Shown: positions 1 to 45,930 of the stretch, piece by piece
How the letters are laid out: every line of letters begins with the position of its first letter
Position numbering within the stretch: position 1 is the first letter of the stretch
The notes under the pieces: generated by a model
What the model saw: the letters and a program-made list of their open reading frames with translations, nothing else
Told to the model about the DNA's origin: nothing
Database searches by the model: none
Translations under genes and position numbers: made by a program
Assembly: GCA_012519415.1 (NCBI GenBank)
Contig: JAAYQG010000036.1
Span: 1 to 45,930 of the forward strand
Direction of reading: 5' to 3'
Length of the DNA: 45,930 nucleotides
Source: Treponema sp.
GTDB taxonomy: Bacteria > Spirochaetota > Spirochaetia > Treponematales > Treponemataceae

Positions 1-55
1 AAAATCCAAAAAATACAAATTATTCTTTCCCAAAACGGTATTATTCTCTTCATTT

Positions 56-139
56 TCACCAACCCCGATTTTCAAAAAATTTGTCAACTCCATATCCAAC
101 TGCTGTTCCTACACCCCAACCAGCAACATTAACTGCTCG
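56..139 (-). other. Open coding-like tail without a start codon
   Basis: Directly after the stop codon of the next gene (140-142), and in the same frame, the minus strand stays open for 27 codons and ends in TGA at 56-58. It encodes a Gly-rich, amphipathic stretch that includes GWGVGTAVGYGVDKFF. There is no ATG in frame, so it cannot be a free-standing gene as it stands. It may be the remnant of a C-terminal tail cut off by a nonsense mutation, or debris of a toxin or bacteriocin-like gene. This is weak evidence, based on composition only. Confidence 0.2.
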
Positions 140-616
140 TTAGTTTTTTTGCTTTATTCGTTTCAGAACTTTCAATATCAGAAAATTCAGCCATGTTGCA
201 AAAGCACTGTAAAACAAACCAAAGATATATAAAAAATTTCTAGATAAATCATTAATCAAAATTTGCCATAATTGCTCATACTCTGGTGTGTAGATTTTTT
301 CATTATTCTCGTAATATGCAATAAGCCGGTTTAATATAAAATCAAAGACATTATTCGCACCGAACACTAATGCAAAATAAATCATGAAAAAAAGCAATAG
401 AAATTTGACGAACTTATTATTAATATTATTAAATTTCATTAATATGTTGAATGATATTATTGAAAAAATAATAGATAAACAATAATAACATGATGAATCA
501 AAATAAAAAAAGCTTTTATTCACAACTAGCATTGGTCTAAATCCTATGATTAAAATCGCTATTGCATAGAAAATAATCGAAAGAATAAATAAAATCCCTT
601 TTTGGATATTTTTCAT
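140..616 (-). CDS. Hypothetical integral membrane protein (158 aa)
   Basis: I do not recognise the family. About four hydrophobic helices are visible (roughly residues 5-28, 40-60, 70-90 and 125-150), with a polar, acidic loop (ENNEKIYTPEYEQLW) between helices three and four and a basic C-terminus (LKRIKQKN). This suggests a small polytopic inner-membrane protein with one exposed loop. The segment is very AT-rich. The coding frame continues open beyond its stop codon (56-139), so the protein may once have been longer. No neighbour suggests a function; the position at the window edge hides any upstream operon partner. Confidence 0.55.
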   Translation of the reverse strand: MKNIQKGILFILSIIFYAIAILIIGFRPMLVVNKSFFYFDSSCYYCLSIIFSIISFNILMKFNNINNKFVKFLLLFFMIYFALVFGANNVFDFILNRLIAYYENNEKIYTPEYEQLWQILINDLSRNFLYIFGLFYSAFATWLNFLILKVLKRIKQKN

Positions 617-956
617 TTTTCTATCCTAATTTCTTATATATACTTCAGTCCATACAACAAGGAATATAAGCATACGGTGTTCCCCCTACTTCATTATTAG
701 ACTCTCTTCTATTTCTTTCATACTGAATTCCCATTTTGCTTTTGAAAAAAATATAATTTCACCAATTAAAAAAATAGTATATATATCTATTCTAAAATAA
801 AGCAGCATACTATTTTGGAATTATACTACAGTTTTGGGATTAATCTAGCGAAATCCAGCTGAGGTTTGAAGGAGCAACTTCTACGAGCTTTGAAATGTTC
901 TAATCAACCAAAACTCATAATTCATGGTACAATTCACTTAATTTGAAATCTTCAGT
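617..956. other. Intergenic region with a relative of the 31.5-kb repeat unit
   Basis: No gene is seen between the divergently placed membrane-protein genes. Around 829-856 the sequence runs CTACA, TTTTGGGATTAATCTAGCG, AAATCC. This closely matches the start of the fourth stem-loop unit at 31781-31811 (CTACA, ATTTGGGACTAATCTAGCA, AAACCC). It is therefore a degenerate dispersed copy of that non-coding repeat. A small hairpin (GAAG-GAGCAA-CTTC) follows it. Confidence 0.4.
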
Positions 957-1514
957 ATGAAAAAAAATTCATTAATAGGCGCGATTACGATTTTTCTCAT
1001 TTTTATGACAATCATGTTTTCTGTGATTTTCGCCTTAATTAAAAACGGACGTTCAGTCTGGTTGACTCTTGCAATTTCTTTTGGAACGACTGCATATCAT
1101 TTTGTAATAAGACTTTTGAGTGCATCATTTGTTCGTTTTATTTTTGAAAAAAAACTTGACTGCTGGAACAGATGGTTTTTGGTAACTTCAAATGAAATTA
1201 AGTTGTATAAAGTCCTTAAGGTGAAGTATTGGAAAAATAAATTACCGACTTACATTCCGGAATCATTTGATATTTCAAAAAATTCTTGGGAGCAAATTAT
1301 AAAAGCAAGTTGTATGGCGGAACTCATTCATGAAATAATAATCGCTTTTAGTTTTGTTCCAATTCTATTTTCATTTTTTTTTGGGGCTTTGTTCGTGTTT
1401 TTAATTACGTCTTTGCTTGCAGCCGGAATAGATTTGCTTTTTGTACTAATTCAAAGATATAACCGTCCACGATATATTAAAATGTTATCTATAACAAAAC
1501 AGAAATATCCATAA
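957..1514 (+). CDS. CrtO-like (glycosyl-diaponeurosporenoate acyltransferase family) membrane protein
   Basis: A 185-aa membrane protein with two N-terminal helices, a soluble middle and two C-terminal helices. Two family hallmarks are visible. One is the KVLKVKYWKNKLPTYIPE segment (about residues 86-103), which resembles the K-x-W-K-x-x-LP motif of CrtO-type acyltransferases. The other is the near-terminal IQRYNRPRYIKML. In staphylococci CrtO esterifies the glucose of staphyloxanthin. No other carotenoid gene is near, so here the substrate is unknown and it is probably a membrane acyltransferase of another lipid. The ATG at 957 has no clear Shine-Dalgarno sequence. It stands alone, with no operon partner. 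Confidence 0.55.
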   Translation: MKKNSLIGAITIFLIFMTIMFSVIFALIKNGRSVWLTLAISFGTTAYHFVIRLLSASFVRFIFEKKLDCWNRWFLVTSNEIKLYKVLKVKYWKNKLPTYIPESFDISKNSWEQIIKASCMAELIHEIIIAFSFVPILFSFFFGALFVFLITSLLAAGIDLLFVLIQRYNRPRYIKMLSITKQKYP

Positions 1515-1666
1515 ATATAAAGAAAAGTTACATTGCGGTTTTTTTTGTAATGTTGCATATCAACTTTTAAGCCGATTGAATTTCGCTCTCCGCAGAAAGA
1601 CTATATTAATGCTCACTTTATTCCAGCTTGCTTAAAGTGTAAAGTGCAAAACTTGCAAAGAGTTTT

Positions 1667-2041
1667 TTACAGTGCTTTATTGTCTTGCACGTGTTTTTTC
1701 AAAGCCTGAAATGACTTGTCGCTTATAATATGTTCAATTTTACAAGCATCTTCTGTAGCCGTTTCTTCGTCAACTCCAAGTATCATAAGAACCTTGCTTA
1801 AAACCGTGTGTCTTTCGTATATTTTTTGTGCAAGCAAGAGTCCGCTATCAGTTAGAGTAATATGCCCGTTATGATCAACAGTAATATAATTCCCCTTTTT
1901 TAAGATCCCAATTCCACGACTAACGCTTGGTCTGGAATAATTCATATATTCAGCAACATCAATGGAACGTACAAAGGGTTTCGATTTGGAAAGAATATAA
2001 ATAGTTTCGAGATACATCTCGCTGGAAGATTTTAAGGTCAT
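1667..2041 (-). CDS. DtxR/MntR-family metal-dependent transcriptional regulator
   Basis: A 124-aa protein with the DtxR-family N-terminal winged helix: SEMYLETIYILS (helix 1), VRSIDVAEYMNYSRPSVSRG (recognition HTH, about residues 24-43), then the wing GNYITVDHNGHITLTDSG. A short metal-binding/dimerisation region follows (ERHTVLSKVLMILGVDEETA, EDACKIEHIIS), carrying the usual E-x-x-H and C/E-x-x-H ligands. The C-terminal SH3-like domain of DtxR/IdeR is absent, so it is a short MntR/TroR-like form. It is divergent from feoA, with DtxR-box-like palindromes near feoA and feoB, so it probably represses iron uptake with Fe(II) or Mn(II) as co-repressor. The ATG at 2041 is preceded by AGGGG. Confidence 0.85.
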   Translation of the reverse strand: MTLKSSSEMYLETIYILSKSKPFVRSIDVAEYMNYSRPSVSRGIGILKKGNYITVDHNGHITLTDSGLLLAQKIYERHTVLSKVLMILGVDEETATEDACKIEHIISDKSFQALKKHVQDNKAL

Positions 2042-2175
2042 AATATGCCCCTTAGCATAAAAATATGAGATTTTACAACCGTATTATAATACAAAAAAGC
2101 GTGAAAAAAGCAAATGAAAAATTAATCACCCCTTTCGGAAGCCTCATATCTTTCAGGAGGGATAAAAACACTGCA

Positions 2176-2201
2176 CAAATATTACAAATTTGCAATATTT
2201 G
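2176..2201. promoter_or_regulatory. 26-bp nested palindrome upstream of the feoA promoter
   Basis: CAAATATT-A-CAAATTTG-C-AATATTTG is symmetric at 24 of 26 positions, with an inner palindrome (CAAATTTG) nested in an outer one (CAAATATT/AATATTTG). It ends 10 bp before the -35 of the feo promoter. This is the position of an activator or of a second repressor, and the sequence is unlike the GTTAG/CTAAC sites assigned to the DtxR-type protein. The binding protein is unknown. Confidence 0.5.
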
Positions 2202-2211
2202 CAAAATTCTG

Positions 2212-2240
2212 TTGACAAAGTCAGTAAAAAAGGGTATTAG
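2212..2240 (+). promoter_or_regulatory. Sigma-70-type promoter of the feo operon
   Basis: TTGACA (2212-2217), a 17-bp spacer, and TATTAG (2235-2240). The spacing is ideal and the -35 is perfect. The presumed start site falls inside or just after the GTTAG...CTAAC operator, as expected for iron-dependent repression. Confidence 0.7.
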
Positions 2241-2244
2241 TTTT

Positions 2245-2260
2245 GTTAGCAATGACTAAC
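2245..2260. promoter_or_regulatory. Putative DtxR-family operator at feoA
   Basis: Inverted repeat GTTAG-CAATGA-CTAAC, preceded by a further TTAG. It begins 4 bp downstream of the -10 and would block transcription initiation. The half-site TTAG/CTAA is the core of the known DtxR/IdeR box (TTAGGTTAGSCTAACCTAA). Assignment to the divergent regulator is inference from position and half-site. Confidence 0.55.
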
Positions 2261-2325
2261 CATTTTATTACAGACTTCTCGATTACATACTTTAATATGA
2301 AAAAACCACAAAGGTAGAAAACACG

Positions 2326-2550
2326 ATGATACATACTACGACATTAAAACATGCTCAAGAAGGAAAAGAATATATTATTCGAAAGATAACAACGAGTGAC
2401 GACGAATTAAAAGCGTTTTTATTCACCCTCGGATGCTATGCTGGAGAAACAATCACCCTTGTTGCGCATCGGAGCGACAATTGCACGGTCGCAATAAAAG
2501 ACGGACGCTACACTATAGACAGTCAATTAGCAGATGCCATCCTTGTGTAA
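2326..2550 (+). CDS. feoA: FeoA, small SH3-like ferrous iron transport protein
   Basis: A 74-aa cytoplasmic protein with the FeoA SH3-like fold: an N-terminal beta strand, RKITTSDDELKAFLFTLGCYAGETITLVAH (the L-x-x-LG-x-x-x-G-x-x-I core), then AIKDGRYTIDSQLADAILV. FeoA supports FeoB-mediated Fe(II) uptake, probably by docking on the FeoB cytoplasmic side. It is the first gene behind the iron-regulated promoter. A terminator-like hairpin and a second DtxR-like box separate it from feoB, so the two may be expressed at different levels. The ATG follows AAGGTAG at a workable distance. Confidence 0.85.
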   Translation: MIHTTTLKHAQEGKEYIIRKITTSDDELKAFLFTLGCYAGETITLVAHRSDNCTVAIKDGRYTIDSQLADAILV

Positions 2551-2551
2551 T

Positions 2552-2583
2552 TGCACCAGCTAATAAGGGTGGCTATTTTTTTT
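2552..2583 (+). terminator. Terminator or attenuator between feoA and feoB
   Basis: A short hairpin (GCACC, loop AGCTAATAAG, GGTGgC) is followed by TA and a run of eight T. The stem is short, so termination is probably partial. It would let feoA be made in excess of feoB, or make feoB depend on read-through and the local box at 2591. Confidence 0.45.
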
Positions 2584-2590
2584 GGGCATA

Positions 2591-2610
2591 AAGTTAGTTT
2601 AGGCTAACTT
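2591..2610. promoter_or_regulatory. DtxR-box-like palindrome between feoA and feoB
   Basis: AAGTTAG-TTTAGG-CTAACTT is a 7-bp perfect inverted repeat containing TTAG...GGCTAA, close to the DtxR/IdeR consensus. It lies over a weak promoter-like pair (TTGGGC, 17 bp, TAACTT). This suggests a second iron-controlled start for feoB. Confidence 0.5.
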
Positions 2611-2663
2611 GCAATAATTGCATCCTTAAAGGGATGTAGCAAAAATAAAAGGAGGAAATTCCA

Positions 2664-4680
2664 ATGAGAATTGCTTTAACAGGCAACCCAAACTCAGGCA
2701 AAACCACAATGTTCAATGCTTTGACCGGTCGTAACGAAAAGGTCGGCAACTGGGCTGGTGTTACCTTGGAGAAAAAAAGAACACCCGATTAAGAAGTCGT
2801 ATGCAGACGGTAAACAGCTCATTGCTGTAGACCTTCCCGGTGCATACTCCATGTCACCATTCACTTCCGAAGAGAGTATTACCAGCTCGTATGTTAAAAA
2901 GGAAAACCCCGATGTTATTATCAACATCGTAGATGCAACAAATCTAAGTCGTAGCCTTTTTTTTACCACGCAGCTTTTAGAGCTTGGTATTCCTGTAGTT
3001 ATAGCTCTGAATAAGAGCGATCTGAATAAAAAGAAAGGCATCCGTATTAATACCGATGCCTTGTCTGAAAAGCTTGCCTGCCCTATTGTTAGTACCGTTT
3101 CCACCTCCACAGAAGGATTAAAGGCTGTTGTTGAGGCTGCTATTGCGCACGCTCAAAACAGCCAAAAAGCCCCCTTCCGCCAAATCAACGTCGATTTAAC
3201 GGATAAGAAGGCTGTTGAAGATGCTGACCGTAAGCGTTTTGCATTTGTAAATAAGGTAGTCGACATCGTTGAACATCGTACTATTCTTACGAAGAATAAG
3301 CACTTTGGCGATACAATCGATGCTGTGCTTACAAATAAGTGGCTTGGTATTCCGATCTTTGCTGTTGTGATGTTCCTCGTGTTTCAAATTTCCCAAGTAT
3401 GGGTGGGCACGCCTATTGCCGACATCCTTGTGGGATGGTTCGAAATTTTCCAGGAATGGGTTGGAGGGCTCCTTGAAAATGCAAATCCGGTTCTTTTCAC
3501 GATTCTTGTTGACGGCATTATTGGCGGTGTTATTGCCGTTCTCGGTTTTCTTCCGCTTATTATGGTTATGTACTTCCTTATTGCCTTGCTTGAAGACTCG
3601 GGCTACATGGCCCGTGTTGCCGTTGTGCTCGATCCTATATTCAAAAAAGTCGGGCTTTCGGGTAAGTCTGTAATTCCGTGCGTTATCTCCATTGGCTGCG
3701 CTGTGCCAGGCATTATGGCAAGCCGTACAATTCGCAATGAGCGCGAACGAAGAGTTACTGCAATGCTTGTTCCATTTATGCCGTGCGGCGCAAAAATTCC
3801 CGTCATTGCACTTTTTGCCGGAGCCTTCTTTGACGATGCCGGCTGGATAAGCACTTTGATGTATCTTACCGGTATTGCGCTTATTTTTCTTGGTGCTCTT
3901 CTTGTTAATAAAATTGCCGGGCACAAAGCAAGAAAGTCGTTCTTTATAATTGAACTCCCCGAATATAAAGTGCCTTCAATTTTAGCTGCTTTTAAATCCA
4001 TGTGTGCTCGTGGTTGGGCGTTCATTGTTAAAGCTGCTACTATTATTCTTCTTTGTAATTTGGCAGTCCAACTAATGCAGACTTTTACATGGACTTTTCA
4101 AGTTGCAGAAACTGCCAATCAGTCGATTCTTGCTTCTATAGCTTCGCCTTTTGCGTACTTGCTCCTACCGATTGTTGGTGTGCTGTCTTGGCAACTTGCT
4201 GCGGCGGTGGTTACCGGTCTTATTGCAAAGGAAAACGTTGTCGGCACTCTTGCGGTAACCTTCGTTGGTCTTCAAAACCTTATTGATATAGAAGAATTTG
4301 CTCTTATGGAAGGCGCAGGCTTAGAGGTTGCAGGCATTATGGCAATTACAAAAATTGCAGCTCTTGCATACCTGATGTTCAACCTGTATACACCGCCGTG
4401 CTTTGCAGCTATTGGTGCTATGAATGCCGAAATGAAAAGCAGCAAGTGGCTTTGGGGCGCTGTTGCGCTCCAGCTCGGCACCGGTTACGCTGTTGCATAC
4501 CTTGTTTATACAATCGGTACGCTTCTTACCGGCGAAGCCCTTAACATTGGTGCTACAATCGGCGGGCTTATTGCTGTTATTATTATGGTTGCAATTGTAG
4601 GCGGTCTTATTGTAAACACAAATAAAAAGCTGAAAAAAGAGTACACTCTTACCCAGAGCGCACTAAGCAATGCTAGATAA
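2664..4680 (+). CDS. feoB: FeoB ferrous iron transporter, interrupted by a one-base frameshift
   Basis: Polytopic GTPase-permease for Fe(II). The true start is ATG 2664 behind AAGGAGGAAATT, giving GNPNSGKTT (G1) and [10 protein letters not shown]. An A7 run (2772-2778) where six A would keep the frame then sends translation to TAA at 2790-2792 after 42 codons. The remaining frame (open 2758-4680) carries G3 DLPGAYS, G4 NKSD and the Gate and core membrane regions with CGAKIPV and GCAVPG. With the A removed the product would be 671 aa, a normal short FeoB. The gene is clearly richer in G+C than its flanks, which hints at acquisition. It may be an assembly error, a phase-variable tract or a real pseudogene. 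A downstream GTG at 2758 would give a protein lacking the P-loop. Confidence 0.85.
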
Positions 4681-4728
4681 AATACTTAGGCAAAATACAG
4701 TATTAAAATGCCTTATTAGGATACGATT

Positions 4729-4878
4729 ATGAAAAATGTCATTATTGTTTTTATTTTACTTGGTATTGTAGCAGGTATTATCTGGTATTTTGTCCACACA
4801 AAAAAACGCGGTGCAACCTGTGTCGGTTGCCCGTTTGCAAAAGCCTGTGTCGGCAAGTGTAGCGACAAATCCGTGTAA
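4729..4878 (+). CDS. FeoB-associated Cys-rich membrane protein (49 aa)
   Basis: Starts at ATG 4729, 48 nt after feoB. One transmembrane helix (about residues 4-22, VIIVFILLGIVAGIIWYF) is followed by a basic stretch and a cysteine cluster, TCVGCPFAKACVGKC. This is the layout of the FeoB-associated Cys-rich family (sometimes treated as FeoC-like), thought to help handle Fe(II) at FeoB; its exact role is not settled. Its last codons, GAC AAA TCC GTG TAA, share 14 consecutive bases (CGACAAATCCGTGT, 4863-4876) with the palindromic repeat copy at 8217-8249. Its 3' end may therefore derive from, or have been cut by, that repeat. Confidence 0.85.
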   Translation: MKNVIIVFILLGIVAGIIWYFVHTKKRGATCVGCPFAKACVGKCSDKSV

Positions 4879-4956
4879 TTATGTGATATACTGTGGACGA
4901 CAAGCAGAAAGGTAATATAATTTGTATTAGTTTGACAACTGTCCAAAAGAAAAAAT

Positions 4957-5637
4957 ATGAAAGAGATATTTATCATACCGACAACTCATACTCAAACCGT
5001 TAATTATAGATCAGAAGACATTGCTCAGGTAATAATTCAAATAAACCCTGATGTAATATTCTGCGAATTACCTATGAATTGGAATGAGACTAAATCCGAT
5101 GATGTACAACAAGATGATCAAGAAGGCTATGCACTAAAAATTGTACAAGAAAAGAAGAATATAGATATTGTTAATGTAGATTTGCCCTATAGAAATGAGA
5201 TAGCACAGTCATTAAATCTGTATTCTCTGGAGTCAAAAATTGAGTCAATTCTGTTTCCGGATAATCCTGATTGTTTGAGCAAAACACATAAAAAACTGAT
5301 ACAAATAAATGAAAACATCTTTTTACCGGAAAATAAAATTGAATATACATATTTAATATCTGCTCGATTCAAAAAATTAGTTAGAAAAAAAAATCGTATA
5401 ATAAAAAGGATTATAGAAAAGTATCAAAGAAAAAATAGAAACGATATTACTATTGAACACAAGTTAAGTGATTACTTTCACAATGATATACGCGAAAATA
5501 TAATTATCTATAACTGTCTCCAATCAATGAGGGTATATAACAGGGGCGTATTATTGATCGGAGCTGAACACATTAACATTATAAATAAGCTAAACAAGTC
5601 CGGTCGAGGCTTTATAAAAGGGAAAGTTTTTATTTAG
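4957..5637 (+). CDS. Hypothetical protein, weakly TraB/TIKI-like
   Basis: A 226-aa soluble protein with no signal peptide. The N-terminus pairs THTQT with DIAQVIIQINPDVIFCELP, reminiscent of the TraB/TIKI/GumN fold (a histidine near the start, then I-x-P-D-x-(V/I)-x-x-E-L), and a late GAEHINIINKL could match the second histidine region. The middle is highly charged and basic (KKLVRKKNRIIKRIIEKYQRK). I regard the assignment as tentative. A degenerate duplicate of its 3' part lies at 6475-6558, so this locus has undergone duplication. A repeat copy begins 63 bp after its stop. It is the first gene of the accessory island. Confidence 0.5.
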   Translation: MKEIFIIPTTHTQTVNYRSEDIAQVIIQINPDVIFCELPMNWNETKSDDVQQDDQEGYALKIVQEKKNIDIVNVDLPYRNEIAQSLNLYSLESKIESILFPDNPDCLSKTHKKLIQINENIFLPENKIEYTYLISARFKKLVRKKNRIIKRIIEKYQRKNRNDITIEHKLSDYFHNDIRENIIIYNCLQSMRVYNRGVLLIGAEHINIINKLNKSGRGFIKGKVFI

Positions 5638-5689
5638 CATCTATACTACCCAAAGTGCACCTGCAATATCTGGTTTATTTCTAAGTTTC

Positions 5690-5733
5690 CCCAATCCCCA
5701 TTGATTCCGTAGGAATCAACAAATCCGTGTGAC
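5690..5733 (+). repeat. Palindromic dispersed repeat, copy 1
   Basis: Core 5701-5733: TTGATTCC-GTA-GGAATCAA (8-bp stem, 3-nt loop) followed by CAAATCCGTGTGAC, with the usual C-rich lead-in CCCAATCCCCA. A promoter begins 10 bp downstream. Confidence 0.85.
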
Positions 5734-5743
5734 CCTTTTTTAC

Positions 5744-5776
5744 TTGACTTTGTAAATGTGTACACATATAATGTGT
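5744..5776 (+). promoter_or_regulatory. Strong promoter with overlapping operator for the toxin-antitoxin pair
   Basis: TTGACT (5744-5749), a 17-bp spacer, and TATAAT (5767-5772). A perfect 12-bp palindrome ATGTGTACACAT (5756-5767) fills the end of the spacer, and a further half-site ATGTGT (5771-5776) overlaps the -10. This is the expected architecture for autorepression by a ribbon-helix-helix antitoxin. The promoter begins right after repeat copy 1. Confidence 0.75.
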
Positions 5777-5788
5777 AAAGAGGTAGCT

Positions 5789-6013
5789 ATGAAGAATATA
5801 ACTTTATCAATTGATGAAGATCTTTTACAGGCTGGTCGGGAATACGCTAAAAATCACAATATCTCATTTAACGCTCTTGTAAGAAGACTTATAATGCAAA
5901 CCGTTGTTACAAACAACAACAATTGGCTTGATAATACTTTTGAGCTTATGGACACATTGTATGTAACATCAGGCGAAGAGACGTGGACGAGGGAAGAATT
6001 ATATCGTGTCTAA
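5789..6013 (+). CDS. Ribbon-helix-helix antitoxin (VapB-type)
   Basis: A 74-aa protein. MKNITLSIDEDLLQAGREYA, then KNHNISFNALVRRLIMQTV, form a classic ribbon-helix-helix DNA-binding domain (beta strand KNITLSID, two helices). The acidic, Trp-containing C-terminus (GEETWTREELYRV) would wrap the toxin. I chose ATG 5789 because AAAGAGG lies 5 nt upstream and the upstream in-frame ATG would start inside the -10 hexamer. The end overlaps the PIN gene by 8 nt, giving translational coupling. It probably represses its own promoter at the ATGTGTACACAT site. Confidence 0.8.
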   Translation: MKNITLSIDEDLLQAGREYAKNHNISFNALVRRLIMQTVVTNNNNWLDNTFELMDTLYVTSGEETWTREELYRV

Positions 6014-6434
6014 AATATTTATTGATACAAACATACTTGTGTATACACTTGATTCAAAAGATCCCCGGAAACAAGCTAAAGCACGAGGAATAATGAGGAA
6101 AGTTGTAAATATGCACCAACCGGTCATATCAACACAAGTACTCAAAGAGTTCTACGTCGTTGCAACAACGAAAATGAAAGCCGATCGAATAATTGTTAAA
6201 AATATTATACACAATTTTAGTAATATTGAAATTGTTCAAAATGATTTAGAACTGATAGAACAAGCAATCGATATCAGTGTCATTTCACAATTATCATTTT
6301 GGGATTCTTTAATAATAGCTGCTGCAGAAAAAGCAAAATGTAAATATATTTTTTCTGAAGATTTAAATTCAGGACAAACATTTCGTGGCGTGATGGTGGT
6401 AAATCCGTTTGAGGAAGAGGATATGGCAGAATAG
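6006..6434 (+). CDS. PIN-domain ribonuclease toxin (VapC-type)
   Basis: A 142-aa PIN-domain protein with the acidic catalytic set in place: D7 (FIDTN), E48 (QVLKEFY), D100 (SFWDSLI) and D119 (FSEDLNSGQ). Such enzymes cut tRNA or rRNA with Mg2+ and are held in check by the cognate antitoxin. It starts at GTG 6006 inside the last codons of the antitoxin gene. The residues look intact, so the toxin is probably active. The pair lies between repeat copies 1 and 2 and behaves as a self-contained accessory module with its own promoter. Confidence 0.85.
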   Translation: MSKIFIDTNILVYTLDSKDPRKQAKARGIMRKVVNMHQPVISTQVLKEFYVVATTKMKADRIIVKNIIHNFSNIEIVQNDLELIEQAIDISVISQLSFWDSLIIAAAEKAKCKYIFSEDLNSGQTFRGVMVVNPFEEEDMAE

Positions 6435-6474
6435 TATCTGAGCTTGATAAACAAAATATTTTATGCCACCGTGA

Positions 6475-6822
6475 ATTAATAGAAAAACATCAAAGAAAAA
6501 ATAGAAACGATATTATTATTGAACACAAGTTAAGTGATTACTTTCACAATAATATACGCTATCTTAACGCTCGCTTTTTTTCTTTCCCCAATCTCCGTTG
6601 ATTCCGTAGGAAACAACAAATCCGTGTGACTCCTTTTACTTGCTTATCCAAACAATATCACAAGGACTTGCACCTTACTATCCAAAGTACGCCTATAATT
6701 ATAGTTCATAGTTGCAGACTCAAACTTAGTACAAGTAAAGTTACCAAAGTTTTTATTTAACATCTATCTACCCAAAGTGCACCTGCAATATCTGGTTTAT
6801 TTCTAAGTTTCCCCAATCTCCG
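6475..6822 (+). pseudogene. Degenerate duplicate of the 3' part of the 4957-5637 gene and its downstream flank
   Basis: 6480-6558 nearly duplicates 5416-5494 (shared AGAAAAAATAGAAACGATAT and AAGTTAAGTGATTACTTTCA). 6737-6822 duplicates 5618-5700, including the end of the gene (AAGTTTTTATTTA) and the non-coding CCAAAGTGCACCTGCAATAT. The piece between has diverged and holds repeat copy 2. No intact reading frame survives. It looks like an old tandem duplication of gene plus repeat, later rearranged. Confidence 0.7.
6587..6630 (+). repeat. Palindromic dispersed repeat, copy 2
   Basis: Core 6598-6630, TTGATTCC-GTA-GGAAACAA with one stem mismatch (T to A), then CAAATCCGTGTGAC. A TTGCTT element follows after 9 bp but no -10 is seen at the right distance, so the promoter here seems decayed. 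Confidence 0.85.
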
Positions 6823-6855
6823 TTGATTCCGTAGGAAACAACAAATCCGTGTGAC
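6812..6855 (+). repeat. Palindromic dispersed repeat, copy 3
   Basis: Core 6823-6855, with the same GGAAACAA variant as copy 2, so the two descend from a common copy. A perfect-spacing promoter follows after 9 bp. Confidence 0.85.
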
Positions 6856-6864
6856 CCTTTTTAC

Positions 6865-6893
6865 TTGACTAATCAGCACCGACACAATATAAT
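6865..6893 (+). promoter_or_regulatory. Promoter of the DUF4143 ATPase
   Basis: TTGACT (6865-6870), 17-bp spacer, TATAAT (6888-6893), 33 bp before the gene. It is the same hexamer pair and distance from the repeat as for the toxin-antitoxin operon. Confidence 0.75.
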
Positions 6894-6926
6894 GGGATAA
6901 AACACAACATGAGCACGGATTAGCCC

Positions 6927-8162
6927 ATGAAAAAGCATATTAAACGACATATTTCACACGCACTCGATAGATACGCCTCGTCTTTTCCTGCTGTTCTTAT
7001 CACGGGAGCGAGACAGACGGGCAAAACAACATTATTGCGCAATTTTAAAAAAGAAGCTGATACTTCCATTTCATACATCACCTTTGACGATCCTGCCGAG
7101 CAACTTTCAGCTGTATCAGACAGCAAAACGTTTTTACAACTTCATCCAACGCCGGTTATTTTTGATGAAATTCAATACGTACCTCAGTTGTTTCCGTATC
7201 TTAAAATGGCAATCGATAAAGACAGGCATAACGGAATGTTTTATGTATCGGGCAGTCAGCAGTTTCATCTCATGGAAAATATCAGTGAAAGCCTTGCCGG
7301 TCGCATCGGCATTCTTCACTTAACGCCGTTTTCCTTACGAGAACGTTTTGAGGATTCCTTCACATCCCCATTTATTCCGTCACGTGATTTTATTTTGCAA
7401 AGAAAACCGTCGTGCAAATCACTTGCACCTTTAGATTTATGGAACATCATTCAGGGCGGTTCATTCCCTGAAGTATGTGTCAGCACTATTCAAAGTCAGG
7501 ATTTTTACGGTTCTTACGTTAAAACGTATATTGAGCGCGATGTCAGAAGCCTTACTCAAATAGGCGATGAATTGCTGTTTTTAAAATTCGTATCGGTAAC
7601 CGCTGCACGAACAGGGCAGCTTGTCAATTATGCCGATATTGCCCGTACAACAGGCATAAGTGAAAGCACCGCAAAAAAATGGCTTTCGATTCTGGTAAGC
7701 TCAGGGCTTGTGTTTTTATTACAGCCATATTCATCAAATGTCGAAAAAAGAGTTGTAAAAACGCCGAAACTCTATTTTATGGATACCGGCTTGGCTGCCT
7801 ATCTTACGAAGTGGCACAACAGCGAAGTTCTCATGAGCGGCGCGATGGCAGGAGCGTATTTTGAAACCTTTGTAATAACGGAAATACTCAAAAGCTTTTA
7901 CAACAACGGCATTGAGCCGCCTGTATATTTTTACAGAGATAAGGATAAAATCGAAATTGATTTACTTATAGAAGATAACGGAGTTTTGTATCCGATAGAA
8001 ATTAAGATGACTTCTTCTCCCGCCAAAAAAGATGCAACAGCTTTTTCAATTTTACAAAGAATCAAATCAAGTAACATTGCACCGGGAATTATCATCTGTA
8101 CCGGTTCTTCCTTAAAAAGCATAGCACCTGATGTGCTTGCTGTTCCTGTGGAATATGTGTAA
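6927..8162 (+). CDS. AAA-type ATPase with C-terminal DUF4143
   Basis: A 411-aa cytoplasmic protein. Walker A is GARQTGKTT (about residues 27-35), Walker B VIFDEIQYVP (about 76-85), and a sensor-like YVSGSQQF follows. A winged-helix-like middle (YADIARTTGISESTAKKWL) leads to the DUF4143 part, whose end (YRDKDKIEIDLLIEDNG, PIEIKMTSSP) has the E/D...D...E-x-K pattern of the restriction-endonuclease-like fold. The biological role of this very common family is unknown; it is often found with mobile or defence genes. It is transcribed from its own promoter behind repeat copy 3 and followed 54 bp later by copy 4. Confidence 0.85.
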   Translation: MKKHIKRHISHALDRYASSFPAVLITGARQTGKTTLLRNFKKEADTSISYITFDDPAEQLSAVSDSKTFLQLHPTPVIFDEIQYVPQLFPYLKMAIDKDRHNGMFYVSGSQQFHLMENISESLAGRIGILHLTPFSLRERFEDSFTSPFIPSRDFILQRKPSCKSLAPLDLWNIIQGGSFPEVCVSTIQSQDFYGSYVKTYIERDVRSLTQIGDELLFLKFVSVTAARTGQLVNYADIARTTGISESTAKKWLSILVSSGLVFLLQPYSSNVEKRVVKTPKLYFMDTGLAAYLTKWHNSEVLMSGAMAGAYFETFVITEILKSFYNNGIEPPVYFYRDKDKIEIDLLIEDNGVLYPIEIKMTSSPAKKDATAFSILQRIKSSNIAPGIIICTGSSLKSIAPDVLAVPVEYV

Positions 8163-8205
8163 TAGTGTGCAATGCAAGTCAAGCAAATCTTGTCCGCATC
8201 CCTCT

Positions 8206-8249
8206 CCTTCTCTCCGTCGATTCCGTAGGAATCGACAAATCCGTGTGAC
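8206..8249 (+). repeat. Palindromic dispersed repeat, copy 4 (compensated stem)
   Basis: Core 8217-8249: TCGATTCC-GTA-GGAATCGA then CAAATCCGTGTGAC. Both arms changed together (T to C in one, A to G in the other), keeping the stem perfectly paired. This indicates selection on the hairpin. No promoter follows; it separates the ATPase from the convergent MATE gene. Confidence 0.85.
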
Positions 8250-8269
8250 TCTTTCTTTCCAACCCATTT

Positions 8270-9631
8270 TCATCCCATTTTTTCTATTTTTAATTTTTCA
8301 AACGTTCTTATACTCAAATACTTTCCAAAGTTCACAATGCAGCGAATAAACTCATCAAGCAAGACAGCAACAAATACACCAAGAATTGCCCAGCGAAAAC
8401 CGTATACAAAAAGTGCAGATAAAGAAACAACAAAAATTGTTCCGAATATTTGGGTAAAAAACATCCATTTTGGATTTCCGTAACCTCGAATTGCACTTCC
8501 AAAAATGATATTGCCAGATTTTGAAAAAAGATTAATTGCCATCATCCACATATACACTACAGAACTGGCAATTATAACAGGGTCGCTTATAAAAAGTCCT
8601 ATAAGCTGTTTTGGAATTAAAATACATAACACGAGCAAAAAAGCGGATGCTAAAGCACACACAGCATACGCCAGTTTTGTAATTCCCCTATACTGAACAC
8701 TGTCGCGCCTACCGGTTGCTTCGCCTGTCAAGGTCATAGTGCCGCTTCCAATTGCACCGATTACTACAACAACAAGCAATTCCACCGCAAATACAACAGA
8801 ATAAATTCCGGCAGCCATTTCGTTAATTGAATTCAAAATGCGAATAATCAGCAAGTTGCCCAAATTCCACATTAAATCTTCAAGTGCGGTATTTATGCCA
8901 AGCTTGCAGCCAATAAAATAATCGCGAAATTTAGAACAAACAATCTGCTTCCATGTAGGCATGGAAATTATTCCTTTTTTTACAAGAACAATAACAAAAA
9001 GAACAAGCGCACCTGCAAACTCTGCAATCGTAGTCGCAAGAGCAGCACCGGCAATTCCCATAGCAGGAAAGCCAAGATGACCAAAAATCATTACCCAGTC
9101 TAAGAAAATATTCAGCCCCGCCCGTATAATTCCCGAATACACAAGCGGTTTTGTGTAATTTGAAGTTTGGAACGTTACCATACAAGCAGCACCGAGCGGA
9201 CAAAATAAAAACACAGGTGCATAAATGCGAATATAGGTCAAACACATTGGCATAATATTTTCAGAAACGCCCATTGCAGAAAAAATTCCCCTTGAACCAA
9301 AAAACCACACAAAAAAAAGCATTATTCCAAAAATATTATGATACTTCCAAAGAGCTCCGGCGTAGTTTCCAATTTTAGATGTTTCCCCTGCCCCAATAGC
9401 CTGACTAATTAAAATAGACGCACCGGTCGAAAGCGAAAATACAAATGACATCGTTGTCCACATAGGAGCCAAAATATTGCTCAAGGCACTCATGTAAATG
9501 TCGCCAAGCTGTGCAAGATACAATCGATCTATTAACATCTGCACCTGACTTATAATATTGCTAATCATTATAGGCATCGCAATTTTAAACAGCGGACGAA
9601 TATAATTTTTTGAAACACTCAAATTTGCCAT
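8270..9631 (-). CDS. MATE-family multidrug/Na+ antiporter
   Basis: A 453-aa protein with twelve hydrophobic helices in the two-bundle MATE arrangement. It starts MANLSVSKNYIRPLFKIAMPIMISNIISQVQ (the P-I-M-I-S-N helix 1) and shows the duplicated PAMGIAGAALATTIAEF region around residue 185-200. MATE proteins export cationic drugs or metabolites, driven by Na+ or H+. Length is normal and the frame intact. It stands alone and is convergent with the accessory island. The ATG at 9631 is preceded by a GGAAAAT element. Confidence 0.85.
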   Translation of the reverse strand: MANLSVSKNYIRPLFKIAMPIMISNIISQVQMLIDRLYLAQLGDIYMSALSNILAPMWTTMSFVFSLSTGASILISQAIGAGETSKIGNYAGALWKYHNIFGIMLFFVWFFGSRGIFSAMGVSENIMPMCLTYIRIYAPVFLFCPLGAACMVTFQTSNYTKPLVYSGIIRAGLNIFLDWVMIFGHLGFPAMGIAGAALATTIAEFAGALVLFVIVLVKKGIISMPTWKQIVCSKFRDYFIGCKLGINTALEDLMWNLGNLLIIRILNSINEMAAGIYSVVFAVELLVVVVIGAIGSGTMTLTGEATGRRDSVQYRGITKLAYAVCALASAFLLVLCILIPKQLIGLFISDPVIIASSVVYMWMMAINLFSKSGNIIFGSAIRGYGNPKWMFFTQIFGTIFVVSLSALFVYGFRWAILGVFVAVLLDEFIRCIVNFGKYLSIRTFEKLKIEKMG

Positions 9632-10048
9632 AATATTTTCCTTTTTATACGGGCGCGTACCTCAGCTTCGCTTCGGCACCAGGCTTTTCGCGGTTATCAT
9701 TCGACGCAACTTATAGTTGCTTACGAACGCCTTCGGCGCCGCTACAATCCTTCGCGCAAGCAAAACCTACAAGCGGTTGCCCACTATGCAAAAAATGATG
9801 AGTCGCTCGGCTAAAACTGCGCCTCGCTACGTACGCATCAGCAAAGTATGTTATATACTAAAATGGAATGTTTTTCTATCCCGTTAGAATAAAATAGAGT
9901 GTTTGTTGTTTGTACTAAAGACGATAAAATGCCCAAACAGACGGATTTTCAAGCTTGCAATCTTGAATCGAAAAGGAAGGAGCAAAATGCACTCTGTAAT
10001 TAACCTTGTCATAGCAGGAATCATAAAAAATAACATCTGTTATAACAA
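9632..10048. other. Non-coding region, partly GC-rich with small hairpins
   Basis: No gene is seen. 9650-9840 is markedly richer in G+C than the surroundings and is packed with short inverted repeats such as GCAACT-TAT-AGTTGC and GCC-TTC-GGC, with CGCTTCG-type words. It resembles the intergenic structured repeats seen in other spirochaete genomes, but I cannot name a family. The rest is AT-rich spacer. Confidence 0.4.
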
Positions 10049-10083
10049 AAATGAGGTAGTCAATTGTTTTGACTACCTCATTT
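10049..10083 (-). terminator. Intrinsic terminator of the flavoprotein gene
   Basis: Perfect 15-bp stem, AAATGAGGTAGTCAA / TTGACTACCTCATTT, with a 5-nt loop. On the minus strand it is followed by a T-rich tract (TTTTTGTTATAA). It lies about 95 bp beyond the stop of the flavoprotein gene. Confidence 0.75.
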
Positions 10084-10099
10084 CCATTTAATGACAGTT

Positions 10100-10143
10100 G
10101 GGTACATTCCCTTTTTGCGACATAAGCATCGGAGGATGTACCC
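10100..10143. other. Stem-loop in the 3' untranslated region of the flavoprotein gene
   Basis: GGGTACAT (10100-10107) pairs perfectly with ATGTACCC (10136-10143) across a 28-nt loop. It lies between the stop codon and the terminator of the minus-strand gene. It could be an mRNA-stabilising structure; function unknown. Confidence 0.35.
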
Positions 10144-10178
10144 TTCCGCACGAATTAAGATTAATAACAGCCTTGCAA

Positions 10179-12743
10179 TTAGTTATCTTTCTTAATCGAG
10201 TTAGCGGCAGTACGTCCAGATACGAAAATTTCAACGATAGCATTGCCGCCAAGACGGTTTCCGCCGTGAATTCCGCCGGTAACTTCACCTGCAGCATAAA
10301 GACCTGGAATTATGTGTCCTGAGTTATCAAGAACATGGCGTTCTGTATCTACAGCAATGCCACCCATTGTGTGGTGTGTAGAAGGAGCCATAACACGCAC
10401 CTTAAGTTTTACACCATCAAGAGTGTAAGAACTTATATCAAAACTACCGTCTGCTTTTTTATTAGCATTTCCGATAAGAGCTGTCCAACCGGTTTTTGTT
10501 ACAGCAAGCTTATCTTCTGTGCCAGTCATAAGAGCCATATCATATTCTTTAATTTCTTTGATAACTGTTTCAGCATCAAGAGAAAGACCAAGCTGTTTGA
10601 ACAAGTCAGCGAACTGATCAACAGTGCGTGTGTACTGTCTCCATTCAACATCAGCTTCCCAAGTTTCTGGAGTCTTTGGCGTTCCATAAGGATATGGTCC
10701 TGGTATTGCTTGGTTTGAGTTAGCAATTTCAAGGAATACACCTTTTGTGCCGTTCTTTTCAATGCCGTTGTTCAATTTAGCAAGAGAAAGAACGTCGCGT
10801 TCAGATGTTTCGTTTACAAAACGTTTACCTGTCGTTGGATTGATATAGATAGCGTAGTTACCGCCACCAAATGCCAATTGACCATTATCAATCCAAGAAA
10901 TTGGCATCAACTGTGTAAATGCCATACCTGTTGTAGCAGCATTAACTTTTTCAGCCATTTCAATACCGGAACCTGTCAAAGAAGAACGGTTTGTTGTCTG
11001 TGTCTTCTTTGTAATGTAACCCTGTTGCCAGTAATCGTTTGTTTCAAGTACTTTTGCAACGTTAGCTGCATAACCTCCGGTAGCGATAATTACACCTTTT
11101 CTAGCTTTTGCAGTAACTTTTGTTCCGTCATACATAACAGCTTTAACACCAGTAACTTTACCATTTTCTACGATAAGTTCTTTAGCATCTGTACGGAGCA
11201 TAATCTTGTTATCTTTTGCTGTAGCACTTGTTTCAAGCAATGTTTTGCGCGGTGGCAAGAAGTAAGCTCCCCACTGTCCACCGACATCCGGTTTTCCGTC
11301 GCCGTTTTCATCAAAACCGATAAACTGGTTTTCACGGTGCCAGAGTGCACCAATAAGAGTTGGCTGCTGATCTTCAACAAACAACGCACCCTGAGCTTCA
11401 AGCCAAGGTTTTAAATCTTGTCCGTCTTCAATGAACTGTTTTACCAATTCATAATCACCATAAATCCAGTCTGTGTATGATGCATTTGGGCGAAGTCCAC
11501 CATAGTATGTCTGGAAAATATGAAGGTTCAATGTAGAGAACAATGTAATGTTAGATTCGTTAATGCCTTTGTTCAGTTTCGGCTGAGCCCAAGCAAGATA
11601 AGCTTTAATTTCTTTTTTGAGTTCTTTAAGACAATCAAGATACTCAGCATGAACACCACGTTTTGAAAGCTCTACTATATCACCGGCAACGAACCAGTCT
11701 TTAGCGTTAGAACCATCAAACGGTTTTTCGTTCCAGTTAAGGATTTCTTTAAGGATTGTAATATTTCCGTTAGCAGAGTTAACTTTGTTATATGTTTTTC
11801 CATCGAATGAATATACACCGGTTGTAGCATCTGGATTGGCAGCATCCCACACAAGGTAAGGCATTACAGACTGAAACTGACCTCCAGAACAAACTGTGTT
11901 ACCACCGATTTCAGCGTTTTTTTCGATTACAAGAACAGTGTCGCCATTCTGAGCTGCTTGAGCAGCAGCACCCATACCGGCACCACCGGCACCAACGATT
12001 ACAACATCATAAGTTTCTTCAATTGGTTTCTGGGCAGTATGCGTAACTTTGTTCTTTTTGAATTCATCAATTTTAGAAGCATTGGCTTTTTTAGCTGCAT
12101 CTGTCAAAGCATTTTTTACAGCCAACGATGTAAATGTAGCACCAGAAACAGCATCGATACCAGAACCGTTAGCCTTTATAGCATCAGCAAACATGATTGG
12201 AAAAACAGGGTCGCCTACATGAGCAGTTTCTTTAGATGATTTTACTTTAATATCAGTAATAGCATCTTTAGAGAAAGTTACTTCCAATGTTACAGGACCA
12301 TTCATACCCATTGCGGTACCTTCGTATGTACCAGCTGTGTATGAAACAGCAACATTTTTACGTGCTTTTTTAACTTTCCCAGCACCAACAGTTCCACCGG
12401 CATTAACAAGAGCAGCTTCTGTAGCAGCTATAATAGCTTTTGACGTAACAGTAGCACCAGAAACAACATCTATTTTTGTAGAGTTTTTCTTTACGATTGT
12501 AGCAGGTATTTCTGCAATTGCCGCATCGCAAAGACCGGCTGTTTCTTCATGCTGAATTACTTCAACAGAAGCTATCTTACCATTAGCAACAGTAACAGAA
12601 ACAACAACGTTTCCATTATGGCCGGTAGCAGTTCCTTCATAAGTACCATTAGTATATTTGGCACCACCACAAGAAACCATTACCCAAAGCATTGCAAAAA
12701 CAGAAATGATTGCAACGACCTTAAATAACTGTGTTTTTACCAT
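10179..12743 (-). CDS. Extracytoplasmic flavin reductase lipoprotein: two FMN-binding domains plus fumarate-reductase-type flavoprotein
   Basis: An 854-aa lipoprotein (lipobox VMVSC, Cys25). Two FMN_bind domains follow, each with the ApbE flavinylation motif: VVSGATVT with Thr100 and AVSGATFT with Thr205. The FAD_binding_2 domain begins near residue 245 (YDVVIVGAGGAGMG) and ends with HHTMGG (His790/791) and NRLGGNA (Arg830). These match substrate-binding His and Arg of soluble fumarate reductases, and the proton-donor-type Arg is in NETSERDVLS. The position equivalent to the other active-site His (Fcc3 H365) reads TQLMPIS, so the acceptor may not be fumarate; urocanate or another enoate is possible. 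There are no CxxCH haem motifs, so electrons must reach it through the FMN domains. The partner ApbE gene is divergent. Confidence 0.85.
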   Translation of the reverse strand: MVKTQLFKVVAIISVFAMLWVMVSCGGAKYTNGTYEGTATGHNGNVVVSVTVANGKIASVEVIQHEETAGLCDAAIAEIPATIVKKNSTKIDVVSGATVTSKAIIAATEAALVNAGGTVGAGKVKKARKNVAVSYTAGTYEGTAMGMNGPVTLEVTFSKDAITDIKVKSSKETAHVGDPVFPIMFADAIKANGSGIDAVSGATFTSLAVKNALTDAAKKANASKIDEFKKNKVTHTAQKPIEETYDVVIVGAGGAGMGAAAQAAQNGDTVLVIEKNAEIGGNTVCSGGQFQSVMPYLVWDAANPDATTGVYSFDGKTYNKVNSANGNITILKEILNWNEKPFDGSNAKDWFVAGDIVELSKRGVHAEYLDCLKELKKEIKAYLAWAQPKLNKGINESNITLFSTLNLHIFQTYYGGLRPNASYTDWIYGDYELVKQFIEDGQDLKPWLEAQGALFVEDQQPTLIGALWHRENQFIGFDENGDGKPDVGGQWGAYFLPPRKTLLETSATAKDNKIMLRTDAKELIVENGKVTGVKAVMYDGTKVTAKARKGVIIATGGYAANVAKVLETNDYWQQGYITKKTQTTNRSSLTGSGIEMAEKVNAATTGMAFTQLMPISWIDNGQLAFGGGNYAIYINPTTGKRFVNETSERDVLSLAKLNNGIEKNGTKGVFLEIANSNQAIPGPYPYGTPKTPETWEADVEWRQYTRTVDQFADLFKQLGLSLDAETVIKEIKEYDMALMTGTEDKLAVTKTGWTALIGNANKKADGSFDISSYTLDGVKLKVRVMAPSTHHTMGGIAVDTERHVLDNSGHIIPGLYAAGEVTGGIHGGNRLGGNAIVEIFVSGRTAANSIKKDN

Positions 12744-12916
12744 AATTAACCCTTTAATAAAAAAATTTATATTGATTATATCATTTAGTTATAAAAATAG
12801 TTAGTGGAATAACTCAATATTTACATAAAAGCATGACTTTTTCGATACTTTAGCACAATATGATATGTTGACATCATATAAATGCTTTTTTTGATTATTT
12901 ATGATATGCTCGTTTC

Positions 12917-13930
12917 ATGAATTTCATGAATAAATACATATTACTATCTGCTATTATTTCCATATCTTTTTTATTTATTTCCTGTGGTAAAAAAAACTCC
13001 TCAACCTCATTAAACGCCATGGATACCTTTATGACCATTCAGGCATATGGAAAAAAATCAGACATAGCACTGGAAAAAACAAAGAAGCTTATTTATCAAA
13101 TTGAACAAAACATATCTACAACAAACCCAACCTCTGATGTATATAGATTAAATCATGGCGAAAACATTTCTGTAAGCAACGACACTTTAATACTAGCAAA
13201 GTACAGCTTGGATTTTGCTAAACAAACTAATGGAGTTTTTAATCCTGCACTGTACCCTATTACCTCAGCATGGGGCTTTACAACTGAAGATTACAAAGTG
13301 CCTTCTAACGAGCAGATAAAAGAATTGCTTACTCTAACGGATTATTCAAAAATTCAAATCGATAATAACTCTATCAAACTAAAGACGGGAATGGCATTAG
13401 ATTTTGGAGCCGTAGGCAAAGGCTATACCGGAGATCAGGCAATCAAGCTTTTGCGGGAAAATGGCATTAATTCAGCCCTTTTAGATTTAGGGGGAAACAT
13501 TCAAGTACTTGGCACAAAAGCTGATGGAACAAAATGGAATGTCGGCATAAAAAGCCCTTGGACAGGAAAAGCAGCTGCATCAATTAAAATTGCTGATAAA
13601 GCAGTTATTACCAGCGGTGGATATGAACGATTCTTTACAGCAGACGATGGACATGAATACATTCACATTTTTGATGGAAAAACCGGAATGCCGGTTAATA
13701 ATGGAATTACAGGAGTAACAATAATAACGGAGTCAGGATTATATGCTGATGCACTTAGCACAGCCATGTTTGCAATGGGATTAACAGATGCAACAACTTA
13801 TTGGAAACAACACCCGGATTTTGAAATGATTATTTTTACCGAAAATCACGATTTATATTATACAGAAGGACTTCATGGAGAATTAAATCTTCTTGCGGAT
13901 TTTAATTCCGTAAATATCATTCATAAATAG
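12917..13930 (+). CDS. apbE: ApbE flavin transferase lipoprotein
   Basis: A 337-aa lipoprotein (lipobox FISC, Cys23) with the ApbE fold: NAMDTFMTIQAYG at the start, ALDFGAVGKGYTGDQ (about 157-171), LLDLGGNIQVLG, and the Mg/FAD-binding end IFDGKTGMPV ... GLYADALSTAMFAMG. It transfers FMN from FAD to the Thr of D/V-x-SGAT-x-T motifs on exported proteins, and the divergently encoded flavoprotein has two such motifs. The shared 173-bp intergenic region suggests co-regulation. Its end overlaps the convergent Gx transporter gene by 14 bp. The ATG at 12917 lacks a clear Shine-Dalgarno sequence; a second ATG three codons on is possible. Confidence 0.9.
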   Translation: MNFMNKYILLSAIISISFLFISCGKKNSSTSLNAMDTFMTIQAYGKKSDIALEKTKKLIYQIEQNISTTNPTSDVYRLNHGENISVSNDTLILAKYSLDFAKQTNGVFNPALYPITSAWGFTTEDYKVPSNEQIKELLTLTDYSKIQIDNNSIKLKTGMALDFGAVGKGYTGDQAIKLLRENGINSALLDLGGNIQVLGTKADGTKWNVGIKSPWTGKAAASIKIADKAVITSGGYERFFTADDGHEYIHIFDGKTGMPVNNGITGVTIITESGLYADALSTAMFAMGLTDATTYWKQHPDFEMIIFTENHDLYYTEGLHGELNLLADFNSVNIIHK

Positions 13931-14912
13931 TCTGAGCACTTAATGCGGTTCGTGTTCTTTTAATAAGATTGCCTTCTGAACTGTTCAAGATTTTACAAAG
14001 ACCGCCAAAATAAGATAAAGATAAAGATAAAATTCCGTTTCCAGCTGGACGCACACCTGCAAGACTTTGGCTTAAAGCAGACAAAGCAGAAAGTTTTAAA
14101 GCCTTTTTGATACCTATTAATAAAGCACCATTTGTAATATTCCAGCCTAAGAAAGAAAAAAGAATTTTTCCCTGCGGCATAATTAAAGTTGAAACAATAA
14201 CAAAAAGCCATATAGATATATGCGGTAAAATTCTAATTTTTCTTTTGGATAAAATTTGTGCTGCAAAAGATAATACTAATGCAAAAAGCAACACATAAAT
14301 ATTTTTTATAATAATTATAAATACAGAGGCAATTAAAATTGCTAAAATCATGCAGATTGTTTTTATCTTCTGTTTTTTTTCATTTTCAGCGATTGTTTCC
14401 ATGCCATTCTGATTTATTAATTCCGGAACTTGTTCTGGTATATGAAGAATTTGGCTTAGCCATGCAGTAATAATTCCGCTGAACAAACTAAATAAAATCA
14501 TTGGGCCAAGCAATGCATTAGTTCCTTCTCCAAGATAAAGACTGCTTAGTAAAATCTGAATCACTGCACTGCAAGCGGAACCAAGTATTGAAATTCCATA
14601 AACACTGATTAATCTGCCCCGGAATAATTTAACAATTCCATACATAAATAAACCGCTAACCACAGATTGAACAAAAGAAATCAAGAAGAACGGAGAAAAC
14701 AAAGTTCCCGACATTAAACAGCTGGCAACAGCTTTAATAATTGTAAGAAGAATAAAATTCAGCGGGTCAAGCGAAAAAGACAAAAGGATTGCTACATTTC
14801 CAAGTCCAAGTCGAAAAAAAGGCAAAAATCGTGGCAGGAGAAGTTCAGCATAGGAAAATAACAGAGTAAGTGCAGACAAATAAGCAACACGTTTTTTATT
14901 CTGAGACAGCAT
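13917..14912 (-). CDS. Gx transporter family (heptaprenyl-diphosphate-synthase component I-like) membrane protein
   Basis: An integral membrane protein (331 aa from ATG 14912) with about eight helices. The first half, RVAYLSALTLLFSYAELLLP then FRLGLGNVAILLSF, is the Gx-transporter/Hpre_diP_synt_I signature. The second half has the LSLSLSYFGG region typical of ECF-type membrane components. I chose ATG 14912 because GGAG lies just upstream; the upstream ATG at 14933 is deep inside the preceding gene. It overlaps the NusG_II gene by 17 nt, so the two are coupled. This pair commonly accompanies ApbE and FMN_bind proteins; a role in membrane redox or quinone/flavin supply is inferred. Confidence 0.75.
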   Translation of the reverse strand: MLSQNKKRVAYLSALTLLFSYAELLLPRFLPFFRLGLGNVAILLSFSLDPLNFILLTIIKAVASCLMSGTLFSPFFLISFVQSVVSGLFMYGIVKLFRGRLISVYGISILGSACSAVIQILLSSLYLGEGTNALLGPMILFSLFSGIITAWLSQILHIPEQVPELINQNGMETIAENEKKQKIKTICMILAILIASVFIIIIKNIYVLLFALVLSFAAQILSKRKIRILPHISIWLFVIVSTLIMPQGKILFSFLGWNITNGALLIGIKKALKLSALSALSQSLAGVRPAGNGILSLSLSYFGGLCKILNSSEGNLIKRTRTALSAQTIYE

Positions 14913-15249
14913 CAAAATCTCCATAATTTGCAATGGTAATAATAACTTTATTTGGAAGACAAATTAAAGGACTAGTCCACCCTTGCTCAACGCAAGTTTT
15001 ATTAGGACATGGAGAATCAATAATATGAACCTTTCCATCCTCAATCTGAAAAGTGGTAATTCCAACGGCTCCCTCTACTTTATAAATGCCATTTTTCATT
15101 TGGAATTCATATTCTTTACCATCTGCCAAAACCCTTACAGTGCTCCCTTTTTTTGTAAAAGAATTTTTTGTAAGAAAAATTCCAGCAACAAGGATTGCTG
15201 CAAATATAAAAACATCTAGAACTTTAAAGCCTGGATTAAACTTCTTCAA
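14896..15249 (-). CDS. NusG domain II-containing membrane-anchored protein
   Basis: A 117-aa protein with one N-terminal membrane helix (about residues 9-28, VLDVFIFAAILVAGIFLT) and an extracytoplasmic NusG_II (DUF1312) beta domain: VRVLADGKEYEFQMKNG, then SPCPNKTCVEQGW and ICLPNKVIITI. The conserved cysteines CPNKTC and ICLP suggest a disulfide or metal/redox role. Despite the name it has nothing to do with transcription. Translationally coupled to the Gx transporter gene; the pair sits tail-to-tail with apbE, suggesting one extracytoplasmic electron-transfer module. Confidence 0.8.
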   Translation of the reverse strand: MKKFNPGFKVLDVFIFAAILVAGIFLTKNSFTKKGSTVRVLADGKEYEFQMKNGIYKVEGAVGITTFQIEDGKVHIIDSPCPNKTCVEQGWTSPLICLPNKVIITIANYGDFDAVSE

Positions 15250-15395
15250 TTAACTAAACTCCGCATATTGATGACAATGACACTCTTGCAAAAAATCAGA
15301 CGTGCATAGTTTATGTTATATAACAAAATAAAATATATTTCCATTCATATTATTTGCTAGAAAAAATCATAACAAGTAATGTTCCGGAAATTCTT

Positions 15396-17462
15396 TTAAA
15401 TTCTTGAAAGGTTTACTCTAAACGGCTGTAGCGGAACTTTTCCATTTTTAGAAAAAAGACAAATTTCAGGAGGACAATCTACAAATAGATAGCGCAGTTC
15501 AATCAATGAAAGGTTTTTTGAAATTGCAGAAGATAAATCTACATTCAATTCGTTTTCTTTTGAGAACATCGCCTTGACCGGCAGTACAATGTTTTTTTCT
15601 TTGTCTTTTGCAAGCACTGTAAAGCCGGAAATTTCTGCATTATTTGAAACAAGCTCATCGTCGCCACATTCAATTTTAATAAATACATTTGTATTTTTTT
15701 CGCGGCTAAATTTTATTGCTTTTGGCACTAAGGGCGCATTTTCATCTTTATATGCAAGGCGCAATGCTTGCTCTGCACATCTACGGCCTACAGTTGATTT
15801 ATCTTCAGGGTGAAGTTCGTTCCATTCTCCGCAGTCTATAAGTGAAGCAACAGCAACATTTTCAAGTTTTTTTGCAGCATCTTCTTGTTTTTCGCGCAAA
15901 AAAGCCCAATCACATTTATCTGTCAAAAGATTCTTTTCATTAAAACATGGCAATTCTGCAATAATAAAGATCATTTCTTTGTTTGGACAATTTGCAAAAT
16001 TTTCGCGCCAGTCTTTTATCATATTAACAAGCAAATCCGAATATTCAAAATGTTTTTCGGCATTTGATTCCCCTTGATACCAAAGAGCACCCCTAACAGC
16101 ATAATCAAAACATTGCTCAAGCATTCCATAATAAAGTGCGGAAGGTTCCCATTCAAAAAAATGTTCATCGCTGCGCGGCTCAACCGAACAGCTAATTCTG
16201 CTTTGCCATTCTCCTTCAAGATTTATAAAAGCACTTCCTTTTGCAATTTTTTCTTTTAACAGATTTGGCTCGTAAATTTTTGTAATTGCGCCGGTGTTAA
16301 AAATTTTTTGCCAATCTGTGTTTTTAATTATGTCGCCGGAAAAAAGTGCGTAAGGTCTAAGAGATATAAAACGAGCTCCGCCGCTTCTTCCGCTTGAAAC
16401 AACCCGAACCGCTATTCGGTTTTTGCCTTCGTGCAAAAGCGAAACATCAAACTGATAGCGGCGCGGTGGGTAAAGATACCACGTTGTTCCTACTTTTGTA
16501 CCGTTCACCCAAACAAAATCCACATCGACAATTGTTCCAAGCCAAAGATGAACGCCATATGTTTTAAAAACTTCAAGTTGTTCAGCAGTAATATTTATTT
16601 CTTTTTGCAGCCAAATTACACCGGCAAAATTTTCATTAGCTAAACTGCCGGGCAATTTTAATGTTTTTTCATTTTCAAAGGGAATTTTATGCCAATTTTG
16701 AAAAGTGCCAATATCATTTTTATTACAAAGGTCATTCCAGCGGTTAAGCCCAAAAGCAATTTTCGACTGAATCTCTTCTCGATAATTTTCGCTCAAACAT
16801 TTTTGACGCCGTTTTGCATATTCCGGAAAAGCTTCAAGACTTTTTGCTCCCATCCACGATGTAATAGGAGAACCGCCTTGAGCTGCGCTTATAATTCCAA
16901 CCGGAACATCGAGCTTTGCTGCAAGGTTTTTTGCAAAAAAATATGCACTACCCGAAAAATCTGCGATTGTTTCACTTGAAGCCGCCTGCCAAACAGGAAA
17001 ATCAATGATAGAATCATCTTTTTGTGTTTTTTTGTCTTGGTTTTTTCGCAAAACCGGCTCGGCTGAATTATAGCGAGCAGTTACAGGTACTGTGAACATA
17101 CGGATTTTGTTGTTTTTTGGTGCATCTATATCTTCAGGGAATTTATATCGAAGACGCTCCATTGTAAGCTGCATATTAGATTGCCCTGAACAAATCCAGA
17201 CTTCTCCGACATAAACATCCGTCAACAAAAGCTGTTCATTATTTGAACAGCAGATTTCCATATTTTCAGGGCCGCACGATTTTCCGCAATCGATGGTAAT
17301 GCGCCATCGCCCATTAGTAGAAACTTTAGTTTTGTATTGTTTTTGACAAAAATTGATTACAACGCTCGAATTAGCAGGCGCACCGCCTGAAATAGTTGTT
17401 TTTGCGTTTTGTTGAAGCACCATTCCTGATGTAAAAAGCATAGAAACAGATAAAGTATTCAC
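15396..17462 (-). CDS. SGNH-type sialate O-acetylesterase-like enzyme
   Basis: A 688-aa protein. An N-terminal beta domain (MLFTSGMVLQQ) leads to the SASA (DUF303) esterase with block I VWICSGQSNMQ (Ser95). A jelly-roll insert follows (about 250-400, WLQKEINITAEQLEVF ... VWVNGTKVG). The esterase then resumes with ALWYQGESNA and the C-terminal ELHPEDKSTVGRR, whose His would complete the catalytic triad. It probably removes O-acetyl groups from sialic acid or plant xylan-type sugars. No signal peptide is visible. The first codon is GTG without a clear ribosome site; ATG at the eighth codon (MLFTSG) is an alternative. It is not obviously in an operon. Confidence 0.8.
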   Translation of the reverse strand: MNTLSVSMLFTSGMVLQQNAKTTISGGAPANSSVVINFCQKQYKTKVSTNGRWRITIDCGKSCGPENMEICCSNNEQLLLTDVYVGEVWICSGQSNMQLTMERLRYKFPEDIDAPKNNKIRMFTVPVTARYNSAEPVLRKNQDKKTQKDDSIIDFPVWQAASSETIADFSGSAYFFAKNLAAKLDVPVGIISAAQGGSPITSWMGAKSLEAFPEYAKRRQKCLSENYREEIQSKIAFGLNRWNDLCNKNDIGTFQNWHKIPFENEKTLKLPGSLANENFAGVIWLQKEINITAEQLEVFKTYGVHLWLGTIVDVDFVWVNGTKVGTTWYLYPPRRYQFDVSLLHEGKNRIAVRVVSSGRSGGARFISLRPYALFSGDIIKNTDWQKIFNTGAITKIYEPNLLKEKIAKGSAFINLEGEWQSRISCSVEPRSDEHFFEWEPSALYYGMLEQCFDYAVRGALWYQGESNAEKHFEYSDLLVNMIKDWRENFANCPNKEMIFIIAELPCFNEKNLLTDKCDWAFLREKQEDAAKKLENVAVASLIDCGEWNELHPEDKSTVGRRCAEQALRLAYKDENAPLVPKAIKFSREKNTNVFIKIECGDDELVSNNAEISGFTVLAKDKEKNIVLPVKAMFSKENELNVDLSSAISKNLSLIELRYLFVDCPPEICLFSKNGKVPLQPFRVNLSRI

Positions 17463-17519
17463 ATATTTAATATACTAATCAGCAAAAGCTAACTAAATCA
17501 GCAAAATCACCTAAAACTA

Positions 17520-17591
17520 AGCGTAGCAATCAGTATCGTTCGCCAAACTTACAAAAAGCATAAATCGCAAAACGATACTGATAAAAACGCT
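17520..17591. other. Long inverted repeat between murA and the esterase gene
   Basis: ATCAGTATCGTT (17529-17540) and AACGATACTGAT (17571-17582) form a perfect 12-bp stem around a 30-nt loop. An outer AGCGT/ACGCT pair extends it. No T-run follows on either strand, so it is not a standard terminator. It may be a small mobile palindromic element. Confidence 0.5.
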
Positions 17592-17625
17592 AAACGCTAA
17601 ATGAGGATATTTTTAAACGATTTTT

Positions 17626-18906
17626 TTAAACTGTTTTTCTCACGATATGAGCACCAAGACTTTGAAGCCGCTCTGTAAGATGTTCATAACCGCGTTCAAT
17701 TTGATAAACATTTTTTATAACACTTTCGCCGTGCGCACTTATTGCTGCAATAATCATAGCCATGCCAGCTCGCACATCAGGAGAAACAAGCTCTGAGCCT
17801 CGAAGACTGCTTGGTCCTGACACAACAGCGCGATGTGGGTCGCACAAAATAATGCGCGCACCCATGCCTATAAGTTTATCAACAAAGAACATTCTTGATT
17901 CAAACATTTTCTCATGGATAAGCACAGTTCCTTCAACTTGAGTTGCAACAACAGTCATTATACTTGTCAAATCAGGCGGAAAGCCCGGCCACGGCGAATC
18001 ATCAATTTTTGGAATCATTCCACCTAAGTCTGTATTCACTTGCATAGATTGACCGGAATGCACTGTAAGTATATCACCTTCTATAGTCCATGTAATTCCG
18101 AGTTTGCCAAATGCAAGCTTTATTGGGCGCATATCTTGCGGATTAACACCGGTAATTGTAATTGAACCTTTTGTCGCCGCTGCAAGACCAATAAACGAGC
18201 CGATTTCCATATAATCAGGCCCGATTTTATATTCGCAGCCATGCAAAGATGAAACACCTTCAATCTTCAAAATATTTGAACCGATGCCTGTTATTTTTGC
18301 ACCCATCGCATTTAACATTTTGCATAAATCTTGAACGTGTGGTTCGCTTGCAGCATTTGTAATAATTGTTTCGCCCTCCGCAAGAGTTGCCGCCATTACT
18401 GCATTTTCTGTTGCAGTTACCGAAGTTTCATCAAGAAAAATATCTGCGCCAATAAGTTTGTTTGCAGAAAACTTGAATCTACCGTTTACAGAAACTCTAG
18501 CTCCAAGCTCTTGCAATGCAAGAAAATGAGTGTCAAGACGACGGCGTCCGATTACATCTCCTCCGGGTGGCGGCAAAACGGCTTTGCCTGTACGAGCAAT
18601 AAGCGGACCTGCGAACAAAATAGAAGCTCTTATTTTTTTTGAATGTTCTATAGGAATTTCACTTTCAGTAATTTTTTTTGCTTGTAGTTCGTAAGTGTTG
18701 GTATCTTTTTTTATAACTGTGCCGCCAAGAGCAGAAAAAATATCAAGCATTACGCCGACATCTTCAATTTCCGGAATATTTTTAAGCGTAACAGGTTCTG
18801 AAGAAAGCAATGCGGCGGCAATACATGGCAATGCGGCGTTTTTATTTCCGCTAGCTTTAATTGTTCCCTTAATCGGAAACCCGCCTTCAATTAAATATTC
18901 GTACAT
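17626..18906 (-). CDS. murA: UDP-N-acetylglucosamine 1-carboxyvinyltransferase (MurA) with Asp in place of the catalytic Cys
   Basis: A 426-aa EPSP-synthase-fold enzyme adding enolpyruvate to UDP-GlcNAc, the first committed step of peptidoglycan synthesis. The substrate motif GNKNAALP (about 20-27) is intact. The catalytic loop reads [16 protein letters not shown], with Asp117 where most MurA enzymes have Cys115 (GGC-x-IG). Asp keeps activity but prevents covalent capture by fosfomycin, as known for Borrelia, Chlamydia and Mycobacterium. The downstream [14 protein letters not shown] and [11 protein letters not shown] segments are canonical. Length is normal. It appears monocistronic. Confidence 0.95.
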
Positions 18907-19199
18907 TGAAACCTCTTTTTATAAATATTTTGCATTTCTAACGTTTTTACTGAAAACTTCAAACAATTTTAAGATTAACATAATACATAAAATATTTTTA
19001 CACCTATTCATTTTATAACTGAGCATTGAAATTTTTAAGCCTTAATTATAACTTTTTGCAAAAAGACTTTTAAAATATCGGAAAATACAAAAACAACCTA
19101 ATAGCTTTTGTAAAATTTAGAAACAGAATTACAACCTAATATCATTTTTCCTACTTAATGTATTTCTCAAATGTGTCAAATATCGAGTTTTTGAAAATA

Positions 19200-20138
19200 T
19201 CAACTCATTCCCTTATCATACGGAACGCCTCCGGCTTTTGGTGCTTTTGAATGTCTTGAAGTAAACGCAAGCACAATAAGCGAAATGATATACGGCAACA
19301 TATTGTAAACCGTACTTGGCAAATTCAAAACTCTTAACAGCTCATAACCTGTATAAACATTTGAAAGTGCCCTAAAAAAGCCAAAAAGCAATGCTGCCAA
19401 TGCAATTTTTGTCGGCTTCCACTGCCCAAAAATCATTACAGCAAGAGCAAGAAACCCAAACCCGGCAACTCCGTTTTCAAATTTCCACTGACTTACACCG
19501 GCAGTAATATATGCAGTTCCGCCTAAACCGCCAAGTGCTCCTGAAATCAGCACACCGGCATAGCGCATTTTATAAACATTTATGCCGACAGAATCTGCTG
19601 CCTGAGGATGTTCGCCACAGGCAATCAGCCTTAAACCGAACTTTGTTTTGTAAAGCGCGAAATACGCAATAACAAGAGATATAACAGCAACTACAACAAA
19701 CCAGTTAAATTCATATTTTCCCATATGAATTAGCAATGCATTCTTTTGTGCAATATATTTAACAGTTGACGAAACATCATCCGGGTTTCGGCTCATGTTT
19801 ATTGCTCTAACAACAACAGTTGCGGTAGCTGTGCCTAAAAGATTCATCGCTGTTCCTACAAGAGTTTGGTCTGCATTAAAATTAATTGACGCAACAGCAA
19901 GCAAAAGTGAATAAATCATACCGGAAAAAATACTCACAAAAAGCACAATAAGAACAACCAAAAAATACGGAGTTTCGGGACTAAGAATATTCATGGAAAG
20001 CGCACCGCCTAAAGCTCCAATTACCATAATCCCTTCAAGACCAATATTGATAATTCCTGAATGTTCGCTAAAACAACCGCCCAAAGCAACAAGCAGAAGA
20101 ACCGCTGCAAAAATTAATGTATATTGAATTAAAAGCAT
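19200..20138 (-). CDS. ABC transporter permease of the BMP (nucleoside) type, second subunit
   Basis: A 312-aa permease of the BPD_transp_2 family with about eight to nine helices. It shows the family pattern GGCFSEHSGIINIGLEGIM (residues about 19-37) and the cytoplasmic ACGEHPQAADSVGINVYKMR loop that docks on the ATPase. It is the last gene of the bmp transporter operon. The ATG at 20138 is preceded by GGGAGA; the longer reading starts from a TTG that overlaps this ribosome site. Together with the next permease it should form a heterodimeric channel for nucleosides. A riboflavin importer of the spirochaetal Rfu type has the same layout and cannot be excluded. Confidence 0.9.
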   Translation of the reverse strand: MLLIQYTLIFAAVLLLVALGGCFSEHSGIINIGLEGIMVIGALGGALSMNILSPETPYFLVVLIVLFVSIFSGMIYSLLLAVASINFNADQTLVGTAMNLLGTATATVVVRAINMSRNPDDVSSTVKYIAQKNALLIHMGKYEFNWFVVVAVISLVIAYFALYKTKFGLRLIACGEHPQAADSVGINVYKMRYAGVLISGALGGLGGTAYITAGVSQWKFENGVAGFGFLALAVMIFGQWKPTKIALAALLFGFFRALSNVYTGYELLRVLNLPSTVYNMLPYIISLIVLAFTSRHSKAPKAGGVPYDKGMS

Positions 20139-20256
20139 AAAATCTCCCAAAAATCAATAAGAAAGTTTCAACTTCCAATTTATCTTTTATTCTGTCTTTT
20201 TCTCTGTTTTGCAACAAGACAAAAACAGCATTTAATTGACAAGTACAAAGTCCATT

Positions 20257-21384
20257 TCACTTGTTTTCACTTATGGCAATATGTCTTTTTTCTCTTTTTG
20301 CTAAAATATTGTTTAAAACCGTTTTCAAGAAAAACACAAAGCCACATAAGTAAATTATAATTGAAGAAATTAAATCCGAAATTTGCGAAGAATAAACGGA
20401 TTTATTGATAAGCGTTCCGCCATCTGTAATATGTTGAATAAAATATGATGAAAATATCGCCCCAATAGGATGAAGCCCGCCTAAAAATGCGGCAGCAATT
20501 CCATTAAAGCCCATTGAAGGCAAGTTTGTAGTAGAGCAAGACCATTGTTCAAATCCGCTTAAATAATAAAATGATGCACCCATACCGGCGAGACCTCCGG
20601 CTATTGCCATAGTAACTATTATGTTTAGGCTTTCATTCATTCCGCAGTATTTTGCAGCATATTTATTAAAACCAGTCGCTTTTAGTTCGTAACCGAATTT
20701 AGTTTTATCAATCAAAATCCATATAAAAATAGCCATTAATATAGAAAGAAAAATTGCAATAGTAACATATTTATTCCTACCAAAAAGACTGCCAAGCCCA
20801 ATAGTAGGTAATGCGCCTTTTGGATTTGTGTTCAGCAAAGATAGCACATGAGGACTTGTTGGCTCTTTTACAGGAGAAAGCAACATATTCACACAATAAA
20901 GCGAAATCCAGTTCAGCATAATACAAGAAATAACTTCGTTTACGTTGTATTTTGCTTTTAGAAAACCGGAAATAGAACCTAAAGCAGCTCCAGCAAAAAC
21001 AGCCAAAGTCAAGCATATAAACCACGGAGCATTAAGTTTTAATGCAAAAAACATCGCAGCGCCGGCTCCAGATACATATTGCCCTGCGACTCCAATATTA
21101 AAAAGCCCTGTTTTGTATGCAAATAAAACAGAAAGAGAACACATTAAAAGAGGTGAAGCTTTTACAAGAGTTGTGCCAAGCGCACGTTTTGTCATCATTG
21201 CATTTGGATACCAAAAATAATTTTTGATAATTACGCTTATAGCTCCTGCTGCTTCTGTCGGATTTATTATCAACAAAACAATAAATCCTATAAAAAGACC
21301 TACAAAAATACAAAACAATGATATTAAAACAGATTGCAAAAACGGATTTTTCAATGAAAATTTCTTTTTTATTTGTTTATTCAT
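20257..21384 (-). CDS. ABC transporter permease of the BMP (nucleoside) type, first subunit
   Basis: A 375-aa permease, longer at the N-terminus than its partner (FSLKNPFLQSVLISLFCIFVG). It carries LFNIGVAGQYVSGAGAAMFF and the cytoplasmic KATGFNKYAAKYCGMNES loop equivalent to the EAA-like coupling region. About nine helices. Its start overlaps the end of the ATPase gene by 8 nt, so the two are translationally coupled. The other permease follows after 118 bp. Substrate probably purine nucleosides, by similarity of the whole cassette to Nup/Pnr systems. Confidence 0.9.
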   Translation of the reverse strand: MNKQIKKKFSLKNPFLQSVLISLFCIFVGLFIGFIVLLIINPTEAAGAISVIIKNYFWYPNAMMTKRALGTTLVKASPLLMCSLSVLFAYKTGLFNIGVAGQYVSGAGAAMFFALKLNAPWFICLTLAVFAGAALGSISGFLKAKYNVNEVISCIMLNWISLYCVNMLLSPVKEPTSPHVLSLLNTNPKGALPTIGLGSLFGRNKYVTIAIFLSILMAIFIWILIDKTKFGYELKATGFNKYAAKYCGMNESLNIIVTMAIAGGLAGMGASFYYLSGFEQWSCSTTNLPSMGFNGIAAAFLGGLHPIGAIFSSYFIQHITDGGTLINKSVYSSQISDLISSIIIYLCGFVFFLKTVLNNILAKREKRHIAISENK

Positions 21385-22927
21385 TTACAACCTCTTTTTT
21401 TAAATTTTGACGCTTTGCACCGGCCATATAAAGACCAAGTTCTTCCTGCGAAATGGATTTTGGATTAAATTCTCCAACAATTTCGCCTTCAAACATTACA
21501 AGAATTCTATCGCTTATGTTCATTACTTCACTTAATTCAAAACTTACAAGCAGCACAGCTTTTCCCGCATCTCTTTGCGCAATAAGCTGTTTGTGAATAT
21601 ATTCAATCGCACCAACATCAAGTCCTCTCGTCGGTTGAACCGCAATAAGAAGTTCCGGCTCTTTGTCAATTTCTCTTGCAACAATTGCTTTCTGTTGATT
21701 GCCGCCGGACATACTGCGTGTTTTTGTCAAAGCTCCCTGTCCTGAACGAATGTCGTATTGTTTTATAAGTTTATCTGCATAATTTCGGATTTCTTTGCGT
21801 TTTAAAAACCCTGCTTTGTTAGTAAATCTTTTCTCAAAATATCGCTGAAGCACAATATTGTCTTCAAGTGAATAATCGAGCACAAGGCCGTATTTATGTC
21901 TATCTTCGGGAATATGGCTCATGCCAAGAATTGAGCGTTTACGAATGGGCAAATATGTAATATCTTTGCCGCATAAAAAGATAGAACCGTTTTTTATATG
22001 ATTTAATCCTGTAAGACCATGTATAAATTCTGTCTGTCCGTTGCCGTCAATGCCGGCAACAGCAACAATTTCACCACGATGAACATTTAGACTTACATTA
22101 TTTACAGCATTTTTATGAAGCGCACCGTCTGCAATCATGTTTTTAACATCTAAAACAATTTCGCCTTTTTTTGAAGCTTTTTTGTCAACTTTAAACTTAA
22201 CTTGCCGCCCTACCATCATGCTTGATAATTCTTTTGCGGAAGTATCTTTTATATTTACAGTTCCTACATATTTGCCTTTGCGTAAAACGGAACATCTATC
22301 TGCTACATTTAAAATTTCATGAAGCTTATGCGAAATAAATAGAATACTTTTTCCTTCTTTTGCAAGATTTCGCATAATTTCCATTAACTCATCCGTTTCT
22401 TGTGGAGTTAGCACTGCTGTAGGTTCATCAAAAATCAAAATGCTGTTGTTTCTATAAAGCATTTTTAAAATTTCAGTGCGCTGCTGCATTCCGACTGTTA
22501 TATTCTCTATAATTGCGTCCGGAGCTACTTTCAAATTATATTTTTCAGAAAGAGATATAATTTTTTTTCTTGCTTCTTCTTTTTGAAGGAATCCGGCTTT
22601 TGTTTCTTCAACACCGAGAATTATATTATCCAAAACAGTAAAACATTCAACCAACTTAAAATGCTGGTGAACCATGCCAATACCTAATACATTTGCATCA
22701 TTTGGATTATTTATACGAACTTCTTTTCCGTCTTTTAAGATTTTACCTTCTTCAGCTTGATAAATTCCGAACAAGATGTTCATAAGTGTAGATTTTCCGG
22801 CTCCGTTTTCACCAAGTAAGGCATGAATCTCGCCTTTTCTTAGCTGAATTGTAACATTTTCATTTGCGATAATTCCCGGAAATTTTTTTGTTATTCCGAG
22901 CATTTCAACAGCATATGTTTCGCTCAT
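21377..22927 (-). CDS. ABC transporter ATP-binding protein with two nucleotide-binding domains (BMP type)
   Basis: A 516-aa tandem ATPase. NBD1: LLGENGAGKST, signature-like ENITVGMQQRTEILKML, Walker B ILIFDEPTAVLTP. NBD2: the P-loop region is VAGIDGNGQTEF (no lysine, as usual in sugar/nucleoside-type fused ATPases), followed by the intact signature SMSGGNQQKAIVARE. ATG 22927 (MSETYAVEML) was chosen because AAAAGGAG precedes it; the longer frame adds 19 untypical residues. It powers the two downstream permeases. It is separated from the lipoprotein gene by a strong terminator, so it is probably made at a lower level. Confidence 0.9.
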   Translation of the reverse strand: MSETYAVEMLGITKKFPGIIANENVTIQLRKGEIHALLGENGAGKSTLMNILFGIYQAEEGKILKDGKEVRINNPNDANVLGIGMVHQHFKLVECFTVLDNIILGVEETKAGFLQKEEARKKIISLSEKYNLKVAPDAIIENITVGMQQRTEILKMLYRNNSILIFDEPTAVLTPQETDELMEIMRNLAKEGKSILFISHKLHEILNVADRCSVLRKGKYVGTVNIKDTSAKELSSMMVGRQVKFKVDKKASKKGEIVLDVKNMIADGALHKNAVNNVSLNVHRGEIVAVAGIDGNGQTEFIHGLTGLNHIKNGSIFLCGKDITYLPIRKRSILGMSHIPEDRHKYGLVLDYSLEDNIVLQRYFEKRFTNKAGFLKRKEIRNYADKLIKQYDIRSGQGALTKTRSMSGGNQQKAIVAREIDKEPELLIAVQPTRGLDVGAIEYIHKQLIAQRDAGKAVLLVSFELSEVMNISDRILVMFEGEIVGEFNPKSISQEELGLYMAGAKRQNLKKEVVNE

Positions 22928-23061
22928 CTGCTCTCCTTTTAAAACGTAAAAAATCAAGAAATTTGTAAAAATCATATTTTTCAAAGATTCAGTTAAAAAC
23001 TAAATGAGTTTTTGAAAAATATAAATCTCTTGAAAAGACGCTCATTCTACATATCTTAAAA

Positions 23062-23096
23062 AGGTTCTCTTAATTTTCCTTTTTTTAAGAGAACCT
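23062..23096 (-). terminator. Terminator/attenuator between the BMP lipoprotein gene and the ABC genes
   Basis: Perfect 12-bp stem AGGTTCTCTTAA / TTAAGAGAACCT with an 11-nt loop. Read on the minus strand it is followed by TTTTT. It lies 45 bp after the lipoprotein stop. It would give excess binding protein over membrane subunits. Confidence 0.75.
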
Positions 23097-23141
23097 CTTC
23101 AAGAATTTTTAAATATCAAAAATATTTAGCATTTTAGAAAA

Positions 23142-24302
23142 TTATTTGATATTTCCGTAGTAGTTTACTTTGATTGCAGTTTTCGGCTCAGCACCGATTT
23201 CATCAGAAACTTTGATGTTTCCATGGAACATTTCTTTAACAAGCTTTTTGTAATCATCTTGAGTAAAGCCTGAATTCCATGCTGTCGATTCGGGAAGCGC
23301 AACATAGTTTTCTGAAGGAATTTCTGAAATCAAACCGAGAGTTTCAATCTTGCCTGCGTAATTTGCCCAGTTATTATTTAAGATTGTTTCTGTAAGAAGT
23401 GTGTTTACTGTAGCGGCAAGACCTTTCATTGCAGATGTAACTGTAATACCTGAAGCATAAGCATCTATTGTTGCTTTTTGATCTACGTCAACACCGATAA
23501 TTTTTGTTCCTGCAACTTTTTTTGCAGCTTCTGCTGCAGAAGTATAAATACCGCCACCACAAGCAAATACAACTTCAACTTTTTTGTCTTTATACCATGT
23601 ATCCATGTATGCTGTAATATCAGCATCGCCATAGAATTGGTTTCCATAAACATACTCAATTATTATTTCGTTTTCAATGTTAAGTTCTTTTGCCGCATCG
23701 TTTGCACCCTGAACATAGCCATAGCCATAACGAATAACGGCAGGAACGGCCATGCCGCCAAGAAATCCGAGATGTTTATATCCAAGTTTTACAGCTGCAT
23801 AACCAGCCATATAGCCTGCAAGTTCTTCTTTATAAATGGCGCAATAAACAGATTTTGCATTATAGTAATCCTCTACATTATACTTAGATGGGTCATAATC
23901 GTAGTTTGGAATTGCAGCAGCAAGAATATCACCAGCAGAAACATCCAATGCAATAAATTTTACATCAGGATAAATTGGCGAAACTTCTACGATTGTTCCT
24001 GCAAATGCATACCCAGGACAAAGGAACACATTAAAACCTTCCGCAACAGCTTGCTCAATAGCTGCAACTCTATCAGCTGTTGAGTCTGAAGCGGGTCTAA
24101 AATACTTGTAGTCAATTTTGTTTATATGACAGAATTTTTTTCCAGCTTCGTAAGTGATCTGGTTAAAAGATTCGTCTGTAATATCACCATAGTCTGTAAC
24201 CATAGCAACTTTATACTGCGCAGCAGTATTTTCTTTTTGTGTACACGAAATGAATGAAATCATTGCGAGCGCGCAACATAAAACAACAAAAATCTTTTTC
24301 AT
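23142..24302 (-). CDS. BMP-family substrate-binding lipoprotein (PnrA/TmpC-like)
   Basis: A 386-aa lipoprotein (signal MKKIFVVLCCALAMISFISC, lipidated Cys20). The mature part has the BMP fold: YKVAMVTDYGDITDESFNQ, GYAFAGTIVEVSPIYPDVKF, GFLGGMAVPAVIRYGYG and FACGGGIYTSAAEAAKKV, ending IIGVDVDQKA. T. pallidum PnrA/TmpC, of this family, binds purine nucleosides, and that is the best guess here; riboflavin (RfuA-type) or another ligand is possible. I chose ATG 24302 because GGAGG lies 8 nt upstream and a lipoprotein signal begins there. It leads the four-gene operon. Confidence 0.9.
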   Translation of the reverse strand: MKKIFVVLCCALAMISFISCTQKENTAAQYKVAMVTDYGDITDESFNQITYEAGKKFCHINKIDYKYFRPASDSTADRVAAIEQAVAEGFNVFLCPGYAFAGTIVEVSPIYPDVKFIALDVSAGDILAAAIPNYDYDPSKYNVEDYYNAKSVYCAIYKEELAGYMAGYAAVKLGYKHLGFLGGMAVPAVIRYGYGYVQGANDAAKELNIENEIIIEYVYGNQFYGDADITAYMDTWYKDKKVEVVFACGGGIYTSAAEAAKKVAGTKIIGVDVDQKATIDAYASGITVTSAMKGLAATVNTLLTETILNNNWANYAGKIETLGLISEIPSENYVALPESTAWNSGFTQDDYKKLVKEMFHGNIKVSDEIGAEPKTAIKVNYYGNIK

Positions 24303-24324
24303 AAGATTGTCCTCCGTATTGACA

Positions 24325-24353
24325 ATTATAATGCCAAGCCGGATATAATTCAA
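24325..24353 (-). promoter_or_regulatory. Promoter of the BMP transporter operon
   Basis: On the minus strand TTGAAT (24348-24353), a 17-bp spacer and TATAAT (24325-24330). The leader to the ATG is only about 20 nt, leaving no room for a riboswitch. Confidence 0.7.
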
Positions 24354-24518
24354 TTTTTTTTGATTTAACAAAATACTTGCTTGAAGAAGTGAATTGAAAC
24401 AATTGCATAGACTCTAATAGTCTGCGCCACTATAATAAAATTGACTATATTTTTACATAACTTTGCCGAACCAGTGAAGAACATATGGGCAAATGCAACC
24501 GCTAACGAGGATTAATCC

Positions 24519-26231
24519 ATGAAAAAAATAAATAATAGCTGCGAATCTTTTATTACCGCAGTAAACAATAAACATAAAATTTTGATAATTTTACTCCTAT
24601 GCATAGCTATCTTACTTTTGTCTTTTTCTTTACTTCCAAATTTTCAAGATAGAATATTTGGTAAAGTAATCGATTTTTGTTCTTGGTTACTAGGGGAACA
24701 TTTAAATCATGACGAATATATTGAAAAAATCTTAGATGGAAGCAAAGACAGTGCAATTGCAATTCTTTTAGGAACTGCATTATGGTACATGAGAAAAAAA
24801 AGGGGGAAACATTCAAAATTATCAAAAAAGCAAGAAAACACAATTTGTTGCACCGGATTTATTTTATTTTCAATCATCACACTAGTAACAATATTTTTAC
24901 ACGAACCATGGATAGATGAAGTTCATGCGTGGTTTCTTGCAAAGGAATATTCAGTTTCTCGTTTGATTTACGAAATGCGTTATGAAGGACATTTTATTTT
25001 ATGGTATCTGATTTTAATGCCATTTGCAAAACATAACTTTCCTATTATTACTTTAAATATTATTTCTTGGTTTATTTCTTGTATTTCAGTTGCATTTTTT
25101 CTATGGAAATCACCTTTTACCTTAAGTGCCAAATTAGTAGCACTTTGTTCTAACGCACTTTTGTTTTGGTATCCTGTAGTTTCAAGATGTTATGTGTTGC
25201 TTATACCGCTGCTATTTATGCTTGCTTCAATATATAAAAAACGCAATGAACGCTTATTTCTTTTTGCGATTTTACTTGCCATGCTGTCAAATACCCATGC
25301 ATACATTGAAGGTTTTGTTGGAGTTTTGACTTTCTCTTTTTTAATTCAAGATATAATCTTACCTTGGAAACAATATTCTATAAAAGAAAAAAAGAACCAC
25401 TTAATTGCTTTTGCAATAATTATTTTAGGAATTTTGATTGCTTTTTTACAGGTAGCCCCTGCTTTTTTTGCAAAAGACAAAAACGAAGCAGCAAATTTCC
25501 ATTTTGATATAATTTCATTAACAGGATTTTTAACCGGATCAAATATTTTTTTATTTGCAACGCCGTTCTTTGCAGCGTTTTTTATCTTTGTTTTGTTCTA
25601 TATATACCAGACAGATAAAAAACAATTTTTAATTCTTTTTTTCTCTCTTGTATATATGGGGCTATTTTCAGTTTGCTTGTATGCAGTCGGAATTCCTAAT
25701 AGAGCATTGATGTGGTTTTTTATTTTGATTTTTGTACTCTGGAATACAAGAATTAGCAATACAAGAAAATCTGTTTTACTCATCATTTGTGCTCTTTTTA
25801 TAATGCGACCTTCTTTGACTCTAAGAGATTGGAAAGAAGATTTTTCTTCACTCAAAACAACAAAGAAATACATTGAAAACAATTACAAAGAAGAAACTCC
25901 AATTTTCATAAAAACAACCCATTATACAGCAACTTTTGCTGTTACACTTGCTGATAACTTTACAGCATACCATCTTGAAAGTATGAATCCTGTAAAACTA
26001 TATTCTTTTAGTCGTAAATATAACCCACATAAAGCAGCCTCTGTTCCCGACCACATTTCCAATATTGAAAATTCAAAGCGATTTAGTTTTCCAATTCTAA
26101 TTATTAGTGAGGAACAAATACCTCATGCAGAAATTCAAAGCTATAAATACCACATAAAAGAATTTCCTTGTGTGTACGCCAGAAGCCTTTGGCTTTATGT
26201 ATTAAAGAAAGACGATGCACAAATTCCATAA
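24519..26231 (+). CDS. GT-C-like polytopic membrane protein
   Basis: A 570-aa protein with about 11-12 hydrophobic helices. The first periplasmic loop after helix three reads HEPWIDEVHAWFLAKEYS (about 127-144), the D-E motif position typical of GT-C glycosyltransferases, followed by RYEGHFILWYLI. A C-terminal soluble tail (about 445-570) is rich in aromatic residues and Lys. It could be a polyprenyl-phosphate-sugar-dependent mannosyl- or arabinosyl-type transferase, or only a structural relative; no close family is recognised. The ATG follows CGAGGATTAATCC. It is transcribed alone, divergent from the bmp operon. Confidence 0.6.
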   Translation: MKKINNSCESFITAVNNKHKILIILLLCIAILLLSFSLLPNFQDRIFGKVIDFCSWLLGEHLNHDEYIEKILDGSKDSAIAILLGTALWYMRKKRGKHSKLSKKQENTICCTGFILFSIITLVTIFLHEPWIDEVHAWFLAKEYSVSRLIYEMRYEGHFILWYLILMPFAKHNFPIITLNIISWFISCISVAFFLWKSPFTLSAKLVALCSNALLFWYPVVSRCYVLLIPLLFMLASIYKKRNERLFLFAILLAMLSNTHAYIEGFVGVLTFSFLIQDIILPWKQYSIKEKKNHLIAFAIIILGILIAFLQVAPAFFAKDKNEAANFHFDIISLTGFLTGSNIFLFATPFFAAFFIFVLFYIYQTDKKQFLILFFSLVYMGLFSVCLYAVGIPNRALMWFFILIFVLWNTRISNTRKSVLLIICALFIMRPSLTLRDWKEDFSSLKTTKKYIENNYKEETPIFIKTTHYTATFAVTLADNFTAYHLESMNPVKLYSFSRKYNPHKAASVPDHISNIENSKRFSFPILIISEEQIPHAEIQSYKYHIKEFPCVYARSLWLYVLKKDDAQIP

Positions 26232-26475
26232 GCGAAACTGTAAGTTTCGATAGCACAACCCTAAAAACATCTCTTGTGTTAAGTTGTATTGAAAGCTAAA
26301 TCTTAATTGAATCTGCACAATTTTACCGTAACTTCACTACAATCCACGAAATTACAACTTTTTTACAACTTTATACAACTTGTTTTATCAGAAAATTCAG
26401 TAGACAATGAATCATATGCAGCAAACAATCGCTGTTATTTTATAATTTAATTTTCAATTTGCGCGAGGTGATTTT

Positions 26476-27465
26476 ATGATTTTTGAACTTTGCATTTCGG
26501 TTGTTATTCTGAATTTGAACAGTATTTTTTGCACGTACTTAAAGGGCGGCTGGATTATGGATTTGTTTTATTTTTCAGAAATTTTACTTTTATTTCTTAT
26601 ACTTGTAATTTTAGCAGCGTTCATTTTTCTTTCAGGATATTCTAAAGCGTTTTTCAAAATATTTTACACCCGCAAAAAGTTTAGCGCACTTCAATTATAT
26701 CAGTTAAAGCAAATTGAAACTTCGCTTGATTATGCTTCAAAAATTGCAGCTTACGAGGCTATATTTTTTATTCTGATTGGTACTGTTTTTTATTACATCA
26801 ACTGGCAGCACATACAAACTCTCGGATTTCAACTTTCTTTGATAATCAAATCTGCCTTTCTTGTCAGCTCAATAGAAATTATTTTGTTCGTTCTAAAAGC
26901 GAAACTTAAAAATCAGATGATTTTATATATGTCTGAAGACGAAAAGGACGGCGAATATGCAAAAAAATCGCCAAAACAGCTTGTATTAGCTTTTTTTAAA
27001 GTGTTTTTGTGCATTGTTGTAATTATTTCAGTTGCAATTTTGACAGTTCTTAGCTACACAAGAAATGAATCAAGCTTCAAATTTAGCAAAATATCATCGT
27101 GGATTGATATTCCATCGATTTTATTTTTGATTATACCCTTTGTACTCTTGCTTTTTACAAGCGGACTTTTCAAAAACTTTTTTCTTGGAATTAAATCCGC
27201 TTTTTCAAACCAAAAACTATCTGTTTCTAAAAAACTTTTGTATATAAACGCAAACAAGTGCGCAAGAGCTGTAATTTTATTGACTAGTTTTACATGCACA
27301 CTTACAGGCTATTACGCTGTGCTAAAACATCTTGAATTCAAAGAGGCAATAGGTACAAATATGATGCTTGCCTCAGTTTCAATTTTTTATGCAATATTTA
27401 TAAATCTTTTTCTGCTCACAGTAGAATCAAAACTTGAAAAGCTTTCTGAAAAAACAGGAGAATAA
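26476..27465 (+). CDS. Hypothetical polytopic membrane protein, partner of a membrane-bound LuxR-type regulator
   Basis: A 329-aa protein with about eight helices and short loops; no enzymatic motif. The ATG at 26476 is preceded by GCGAGGTG. An internal ATG (MDLFYFSE, residue 28) could also be the start. It is followed after 11 bp by a gene for a membrane-anchored LuxR-type HTH protein, so the two are surely co-transcribed. An obvious hypothesis is that this protein senses a membrane signal or holds the regulator inactive. I do not recognise a named family. Confidence 0.6.
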
Positions 27466-27476
27466 AGGAATTAACG

Positions 27477-28010
27477 ATGATTTTAGATTTAACTCTTGTA
27501 ATTATTGTAACAATTTTATTTTCTGCGGTTACAATTTTTATCAAAAATGAAAAATCATTCTCGTCAATTCTAAAAAACATTTCACAAAACGTAATTTTAT
27601 CAGGCAGTTTTATTTCTGTAATTCAGCTGATTATTGCAATTTCAAAATATGAGCAAATGATTATAAAAAACGAAACGTTCAAAGAATATGTGTCAATATT
27701 CACTTTTCTTATAACGATTTTTATAAAATTTCGTCCTCTTCTTTTTGGAATTGCAATAAAACTCATTTTTATGATTTTTTCTAAAAGAACAGATTTTAAG
27801 CAAGCTCAAAAAGATGCAAAAGAATCTTTTAAGCCTGATAAATACGAAATTCTTTCGCCTAGAGAAAAAGAAGTTGCTCGTCTTGCAGCACACAATTATT
27901 CAAACGCCCAAATTGCCGATGAGCTTTTTATAAGTACAGAAACAGTAAAACGCCACCTTTCGACAATCTTTGAGAAACTGAAAATATCTTCACGAAAGGA
28001 ATTGGAATAA
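27477..28010 (+). CDS. Membrane-anchored LuxR-type HTH regulator
   Basis: A 177-aa protein. Three hydrophobic segments (about residues 3-22, 38-56, 70-100) lead to a C-terminal GerE/Lux[24 protein letters not shown], then [20 protein letters not shown] and [13 protein letters not shown]. The L-S-x-R-E-x-E-V and T-V-K-x-H-L motifs are canonical. There is no receiver or ligand-binding domain, so signal input must come through the membrane part or the partner protein encoded just upstream. It is convergent with the ABC-F gene, with 25 bp between the stops. Confidence 0.8.
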
Positions 28011-28035
28011 GAATTGAAAAGTGGCAAATATCATC

Positions 28036-29673
28036 TTAAAACCGAATCTTTTTACCGGAATCTTTGTAATATTCTTGACGCAACGATTTAACTTGTTCGT
28101 CTTTAAGATAATCATCAAAATCCATCATACGATCAATAACTCCGTTTGGTGTAATTTCAATAATGCGTGTTGCAATTGAACTTATAAATTCGTGGTCGTG
28201 GCTGTTAAATAGCACAATTCCTGGAAAATCTACAAGTGCTTGGTTTAAGCTTTCTATAGCTTCAAGGTCAAGGTGGTTTGTCGGCTCGTCAAGAATCAGC
28301 ACATTTGCACCGCTTAACATCATTTTTGAAAGCATACAACGCACTTTCTCACCACCGCTCAAAACTTTTACAGGCTTTAATGAATCATCTCCGCTAAAAA
28401 GCATCCGCCCCAAAAAGCCGCGCACATAAGCTTCATCTTGTTCTTTGGAATATTGACGAAGCCAATCTGTAATGTTCATATCATTTTTGAAATAATTTGT
28501 CGTATCAATTCCAATATACGAATGAGTTATTGTTTGCCCCCAATACACTTCGCCAGAATCCGGTTTAATTGCATCTGTAATAATATCAAAAAAAACAGAT
28601 TTAGATTTATGCTCAACACCAACAAATGCTATTTTATCACCGCGATTAACAACTAGAGAAAAATCTTTTAGGAGCTGAATACCTTCGCTATTGTAGTTCA
28701 ATTTTTCAACGCGCAAAATATTATTACCAGGCTCTCTATCCGGCTTAAAATTTACATATGGAAATTTTCGACTTGTAACTTGGAGTTCCTCAAGCGCAAG
28801 TTTTTCATAAACTTTTTTACGACTCGTTGCTTGGCGACTTTTTGATGCATTAGAAGCAAATCGAAGAATAAATTCTCGCAAGTCTTTCATTTTTTCTTCT
28901 CGTTTTTTTGCCTGATCTTTTGCTTGCCGCTGCATAAGTTGGCTCATTTGATACCAGAAATCATAGTTGCCGCTGAATGTTGTTATCTTGCCATAATCAA
29001 TGTCGCAAATACATGTACATACACTATTTAGAAAGTGTCTATCATGGCTTACAACAACAACAGTATTCGGAAAATCAATTAAAAACTCTTCGAGCCAGTT
29101 AATTGATTCAAGGTCAAGACCGTTTGTCGGTTCGTCAAGAAGCAGAATTTCCGGCGAGCCGAAAAGTGCTTGTGCAAGAAGAACCCGAACTTTTTGACTT
29201 TCATCAAGTTCCGACATCATTCTGTCATGGTACTCTTCTTCAAGTCCAAGACCGGAAAGCATTTGTTCTATTTGATTTTCAGCTTCCCAACCTCCAAGTT
29301 CAGAATATTCACCTTCAAGCTCACTTGCTTTTATGCCATCTTCTTCAGAAAAATCCGCTTTTTCATAAATTTCATCTCGAGCTTTCTGGCATTCATAAAG
29401 CTTAGGAAATCCCATCAAAACGGTGTCTTTTACGGAATATTCATCAAAAGCAAAGTGATCTTGTTTCAAGACAGCCATACGCTCGCCTGGAGTGATTATA
29501 ATTTGACCTGAATCATGCTCCAGCTCTCCGGAAAGAATTTTCAAGAAGGTTGATTTTCCGGCTCCGTTTGCTCCAATAATACCGTAGCAGTTTCCATGAG
29601 TAAATTTAAGGTTTACATCCTTAAAAAGTGGTTTTTCGTTAAATTTAAGACTTACATCGCTAACTGTAATCAA
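28036..29673 (-). CDS. ABC-F ATPase, YbiT-like
   Basis: A 545-aa soluble tandem ATPase of the ABC-F translation-factor group. NBD1: GANGAGKSTFLKIL, signature region MSELDESQKVRVLLAQALF (degenerate, as in YbiT) and LLLDEPTNGLDL. The P-site linker has FASNASKSRQATSRKKVY, a YbiT hallmark. NBD2 has a degenerate P-loop (AFVGVEHKSKSVFF instead of G-x4-GKS/T) but an intact KVLSGGEKVRCM and LDEPTNHLDLEAIESLN. I chose the TTG start at 29673 (LITVSDVSLKF), which has GGAAA upstream and aligns with family starts; it lies 1 nt after the helicase stop, so the genes are coupled. The product acts on ribosomes; its exact role is unknown. Confidence 0.85.
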   Translation of the reverse strand: MITVSDVSLKFNEKPLFKDVNLKFTHGNCYGIIGANGAGKSTFLKILSGELEHDSGQIIITPGERMAVLKQDHFAFDEYSVKDTVLMGFPKLYECQKARDEIYEKADFSEEDGIKASELEGEYSELGGWEAENQIEQMLSGLGLEEEYHDRMMSELDESQKVRVLLAQALFGSPEILLLDEPTNGLDLESINWLEEFLIDFPNTVVVVSHDRHFLNSVCTCICDIDYGKITTFSGNYDFWYQMSQLMQRQAKDQAKKREEKMKDLREFILRFASNASKSRQATSRKKVYEKLALEELQVTSRKFPYVNFKPDREPGNNILRVEKLNYNSEGIQLLKDFSLVVNRGDKIAFVGVEHKSKSVFFDIITDAIKPDSGEVYWGQTITHSYIGIDTTNYFKNDMNITDWLRQYSKEQDEAYVRGFLGRMLFSGDDSLKPVKVLSGGEKVRCMLSKMMLSGANVLILDEPTNHLDLEAIESLNQALVDFPGIVLFNSHDHEFISSIATRIIEITPNGVIDRMMDFDDYLKDEQVKSLRQEYYKDSGKKIRF

Positions 29674-29674
29674 T

Positions 29675-31336
29675 TTATTTTCCTTTTTTATTAAACAAGT
29701 TTTTAATTTTTGCAAAAATCCCTAGTTTTTCAGATTTATCAGGTAATTTTTTAGCTTCATATTTTTTGCTGTAAGCGTTTGAATGATTGACTGATATTTG
29801 TCTGTTTTTTTGAGAATTGCTTTTTGGGCTTGTGTTTTTGCCGTTATATCGTTTTTTGCCGTTCTGTTTAGAATTTTTGTTTTTATCTAAAGATGCAGCA
29901 AGCTGATTGTTGGAAGCATATTTTTGTTTGTAAACTTTCATACGTTCTTCAAAAGAAAGTTTAGAAAGCTGTTCCGCATCTTGATGAAAATCTTTTATTG
30001 TATTTTGTTTTTTGCTATATTTTTTGTAGCTATCTTGTTTATAACCGGTTTTTATGCCGGAACGATTGGAATTATATTGTCGTTTTCCATCGTATTTTCC
30101 GCGTTTTTCGCGGCTATATTTTTTCTCTCGGCTGTAATTTTTAAAATCATGTTCATCATCGTAGTAATTTGTTATTTTGATGTAGATTCCATCACTTTTG
30201 TCTTCTGCCATTAATGTTTCATCTGCAACTTCTGACGGTATTGACATTTCAATATATCGTTCGATTGACGGCAAATTGTATACATCTTGTTCGCTACAGA
30301 AAGTGTAGGCTTTGCCTCTTTTTCCTGCACGAGCAGTACGCCCGATTCTGTGCACATAATTTTCAGCTTCATTTGGCAAGTCAAAATTTATAACCATTGC
30401 AAGATCATCTATATCTATTCCGCGCGCTGCAATATCTGTTGCAACAAGGCATTTAAGCGAGCCTTTTTTAAATGAGTCAATTATTTGGAGTCGTTTAGAT
30501 TGAGGCAAATCGCCGATTATAAATTCAGTTTCAAAGCCGTTGTATTGCAATCTTTTTGCGATAACTTCGCTTGCTCGCTTTGTGTTGCAAAAAACAATTA
30601 CACTTTCGGGTTTTTCTCTTAAAAGAATACCGCATAAAAGCTTCATTTTATCGTCGCTTGAAACATGGTAAAGAAACTGATCGATTTCACTTACTGTGAT
30701 GCTTTCGCATTCGATTGTTATTTCTTTTGCGTCTTCAGTATATTCCCACGCTAAGTTTTTAACATAAGTATTAAGCGTTGCACTAAAAAGCATTGTTTGG
30801 CGTTCATTCGTATTCGGCAAAACTTTGATTAATGTTCGTAGGTCCGGATAAAACCCCATATCAAACATTCGATCAGCTTCATCTATAACAAGAAAACCAA
30901 CATTGTTCAAATCCATTGAACCGCTTTCTTGCAAATCAATCACACGCCCCGGAGTTCCAACTATAATATCAACTCCTTTTGCAAGTCTCTGTTTCTGACG
31001 GTCGTATCCAACGCCGCCATAAAAACTTGCACATTTTAAGCCTGAGTAACGGGCTAGAATTTTTGCTTCTTCTTCAACTTGGACTGCAAGTTCTCTTGTT
31101 GGCACCATAATCAATGCTTTTTTGCCTTTTAAATTATCAGCTGATAATAATTGTTGAAAAATTGTAATCAGGTATGCTGCGGTTTTTCCTGTTCCTGTCT
31201 GGGATTGTACATAAAGGTCTGTTCCTTGAATTGCACCGGAAAGCACTTTTTCTTGAACCGGTGTACAAGTTTCGTAACCAGCATCAGCAATCCCGCTGAG
31301 TAGGTTCGCATTCAGCGAAAGTTCTGTAAAATTCAT
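29675..31336 (-). CDS. DEAD-box RNA helicase
   Basis: A 553-aa helicase. Motifs in order: Q motif region GYETCTPVQEKVL, motif I SQTGTGKTAAYL, Ia PTRELAVQ, Ib TPGRVID, II DEADRMFD (V-x-DEAD), III SATL, IV VIVFCNTK, V TDIAARGIDI, VI YVHRIGRTARAG. The last 150 residues are basic, low-complexity and rich in Lys, Ser, Asn and Tyr, typical of an RNA-binding tail. It probably unwinds mRNA or assists ribosome assembly. The following ABC-F gene starts 1 nt beyond its stop, so a translation-related operon is likely. The exact subfamily (RhlE/CshA-like) is uncertain. Confidence 0.9.
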   Translation of the reverse strand: MNFTELSLNANLLSGIADAGYETCTPVQEKVLSGAIQGTDLYVQSQTGTGKTAAYLITIFQQLLSADNLKGKKALIMVPTRELAVQVEEEAKILARYSGLKCASFYGGVGYDRQKQRLAKGVDIIVGTPGRVIDLQESGSMDLNNVGFLVIDEADRMFDMGFYPDLRTLIKVLPNTNERQTMLFSATLNTYVKNLAWEYTEDAKEITIECESITVSEIDQFLYHVSSDDKMKLLCGILLREKPESVIVFCNTKRASEVIAKRLQYNGFETEFIIGDLPQSKRLQIIDSFKKGSLKCLVATDIAARGIDIDDLAMVINFDLPNEAENYVHRIGRTARAGKRGKAYTFCSEQDVYNLPSIERYIEMSIPSEVADETLMAEDKSDGIYIKITNYYDDEHDFKNYSREKKYSREKRGKYDGKRQYNSNRSGIKTGYKQDSYKKYSKKQNTIKDFHQDAEQLSKLSFEERMKVYKQKYASNNQLAASLDKNKNSKQNGKKRYNGKNTSPKSNSQKNRQISVNHSNAYSKKYEAKKLPDKSEKLGIFAKIKNLFNKKGK

Positions 31337-31465
31337 AGTATCTCTTTGGGTATATATTCTTTCGGTTTAAAACCGTTTTTTTCAAATTATTAAACATTTA
31401 TAAAAATATCTATTGTTAGTGTATCGTTTTTTGAAGGTTATGAAAAGGCGGTTGCGTTTCGCATT

Positions 31466-31855
31466 GGGTTCTATCTAAAATTTGGGGTCTTTGTTAGCGA
31501 AACGCCAAGTTTTCGTGAACGAAAACTTGAAGATTGGTGTGTCGGGTGGGTTCTATCTAAAATTTGGGTTATGCTGGCGAAACGCCGAAGTTTGCACTTT
31601 AATCAGTCGTCTGTCTGATTAAAGTGCCGAGTTTTGCTTCACAAAACTCGTGCGTGGAACGAAAACTTGAGGGATGCGTTTTGCGTTTGGATTGGTGCTA
31701 TAAATTTGGGATTGTTTTAGCGAAACGCCAAGTTTTTTGCTTGCAAAAAACTTGAAGGATGGTCTGTCGGTGGGTTGGTGCTACAAATTTGGGACTAATC
31801 TAGCAAAACCCGTAGTTTTCGCTTCGCCAAACTACAAGGCTTGGGGGGCTGTCCT
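31466..31855. repeat. Tandem array of four stem-loop repeat units
   Basis: Four degenerate units begin at 31466, 31548, 31689 and 31772 (spacings 82, 141 and 83 bp). Each has GG(G/A)TT(C/G), then AATTTGGG(A/G), then AGCGAAACGCC (or a variant) and a stem-loop. Stems: AAGTTTTCG/CGAAAACTT (31507-31528), CGAGTTTTG/CAAAACTCG (31628-31650), AAGTTTTTTGC/GCAAAAAACTT (31730-31753), GTAGTTT/AAACTAC (31812-31835). Unit two has an extra perfect 13-bp stem, GCACTTTAATCAG/CTGATTAAAGTGC (31594-31627). Stem sequences differ but pairing is kept. It fills the 641-bp gene-free stretch between the helicase gene and zupT. No coding potential is visible. Confidence 0.75.
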
Positions 31856-31977
31856 AACCTGTATGGTTGGTGCCGGAGCAGCGCAGGAGTAGGCTTTTCT
31901 GCCGTTATTTGCCAATTTATAAATACCGGCATTTGTCCGATAATTGCTATAAGCAGCATTTTGTAAGGAGGAAAACT

Positions 31978-32838
31978 TTGAATACGCAGACTATAATCTT
32001 TGCTTTTTCATTAACACTATTTGCGGGTCTTGCAACAGGGATAGGAAGCCTTATTGGCTTTTTTTCAAAAAAATTCAATCCAAAATTTTTAGCAGCCGCT
32101 TTAGGCTTTTCTGCAGGCGTTATGATTTATGTCTCGCTCATAGAAATTTTTCCAAAAGCAAAAGACGCACTGGAACTTGCCTATGAGGGCAAAAAAGGCT
32201 ACGTTTTTACCGTACTTGCTTTTTTTATTGGAATGGCACTCATAGCAATTATTGATAAACTTATTCCCCAACATGAAAACCCTCATGAAATGTGCAATAT
32301 AGATCCGGAACACCTTTCTGCCGCACAACTGCGCCATGAGAAGACTCATTGTAACAAAGAAAATCTTGCAAGAGATGCAAACCAAAACAAACTTATGCGA
32401 ATGGGCATTTTTTCTGCATTGGCAATTGCAATTCATAACTTTCCGGAAGGCTTGGCAACATTTATGGGTGCGCTTAGAGAACCAGCAATGGGTATAAGCA
32501 TTGCAATAGCCATTGCCATTCACAACATTCCCGAAGGCTTAGCCGTTTCTGCACCCATATACTATGCAACCGGAAATAGAAAAAAAGCCTTTTTACTGTC
32601 TTTTTTGTCGGGCTTGTCGGAACCGGCAGGAGCCCTTATAGGTTTTTTTATACTAAGAAACTTTTTTAATGATACTGTTCTCGGACTCACCTTTGCAGGT
32701 GTTGCCGGTATTATGGTATACATTTCATTTGATGAACTTTTACCCACCGCCGAAGAATACGGCGAACACCATATAGCGATTGGAGGATTAATTGCAGGAA
32801 TGGCTGTAATGGCAGCTAGTTTACTTCTCTTTGCCTAA
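31978..32838 (+). CDS. zupT: ZIP-family metal transporter (ZupT-like)
   Basis: A 286-aa membrane protein with about eight helices. The ZIP metal-binding helices read AIHNFPEGLATFMGA and AIHNIPEGLAVSAPI, the paired HN-x-PEG motifs lining the Zn2+/Fe2+ path. A His-rich loop lies between (PQHENPHEMCNIDPEHLSAA). I chose the TTG at 31978 because a perfect AAGGAGG sits 6 nt upstream and the protein then starts like other ZupT (LNTQTIIFAFSLTLFAGLATGIGS); the longer upstream frame is untypical. It should import Zn2+ and other divalent metals. The diguanylate cyclase gene follows after 23 bp and may be co-transcribed. Confidence 0.9.
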   Translation: MNTQTIIFAFSLTLFAGLATGIGSLIGFFSKKFNPKFLAAALGFSAGVMIYVSLIEIFPKAKDALELAYEGKKGYVFTVLAFFIGMALIAIIDKLIPQHENPHEMCNIDPEHLSAAQLRHEKTHCNKENLARDANQNKLMRMGIFSALAIAIHNFPEGLATFMGALREPAMGISIAIAIAIHNIPEGLAVSAPIYYATGNRKKAFLLSFLSGLSEPAGALIGFFILRNFFNDTVLGLTFAGVAGIMVYISFDELLPTAEEYGEHHIAIGGLIAGMAVMAASLLLFA

Positions 32839-32861
32839 AGCCTTTCCATACGAGGTAGTAT

Positions 32862-34520
32862 ATGAAACATTTATTTCAAAAAATTATATTTGTTCTATTA
32901 CTTTTTAGCCTTGCAACTGCGCTTTTTGCACAAAAGATTTTAGTGGTAAATACCTACAACCCTAGCTTTCCTTGGGCATCTTCTTTTAATCTTGGCTTAC
33001 AACAAACGGCAGAAAAAAGCGCAGGCAAACTTGAGCTTTTTTTTGAAGATTTAGACATAACACGATTTAGTAGCGAAGAAGATCAGCAAAATTTTGCCCG
33101 CTATGTAACGGCAAAATATGAAAATTATCCTATAGAAGGGATTGTTGGAAACTCCGATCATGCCTGTGCCTTTATTGAAAAATACTTGCATTTTGCAGAA
33201 ACTCTTCCCAAAGCATATTATACTTCCAGCCTTACGCGCCCCTCAAAAAACACTCTCTGCCTTGACTTTGAATACAACGAAACAATTCCAAAAACATGGA
33301 ATTTTATGAGCAATGTACAGCCAAAAATTTCTTCTGTTTTTATTGTTGCAGGAGAGTCTCTTTTAACGGAAAATGTATATAATGAATTTTTGAAAGTTGT
33401 ACCTTCAAACATACCTATAGAATTATACAAAGACTTTACCTTCCAAGAATTAAAAGACAAACTTTCCACACTAGACAGAACAACGGGCGTATTTTTTCTT
33501 CCTCTTACGAAAGACCGTAACGGAACACCGGCAATTCCAAAAAAATTACTGGCCGATCTTACACAAATAAGCTCTGCCCCCATTTACACTAGCTGGGAAA
33601 CACTTAGCGGAACTGGCTGTGTTGGCGGAGAAATGTTGAGCGCACAAAAAATGGCACAAGAATTATTGGCAGGCCTACAACAGTACATAAAAACAGAAAC
33701 TTTTCATACATCGTATTCGATCTCCTTACCTATTGTAGATTGGACTGCAATAGAAAAATACAGTCTTGTAAAAGAAGCAATCCCTTCCGATGCGCTAATA
33801 CTACATAAACCCGTTCCTTTTTATATTACTCATGCAAAAGCCATTTTAATCTTGGTTAACATCCTTCTTGCAGCTTTTATATTTATTTTATTAACAAGCA
33901 GTATTCTTATTATAAGAGCGTACCGCAAACTTAGAAAAACAAACGAAGATCTTGCCGAAGCACGTAAAAAAGCGGAAGAGCTTTTCCTTTACGACACTCT
34001 TACCGGTCTTTTTAACAGACGCGGCATAGAACCCAGAATTGAATATGAACTTAATCGAAAAAAAAGATTTGGTGGCTCCGTTTCTCTTCTTATGGTCGAT
34101 ATAGATTTTTTTAAACACGTTAACGATACCTACGGCCATGATATTGGGGACAATGTTTTAGTAAAGGTAAGTGAAACACTTCTTGATCACAGAAGAAGTA
34201 CCGATCTTGTATCCCGCTGGGGCGGAGAAGAATTTCTTATTCTCCTTGCCGACACGGAAGAAAACAGAGCAATACTTATAGCTGAAAAAATACGCATAGC
34301 CTGTAGCAATATACGCTTTTCCGAGACCAATAATATTACGGTAAGCATTGGCGTAGCAGAGGTTAAGCAAGATGAAAGCTTTGAGTCCTGGTTTAAAAGA
34401 ACAGATACCGCCTTATACACCGCAAAAAACAGCGGTCGCAATAAAACAGTTTCGGCATCAGAAACTTGTCCGCTCCCTTCAATCCTCGTTGATTCCGTAG
34501 GAATCAACAAATCCGTGTGA
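32862..34520 (+). CDS. Diguanylate cyclase with extracytoplasmic sensor
   Basis: A 552-aa protein. Signal peptide (1-23, ending ALFA-QK), then a ~280-residue periplasmic domain of the ABC-substrate-binding-like type (KILVVNTYNPSFPWASSF at its start, TSWETLSGTGCVGGEML near its end). One membrane helix near residue 330-350 and a short coiled coil (RKTNEDLAEARKKAEEL) lead to the GGDEF domain with active site RWGGEEF (about residue 452). It makes cyclic-di-GMP in response to a small molecule, unidentified. The final residues (DSVGINKSV and the stop codon) are encoded by repeat copy 5, so the natural end of the gene was probably replaced by the repeat. Confidence 0.9.
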   Translation: MKHLFQKIIFVLLLFSLATALFAQKILVVNTYNPSFPWASSFNLGLQQTAEKSAGKLELFFEDLDITRFSSEEDQQNFARYVTAKYENYPIEGIVGNSDHACAFIEKYLHFAETLPKAYYTSSLTRPSKNTLCLDFEYNETIPKTWNFMSNVQPKISSVFIVAGESLLTENVYNEFLKVVPSNIPIELYKDFTFQELKDKLSTLDRTTGVFFLPLTKDRNGTPAIPKKLLADLTQISSAPIYTSWETLSGTGCVGGEMLSAQKMAQELLAGLQQYIKTETFHTSYSISLPIVDWTAIEKYSLVKEAIPSDALILHKPVPFYITHAKAILILVNILLAAFIFILLTSSILIIRAYRKLRKTNEDLAEARKKAEELFLYDTLTGLFNRRGIEPRIEYELNRKKRFGGSVSLLMVDIDFFKHVNDTYGHDIGDNVLVKVSETLLDHRRSTDLVSRWGGEEFLILLADTEENRAILIAEKIRIACSNIRFSETNNITVSIGVAEVKQDESFESWFKRTDTALYTAKNSGRNKTVSASETCPLPSILVDSVGINKSV

Positions 34521-34601
34521 CTAATTTCGTGTTGCCCCCTTCTTTAACCTAAGTAGCCTAATCCCAAATATTGCAGACAGCACGCTTTTGTGTTATTATT
34601 G
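34478..34601 (+). repeat. Palindromic dispersed repeat, copy 5, extended form with promoter
   Basis: Core 34489-34521 (TTGATTCC-GTA-GGAATCAA, CAAATCCGTGTGAC). The repeat continues about 80 bp further and is almost identical to copy 6 (shared segments include CTTTAACCTAAGTAGCCTAA and GACAGCACGCTTTTGTGTTA). TGA at 34518-34520 is the stop codon of the diguanylate cyclase. Confidence 0.85.
34571..34599 (+). promoter_or_regulatory. Repeat-borne promoter without a gene
   Basis: TTGCAG (34571-34576), 17-bp spacer, TATTAT (34594-34599), then AGGAG at 34608-34612, but no open gene follows. The promoter points at the 3' end of rhuM on the other strand and would make antisense RNA to it. The same promoter in copy 6 serves a real operon. 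Confidence 0.6.
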
Positions 34602-34673
34602 CACAACAGGAGAAAACGTCACTGCTGCAAACGCGACGGAATTAATGGGATTTTGATTTGAGGAGATGCCTTG

Positions 34674-35666
34674 TTACTTTTTTTTCAATTCCTTTGCTGT
34701 TTTTTTAAGATTTTCTAAATAAGCCTTTTCAACAGGACTTAGCGTTTGAGCTTGATACTTTTTGTATTCAGACCTTGCTCTTTCACAGGCTTGCTCATGA
34801 CTTATTTTTCCTGCATCGGACAATATTTTTCTGTTTCCGGAGGAAAGCACCATATCAAGTTGTTTTACATGGTCACTCATATACATAGGTCTATGTTCTA
34901 TAGCATTGATTTCTGCCAAATCAAAATAACCGGAAACAAGATTATTTAAAACTTTTAACTCATCCTCTCGTAAATAGTTTTTCGCAATTGTTACATCTTT
35001 TAAAGCAGGATGGTCGCCGGAAAAAGAAGTAAGACCCATAAAAGGCTTTTCAGCATCAGCTCGAGTAAATATAACCTCTGCTGCTGTCTGCCCATGAGCT
35101 GCATAATGCAGTTTGTTTTGAACAATTTTGAAAAACTGGATGGACACTTTGCTTCGAGGATCATAATCTACACTTGTTGCATACAAATCCAAAACCTGAC
35201 GATATAAAACTTTTTCCGATGAGCGAATATCTCTAATACGATCAAGCAGTTCCTTCCAGTAGTTGCCACCGGCATTACCTTTGAGGCGCTCATCATCTAA
35301 GGCAAAACCTTTTTTAATATATTCTTTTAGTATATTCGTAGCCCAAATTCTAAACTGAACTCCTCTTTGAGACTTAACACGATATCCAACTGAAATGATA
35401 ACATCTAAATTGTAATAATCTACTTGATAATTTTTACCGTCATTGGCAGTTGTTGCAAAATTTGCAACAACTGAATCTTTAACCAACTCGCCCTCTTCAA
35501 AAACATTTTTGATATGCCTTGAAACAGTAGATTTATCTCTTTGGAACAATTCCGCCATCTGATCAAGGGATAACCATACAGTTTCCTCTTGCATATTAAC
35601 ACTTATCTTTGTAAGCCCATCTTCTGTTTGATATATAATCATCTCGCCACGTGCTTGTATATCCAT
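34674..35666 (-). CDS. RhuM-family (virulence RhuM) protein
   Basis: A 330-aa protein of the RhuM/YgaU-type accessory family. N-terminal HTH-like part: TVWLSLDQMAELFQRDKSTV then SRHIKNVFEEGEL, followed by the family signature YNLDVIISVGYRVKSQRGVQ and FRIWATNILKEYIKKGFALD. A helical middle and the C-terminal LREDELKVLNNLVSGYFDLA and HEQACERARSEY complete it at normal length. RhuM genes sit on genomic islands; a Fic-like or DNA-binding role has been proposed but function is unknown. It is inserted opposite in direction to all repeat copies, between copies 5 and 6. Confidence 0.9.
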   Translation of the reverse strand: MDIQARGEMIIYQTEDGLTKISVNMQEETVWLSLDQMAELFQRDKSTVSRHIKNVFEEGELVKDSVVANFATTANDGKNYQVDYYNLDVIISVGYRVKSQRGVQFRIWATNILKEYIKKGFALDDERLKGNAGGNYWKELLDRIRDIRSSEKVLYRQVLDLYATSVDYDPRSKVSIQFFKIVQNKLHYAAHGQTAAEVIFTRADAEKPFMGLTSFSGDHPALKDVTIAKNYLREDELKVLNNLVSGYFDLAEINAIEHRPMYMSDHVKQLDMVLSSGNRKILSDAGKISHEQACERARSEYKKYQAQTLSPVEKAYLENLKKTAKELKKK

Positions 35667-35861
35667 ATTTCTATTGTAACTAATTTTAGGATTTTTGCTA
35701 GACTTAAGTATTTACGGTTAATCTATAGGTATAAAAGCATTTCACGCCTTTTCAATCGCATCATCATTCAGTAAAAAATCTAAAAGTGAAAGCAAACCAC
35801 ACCCGCAACAGCATCTTTCTTCCCTAAAAACTACTTCTTCCACCAGAATTATATCTACATC

Positions 35862-35986
35862 CCCATTCTCCGTTGATTCCGTAGGAATCAACAAATCCGT
35901 GTGACCCAATTCGTGTTGACCTCCTTCTTTAACCTAAGTAGCCTAATCCCAAATATTGCAGACAGCACGCTTTTGTGTTATTATTG
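35862..35986 (+). repeat. Palindromic dispersed repeat, copy 6, extended form with promoter
   Basis: Core 35873-35905 and an extension to about 35986 that is nearly identical to copy 5. The rest of the 348-bp gene-free stretch (35667-36014) upstream of it is AT-rich with no other feature seen. Confidence 0.85.
35956..35984 (+). promoter_or_regulatory. Repeat-borne promoter of the 36015-36781 operon
   Basis: TTGCAG (35956-35961), 17-bp spacer, TATTAT (35979-35984). It lies 30 bp before an operon whose first gene has AGGAGG 5 nt before the ATG. Confidence 0.65.
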
Positions 35987-36014
35987 GCCAAGAAGAACTA
36001 AACAGGAGGCATAC

Positions 36015-36284
36015 ATGCAAAACTGTGCGTATTTAAGCAACTCCGAAAAATATTCCGAATTTCAGTTTAATGAATATTCGATTAGATTCAGAACTTCTTC
36101 TCATTTACGAAAGTATACCGAAATTAAACACTGGGACAACGGATACCTTGTCGTAACCGCTGATTATGATACAACCGGAGAGTTGGAAGAATATATAGAC
36201 TTAATTCCAATGTTAAAAAATTTATTCATTGAACCTGAAATTTTTTTGCCACAGATAAAAGAGGTAAAATTAAAATATGCTTGA
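36015..36284 (+). CDS. Small hypothetical protein, first of a three-gene accessory operon (89 aa)
   Basis: Soluble, no signal peptide: an N-terminal beta-rich part (FQFNEYSIRFRTSSHLRKYT) and a conserved-looking end with EEYIDLIPMLKNLFIEPE and FLPQIKEVKLKYA. This last part recalls DUF2442-like small proteins paired with DUF4160 proteins, but I am not sure of the family. ATG 36015 is chosen for its AGGAGG. It overlaps the next gene by 8 nt. Position on the island and small size suggest a toxin-antitoxin or regulatory module. Confidence 0.65.
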   Translation: MQNCAYLSNSEKYSEFQFNEYSIRFRTSSHLRKYTEIKHWDNGYLVVTADYDTTGELEEYIDLIPMLKNLFIEPEIFLPQIKEVKLKYA

Positions 36285-36507
36285 TATAAAAAAACTGGCT
36301 GATGAAGCTGACATAATAATAAACGGATATGCTTTTTTTAAACATGAACTTGGAGCACGGGTTTTAAATCTTAATAACACGACCCATGCAGCAGTGTTTT
36401 CAAGAGAAAACGAAGTACTCGAAACAACAATGGATGATATTGAAATTTCTATTGTTAGAGATTATTTGGAACGCAGTTGGAAGTACATGGAGAATGAAAT
36501 TGCCTAA
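36277..36507 (+). CDS. Small hypothetical protein, second of the accessory operon (76 aa)
   Basis: MLDIKKLADEADIIINGYAF begins a soluble acidic protein with a beta-hairpin-like middle (ARVLNLNNTTHAAVFSREN) and a helical end (MDDIEISIVRDYLERSWKYM). Family unknown to me. It overlaps the preceding gene by 8 nt and the next by 14 nt, so all three are translated together. The acidic character would fit an antitoxin, but this is only a suggestion. Confidence 0.65.
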   Translation: MLDIKKLADEADIIINGYAFFKHELGARVLNLNNTTHAAVFSRENEVLETTMDDIEISIVRDYLERSWKYMENEIA

Positions 36508-36781
36508 ATATTATGAATTTAAAGTATGCGGCTATTACTTATATTTTACTGCCAAGTGCATTGTTGAAGCATTTCATGTTCATGCAAGTGATTCAAAATT
36601 GTCGGAAGAAGATTCTGCAAAATTTTTTGTAAAAGAAAACGGCGACACTGAAATTAAAAAATCAGGCATTTTATCCGAGCAAGAACTAAACGTGATTCAA
36701 AAATTTATTAAAGAAAACTATAAAGATATGTATAAAAAGTGGGCAAGTATCAGTGACAAAGGATTTTTTGCCGGGAAATAA
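36494..36781 (+). CDS. DUF4160-like small protein (95 aa)
   Basis: MKLPKYYEFKVCGYYLYF, then VEAFHVHASDSKLSEEDSAK, follow the DUF4160 plan (short strands, an H-x-H motif, then a strand and a C-terminal helix-loop ending YKKWASISDKGFF). I chose ATG 36494, inside the preceding gene, because the resulting N-terminus is the family-like one; the longer frame upstream is a shadow. DUF4160 proteins are often paired with DUF2442 proteins in putative toxin-antitoxin pairs. Repeat copy 7 begins about 20 bp after the stop. Confidence 0.65.
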   Translation: MKLPKYYEFKVCGYYLYFTAKCIVEAFHVHASDSKLSEEDSAKFFVKENGDTEIKKSGILSEQELNVIQKFIKENYKDMYKKWASISDKGFFAGK

Positions 36782-36799
36782 AGAAAACGCCTATCCTCT

Positions 36800-36843
36800 C
36801 CCATTCTCCGTTGATTCCGTAGGAATCAACAAATCCATTTGAT
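36800..36843 (+). repeat. Palindromic dispersed repeat, copy 7
   Basis: Core palindrome TTGATTCC-GTA-GGAATCAA at 36811-36829 is intact, but the tail has diverged (CAAATCCATTTGAT). It closes the second accessory island; the conserved gene pyrF follows. Confidence 0.8.
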
Positions 36844-36893
36844 TACTTTTCTTATCCAATCCCATTTTTCAGCCCGCATCAGGCTTCTATTTT

Positions 36894-36949
36894 GGGTTAG
36901 ATTTTTACTTGATTCACCAGTTTTTTCGGTTAGATTTAACGTGATTCAA
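36894..36949 (+). repeat. Direct repeat upstream of pyrF
   Basis: Two copies, 33 bp apart, of GGTTAGATTT followed a few bases later by TGATTCA (36895-36917 and 36928-36949). Placed 45-100 bp before the pyrF start, they could be tandem operators. The GATTCA words also echo the palindromic repeat. Confidence 0.4.
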
Positions 36950-36993
36950 TGCGGTATCTTTAAATATTCTGCTTTTTTTGTTACACTAACGCT

Positions 36994-37914
36994 ATGAAAA
37001 CACATCAAATGCAAATATTGCGTGAATCTTGCGCAAAGAACGGTCCTCTTTGTGTTGGGCTTGATACTGATCCATCTTATCTTCCACCTGAAGTAATTTC
37101 GCTTTACGAAAATCCATCTGAAGCTGTTCTCGCTTATAATCGGGGAATTATAGAAAATCTTGGCGACAAAGCCGGCTGTTGCAAAGTACAAATTGCTTAT
37201 TACGAAGCAATGGGACTAAACGGCTTAAAAACTTATATTGAAACGCTCAAACTTTTGAAAAAATATAAAATTCCATGTATTTCAGATATTAAACGCGGCG
37301 ATATTGCAGATACGGCAAAAGCATATGCCCGCGCTCATTTTTCCGGTGATTTTGAAACAGATATTATTACAGTAAATCCCTATATGGGTTTTGATACGCT
37401 CAAACCATTTACAGAATGGTGTGCTTCTGCTGGCAAAGGTATGTTTGTACTTTTGCGCACATCTAACAGCGGAATGCAAGACCTTGAAAACCAAAAACTT
37501 TCTTCCGGTGCTGTTTTGCTTGACCTTGTTGCAAATGAACTTAATCGCATTTCAGACGAAATGAAAGCTATTTTTAACACCGAATATTGCTCGCCTGTCG
37601 GTGCTGTTGTAGGCTGCACTGAAGAAGAAAACGCCCGTTCATTACGCAATGCCTGCCCCAATCTGTTCTTCCTTATTCCAGGCTATGGAACACAAGGCGG
37701 ACAAGCCCGCATTGCAGCAATTTTGCTTGAAAAAGCCGGCGGAACTGTTAATTCTTCTCGTGGAATTTTGTGCAACTGGAAAAAAGATGATATTCTTGAA
37801 GATAAACGCAACAAAAATGCGTTGTTGCTTGATGATATAGTTCAGTCTGCATTGCGCGCAGCTAGTACTGCAAAAAAAGAGCTGCTTTGTGCAAAAACAG
37901 AATTATCAACTTAA
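36994..37914 (+). CDS. pyrF: Orotidine 5'-phosphate decarboxylase
   Basis: A 306-aa enzyme of the long (type 2) PyrF group. It decarboxylates OMP to UMP in the last step of pyrimidine synthesis. The N-terminal GPLCVGLDTDPSYLP carries the first substrate Asp, and the catalytic tetrad region is CISDIKRGDIADTAKAYA (Lys and Asp of K-R-G-D-I). The phosphate-binding end FLIPGYGTQGGQA and NSSRGILCNWK is intact. Length is normal for the type. The ATG has no strong Shine-Dalgarno sequence. It is transcribed with or just before the phosphoesterase gene. Confidence 0.95.
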   Translation: MKTHQMQILRESCAKNGPLCVGLDTDPSYLPPEVISLYENPSEAVLAYNRGIIENLGDKAGCCKVQIAYYEAMGLNGLKTYIETLKLLKKYKIPCISDIKRGDIADTAKAYARAHFSGDFETDIITVNPYMGFDTLKPFTEWCASAGKGMFVLLRTSNSGMQDLENQKLSSGAVLLDLVANELNRISDEMKAIFNTEYCSPVGAVVGCTEEENARSLRNACPNLFFLIPGYGTQGGQARIAAILLEKAGGTVNSSRGILCNWKKDDILEDKRNKNALLLDDIVQSALRAASTAKKELLCAKTELST

Positions 37915-38029
37915 AGAACAACATAATGAAAAACAAAAATAAATTCGGAATATTTTTTCAAGTATTTTCTGTTCCATTTTTTTTGCAAATTGCATTTCGA
38001 TTCCTAAAAACAGCATATCATTTGAAAAT

Positions 38030-38809
38030 ATGTTGCAAAGAAAAAAAGCTTCAAACACAATCATGGCGATTCAAATTTCAGATTGTCATTTTTCAAAAGA
38101 AAAAGAACTTTTTGATTCTCTTGTCAACACTATCAACCAACTTAATCCTGATGTTGTTTTTTTAACAGGAGATCAAATTGTTTCAGTTGAAAGCATAAAA
38201 ATAATGGAACATTATTTGAGTAAAATAAATGTTCCCTGCCCAAAATTTGTTATAAACGGAAACTGGGAATATACGCTTAGCGCGAAAAAATCAACAAACT
38301 CGCCACACGAATCAAAAAATTTTACTGAATACTACAGGGCTCTTAAAGATTCAGGTTTTACAATGCTTTTAAATCAAGGTGAAACTCTCAATTTTAATGG
38401 AAAAAAACTCGTTGTTTATGGACTTGATTCTATGCTCGGCGGCAAACCGGATTTTAAAAATTTTACTCCGGTCGAAAACGCAGCAAACGTTGTTCTCGGT
38501 CATTGTCCAATGCTTTTTGAGCAATTGGAGCAAGTGCAAAACATTCCGATCGTAATGCTTAGCGGACACACTCACGGAGGTCAAGTGCTGCTTTTTGGAA
38601 AAGCACTTTATTTTCCAGCAGGAACCGGAAAATATTATGCAGGTATTTATAAAAACGGAACAAATACACTTTATGTAAGCACCGGAGTTGGCAATAGTTC
38701 CCTTGAAATTAGAAACATTCCGCCGTGCATTGAAATTGTTTCATTCATTTTTGATGAAAACAATAATTACAAAGAAACGCTGTTTCAAACTGTAGATATT
38801 TTATATTAA
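38030..38809 (+). CDS. Calcineurin-like metallophosphoesterase, N-terminal membrane anchor probably out of frame
   Basis: A 259-aa reading frame with all metallophosphoesterase motifs: QISDCHF (D-x-H), LTGDQIV (GD), INGNWEY (GN-x-E, with Trp in place of the usual His), LGHCPMLF and SGHTHGGQ. It resembles YkuE-type membrane phosphoesterases acting on lipid or cyclic-nucleotide substrates. Such proteins start with a membrane helix. One is encoded just upstream in another frame from ATG 37926 (MKNKNKFGIFFQVFSVPFF), and a run of eight T (37977-37984) lies where the frames would join; nine T would join them. It may be a sequencing error or a real frameshift. As annotated the product would be soluble. 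Confidence 0.75.
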   Translation: MLQRKKASNTIMAIQISDCHFSKEKELFDSLVNTINQLNPDVVFLTGDQIVSVESIKIMEHYLSKINVPCPKFVINGNWEYTLSAKKSTNSPHESKNFTEYYRALKDSGFTMLLNQGETLNFNGKKLVVYGLDSMLGGKPDFKNFTPVENAANVVLGHCPMLFEQLEQVQNIPIVMLSGHTHGGQVLLFGKALYFPAGTGKYYAGIYKNGTNTLYVSTGVGNSSLEIRNIPPCIEIVSFIFDENNNYKETLFQTVDILY

Positions 38810-39073
38810 TGTAAAAATGATATTAAGCTACAGACAAGCGTAAAAAACCATTCATTCCATTTTTAACTTGCGAGCAATAAAAGCACGTGATATAGTTTTT
38901 GTAAATATTTTGCTTGTTCATTCTTTATTGCACTTTCTCATTTCGTTGCGAAAGTGCGGATAAAACGTAAACTTGGAATATTTGCTGCACTTCCTCGCTC
39001 TGTTTCGGAAGTGCTTAAAAAGTTACTTTCGGAAGCAGAAATTTTCGAAAGAATTATTTTTTATGGAAGGGAA

Positions 39074-39562
39074 ATGAATAATCAGTTTTTGACTTTCAAA
39101 CTTGACAACTCTCAATATGCTGTTGGAGTTAATAATGTGCAAGAGGTTCTTGAATTTATGCCTATTACAAAAGTTCCGTCTACAACTTCATACATGGAAG
39201 GCTTAATTAATTTGCGCGGGCAAGGCATTGCTGTAGTAAATTTGCGCAAAAAATTCGGCATGAACGAAATAGCGTCTACAAAAGAAACAAAAATCATTGT
39301 AATGGAAGTTAAAAATACAAAAGGAAACATAGTAAACTTTGGTGCAATAGCCGATTCTGTTCAAGAAGTTATCGATTTATCGGACAATGAAATAAAACCA
39401 TCGCCAAAATTCGGCAACAATATTGCAGCTCAATTTATTTGCGGAATTGGCAAAAAAGAAGATACTTTTATTATAATTTTAGATATTAATCAGGTTTTCT
39501 CGACGGAAGATATTATAAAGCTTGAAAATGTTGCATCTGCAATCAATGATTCCGCCGTATAA
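39074..39562 (+). CDS. cheW: Chemotaxis coupling protein CheW
   Basis: A 162-aa CheW: MNNQFLTFKLDNSQYAVGVN then VQEVLEFMPITKVPSTTSYM, the core YMEGLINLRGQGIAVVNLRK, and the last strand IIILDINQVFS. It links chemoreceptors to CheA. ATG 39074 is chosen because GAAGGGA lies just upstream and other CheW begin exactly there; the upstream frame from 38954 is not conserved-looking. It stands apart from other chemotaxis genes and is convergent with hisA-hisIE. The 264-bp gap upstream holds nothing clear. Confidence 0.9.
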   Translation: MNNQFLTFKLDNSQYAVGVNNVQEVLEFMPITKVPSTTSYMEGLINLRGQGIAVVNLRKKFGMNEIASTKETKIIVMEVKNTKGNIVNFGAIADSVQEVIDLSDNEIKPSPKFGNNIAAQFICGIGKKEDTFIIILDINQVFSTEDIIKLENVASAINDSAV

Positions 39563-39602
39563 CGCAAAATTTTTAGTAAAGGAAGAATATCGTTTTTACT
39601 GA

Positions 39603-40916
39603 TTATTTTTTATGGCGTTTATCAAGTTCATCAAGAATATCTTTCCATGTTACTTTTTCTTGATACATAAGCACACTCAAAAAATAAAATAAATCAGCGA
39701 ATTCCCAAACTATCTCTTCTTTTGTTTCTGCTTCATCGGTAAGTTCTTCAGCTTCTTCCATGATTTTCTCACGAACCCGCTCCGGCGTTAAAGTTGCTGT
39801 GTAAGAACCGGATCGCGGATTAGCAAAACGCTCTGAAATAATCTCGTAAAGCATTTGCATCGAATATGGGCGATCTGCTGTTGTCTGAAAACAAGTCCAT
39901 GCACCTGTATGACAGGTGGGACCATGCGGAATAACAGTTGCAAGCACAGTATCTCGATCGCAATCTGCGCGCAATCGTACAACTTCAAGATAATTCCCCG
40001 AAGTTTCTCCTTTTGTCCATAGAGTATTTCTACTTCGGCTCCAAAATGTGAGTTTTTTGCTATCAAAAGTCTTTTCAAAAGCCTCTTTGTTTGAAAAACC
40101 CATCATCAAAACTTCGCCAGAAACAGATTGCGCAATAACAGGAATAAGAGAGTTTGTGTTTTCTTTTACTTTTTGCCAATTCAGACAACTTATAAATGCA
40201 TCTTTTAGCGCAACTTTTCCGGTGTAAAGTGCGACACCAAGCTGTACATCGCAACCTAAATGCTCAATTTTAGTTATTTCTTCAACAGAAGAAACACCGC
40301 CGGCAACAACAACTCTGCATTTTACAGCTTTTCGTAAAGCTTCCGCTTGTTCCATGCTTGTGCCTTGCATACAGCCTTCTTTTTCAACGCATGTAAATAA
40401 TAATTCATCTGCATATTTTTCAGCTGCTTTTGCGCCTTCAATCAAAGAAATCTCAACAGTTTCTGTCCAGCCTTTTACTGCAATTTTTCCATTTATAGAA
40501 TCTACGGAAATAATAATGCGCTCTTTGCCGATAGCGGCAGTGAGTTCATCTAAAAAAGCAATGTTAAGAACTGCTCCTTTTTTTTGCTCTTCAACATTTG
40601 CCCATGCAGCAGAACCGATAATAACTTTTTCGGCTCCAAGTGATATCAATTCTTTTGCCCGCTTAACTGTACGAATGCCGCCGCCGGTGCGCACATTGCC
40701 TTTTCGCAAAAGGCTTTTTAAAAGAGTCGTGTTGGGTGTTTCGCCTTTTTCGTTTATGTTTCCAAGCGCAGCATCAAGGTCAATTACTGCAACTTCGCCG
40801 TATAAGTCAAAATCTTTTATAAGTGAATCTGCATCGCTTCTTTCCAGCAATTTTTCTTTGCCGTTTTTTAACTGAACAACTTTGCCATCTTTTAAATCTA
40901 TTGAAGAAATTACCAT
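39603..40916 (-). CDS. HisA-HisI-HisE trifunctional histidine-biosynthesis fusion
   Basis: A 437-aa fusion. HisA isomerase, residues about 1-245: SSIDLKDGKVVQL with the first catalytic Asp, RTGGGIRT, SVDSINGKIAVKGW with the second Asp, VVVAGGVSS. HisI cyclohydrolase, about 250-350: MMGFSNKEAFEKT, TLWTKGETSGN, RADCDRDTVLATV and GPTCHTGAWTCF with the metal-binding Asp and Cys. HisE pyrophosphatase, about 350-437: EKIMEEAEELTDEA and WEFADLFYFLSVLM with the acidic helices. HisIE fusions are common; HisA joined in front covers consecutive steps 2, 3 and 4. All catalytic residues are visible. No other his gene is adjacent. Confidence 0.9.
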   Translation of the reverse strand: MVISSIDLKDGKVVQLKNGKEKLLERSDADSLIKDFDLYGEVAVIDLDAALGNINEKGETPNTTLLKSLLRKGNVRTGGGIRTVKRAKELISLGAEKVIIGSAAWANVEEQKKGAVLNIAFLDELTAAIGKERIIISVDSINGKIAVKGWTETVEISLIEGAKAAEKYADELLFTCVEKEGCMQGTSMEQAEALRKAVKCRVVVAGGVSSVEEITKIEHLGCDVQLGVALYTGKVALKDAFISCLNWQKVKENTNSLIPVIAQSVSGEVLMMGFSNKEAFEKTFDSKKLTFWSRSRNTLWTKGETSGNYLEVVRLRADCDRDTVLATVIPHGPTCHTGAWTCFQTTADRPYSMQMLYEIISERFANPRSGSYTATLTPERVREKIMEEAEELTDEAETKEEIVWEFADLFYFLSVLMYQEKVTWKDILDELDKRHKK

Positions 40917-41047
40917 ACAAAAACATTAACAGAAAACGCTTATTTATGGAAGATGCTGAACAACTTAGAACTTCTTGAAAAAGTCCGACAACAAAGCAAG
41001 TACAACGTTAGTACAACGTTAGAACAAAGTTAGCCACACCAATAAAA

Positions 41048-41692
41048 TCAACCTAAACGATTTAATGCTTGTTCCGCTTCGCGGAAAGACGGTCTTAGAG
41101 TAAGAGCTTTTTTATAAGCTTCTTTTGCTTTTTCGGAATTGCCGGCTTTTTCACGGGCTATACCCAATCTGTACCACCACAATGCTATAGACGGCTCTTT
41201 TTTTACAGCATGAGAATATGCAATATCGGCATGGTGATTTTTTCCTTCTATGCGATAAATTTCACCCATAAAAAAATATGCGGTTGATGCTCGATCTCCG
41301 TTTGGAAGCGCATCAACATAACGCTCAAGATTCCGCAACGATTCGGCATATCTATCCATGTAAAAGAAAGTTTCGCCTAAGTTTTCAATAATGCGATATT
41401 CGTTCGGGTTTATTTTTAATGCTTTTTGAGAATTTTCTATAACTTCATTATATTTTTTTAATCTGAAAAGTGCCCAGCACATCACAACATAAGATTCTAT
41501 ATTGCTGTCGTTTTCTAAAAGTTCGTTTTTGCATACAGAAACAGCTTCGGTGTAATAAGAATTTGCACTATCAATAGAACCAGCTTGTTCCAAGTTACGC
41601 CCGCTACGATAGAGAGCAAGTGCATCTTGAGGAAAAACGACTGAGCTTAGTACACAAACTGCTAAAATTACAAAACAAAAAATCTTTTTCAT
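41048..41692 (-). CDS. Exported TPR-repeat protein
   Basis: A 214-aa protein with a signal peptide (MKKIFCFVILAVCVLSSVVF, cleavage near ALA). At least five TPR units are visible, e.g. ALYRSGRNLEQAGSIDSANS, VIENSQKALKINPNEYRIIE, YFFMGEIYRIEGKNHHADIA and WWYRLGIAREKAGNSEKAKE. TPR proteins scaffold protein complexes, here probably in the periplasm or at the outer membrane. No partner is obvious from the neighbours (hisA-hisIE and a nucleotidyltransferase-like gene). Confidence 0.8.
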   Translation of the reverse strand: MKKIFCFVILAVCVLSSVVFPQDALALYRSGRNLEQAGSIDSANSYYTEAVSVCKNELLENDSNIESYVVMCWALFRLKKYNEVIENSQKALKINPNEYRIIENLGETFFYMDRYAESLRNLERYVDALPNGDRASTAYFFMGEIYRIEGKNHHADIAYSHAVKKEPSIALWWYRLGIAREKAGNSEKAKEAYKKALTLRPSFREAEQALNRLG

Positions 41693-41834
41693 ACGGCAAG
41701 CATATCACGAAGCAATGCCCTAAACAAGCATTAATCGGTTAAAAATTTGAAACTTTCGTACATGTTAAGCTTGAAATTTAGCCATTTACCTGCAATTTGT
41801 GTTACAATGTACAAAACAAAGAGAGAGTTTGCAT

Positions 41835-42734
41835 ATGAAAAGCAAAGCTGAAATTGCTGAAGAACAAAAAGCTTATATCGATAGCTTAAAGCAAAAAACA
41901 GTAGATTTTTTATATACGATTGATAAATCTCAAATTGAAACAATTCTTCTTTCCGGAGCTGTTGCACGCGGGGATTTTTTTCCGGAACAAGATAGATTTT
42001 CATGTTCGTGTCGGAAAATTTTATACGGTGATACTTGCTTTCATAATAGCGAAAATAAATTTTTAAATATGTTTTCAACCAAGAATATCATTGAATGTTC
42101 CAAAGCTGAATTTGTAGATTTAACTGTTATGAGAAAAGAAAATTCCAATATAAAAGCCGAAGATATTTTTGGGAAAAACGAAGATAAAAACGTTCCGTCT
42201 TTACACAGCATTAAGCGAAATAAAATTTGGTATAAAATAAATTTTATTGATTTTGTGAATTTTGAATCTTTTAGACAAATGCAAATTCCGCAACGAAGTG
42301 AATTGCTTGAATCTAGAATTCTTTACGATATAAACCAAAAATATCAAAACGAGCTAATGCAAATTGATATTTGGTCACGGGTAGATTTTAAAAAGCAGCT
42401 CCTCGAGGAATTCAAGTATATTATTTATTTGCTTGGTGAACATAAAATTGATCGCTGGAATCGTCATCAAGTATATGTTCAAATGAATAAAAACTTAAAT
42501 GCGGCAATAAGAACTTCAATTCATTGTCTTTATTATATAAACGGTCTTTATTATGCTGCTGAAGATAAATGCTTGTATTATTCACTTTCGCTTGAAAAAA
42601 TACCTGAAAATTATTCTCGAATTATATTTGATTTATGTACCCAAAAATTAAACGATGAAAAAGATTATTTTCGTCGTGAAAGCATTTTTAAATCTGAAAT
42701 TTTGCGATATATCGAACAATTCATTTATCTTTAA
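41835..42734 (+). CDS. Nucleotidyltransferase-fold hypothetical protein
   Basis: A 299-aa soluble protein. The segment ILLSGAVARGDFFPEQDRFS (about 48-67) resembles the G-S/G-x-A-R-G-D hairpin of minimal nucleotidyltransferases, and FVDLTVMRKEN (about 102-112) could supply the second acidic strand. The second half is helical with FRQMQIPQRSELLESRILYD and aromatic-rich helices, as in DUF4037-like or aminoglycoside nucleotidyltransferase relatives. The catalytic D-x-D is not perfectly clear, so activity is uncertain. ATG 41835 is chosen for the GAGAGAG upstream. It stands alone. Confidence 0.6.
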   Translation: MKSKAEIAEEQKAYIDSLKQKTVDFLYTIDKSQIETILLSGAVARGDFFPEQDRFSCSCRKILYGDTCFHNSENKFLNMFSTKNIIECSKAEFVDLTVMRKENSNIKAEDIFGKNEDKNVPSLHSIKRNKIWYKINFIDFVNFESFRQMQIPQRSELLESRILYDINQKYQNELMQIDIWSRVDFKKQLLEEFKYIIYLLGEHKIDRWNRHQVYVQMNKNLNAAIRTSIHCLYYINGLYYAAEDKCLYYSLSLEKIPENYSRIIFDLCTQKLNDEKDYFRRESIFKSEILRYIEQFIYL

Positions 42735-42827
42735 TTTTATTTTTGAAAATATTTTCGATGTGTTTTGAGTAATTGCTGATTTTCGAAAAATATTCACGAA
42801 ATTCAGTTTGAAATTCAGTTTGCTGAT

Positions 42828-43196
42828 TTAATTTTTATTTTTCTCATAAATTCGCGGAAAAAATAAAAGCAAAAAAACAGACATAAAAACTGTTATGGTA
42901 AGAATAAAAACCAAATCCAACAAAGGGCTTTTTTTGAAATATAAAATTAAAGTTGAAAAAATACCGCTTTGAAGTACAAATAACATTGTATGTGGAACTT
43001 GTTTGTTGTTTTTTAAGAAAAAAAAGAGTAACAAAAATTCTGCCAAAGCATAACCAAAAAGTATATGAACGGCTACAGAAAATTCCAATTTTTTTATATA
43101 AATGCAGAGAGCAGATGCTAAAATTATTGCAAAAAAACGCAAGCTTGAGATTAATAAGTCGATTTTTTTACTACTACAGATTTCTTCTCTATTCAT
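42828..43196 (-). CDS. Small four-helix membrane protein (122 aa)
   Basis: Four hydrophobic helices cover residues about 17-33, 38-58, 70-86 and 92-115, with basic cytoplasmic ends (KIYEKNKN). The plan resembles ATP synthase protein I-like or small permease subunits, but no motif is decisive. The flanks are AT-rich and there is no operon partner. Confidence 0.5.
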   Translation of the reverse strand: MNREEICSSKKIDLLISSLRFFAIILASALCIYIKKLEFSVAVHILFGYALAEFLLLFFFLKNNKQVPHTMLFVLQSGIFSTLILYFKKSPLLDLVFILTITVFMSVFLLLFFPRIYEKNKN

Positions 43197-43489
43197 ATTC
43201 GTTAAGCTTTTAAAAATAAAATTAAAAAGGAATTGATGTCAAAAACTCAAAAATTACTTGAGAAATTATAACGTCTTTTTAATTTAAAAGCATCAGTATC
43301 ATCCTACTATTTGCATTATCTAATATCGCTTTATTCGATGCAACTTCCTTGCTTTATTCCTCTTTATTAAGACTCTTTCTTAATTTGTTCCGGCATTCTA
43401 TACATATCTTTTTATGCATACATTTGCTTGAGTTGCATTTGTGTACATTGTCTAATTCCATGAAATCTGTATCTTTGTGAAAATAAATA
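43197..43489. other. Gene-free stretch
   Basis: No coding potential or clear signal apart from a short inverted repeat near 43244-43260 (CTCAA-AAATTAC-TTGAG) and the terminator that follows at 43490. Confidence 0.3.
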
Positions 43490-43524
43490 AACCCCGACAC
43501 ATTGCATCGCATTGCATCGGGGTT
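43490..43524 (-). terminator. Intrinsic terminator of the SYLF gene
   Basis: AACCCCGA (43490-43497) pairs with TCGGGGTT (43517-43524); on the minus strand the hairpin is followed by TTTATTTATTTT. It lies about 60 bp beyond the stop of the SYLF gene. The loop holds a direct repeat of GCAATG. Confidence 0.7.
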
Positions 43525-43584
43525 ATTCTCTAAAGTTTTATTTACAAAGCTACGTTTTTAAAATCAATTTTATAAGCTTTGAGG

Positions 43585-44145
43585 TTATCGCTTAATTCGA
43601 GAAATTTTTGTTCCCTCAAGAGAAAGATTATACATAAGACCTTTCTGGTCAAGAATAAAAGCAAGAACCGGTTTTTCTTCTGTGTAGTTAGTATCAACAG
43701 TAGCACCAACTCCAAATGTAATAACTGCAACAGAAGCATCTACGCCGGCTTTCCAACCATCGCTGTCAACAAACTTGTTATAAGCATCTTTTGTCATAAA
43801 AAGATAAATAACAGTTTTTTTCTGACCGCCAAGCTGCCAACCGACAGACGCTGAAGCTGTGCTGTAATATTCAATAGTTTTCTTGCCTTTTAACAAAGCT
43901 CCTTCACCATATTCGCCGCCAAGTCCAACACCGACCTTGTAAACTTCAGGAAAAACCAACATACCTACAGCTTGATTCAAAAGGTTCGGTACGCCTTTTT
44001 GAGCTTTGAAAATCTCAAGAGCATCTCTAACTCCAATATCAATGGCTTCTGCGGACTTCGCAAACATCATCGTAGGAATAAACAACGAAATAACAAGAAC
44101 TATTGCAAGGGCTGTACCAATTTTATTTATTTTTCGTGTTTTCAT
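43585..44145 (-). CDS. Exported SYLF/YSC84-domain protein
   Basis: A 186-aa protein with a signal peptide (MKTRKINKIGTALAIVLVIS, cleavage near MFA-KS). The SYLF domain follows: AVGMLVFPEVYKVGVGLGGE, YGEGALL, YYSTASASVGWQLGGQKKTV and an end with GVDASVAVITFGVGATVDTN. SYLF proteins bind lipids or form periplasmic/outer-membrane-associated barrels; bacterial function is poorly known. ATG 44145 is preceded by AGGAGGATTTTG; the frame is open one codon further (TTG). Monocistronic with its own terminator. Confidence 0.85.
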   Translation of the reverse strand: MKTRKINKIGTALAIVLVISLFIPTMMFAKSAEAIDIGVRDALEIFKAQKGVPNLLNQAVGMLVFPEVYKVGVGLGGEYGEGALLKGKKTIEYYSTASASVGWQLGGQKKTVIYLFMTKDAYNKFVDSDGWKAGVDASVAVITFGVGATVDTNYTEEKPVLAFILDQKGLMYNLSLEGTKISRIKR

Positions 44146-44562
44146 CAAAATCCTCCTATTAAATAAATAAAAGTTCTAATGGAAATGTATTGAATGCATA
44201 ATTAATTGCATAAATTAAGAATTTAGTGCATAAAATCTGCAAACTTTAAGATAAAGCAACATACTCTCGCAACATTATAAACAGTTTTTCTGAAAAAATG
44301 TAACAAAAATTACAAAAAAAGTGAATGTAGTAATTCGTAAGCGATTTTGTCCAAAGGATTCGTAAGGAGAGAAAATCTTCCCTACATGAACACATTAGTC
44401 TGATATAGCGAGTTTTGTAAAAGATGTTTTAAATCCGGAATCACCGAAAATTCGCAACTACAAACGAGTGAACAAAAAGAGATGAAATAATAAATTGACA
44501 ATACAGTTTTTGAAAATTATAATCAAATCATTTATTAGATAATATTAATTATTGGAGTGAAA
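44146..44562. other. Gene-free divergent promoter region
   Basis: AT-rich region between the SYLF gene and the SUMF1-type gene. I see no convincing promoter pair with correct spacing, no repeat unit and no open frame; only the AGGAGG of the SYLF gene near 44151-44156 and the GGAG of the SUMF1 gene near 44554-44557 stand out. Confidence 0.3.
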
Positions 44563-45333
44563 ATGAAAAAAATAAAAATGTTTTGTATGTTTTTTGTCTT
44601 AGCAATTTTGCTTATTCCTGTTTGTTTTGCAGATTCTGAAACAGATGCTTTCTTTAGCACCATGAACATAAAAATGGAAGAACTTCCGGATATGAATTTA
44701 AAAATCTCAAATACAGAAATAACACAGAAACTATTTGTAGCAATTATGGGTGAAAACCAGAGCTATTTCAAAGGTGAAAATATGCCGGCAGATAGCGCAA
44801 GTTGGTATGATGCTATTTATTTTTGTAATTTGTTAAGTGAAAAACTTGGACTTGAGCCTGTTTATATAGTCAACGGAAATACTGACGTATCTAAATGGAA
44901 TTATACCCCCTTAAGAGGAAAGTCTATTGATGGGAATATTGCACAAGATTTAGATGTTTCCGGTTTTAGGCTTCCAACAATTAAAGAATGGAGTTATGCG
45001 GCACTTGGCGGTGAAATGTATGATTTTGCAGGAAGCGACACTGTTGATACAGTTGCATGGCATTGGCAGAATAGCGATTACAAACCTCATGAAGTTGCAC
45101 AGAAAAAACCAAACAAATACAATCTTTATGATATGAGTGGTAATTTGATAGAATGGGTTTGGGAGTCAACTGATGGCAAAGCTAACGGGAAAAGGCGTAT
45201 TGTCTGCGGAGGATGCTGGGGTATGTATGCTGACAAAATGAAATTAAATGATTTTTATTATTACCCAACAAAAAGCAGAGAAAAGTTTATCGGTTTTCGA
45301 ATTGTTTGCAAATCAAGCAAAAATGAAACATAG
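44563..45333 (+). CDS. Exported SUMF1/formylglycine-generating-enzyme-fold protein
   Basis: A 256-aa protein with a signal peptide ending near CFA-DS. It follows the SUMF1 fold in order: NTEITQKLFVAIMGENQSYF, PADSASWYDAIYFCNLLSEK, SGFRLPTIKEWSYAALGG, YNLYDMSGNLIEWVWE and RRIVCGGCWG, ending IGFRIVCKS. True formylglycine generators need the C-x-x-x-x-C copper pair; only GGCWG and a few other cysteines are seen, so activity on sulfatases is not assured. Treponemes carry many such proteins. ATG 44563 sits behind GGAG at 44554-44557. Confidence 0.85.
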   Translation: MKKIKMFCMFFVLAILLIPVCFADSETDAFFSTMNIKMEELPDMNLKISNTEITQKLFVAIMGENQSYFKGENMPADSASWYDAIYFCNLLSEKLGLEPVYIVNGNTDVSKWNYTPLRGKSIDGNIAQDLDVSGFRLPTIKEWSYAALGGEMYDFAGSDTVDTVAWHWQNSDYKPHEVAQKKPNKYNLYDMSGNLIEWVWESTDGKANGKRRIVCGGCWGMYADKMKLNDFYYYPTKSREKFIGFRIVCKSSKNET

Positions 45334-45356
45334 ATACCAAATCTAATATATTAATT

Positions 45357-45389
45357 AAGCCTTGTATTTTGTCGAAAACAACAAGGCTT
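45357..45389. terminator. Stem-loop downstream of the SUMF1-type gene
   Basis: AAGCCTTGT / ACAAGGCTT, 9 bp perfect, extended inside by TTTT/AAAA around a GTCG tip. It starts 24 bp after the stop codon. There is no T-run, so it would work as a mRNA 3' end or a Rho-assisted terminator rather than a classical one. Confidence 0.5.
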
Positions 45390-45598
45390 AGCCGTACAAT
45401 CCTTAATTTATTGTATATCCTCAAGCAATGTCGCAAATTTTTGATTTGCTTTGATATGTTTCCTTGATTAGCAAAGTGCAAGATACAAACATTAATACCG
45501 TACAAAATAAAAATGTTCTTGAAGTCGAGGCAAACACTGTCGGTGAAAAACCACTAAGACCTTTTGTCAACACAATTTTCACAGCAGTTTAAGGTGTA

Positions 45599-45697
45599 TC
45601 ATGCCGCTTGTTCTACCAGATCAACGATCTGGAATGATTGATACATTTCATCCGGGTTTAGGTACCCAACTCCCTGATAAAACCGCTCCGTATTGCT
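45599..45697 (-). pseudogene. Remnant of an IS3-family transposase (C-terminal end)
   Basis: On the minus strand SNTERFYQGVGYLNPDEMYQ, then SFQIVDLVEQAA and TGA. The pattern (N-x-E-R-x-x-x-G-x-G-Y-L-x-P-x-E) is the end of the IS3-type rve domain. An in-frame TAA lies just upstream and the rest of the gene is missing. The insertion sequence has been largely deleted. Confidence 0.7.
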
Positions 45698-45769
45698 TTA
45701 TGTAACTAGGCTTCATGAAAAAGTCTTTTAAGTAACCATAAATATGAATTATAAAAAGATTCGACCTGT

Positions 45770-45930
45770 TTATAATCGTTTTTTTACTGTAATAGTAACA
45801 TTGTAGTTATTCCAACTTAATTTTTCGATATATGTGTATCCATCAACAACACTGATTGTCATTTTTGCGCCAAACTCAACTGCCGCTCCCGCTTTCCCTC
45901 TAACGATCGGTCGCACATGCGGTTGACTTA
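45770..45930 (-). pseudogene. Partial IS5-type (IS1182-like) transposase entering from the right edge
   Basis: Minus-strand frame SQPHVRPIVRGKAGAAVEFG, then AKMTISVVDGYTYIEKLSW and NNYN, matches the central part of IS5/IS1182-type DDE transposases. The reading frame then leaves the conserved sequence (VTITVKKRL) and stops at 45770-45772, so the 3' half is lost. The 5' part lies beyond the window. It adds to the IS debris next to the IS3 remnant. Confidence 0.75.

What the first reader, a model, noticed from the sequence alone, without database searches (positions are those of the whole stretch)
31466..31855. Four-unit tandem stem-loop array of unknown function between a helicase gene and zupT
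The units share flanking sequence while their stems differ in sequence and keep perfect pairing; unit two has an additional perfect 13-bp stem. The region is gene-free and more G+C-rich than its flanks. A related unit lies at about 829-856, so the family is dispersed. Candidates are a structured non-coding RNA, a MITE-like element that targets itself, or a cassette-site array (attC-like sites also keep structure while sequence varies).
Basis: partly seen in the sequence, partly recalled or inferred. Interest (0 to 1): 0.55.

Follow-up and report, generated by a model that had tools for sequence, protein, structure and literature searches.

The report
Dispersed two-hairpin spirochaete repeat element
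The four stem-loop units are one copy of a small repeat that has spread to about a hundred places between genes in this bacterium and to its sister species, keeping its paired stems while their letters change, so it looks like a small genomic parasite rather than a gene.

Summary
The array (31454-31840, slightly wider than reported) has two full and two headless units. A full unit is a 9-bp stem (H1, GCGTTTYGC/GCRAAACGC) around two imperfect ~15-bp direct repeats, a perfect hairpin (H2), then a ~17-nt tail. In the window's own genome I found 282 such cores in 98 arrays (lower bounds), 20.2 kb in all. A covariance model finds the unit in 7 of 8 genomes of the genus and almost nowhere else. Across species both stems are rewritten with pairing kept: 16 of 19 pairs show changes on both sides. 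At orthologous sites the element is present, absent or reversed in different species; this array is missing upstream of the helicase in all 5 readable orthologues. Unit 2 carries a degenerate antisense copy of the Rfam TD-2 motif, a module that replaces H2 in other arrays too. Best reading: a non-autonomous, hairpin-based mobile repeat resembling BOX/REP elements in organisation. No transposase, target duplication, integron integrase or Y1 transposase explains it, so how it moves is unknown. A conserved cis-regulatory RNA at this locus and attC sites are not supported; an RNA role for some copies is not excluded.

The parts
31454..31505 (+). Unit 1, H1: stem GCGTTTCGC (31454-31462) / GCGAAACGC (31497-31505) around two imperfect direct repeats
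   Evidence: 97 of 119 distinct full cores of the genome pair 9/9 here
31506..31529 (+). Unit 1, H2: perfect hairpin CAAGTTTTCG/CGAAAACTTG
31530..31546 (+). Unit 1 tail (AAGATTGGTGTGTCGGG), counterpart of the TAACnGGTGCACAA tail seen after H2 in sister species
   Evidence: correspondence by eye
31547..31585 (+). Unit 2: headless core (left arm of H1 missing)
   Evidence: nhmmer hit, model positions 11-51, E 1.3e-7
31587..31675 (-). Unit 2 hairpin module: degenerate antisense TD-2-like module in place of H2, with the 13-bp stem 31594-31606/31615-31627 and hairpin CGAGTTTTG/CAAAACTCG (31628-31650)
   Evidence: Rfam RF03162 TD-2 on - strand 31592-31682, 25.9 bits, below its gathering score of 48.7
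31676..31728 (+). Unit 3, H1: full head (GCGTTTTGC / GCGAAACGC, one T-G pair)
31729..31754 (+). Unit 3, H2: perfect inverted repeat, 12-nt arms
31755..31770 (+). Unit 3 tail
   Evidence: by comparison
31771..31811 (+). Unit 4: headless core ending in AAACCC
   Evidence: nhmmer hit, E 2.2e-10
31812..31835 (+). Unit 4, H2 of the GTAG...CTAC subtype, imperfect (7 bp at the base)
   Evidence: CM hit 31761-31835, 39.8 bits
31337..31447 (.). Helicase leader, recognisable in three sister species; the array begins just after this similarity ends (ATGAAAAG)
   Evidence: by eye
814..853 (+). Degenerate solo core elsewhere in the window
   Evidence: nhmmer E 2.6e-7

Best explanation
The array is one copy of a non-autonomous, hairpin-structured interspersed repeat of one bacterial genus. 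SHOWN: a modular unit (head H1, hairpin module H2 or an antisense TD-2-like three-hairpin module, short tail); about a hundred intergenic arrays of 1-7 units in this genome; the same unit in 7 of 8 genomes of the genus; compensatory change of both stems between species; presence, absence and reversed orientation at orthologous sites. INFERRED: units are copied to new intergenic sites by an enzyme supplied in trans which recognises the folded hairpins plus the conserved loop repeats (TTAATCTA-like) rather than the stem letters, most likely in DNA, since stems differ almost only by Watson-Crick exchanges; arrays then grow by insertion of new heads next to old hairpins and by unequal recombination. 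The host role is probably incidental (effects on neighbouring expression), as for BOX or REP elements. The enzyme is unknown.
For: Copy number: 282 distinct cores in 98 arrays, 1-7 cores each, 20,206 bp in all; 129 two-hairpin CM hits in G000, near the scoring cap. Neighbours: of 40 proteins scanned with Pfam (39 of them among the 138 neighbours listed) 32 match ordinary families, 1 a HigB-like toxin, 7 nothing, none a transposase. Distribution: 7 of 8 genus genomes (G005 none) and 1 of the other 29 genomes, with 2 weak hits; with a wider model 7 of 8 again, and 5 of the other 110 family genomes with 1-2 marginal hits each. Pairing: H1 perfect in 97 of 119 distinct full cores not chosen for pairing, permutations mean 44.8, maximum 61; 49-sequence cross-species alignment: 16 of 19 pairs changed on both sides, 110 such cells against 27.9 in shuffles. 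Mobility: helicase leader, element in 0 of 5 orthologues; otc upstream, element in 2 of 4 orthologues, opposite orientation to G000; argS downstream, in 2 of 5 readable ones, again opposite. 25 of 98 arrays lie within 200 bp of a contig end, as expected if the repeat breaks the assembly. DNA-level hint: 1 G-T among 371 scored H2 positions (355 Watson-Crick, 15 mismatches) in 35 congener units.
Against: No target-site duplication and no consistent insertion motif were seen at array ends (by eye). No mobilising enzyme: no Y1 transposase in G000, G001 or G006, no integron integrase over cut-off in G000; other transposase families were not searched genome-wide. Orientation is not random: the head end faces gene starts 57 times and gene ends 28 times (binomial p 0.002), and in tandem gaps arrays oppose the genes 23 to 10 (p 0.035), which could mean function or selection against one orientation. 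Covariation is also what a functional RNA would show. Sites were compared between species, not strains, so no single transposition event was seen.
Confidence: 0.74

Rival explanations
1. A functional structured RNA family: the two hairpins (and the TD-2-like module) act in leaders or as small RNAs, and selection on the RNA keeps the stems paired.
For: Strong covariation; weak orientation bias placing the - strand in the leader of the gene at the head end (57 vs 28); TD-2-like modules of G000 keep an AnGGA loop in the GCACTGC stem (10 of 10 distinct contexts found by a pattern that requires the closed stem), and Rfam files TD-2 as sRNA and TD-1 as cis-regulatory.
Against: About a hundred copies next to unrelated genes in every gene arrangement (tandem 33, divergent 18, convergent 12); sites and orientation not conserved between sister species; almost no G-T pairs; H2 loops are not conserved.
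Confidence: 0.15
2. Pairing is kept without selection: quasi-palindromes are corrected by template switching at replication, and the family spreads or is lost neutrally.
For: Perfect Watson-Crick palindromes with few one-sided states (22 of 119 full cores not perfect) and almost no G-T pairs.
Against: Does not explain dispersal, the fixed position of both stems, or the conserved loop repeats and tail.
Confidence: 0.06
3. REP-like repeats moved by a Y1 tyrosine transposase (RAYT/IS200-IS605).
For: Short hairpins, intergenic, in arrays and in inverted pairs (L032); no target duplication seen.
Against: No PF01797 match in G000 (98% complete), G001 or G006, which carry 129, 50 and 98 copies; G002 and G004 have one match each, so copies do not follow the enzyme.
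Confidence: 0.03
4. attC recombination sites of a chromosomal integron.
For: attC sites also keep structure while sequence varies (recalled); integrons occur in Treponema (PMC3607928, passages seen).
Against: No integron integrase over cut-off in G000, only Xer-like matches and a decayed fragment with two stops; G004 has 91 copies and no match over cut-off; units are dispersed singly and in short arrays without cassettes.
Confidence: 0.02

Closest known systems
BOX elements of Streptococcus pneumoniae (boxA-boxB-boxC; PMC3049150, passages read)
   Same: Modular small interspersed repeat, variable number of inner modules, intergenic, folded, nested with other repeats, thought to be non-autonomous and parasitic
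   Different: Different host; here each unit carries two hairpins whose stems covary between copies and species; BOX is reported over-represented between convergent genes, these are not (12 of 63)
Rfam TD-2 (RF03162) and TD-1 (RF03155), clan CL00124
   Same: Dispersed multi-hairpin motifs of the same bacterial family with variable stems; a TD-2-like module occupies the H2 position in some arrays, antisense to the array (9 of the 10 listed G000 matches lie in or beside arrays, all 9 antisense)
   Different: The H1-H2 unit matches neither model; TD-2 has three hairpins and AnGGA loops, and occurs without H1 in other genera
MITEs (review PMC10969869, passages read)
   Same: Short, non-autonomous, high-copy, folded, intergenic
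   Different: No target duplication found; the inverted repeat closes the head only, not the whole element; no parent insertion sequence found
REP/BIME elements with RAYT transposases (recalled)
   Same: Hairpins in arrays and inverted pairs
   Different: No Y1 transposase in this genome
Integron attC sites (PMC3607928, passages)
   Same: Structure kept, sequence free
   Different: No integrase, no cassettes, different box order (recalled definition)

Membership tests
MITE | Terminal inverted repeats bounding the whole element | tested here: not met
   The 9-bp inverted repeat closes the 52-54-nt head only; H2 and tail lie outside it. Some arrays end at a right arm, so a head-only element would meet it
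MITE | Target-site duplication | tested here: inconclusive
   None seen at array ends (by eye); CAAGTTT flanks some nested heads (by eye) but is also the start of most H2
MITE | Parent transposase with matching ends | tested here: inconclusive
   No transposase among 40 proteins scanned, 39 of the 138 listed neighbours; no genome-wide search for DDE or DEDD families
BOX-type repeat | End modules with a variable number of inner modules | tested here: met
   Arrays open with a full head and continue with headless or full units, 1-7 cores per array; met as organisation only
BOX-type repeat | Sequence relation to boxA/B/C | not tested
   No alignment with pneumococcal BOX was made
REP/RAYT | Y1 tyrosine transposase in the genome | tested here: not met
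   PF01797: 0 in G000, G001, G006
Integron attC | Integron integrase in the genome | tested here: not met
   TIGR02249: none over cut-off in G000; G000 is 97.95% complete
Integron attC | Sites alternate with gene cassettes | tested here: not met
   Units are 80-143 nt apart in this array; neighbours are chromosomal genes
Rfam TD-2 | Score at or above the gathering threshold | tested here: not met
   Window unit 2: 25.9 against 48.7 bits; elsewhere in G000 1 of 11 matches passes, at a place outside the arrays
Intrinsic terminator | Hairpin followed by a T run | tested here: not met
   Scan of 31300-32000 found two terminator-like sites, both outside the array (31363-31375, 31883-31902)
Structured RNA | Compensatory change in stems | tested here: met
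   alignment A4 was fitted to the model, and H2 of A2 was selected for pairing
Structured RNA | Transcription of the element | not testable with these tools
   No RNA-seq available

The most novel reading that the evidence does not exclude
A mobile element class recognised by fold rather than sequence: an undiscovered trans-acting enzyme copies any unit with a two-hairpin fold and TTAATCTA-like loop repeats, so that stem letters drift freely but only by paired exchanges, and foreign hairpin modules such as the TD-2 family can be captured in the H2 slot. The Rfam TD-1/TD-2 'RNAs' would then be parts of the same kind of mobile system, some of which the host may use as CsrA-binding decoys (their AnGGA hexaloops resemble the recalled CsrA consensus).
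Probability: 0.2. Interest if true: 0.75.

Novelty: new variant of a known kind. Interest (0 to 1): 0.5.

Why it matters
Small interspersed repeats shape bacterial intergenic DNA, and I found none described for these spirochaetes (searches named in Tried and rejected). This family keeps its fold and rewrites its stems across species, which offers a natural test of whether hairpins are recognised by shape. It also suggests that two catalogued RNA motifs of the same bacterial family, TD-1 and TD-2, should be re-examined as modules of dispersed repeats. It may explain in part why this genome assembles into 189 pieces: a quarter of the arrays found sit at contig ends.

Tried and rejected
Rejected: attC/integron, Y1/RAYT, intrinsic terminators, a known Rfam family for the H1-H2 unit (nothing at E <= 0.01 in 20 congener loci; only sub-threshold TD-2 and one chance-level hit), a tRNA gene (none), an autonomous partner between neighbouring arrays (OTCase, aldehyde dehydrogenase, ArgS, EAL protein, amidohydrolase). 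I looked by eye for target duplications, dif-like arms and a conserved right boundary at chromosomal sites and found none that held. Literature: searches listed no paper on such a repeat in Treponema; the paper I believe defines TD-1/TD-2 is not held and the 2010 paper has no mention of them, so their origin is recalled only. Papers seen: passages of PMC3607928, PMC1590033, PMC3049150, PMC10969869; listings only for the rest.

Caveats on counts: all G000 copy numbers are lower bounds, since searches score a capped number of candidates and only listed places were fetched. The sequences of A2 were chosen by requiring at least 9 paired bases in H2, so H2 pairing there is by construction; H1 was not chosen for pairing. 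Of 57 units listed, 46 were aligned; three with longer H2 and one with an inserted base were then dropped, leaving 42. One search had its right arm off by one base and is superseded. ORFs are mechanical. Relatedness of copies inflates the permutation contrasts.

Full report
What is there. The region between a DEAD-box helicase gene (29675-31336, - strand) and a ZIP-family zinc transporter gene (zupT-like, TTG start at 31978 by reading, + strand; Pfam) holds a four-unit array at 31454-31840. A full unit has three parts: a head H1, a 9-bp stem GCGTTTYGC/GCRAAACGC closing a loop of two imperfect direct repeats; a hairpin H2, CAAGTTT...AAACTTG or GTAGTTT...AAACTAC; and a short tail. Units 1 and 3 are full; units 2 and 4 lack the left arm of H1. 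Unit 2 carries, in place of H2, a longer module with a perfect 13-bp stem, which is a degenerate antisense match to Rfam TD-2 (25.9 bits against a gathering score of 48.7). A degenerate solo core lies at 814-853. The array folds far better than shuffled sequence (z -7.67).

It is a large dispersed family. BLAST with the array gave 139 matching pieces in the same genome (2.45 Mb, 189 contigs). Profile searches over the fetched loci gave 282 distinct cores in 98 arrays of 1 to 7 cores (25 single, 19 double, 24 triple, 30 longer), 20,206 bp in all. Twenty-five of the 98 lie within 200 bp of a contig end. In one search the covariance model built from 42 copies found 129 units in G000, 98 in G006, 91 in G004, 60 in G003, 50 in G001, 13 in G002, 3 in G007 and 0 in G005, plus 2 weak hits in one of the other 29 genomes. 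A model built across species gave the same picture over 118 family genomes: 7 of 8 in the genus, and 5 of the other 110 with one or two marginal hits.

Pairing is kept while letters change. In G000, 97 of 119 distinct full heads, not chosen for pairing, pair at all nine positions; shuffling right arms among copies gives 44.8 on average and 61 at most. The three main states are GCGTTTTGC/GCAAAACGC, GCGTTTCGC/GCGAAACGC and GGGTTTTGC/GCAAAACCC (58, 23 and 15 copies); the last goes with the GTAG...CTAC form of H2. In sister species the stems differ much more: 35 distinct congener hits have 19 different left arms and 35 different H2 sequences, with 355 Watson-Crick pairs, 1 G-T and 15 mismatches in H2; in H1 279 of 315 cells are Watson-Crick against 189 on average in permutations (maximum 227), and 12 of 35 are perfect. 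On a 49-sequence alignment, 16 of 19 pairs show changes on both sides, 110 such cells against 27.9 in shuffles and at most 14 when partners are slid. That alignment was fitted to the model, which favours the structure. What stays constant is the pair of TTAATCTA-like repeats in the H1 loop and a tail near TAACnGGTGCACAA (by eye). The rarity of G-T pairs is what one expects if the palindrome matters, or is repaired, in DNA; this is an inference.

It moves, or has moved. Upstream of the helicase, the leader of G003, G004 and G006 resembles the window up to ATGAAAAG, just before the array starts; none of the 5 readable orthologues (G002-G006) has an element there, while G001 and G007 gave only paralogues. 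Upstream of otc (ornithine/aspartate carbamoyltransferase family), G000 has an array opposed to the gene, G001 and G003 have units of other types along the gene, and G006 and G005 have none. Downstream of argS, G000 has a unit opposed to the gene, G006 and G003 have units along it, and G001, G004 and G002 have none. Such turnover speaks against a conserved cis-acting RNA at these sites. Neighbouring genes are ordinary: 40 proteins scanned, 39 of them among 138 listed neighbours, gave no transposase.

Placement. With a neighbour on both sides (63 arrays), gaps are tandem 33, divergent 18, convergent 12, not far from a 2:1:1 expectation; 35 arrays had no neighbour on one side within 600 bp. There is a mild orientation bias: in tandem gaps the array opposes the genes in 23 of 33, and the head end faces gene starts in 57 of 85 cases (p 0.035 and 0.002; right end 34 of 73). 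I count this against a purely neutral story.

Link to TD-2. Of the G000 TD-2 matches listed (10 of 11), nine lie in or beside arrays, all antisense to them; the tenth (C142) stands alone and is the only one over the gathering score. TD-2 matches occur in 18 of 40 relatives, with 59 in G021, again as tandem and inverted pairs with freely varying stems, and TD-1 overlaps TD-2 on the other strand at two loci. So these Rfam motifs behave like dispersed repeats too. Their AnGGA hexaloops resemble the CsrA consensus (recalled); nothing here tests binding.

Verdict. A family of small interspersed repeats not matched in Rfam, organised like BOX or REP elements, with a two-hairpin unit whose stems are rewritten but stay paired. 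The mobilising enzyme is not found. Novelty: new variant of a known kind.

Noticed in passing
G000:C142:21754-21846 and G021 loci L095-L106: TD-2 motifs keep AnGGA loops in two of three hairpins, some as GUACAAGGAUGUAC, close to the recalled CsrA consensus; Rfam lists TD-2 as sRNA, yet G021 has 59 dispersed matches.
   Followed up: partly
window 31978-32838: The zupT-like gene has only distant relatives (33-36% identity) in four of seven sister genomes and none in three; in the five helicase orthologues the neighbouring gene is not zupT (G003 and G004 share theirs).
   Followed up: partly
G000:C84:4500-12500 (L263, L264): Two units with equal model scores on opposite strands (93.6 bits each), with flanking frames in mirror order: a large inverted duplication or an assembly artefact.
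   Followed up: no
G000:C158 (L246, L080:1182-3107): The mechanical argS frame starts inside the H2 of an adjacent array, and its first residues match translations at other arrays; congener alignments start at residue 8-36.
   Followed up: no
G000:C64:6088-6210: Short fragment with two stops matching positions 195-235 of the integron integrase model: a possible relic of a lost integron.
   Followed up: no
window 5756-6434: Small adjacent pair read as an antitoxin-like protein and a PIN-domain-like toxin (by eye, not searched).
   Followed up: no
window 39603-40916: Apparent HisA-HisI/HisE fusion in one frame (by eye, not searched).
   Followed up: no
L037:1-420 (G004:C37): Tandem copies of a roughly 23-base unit (CACCGTCGCATTATGCTGTGC) just before a two-hairpin unit.
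   Followed up: no
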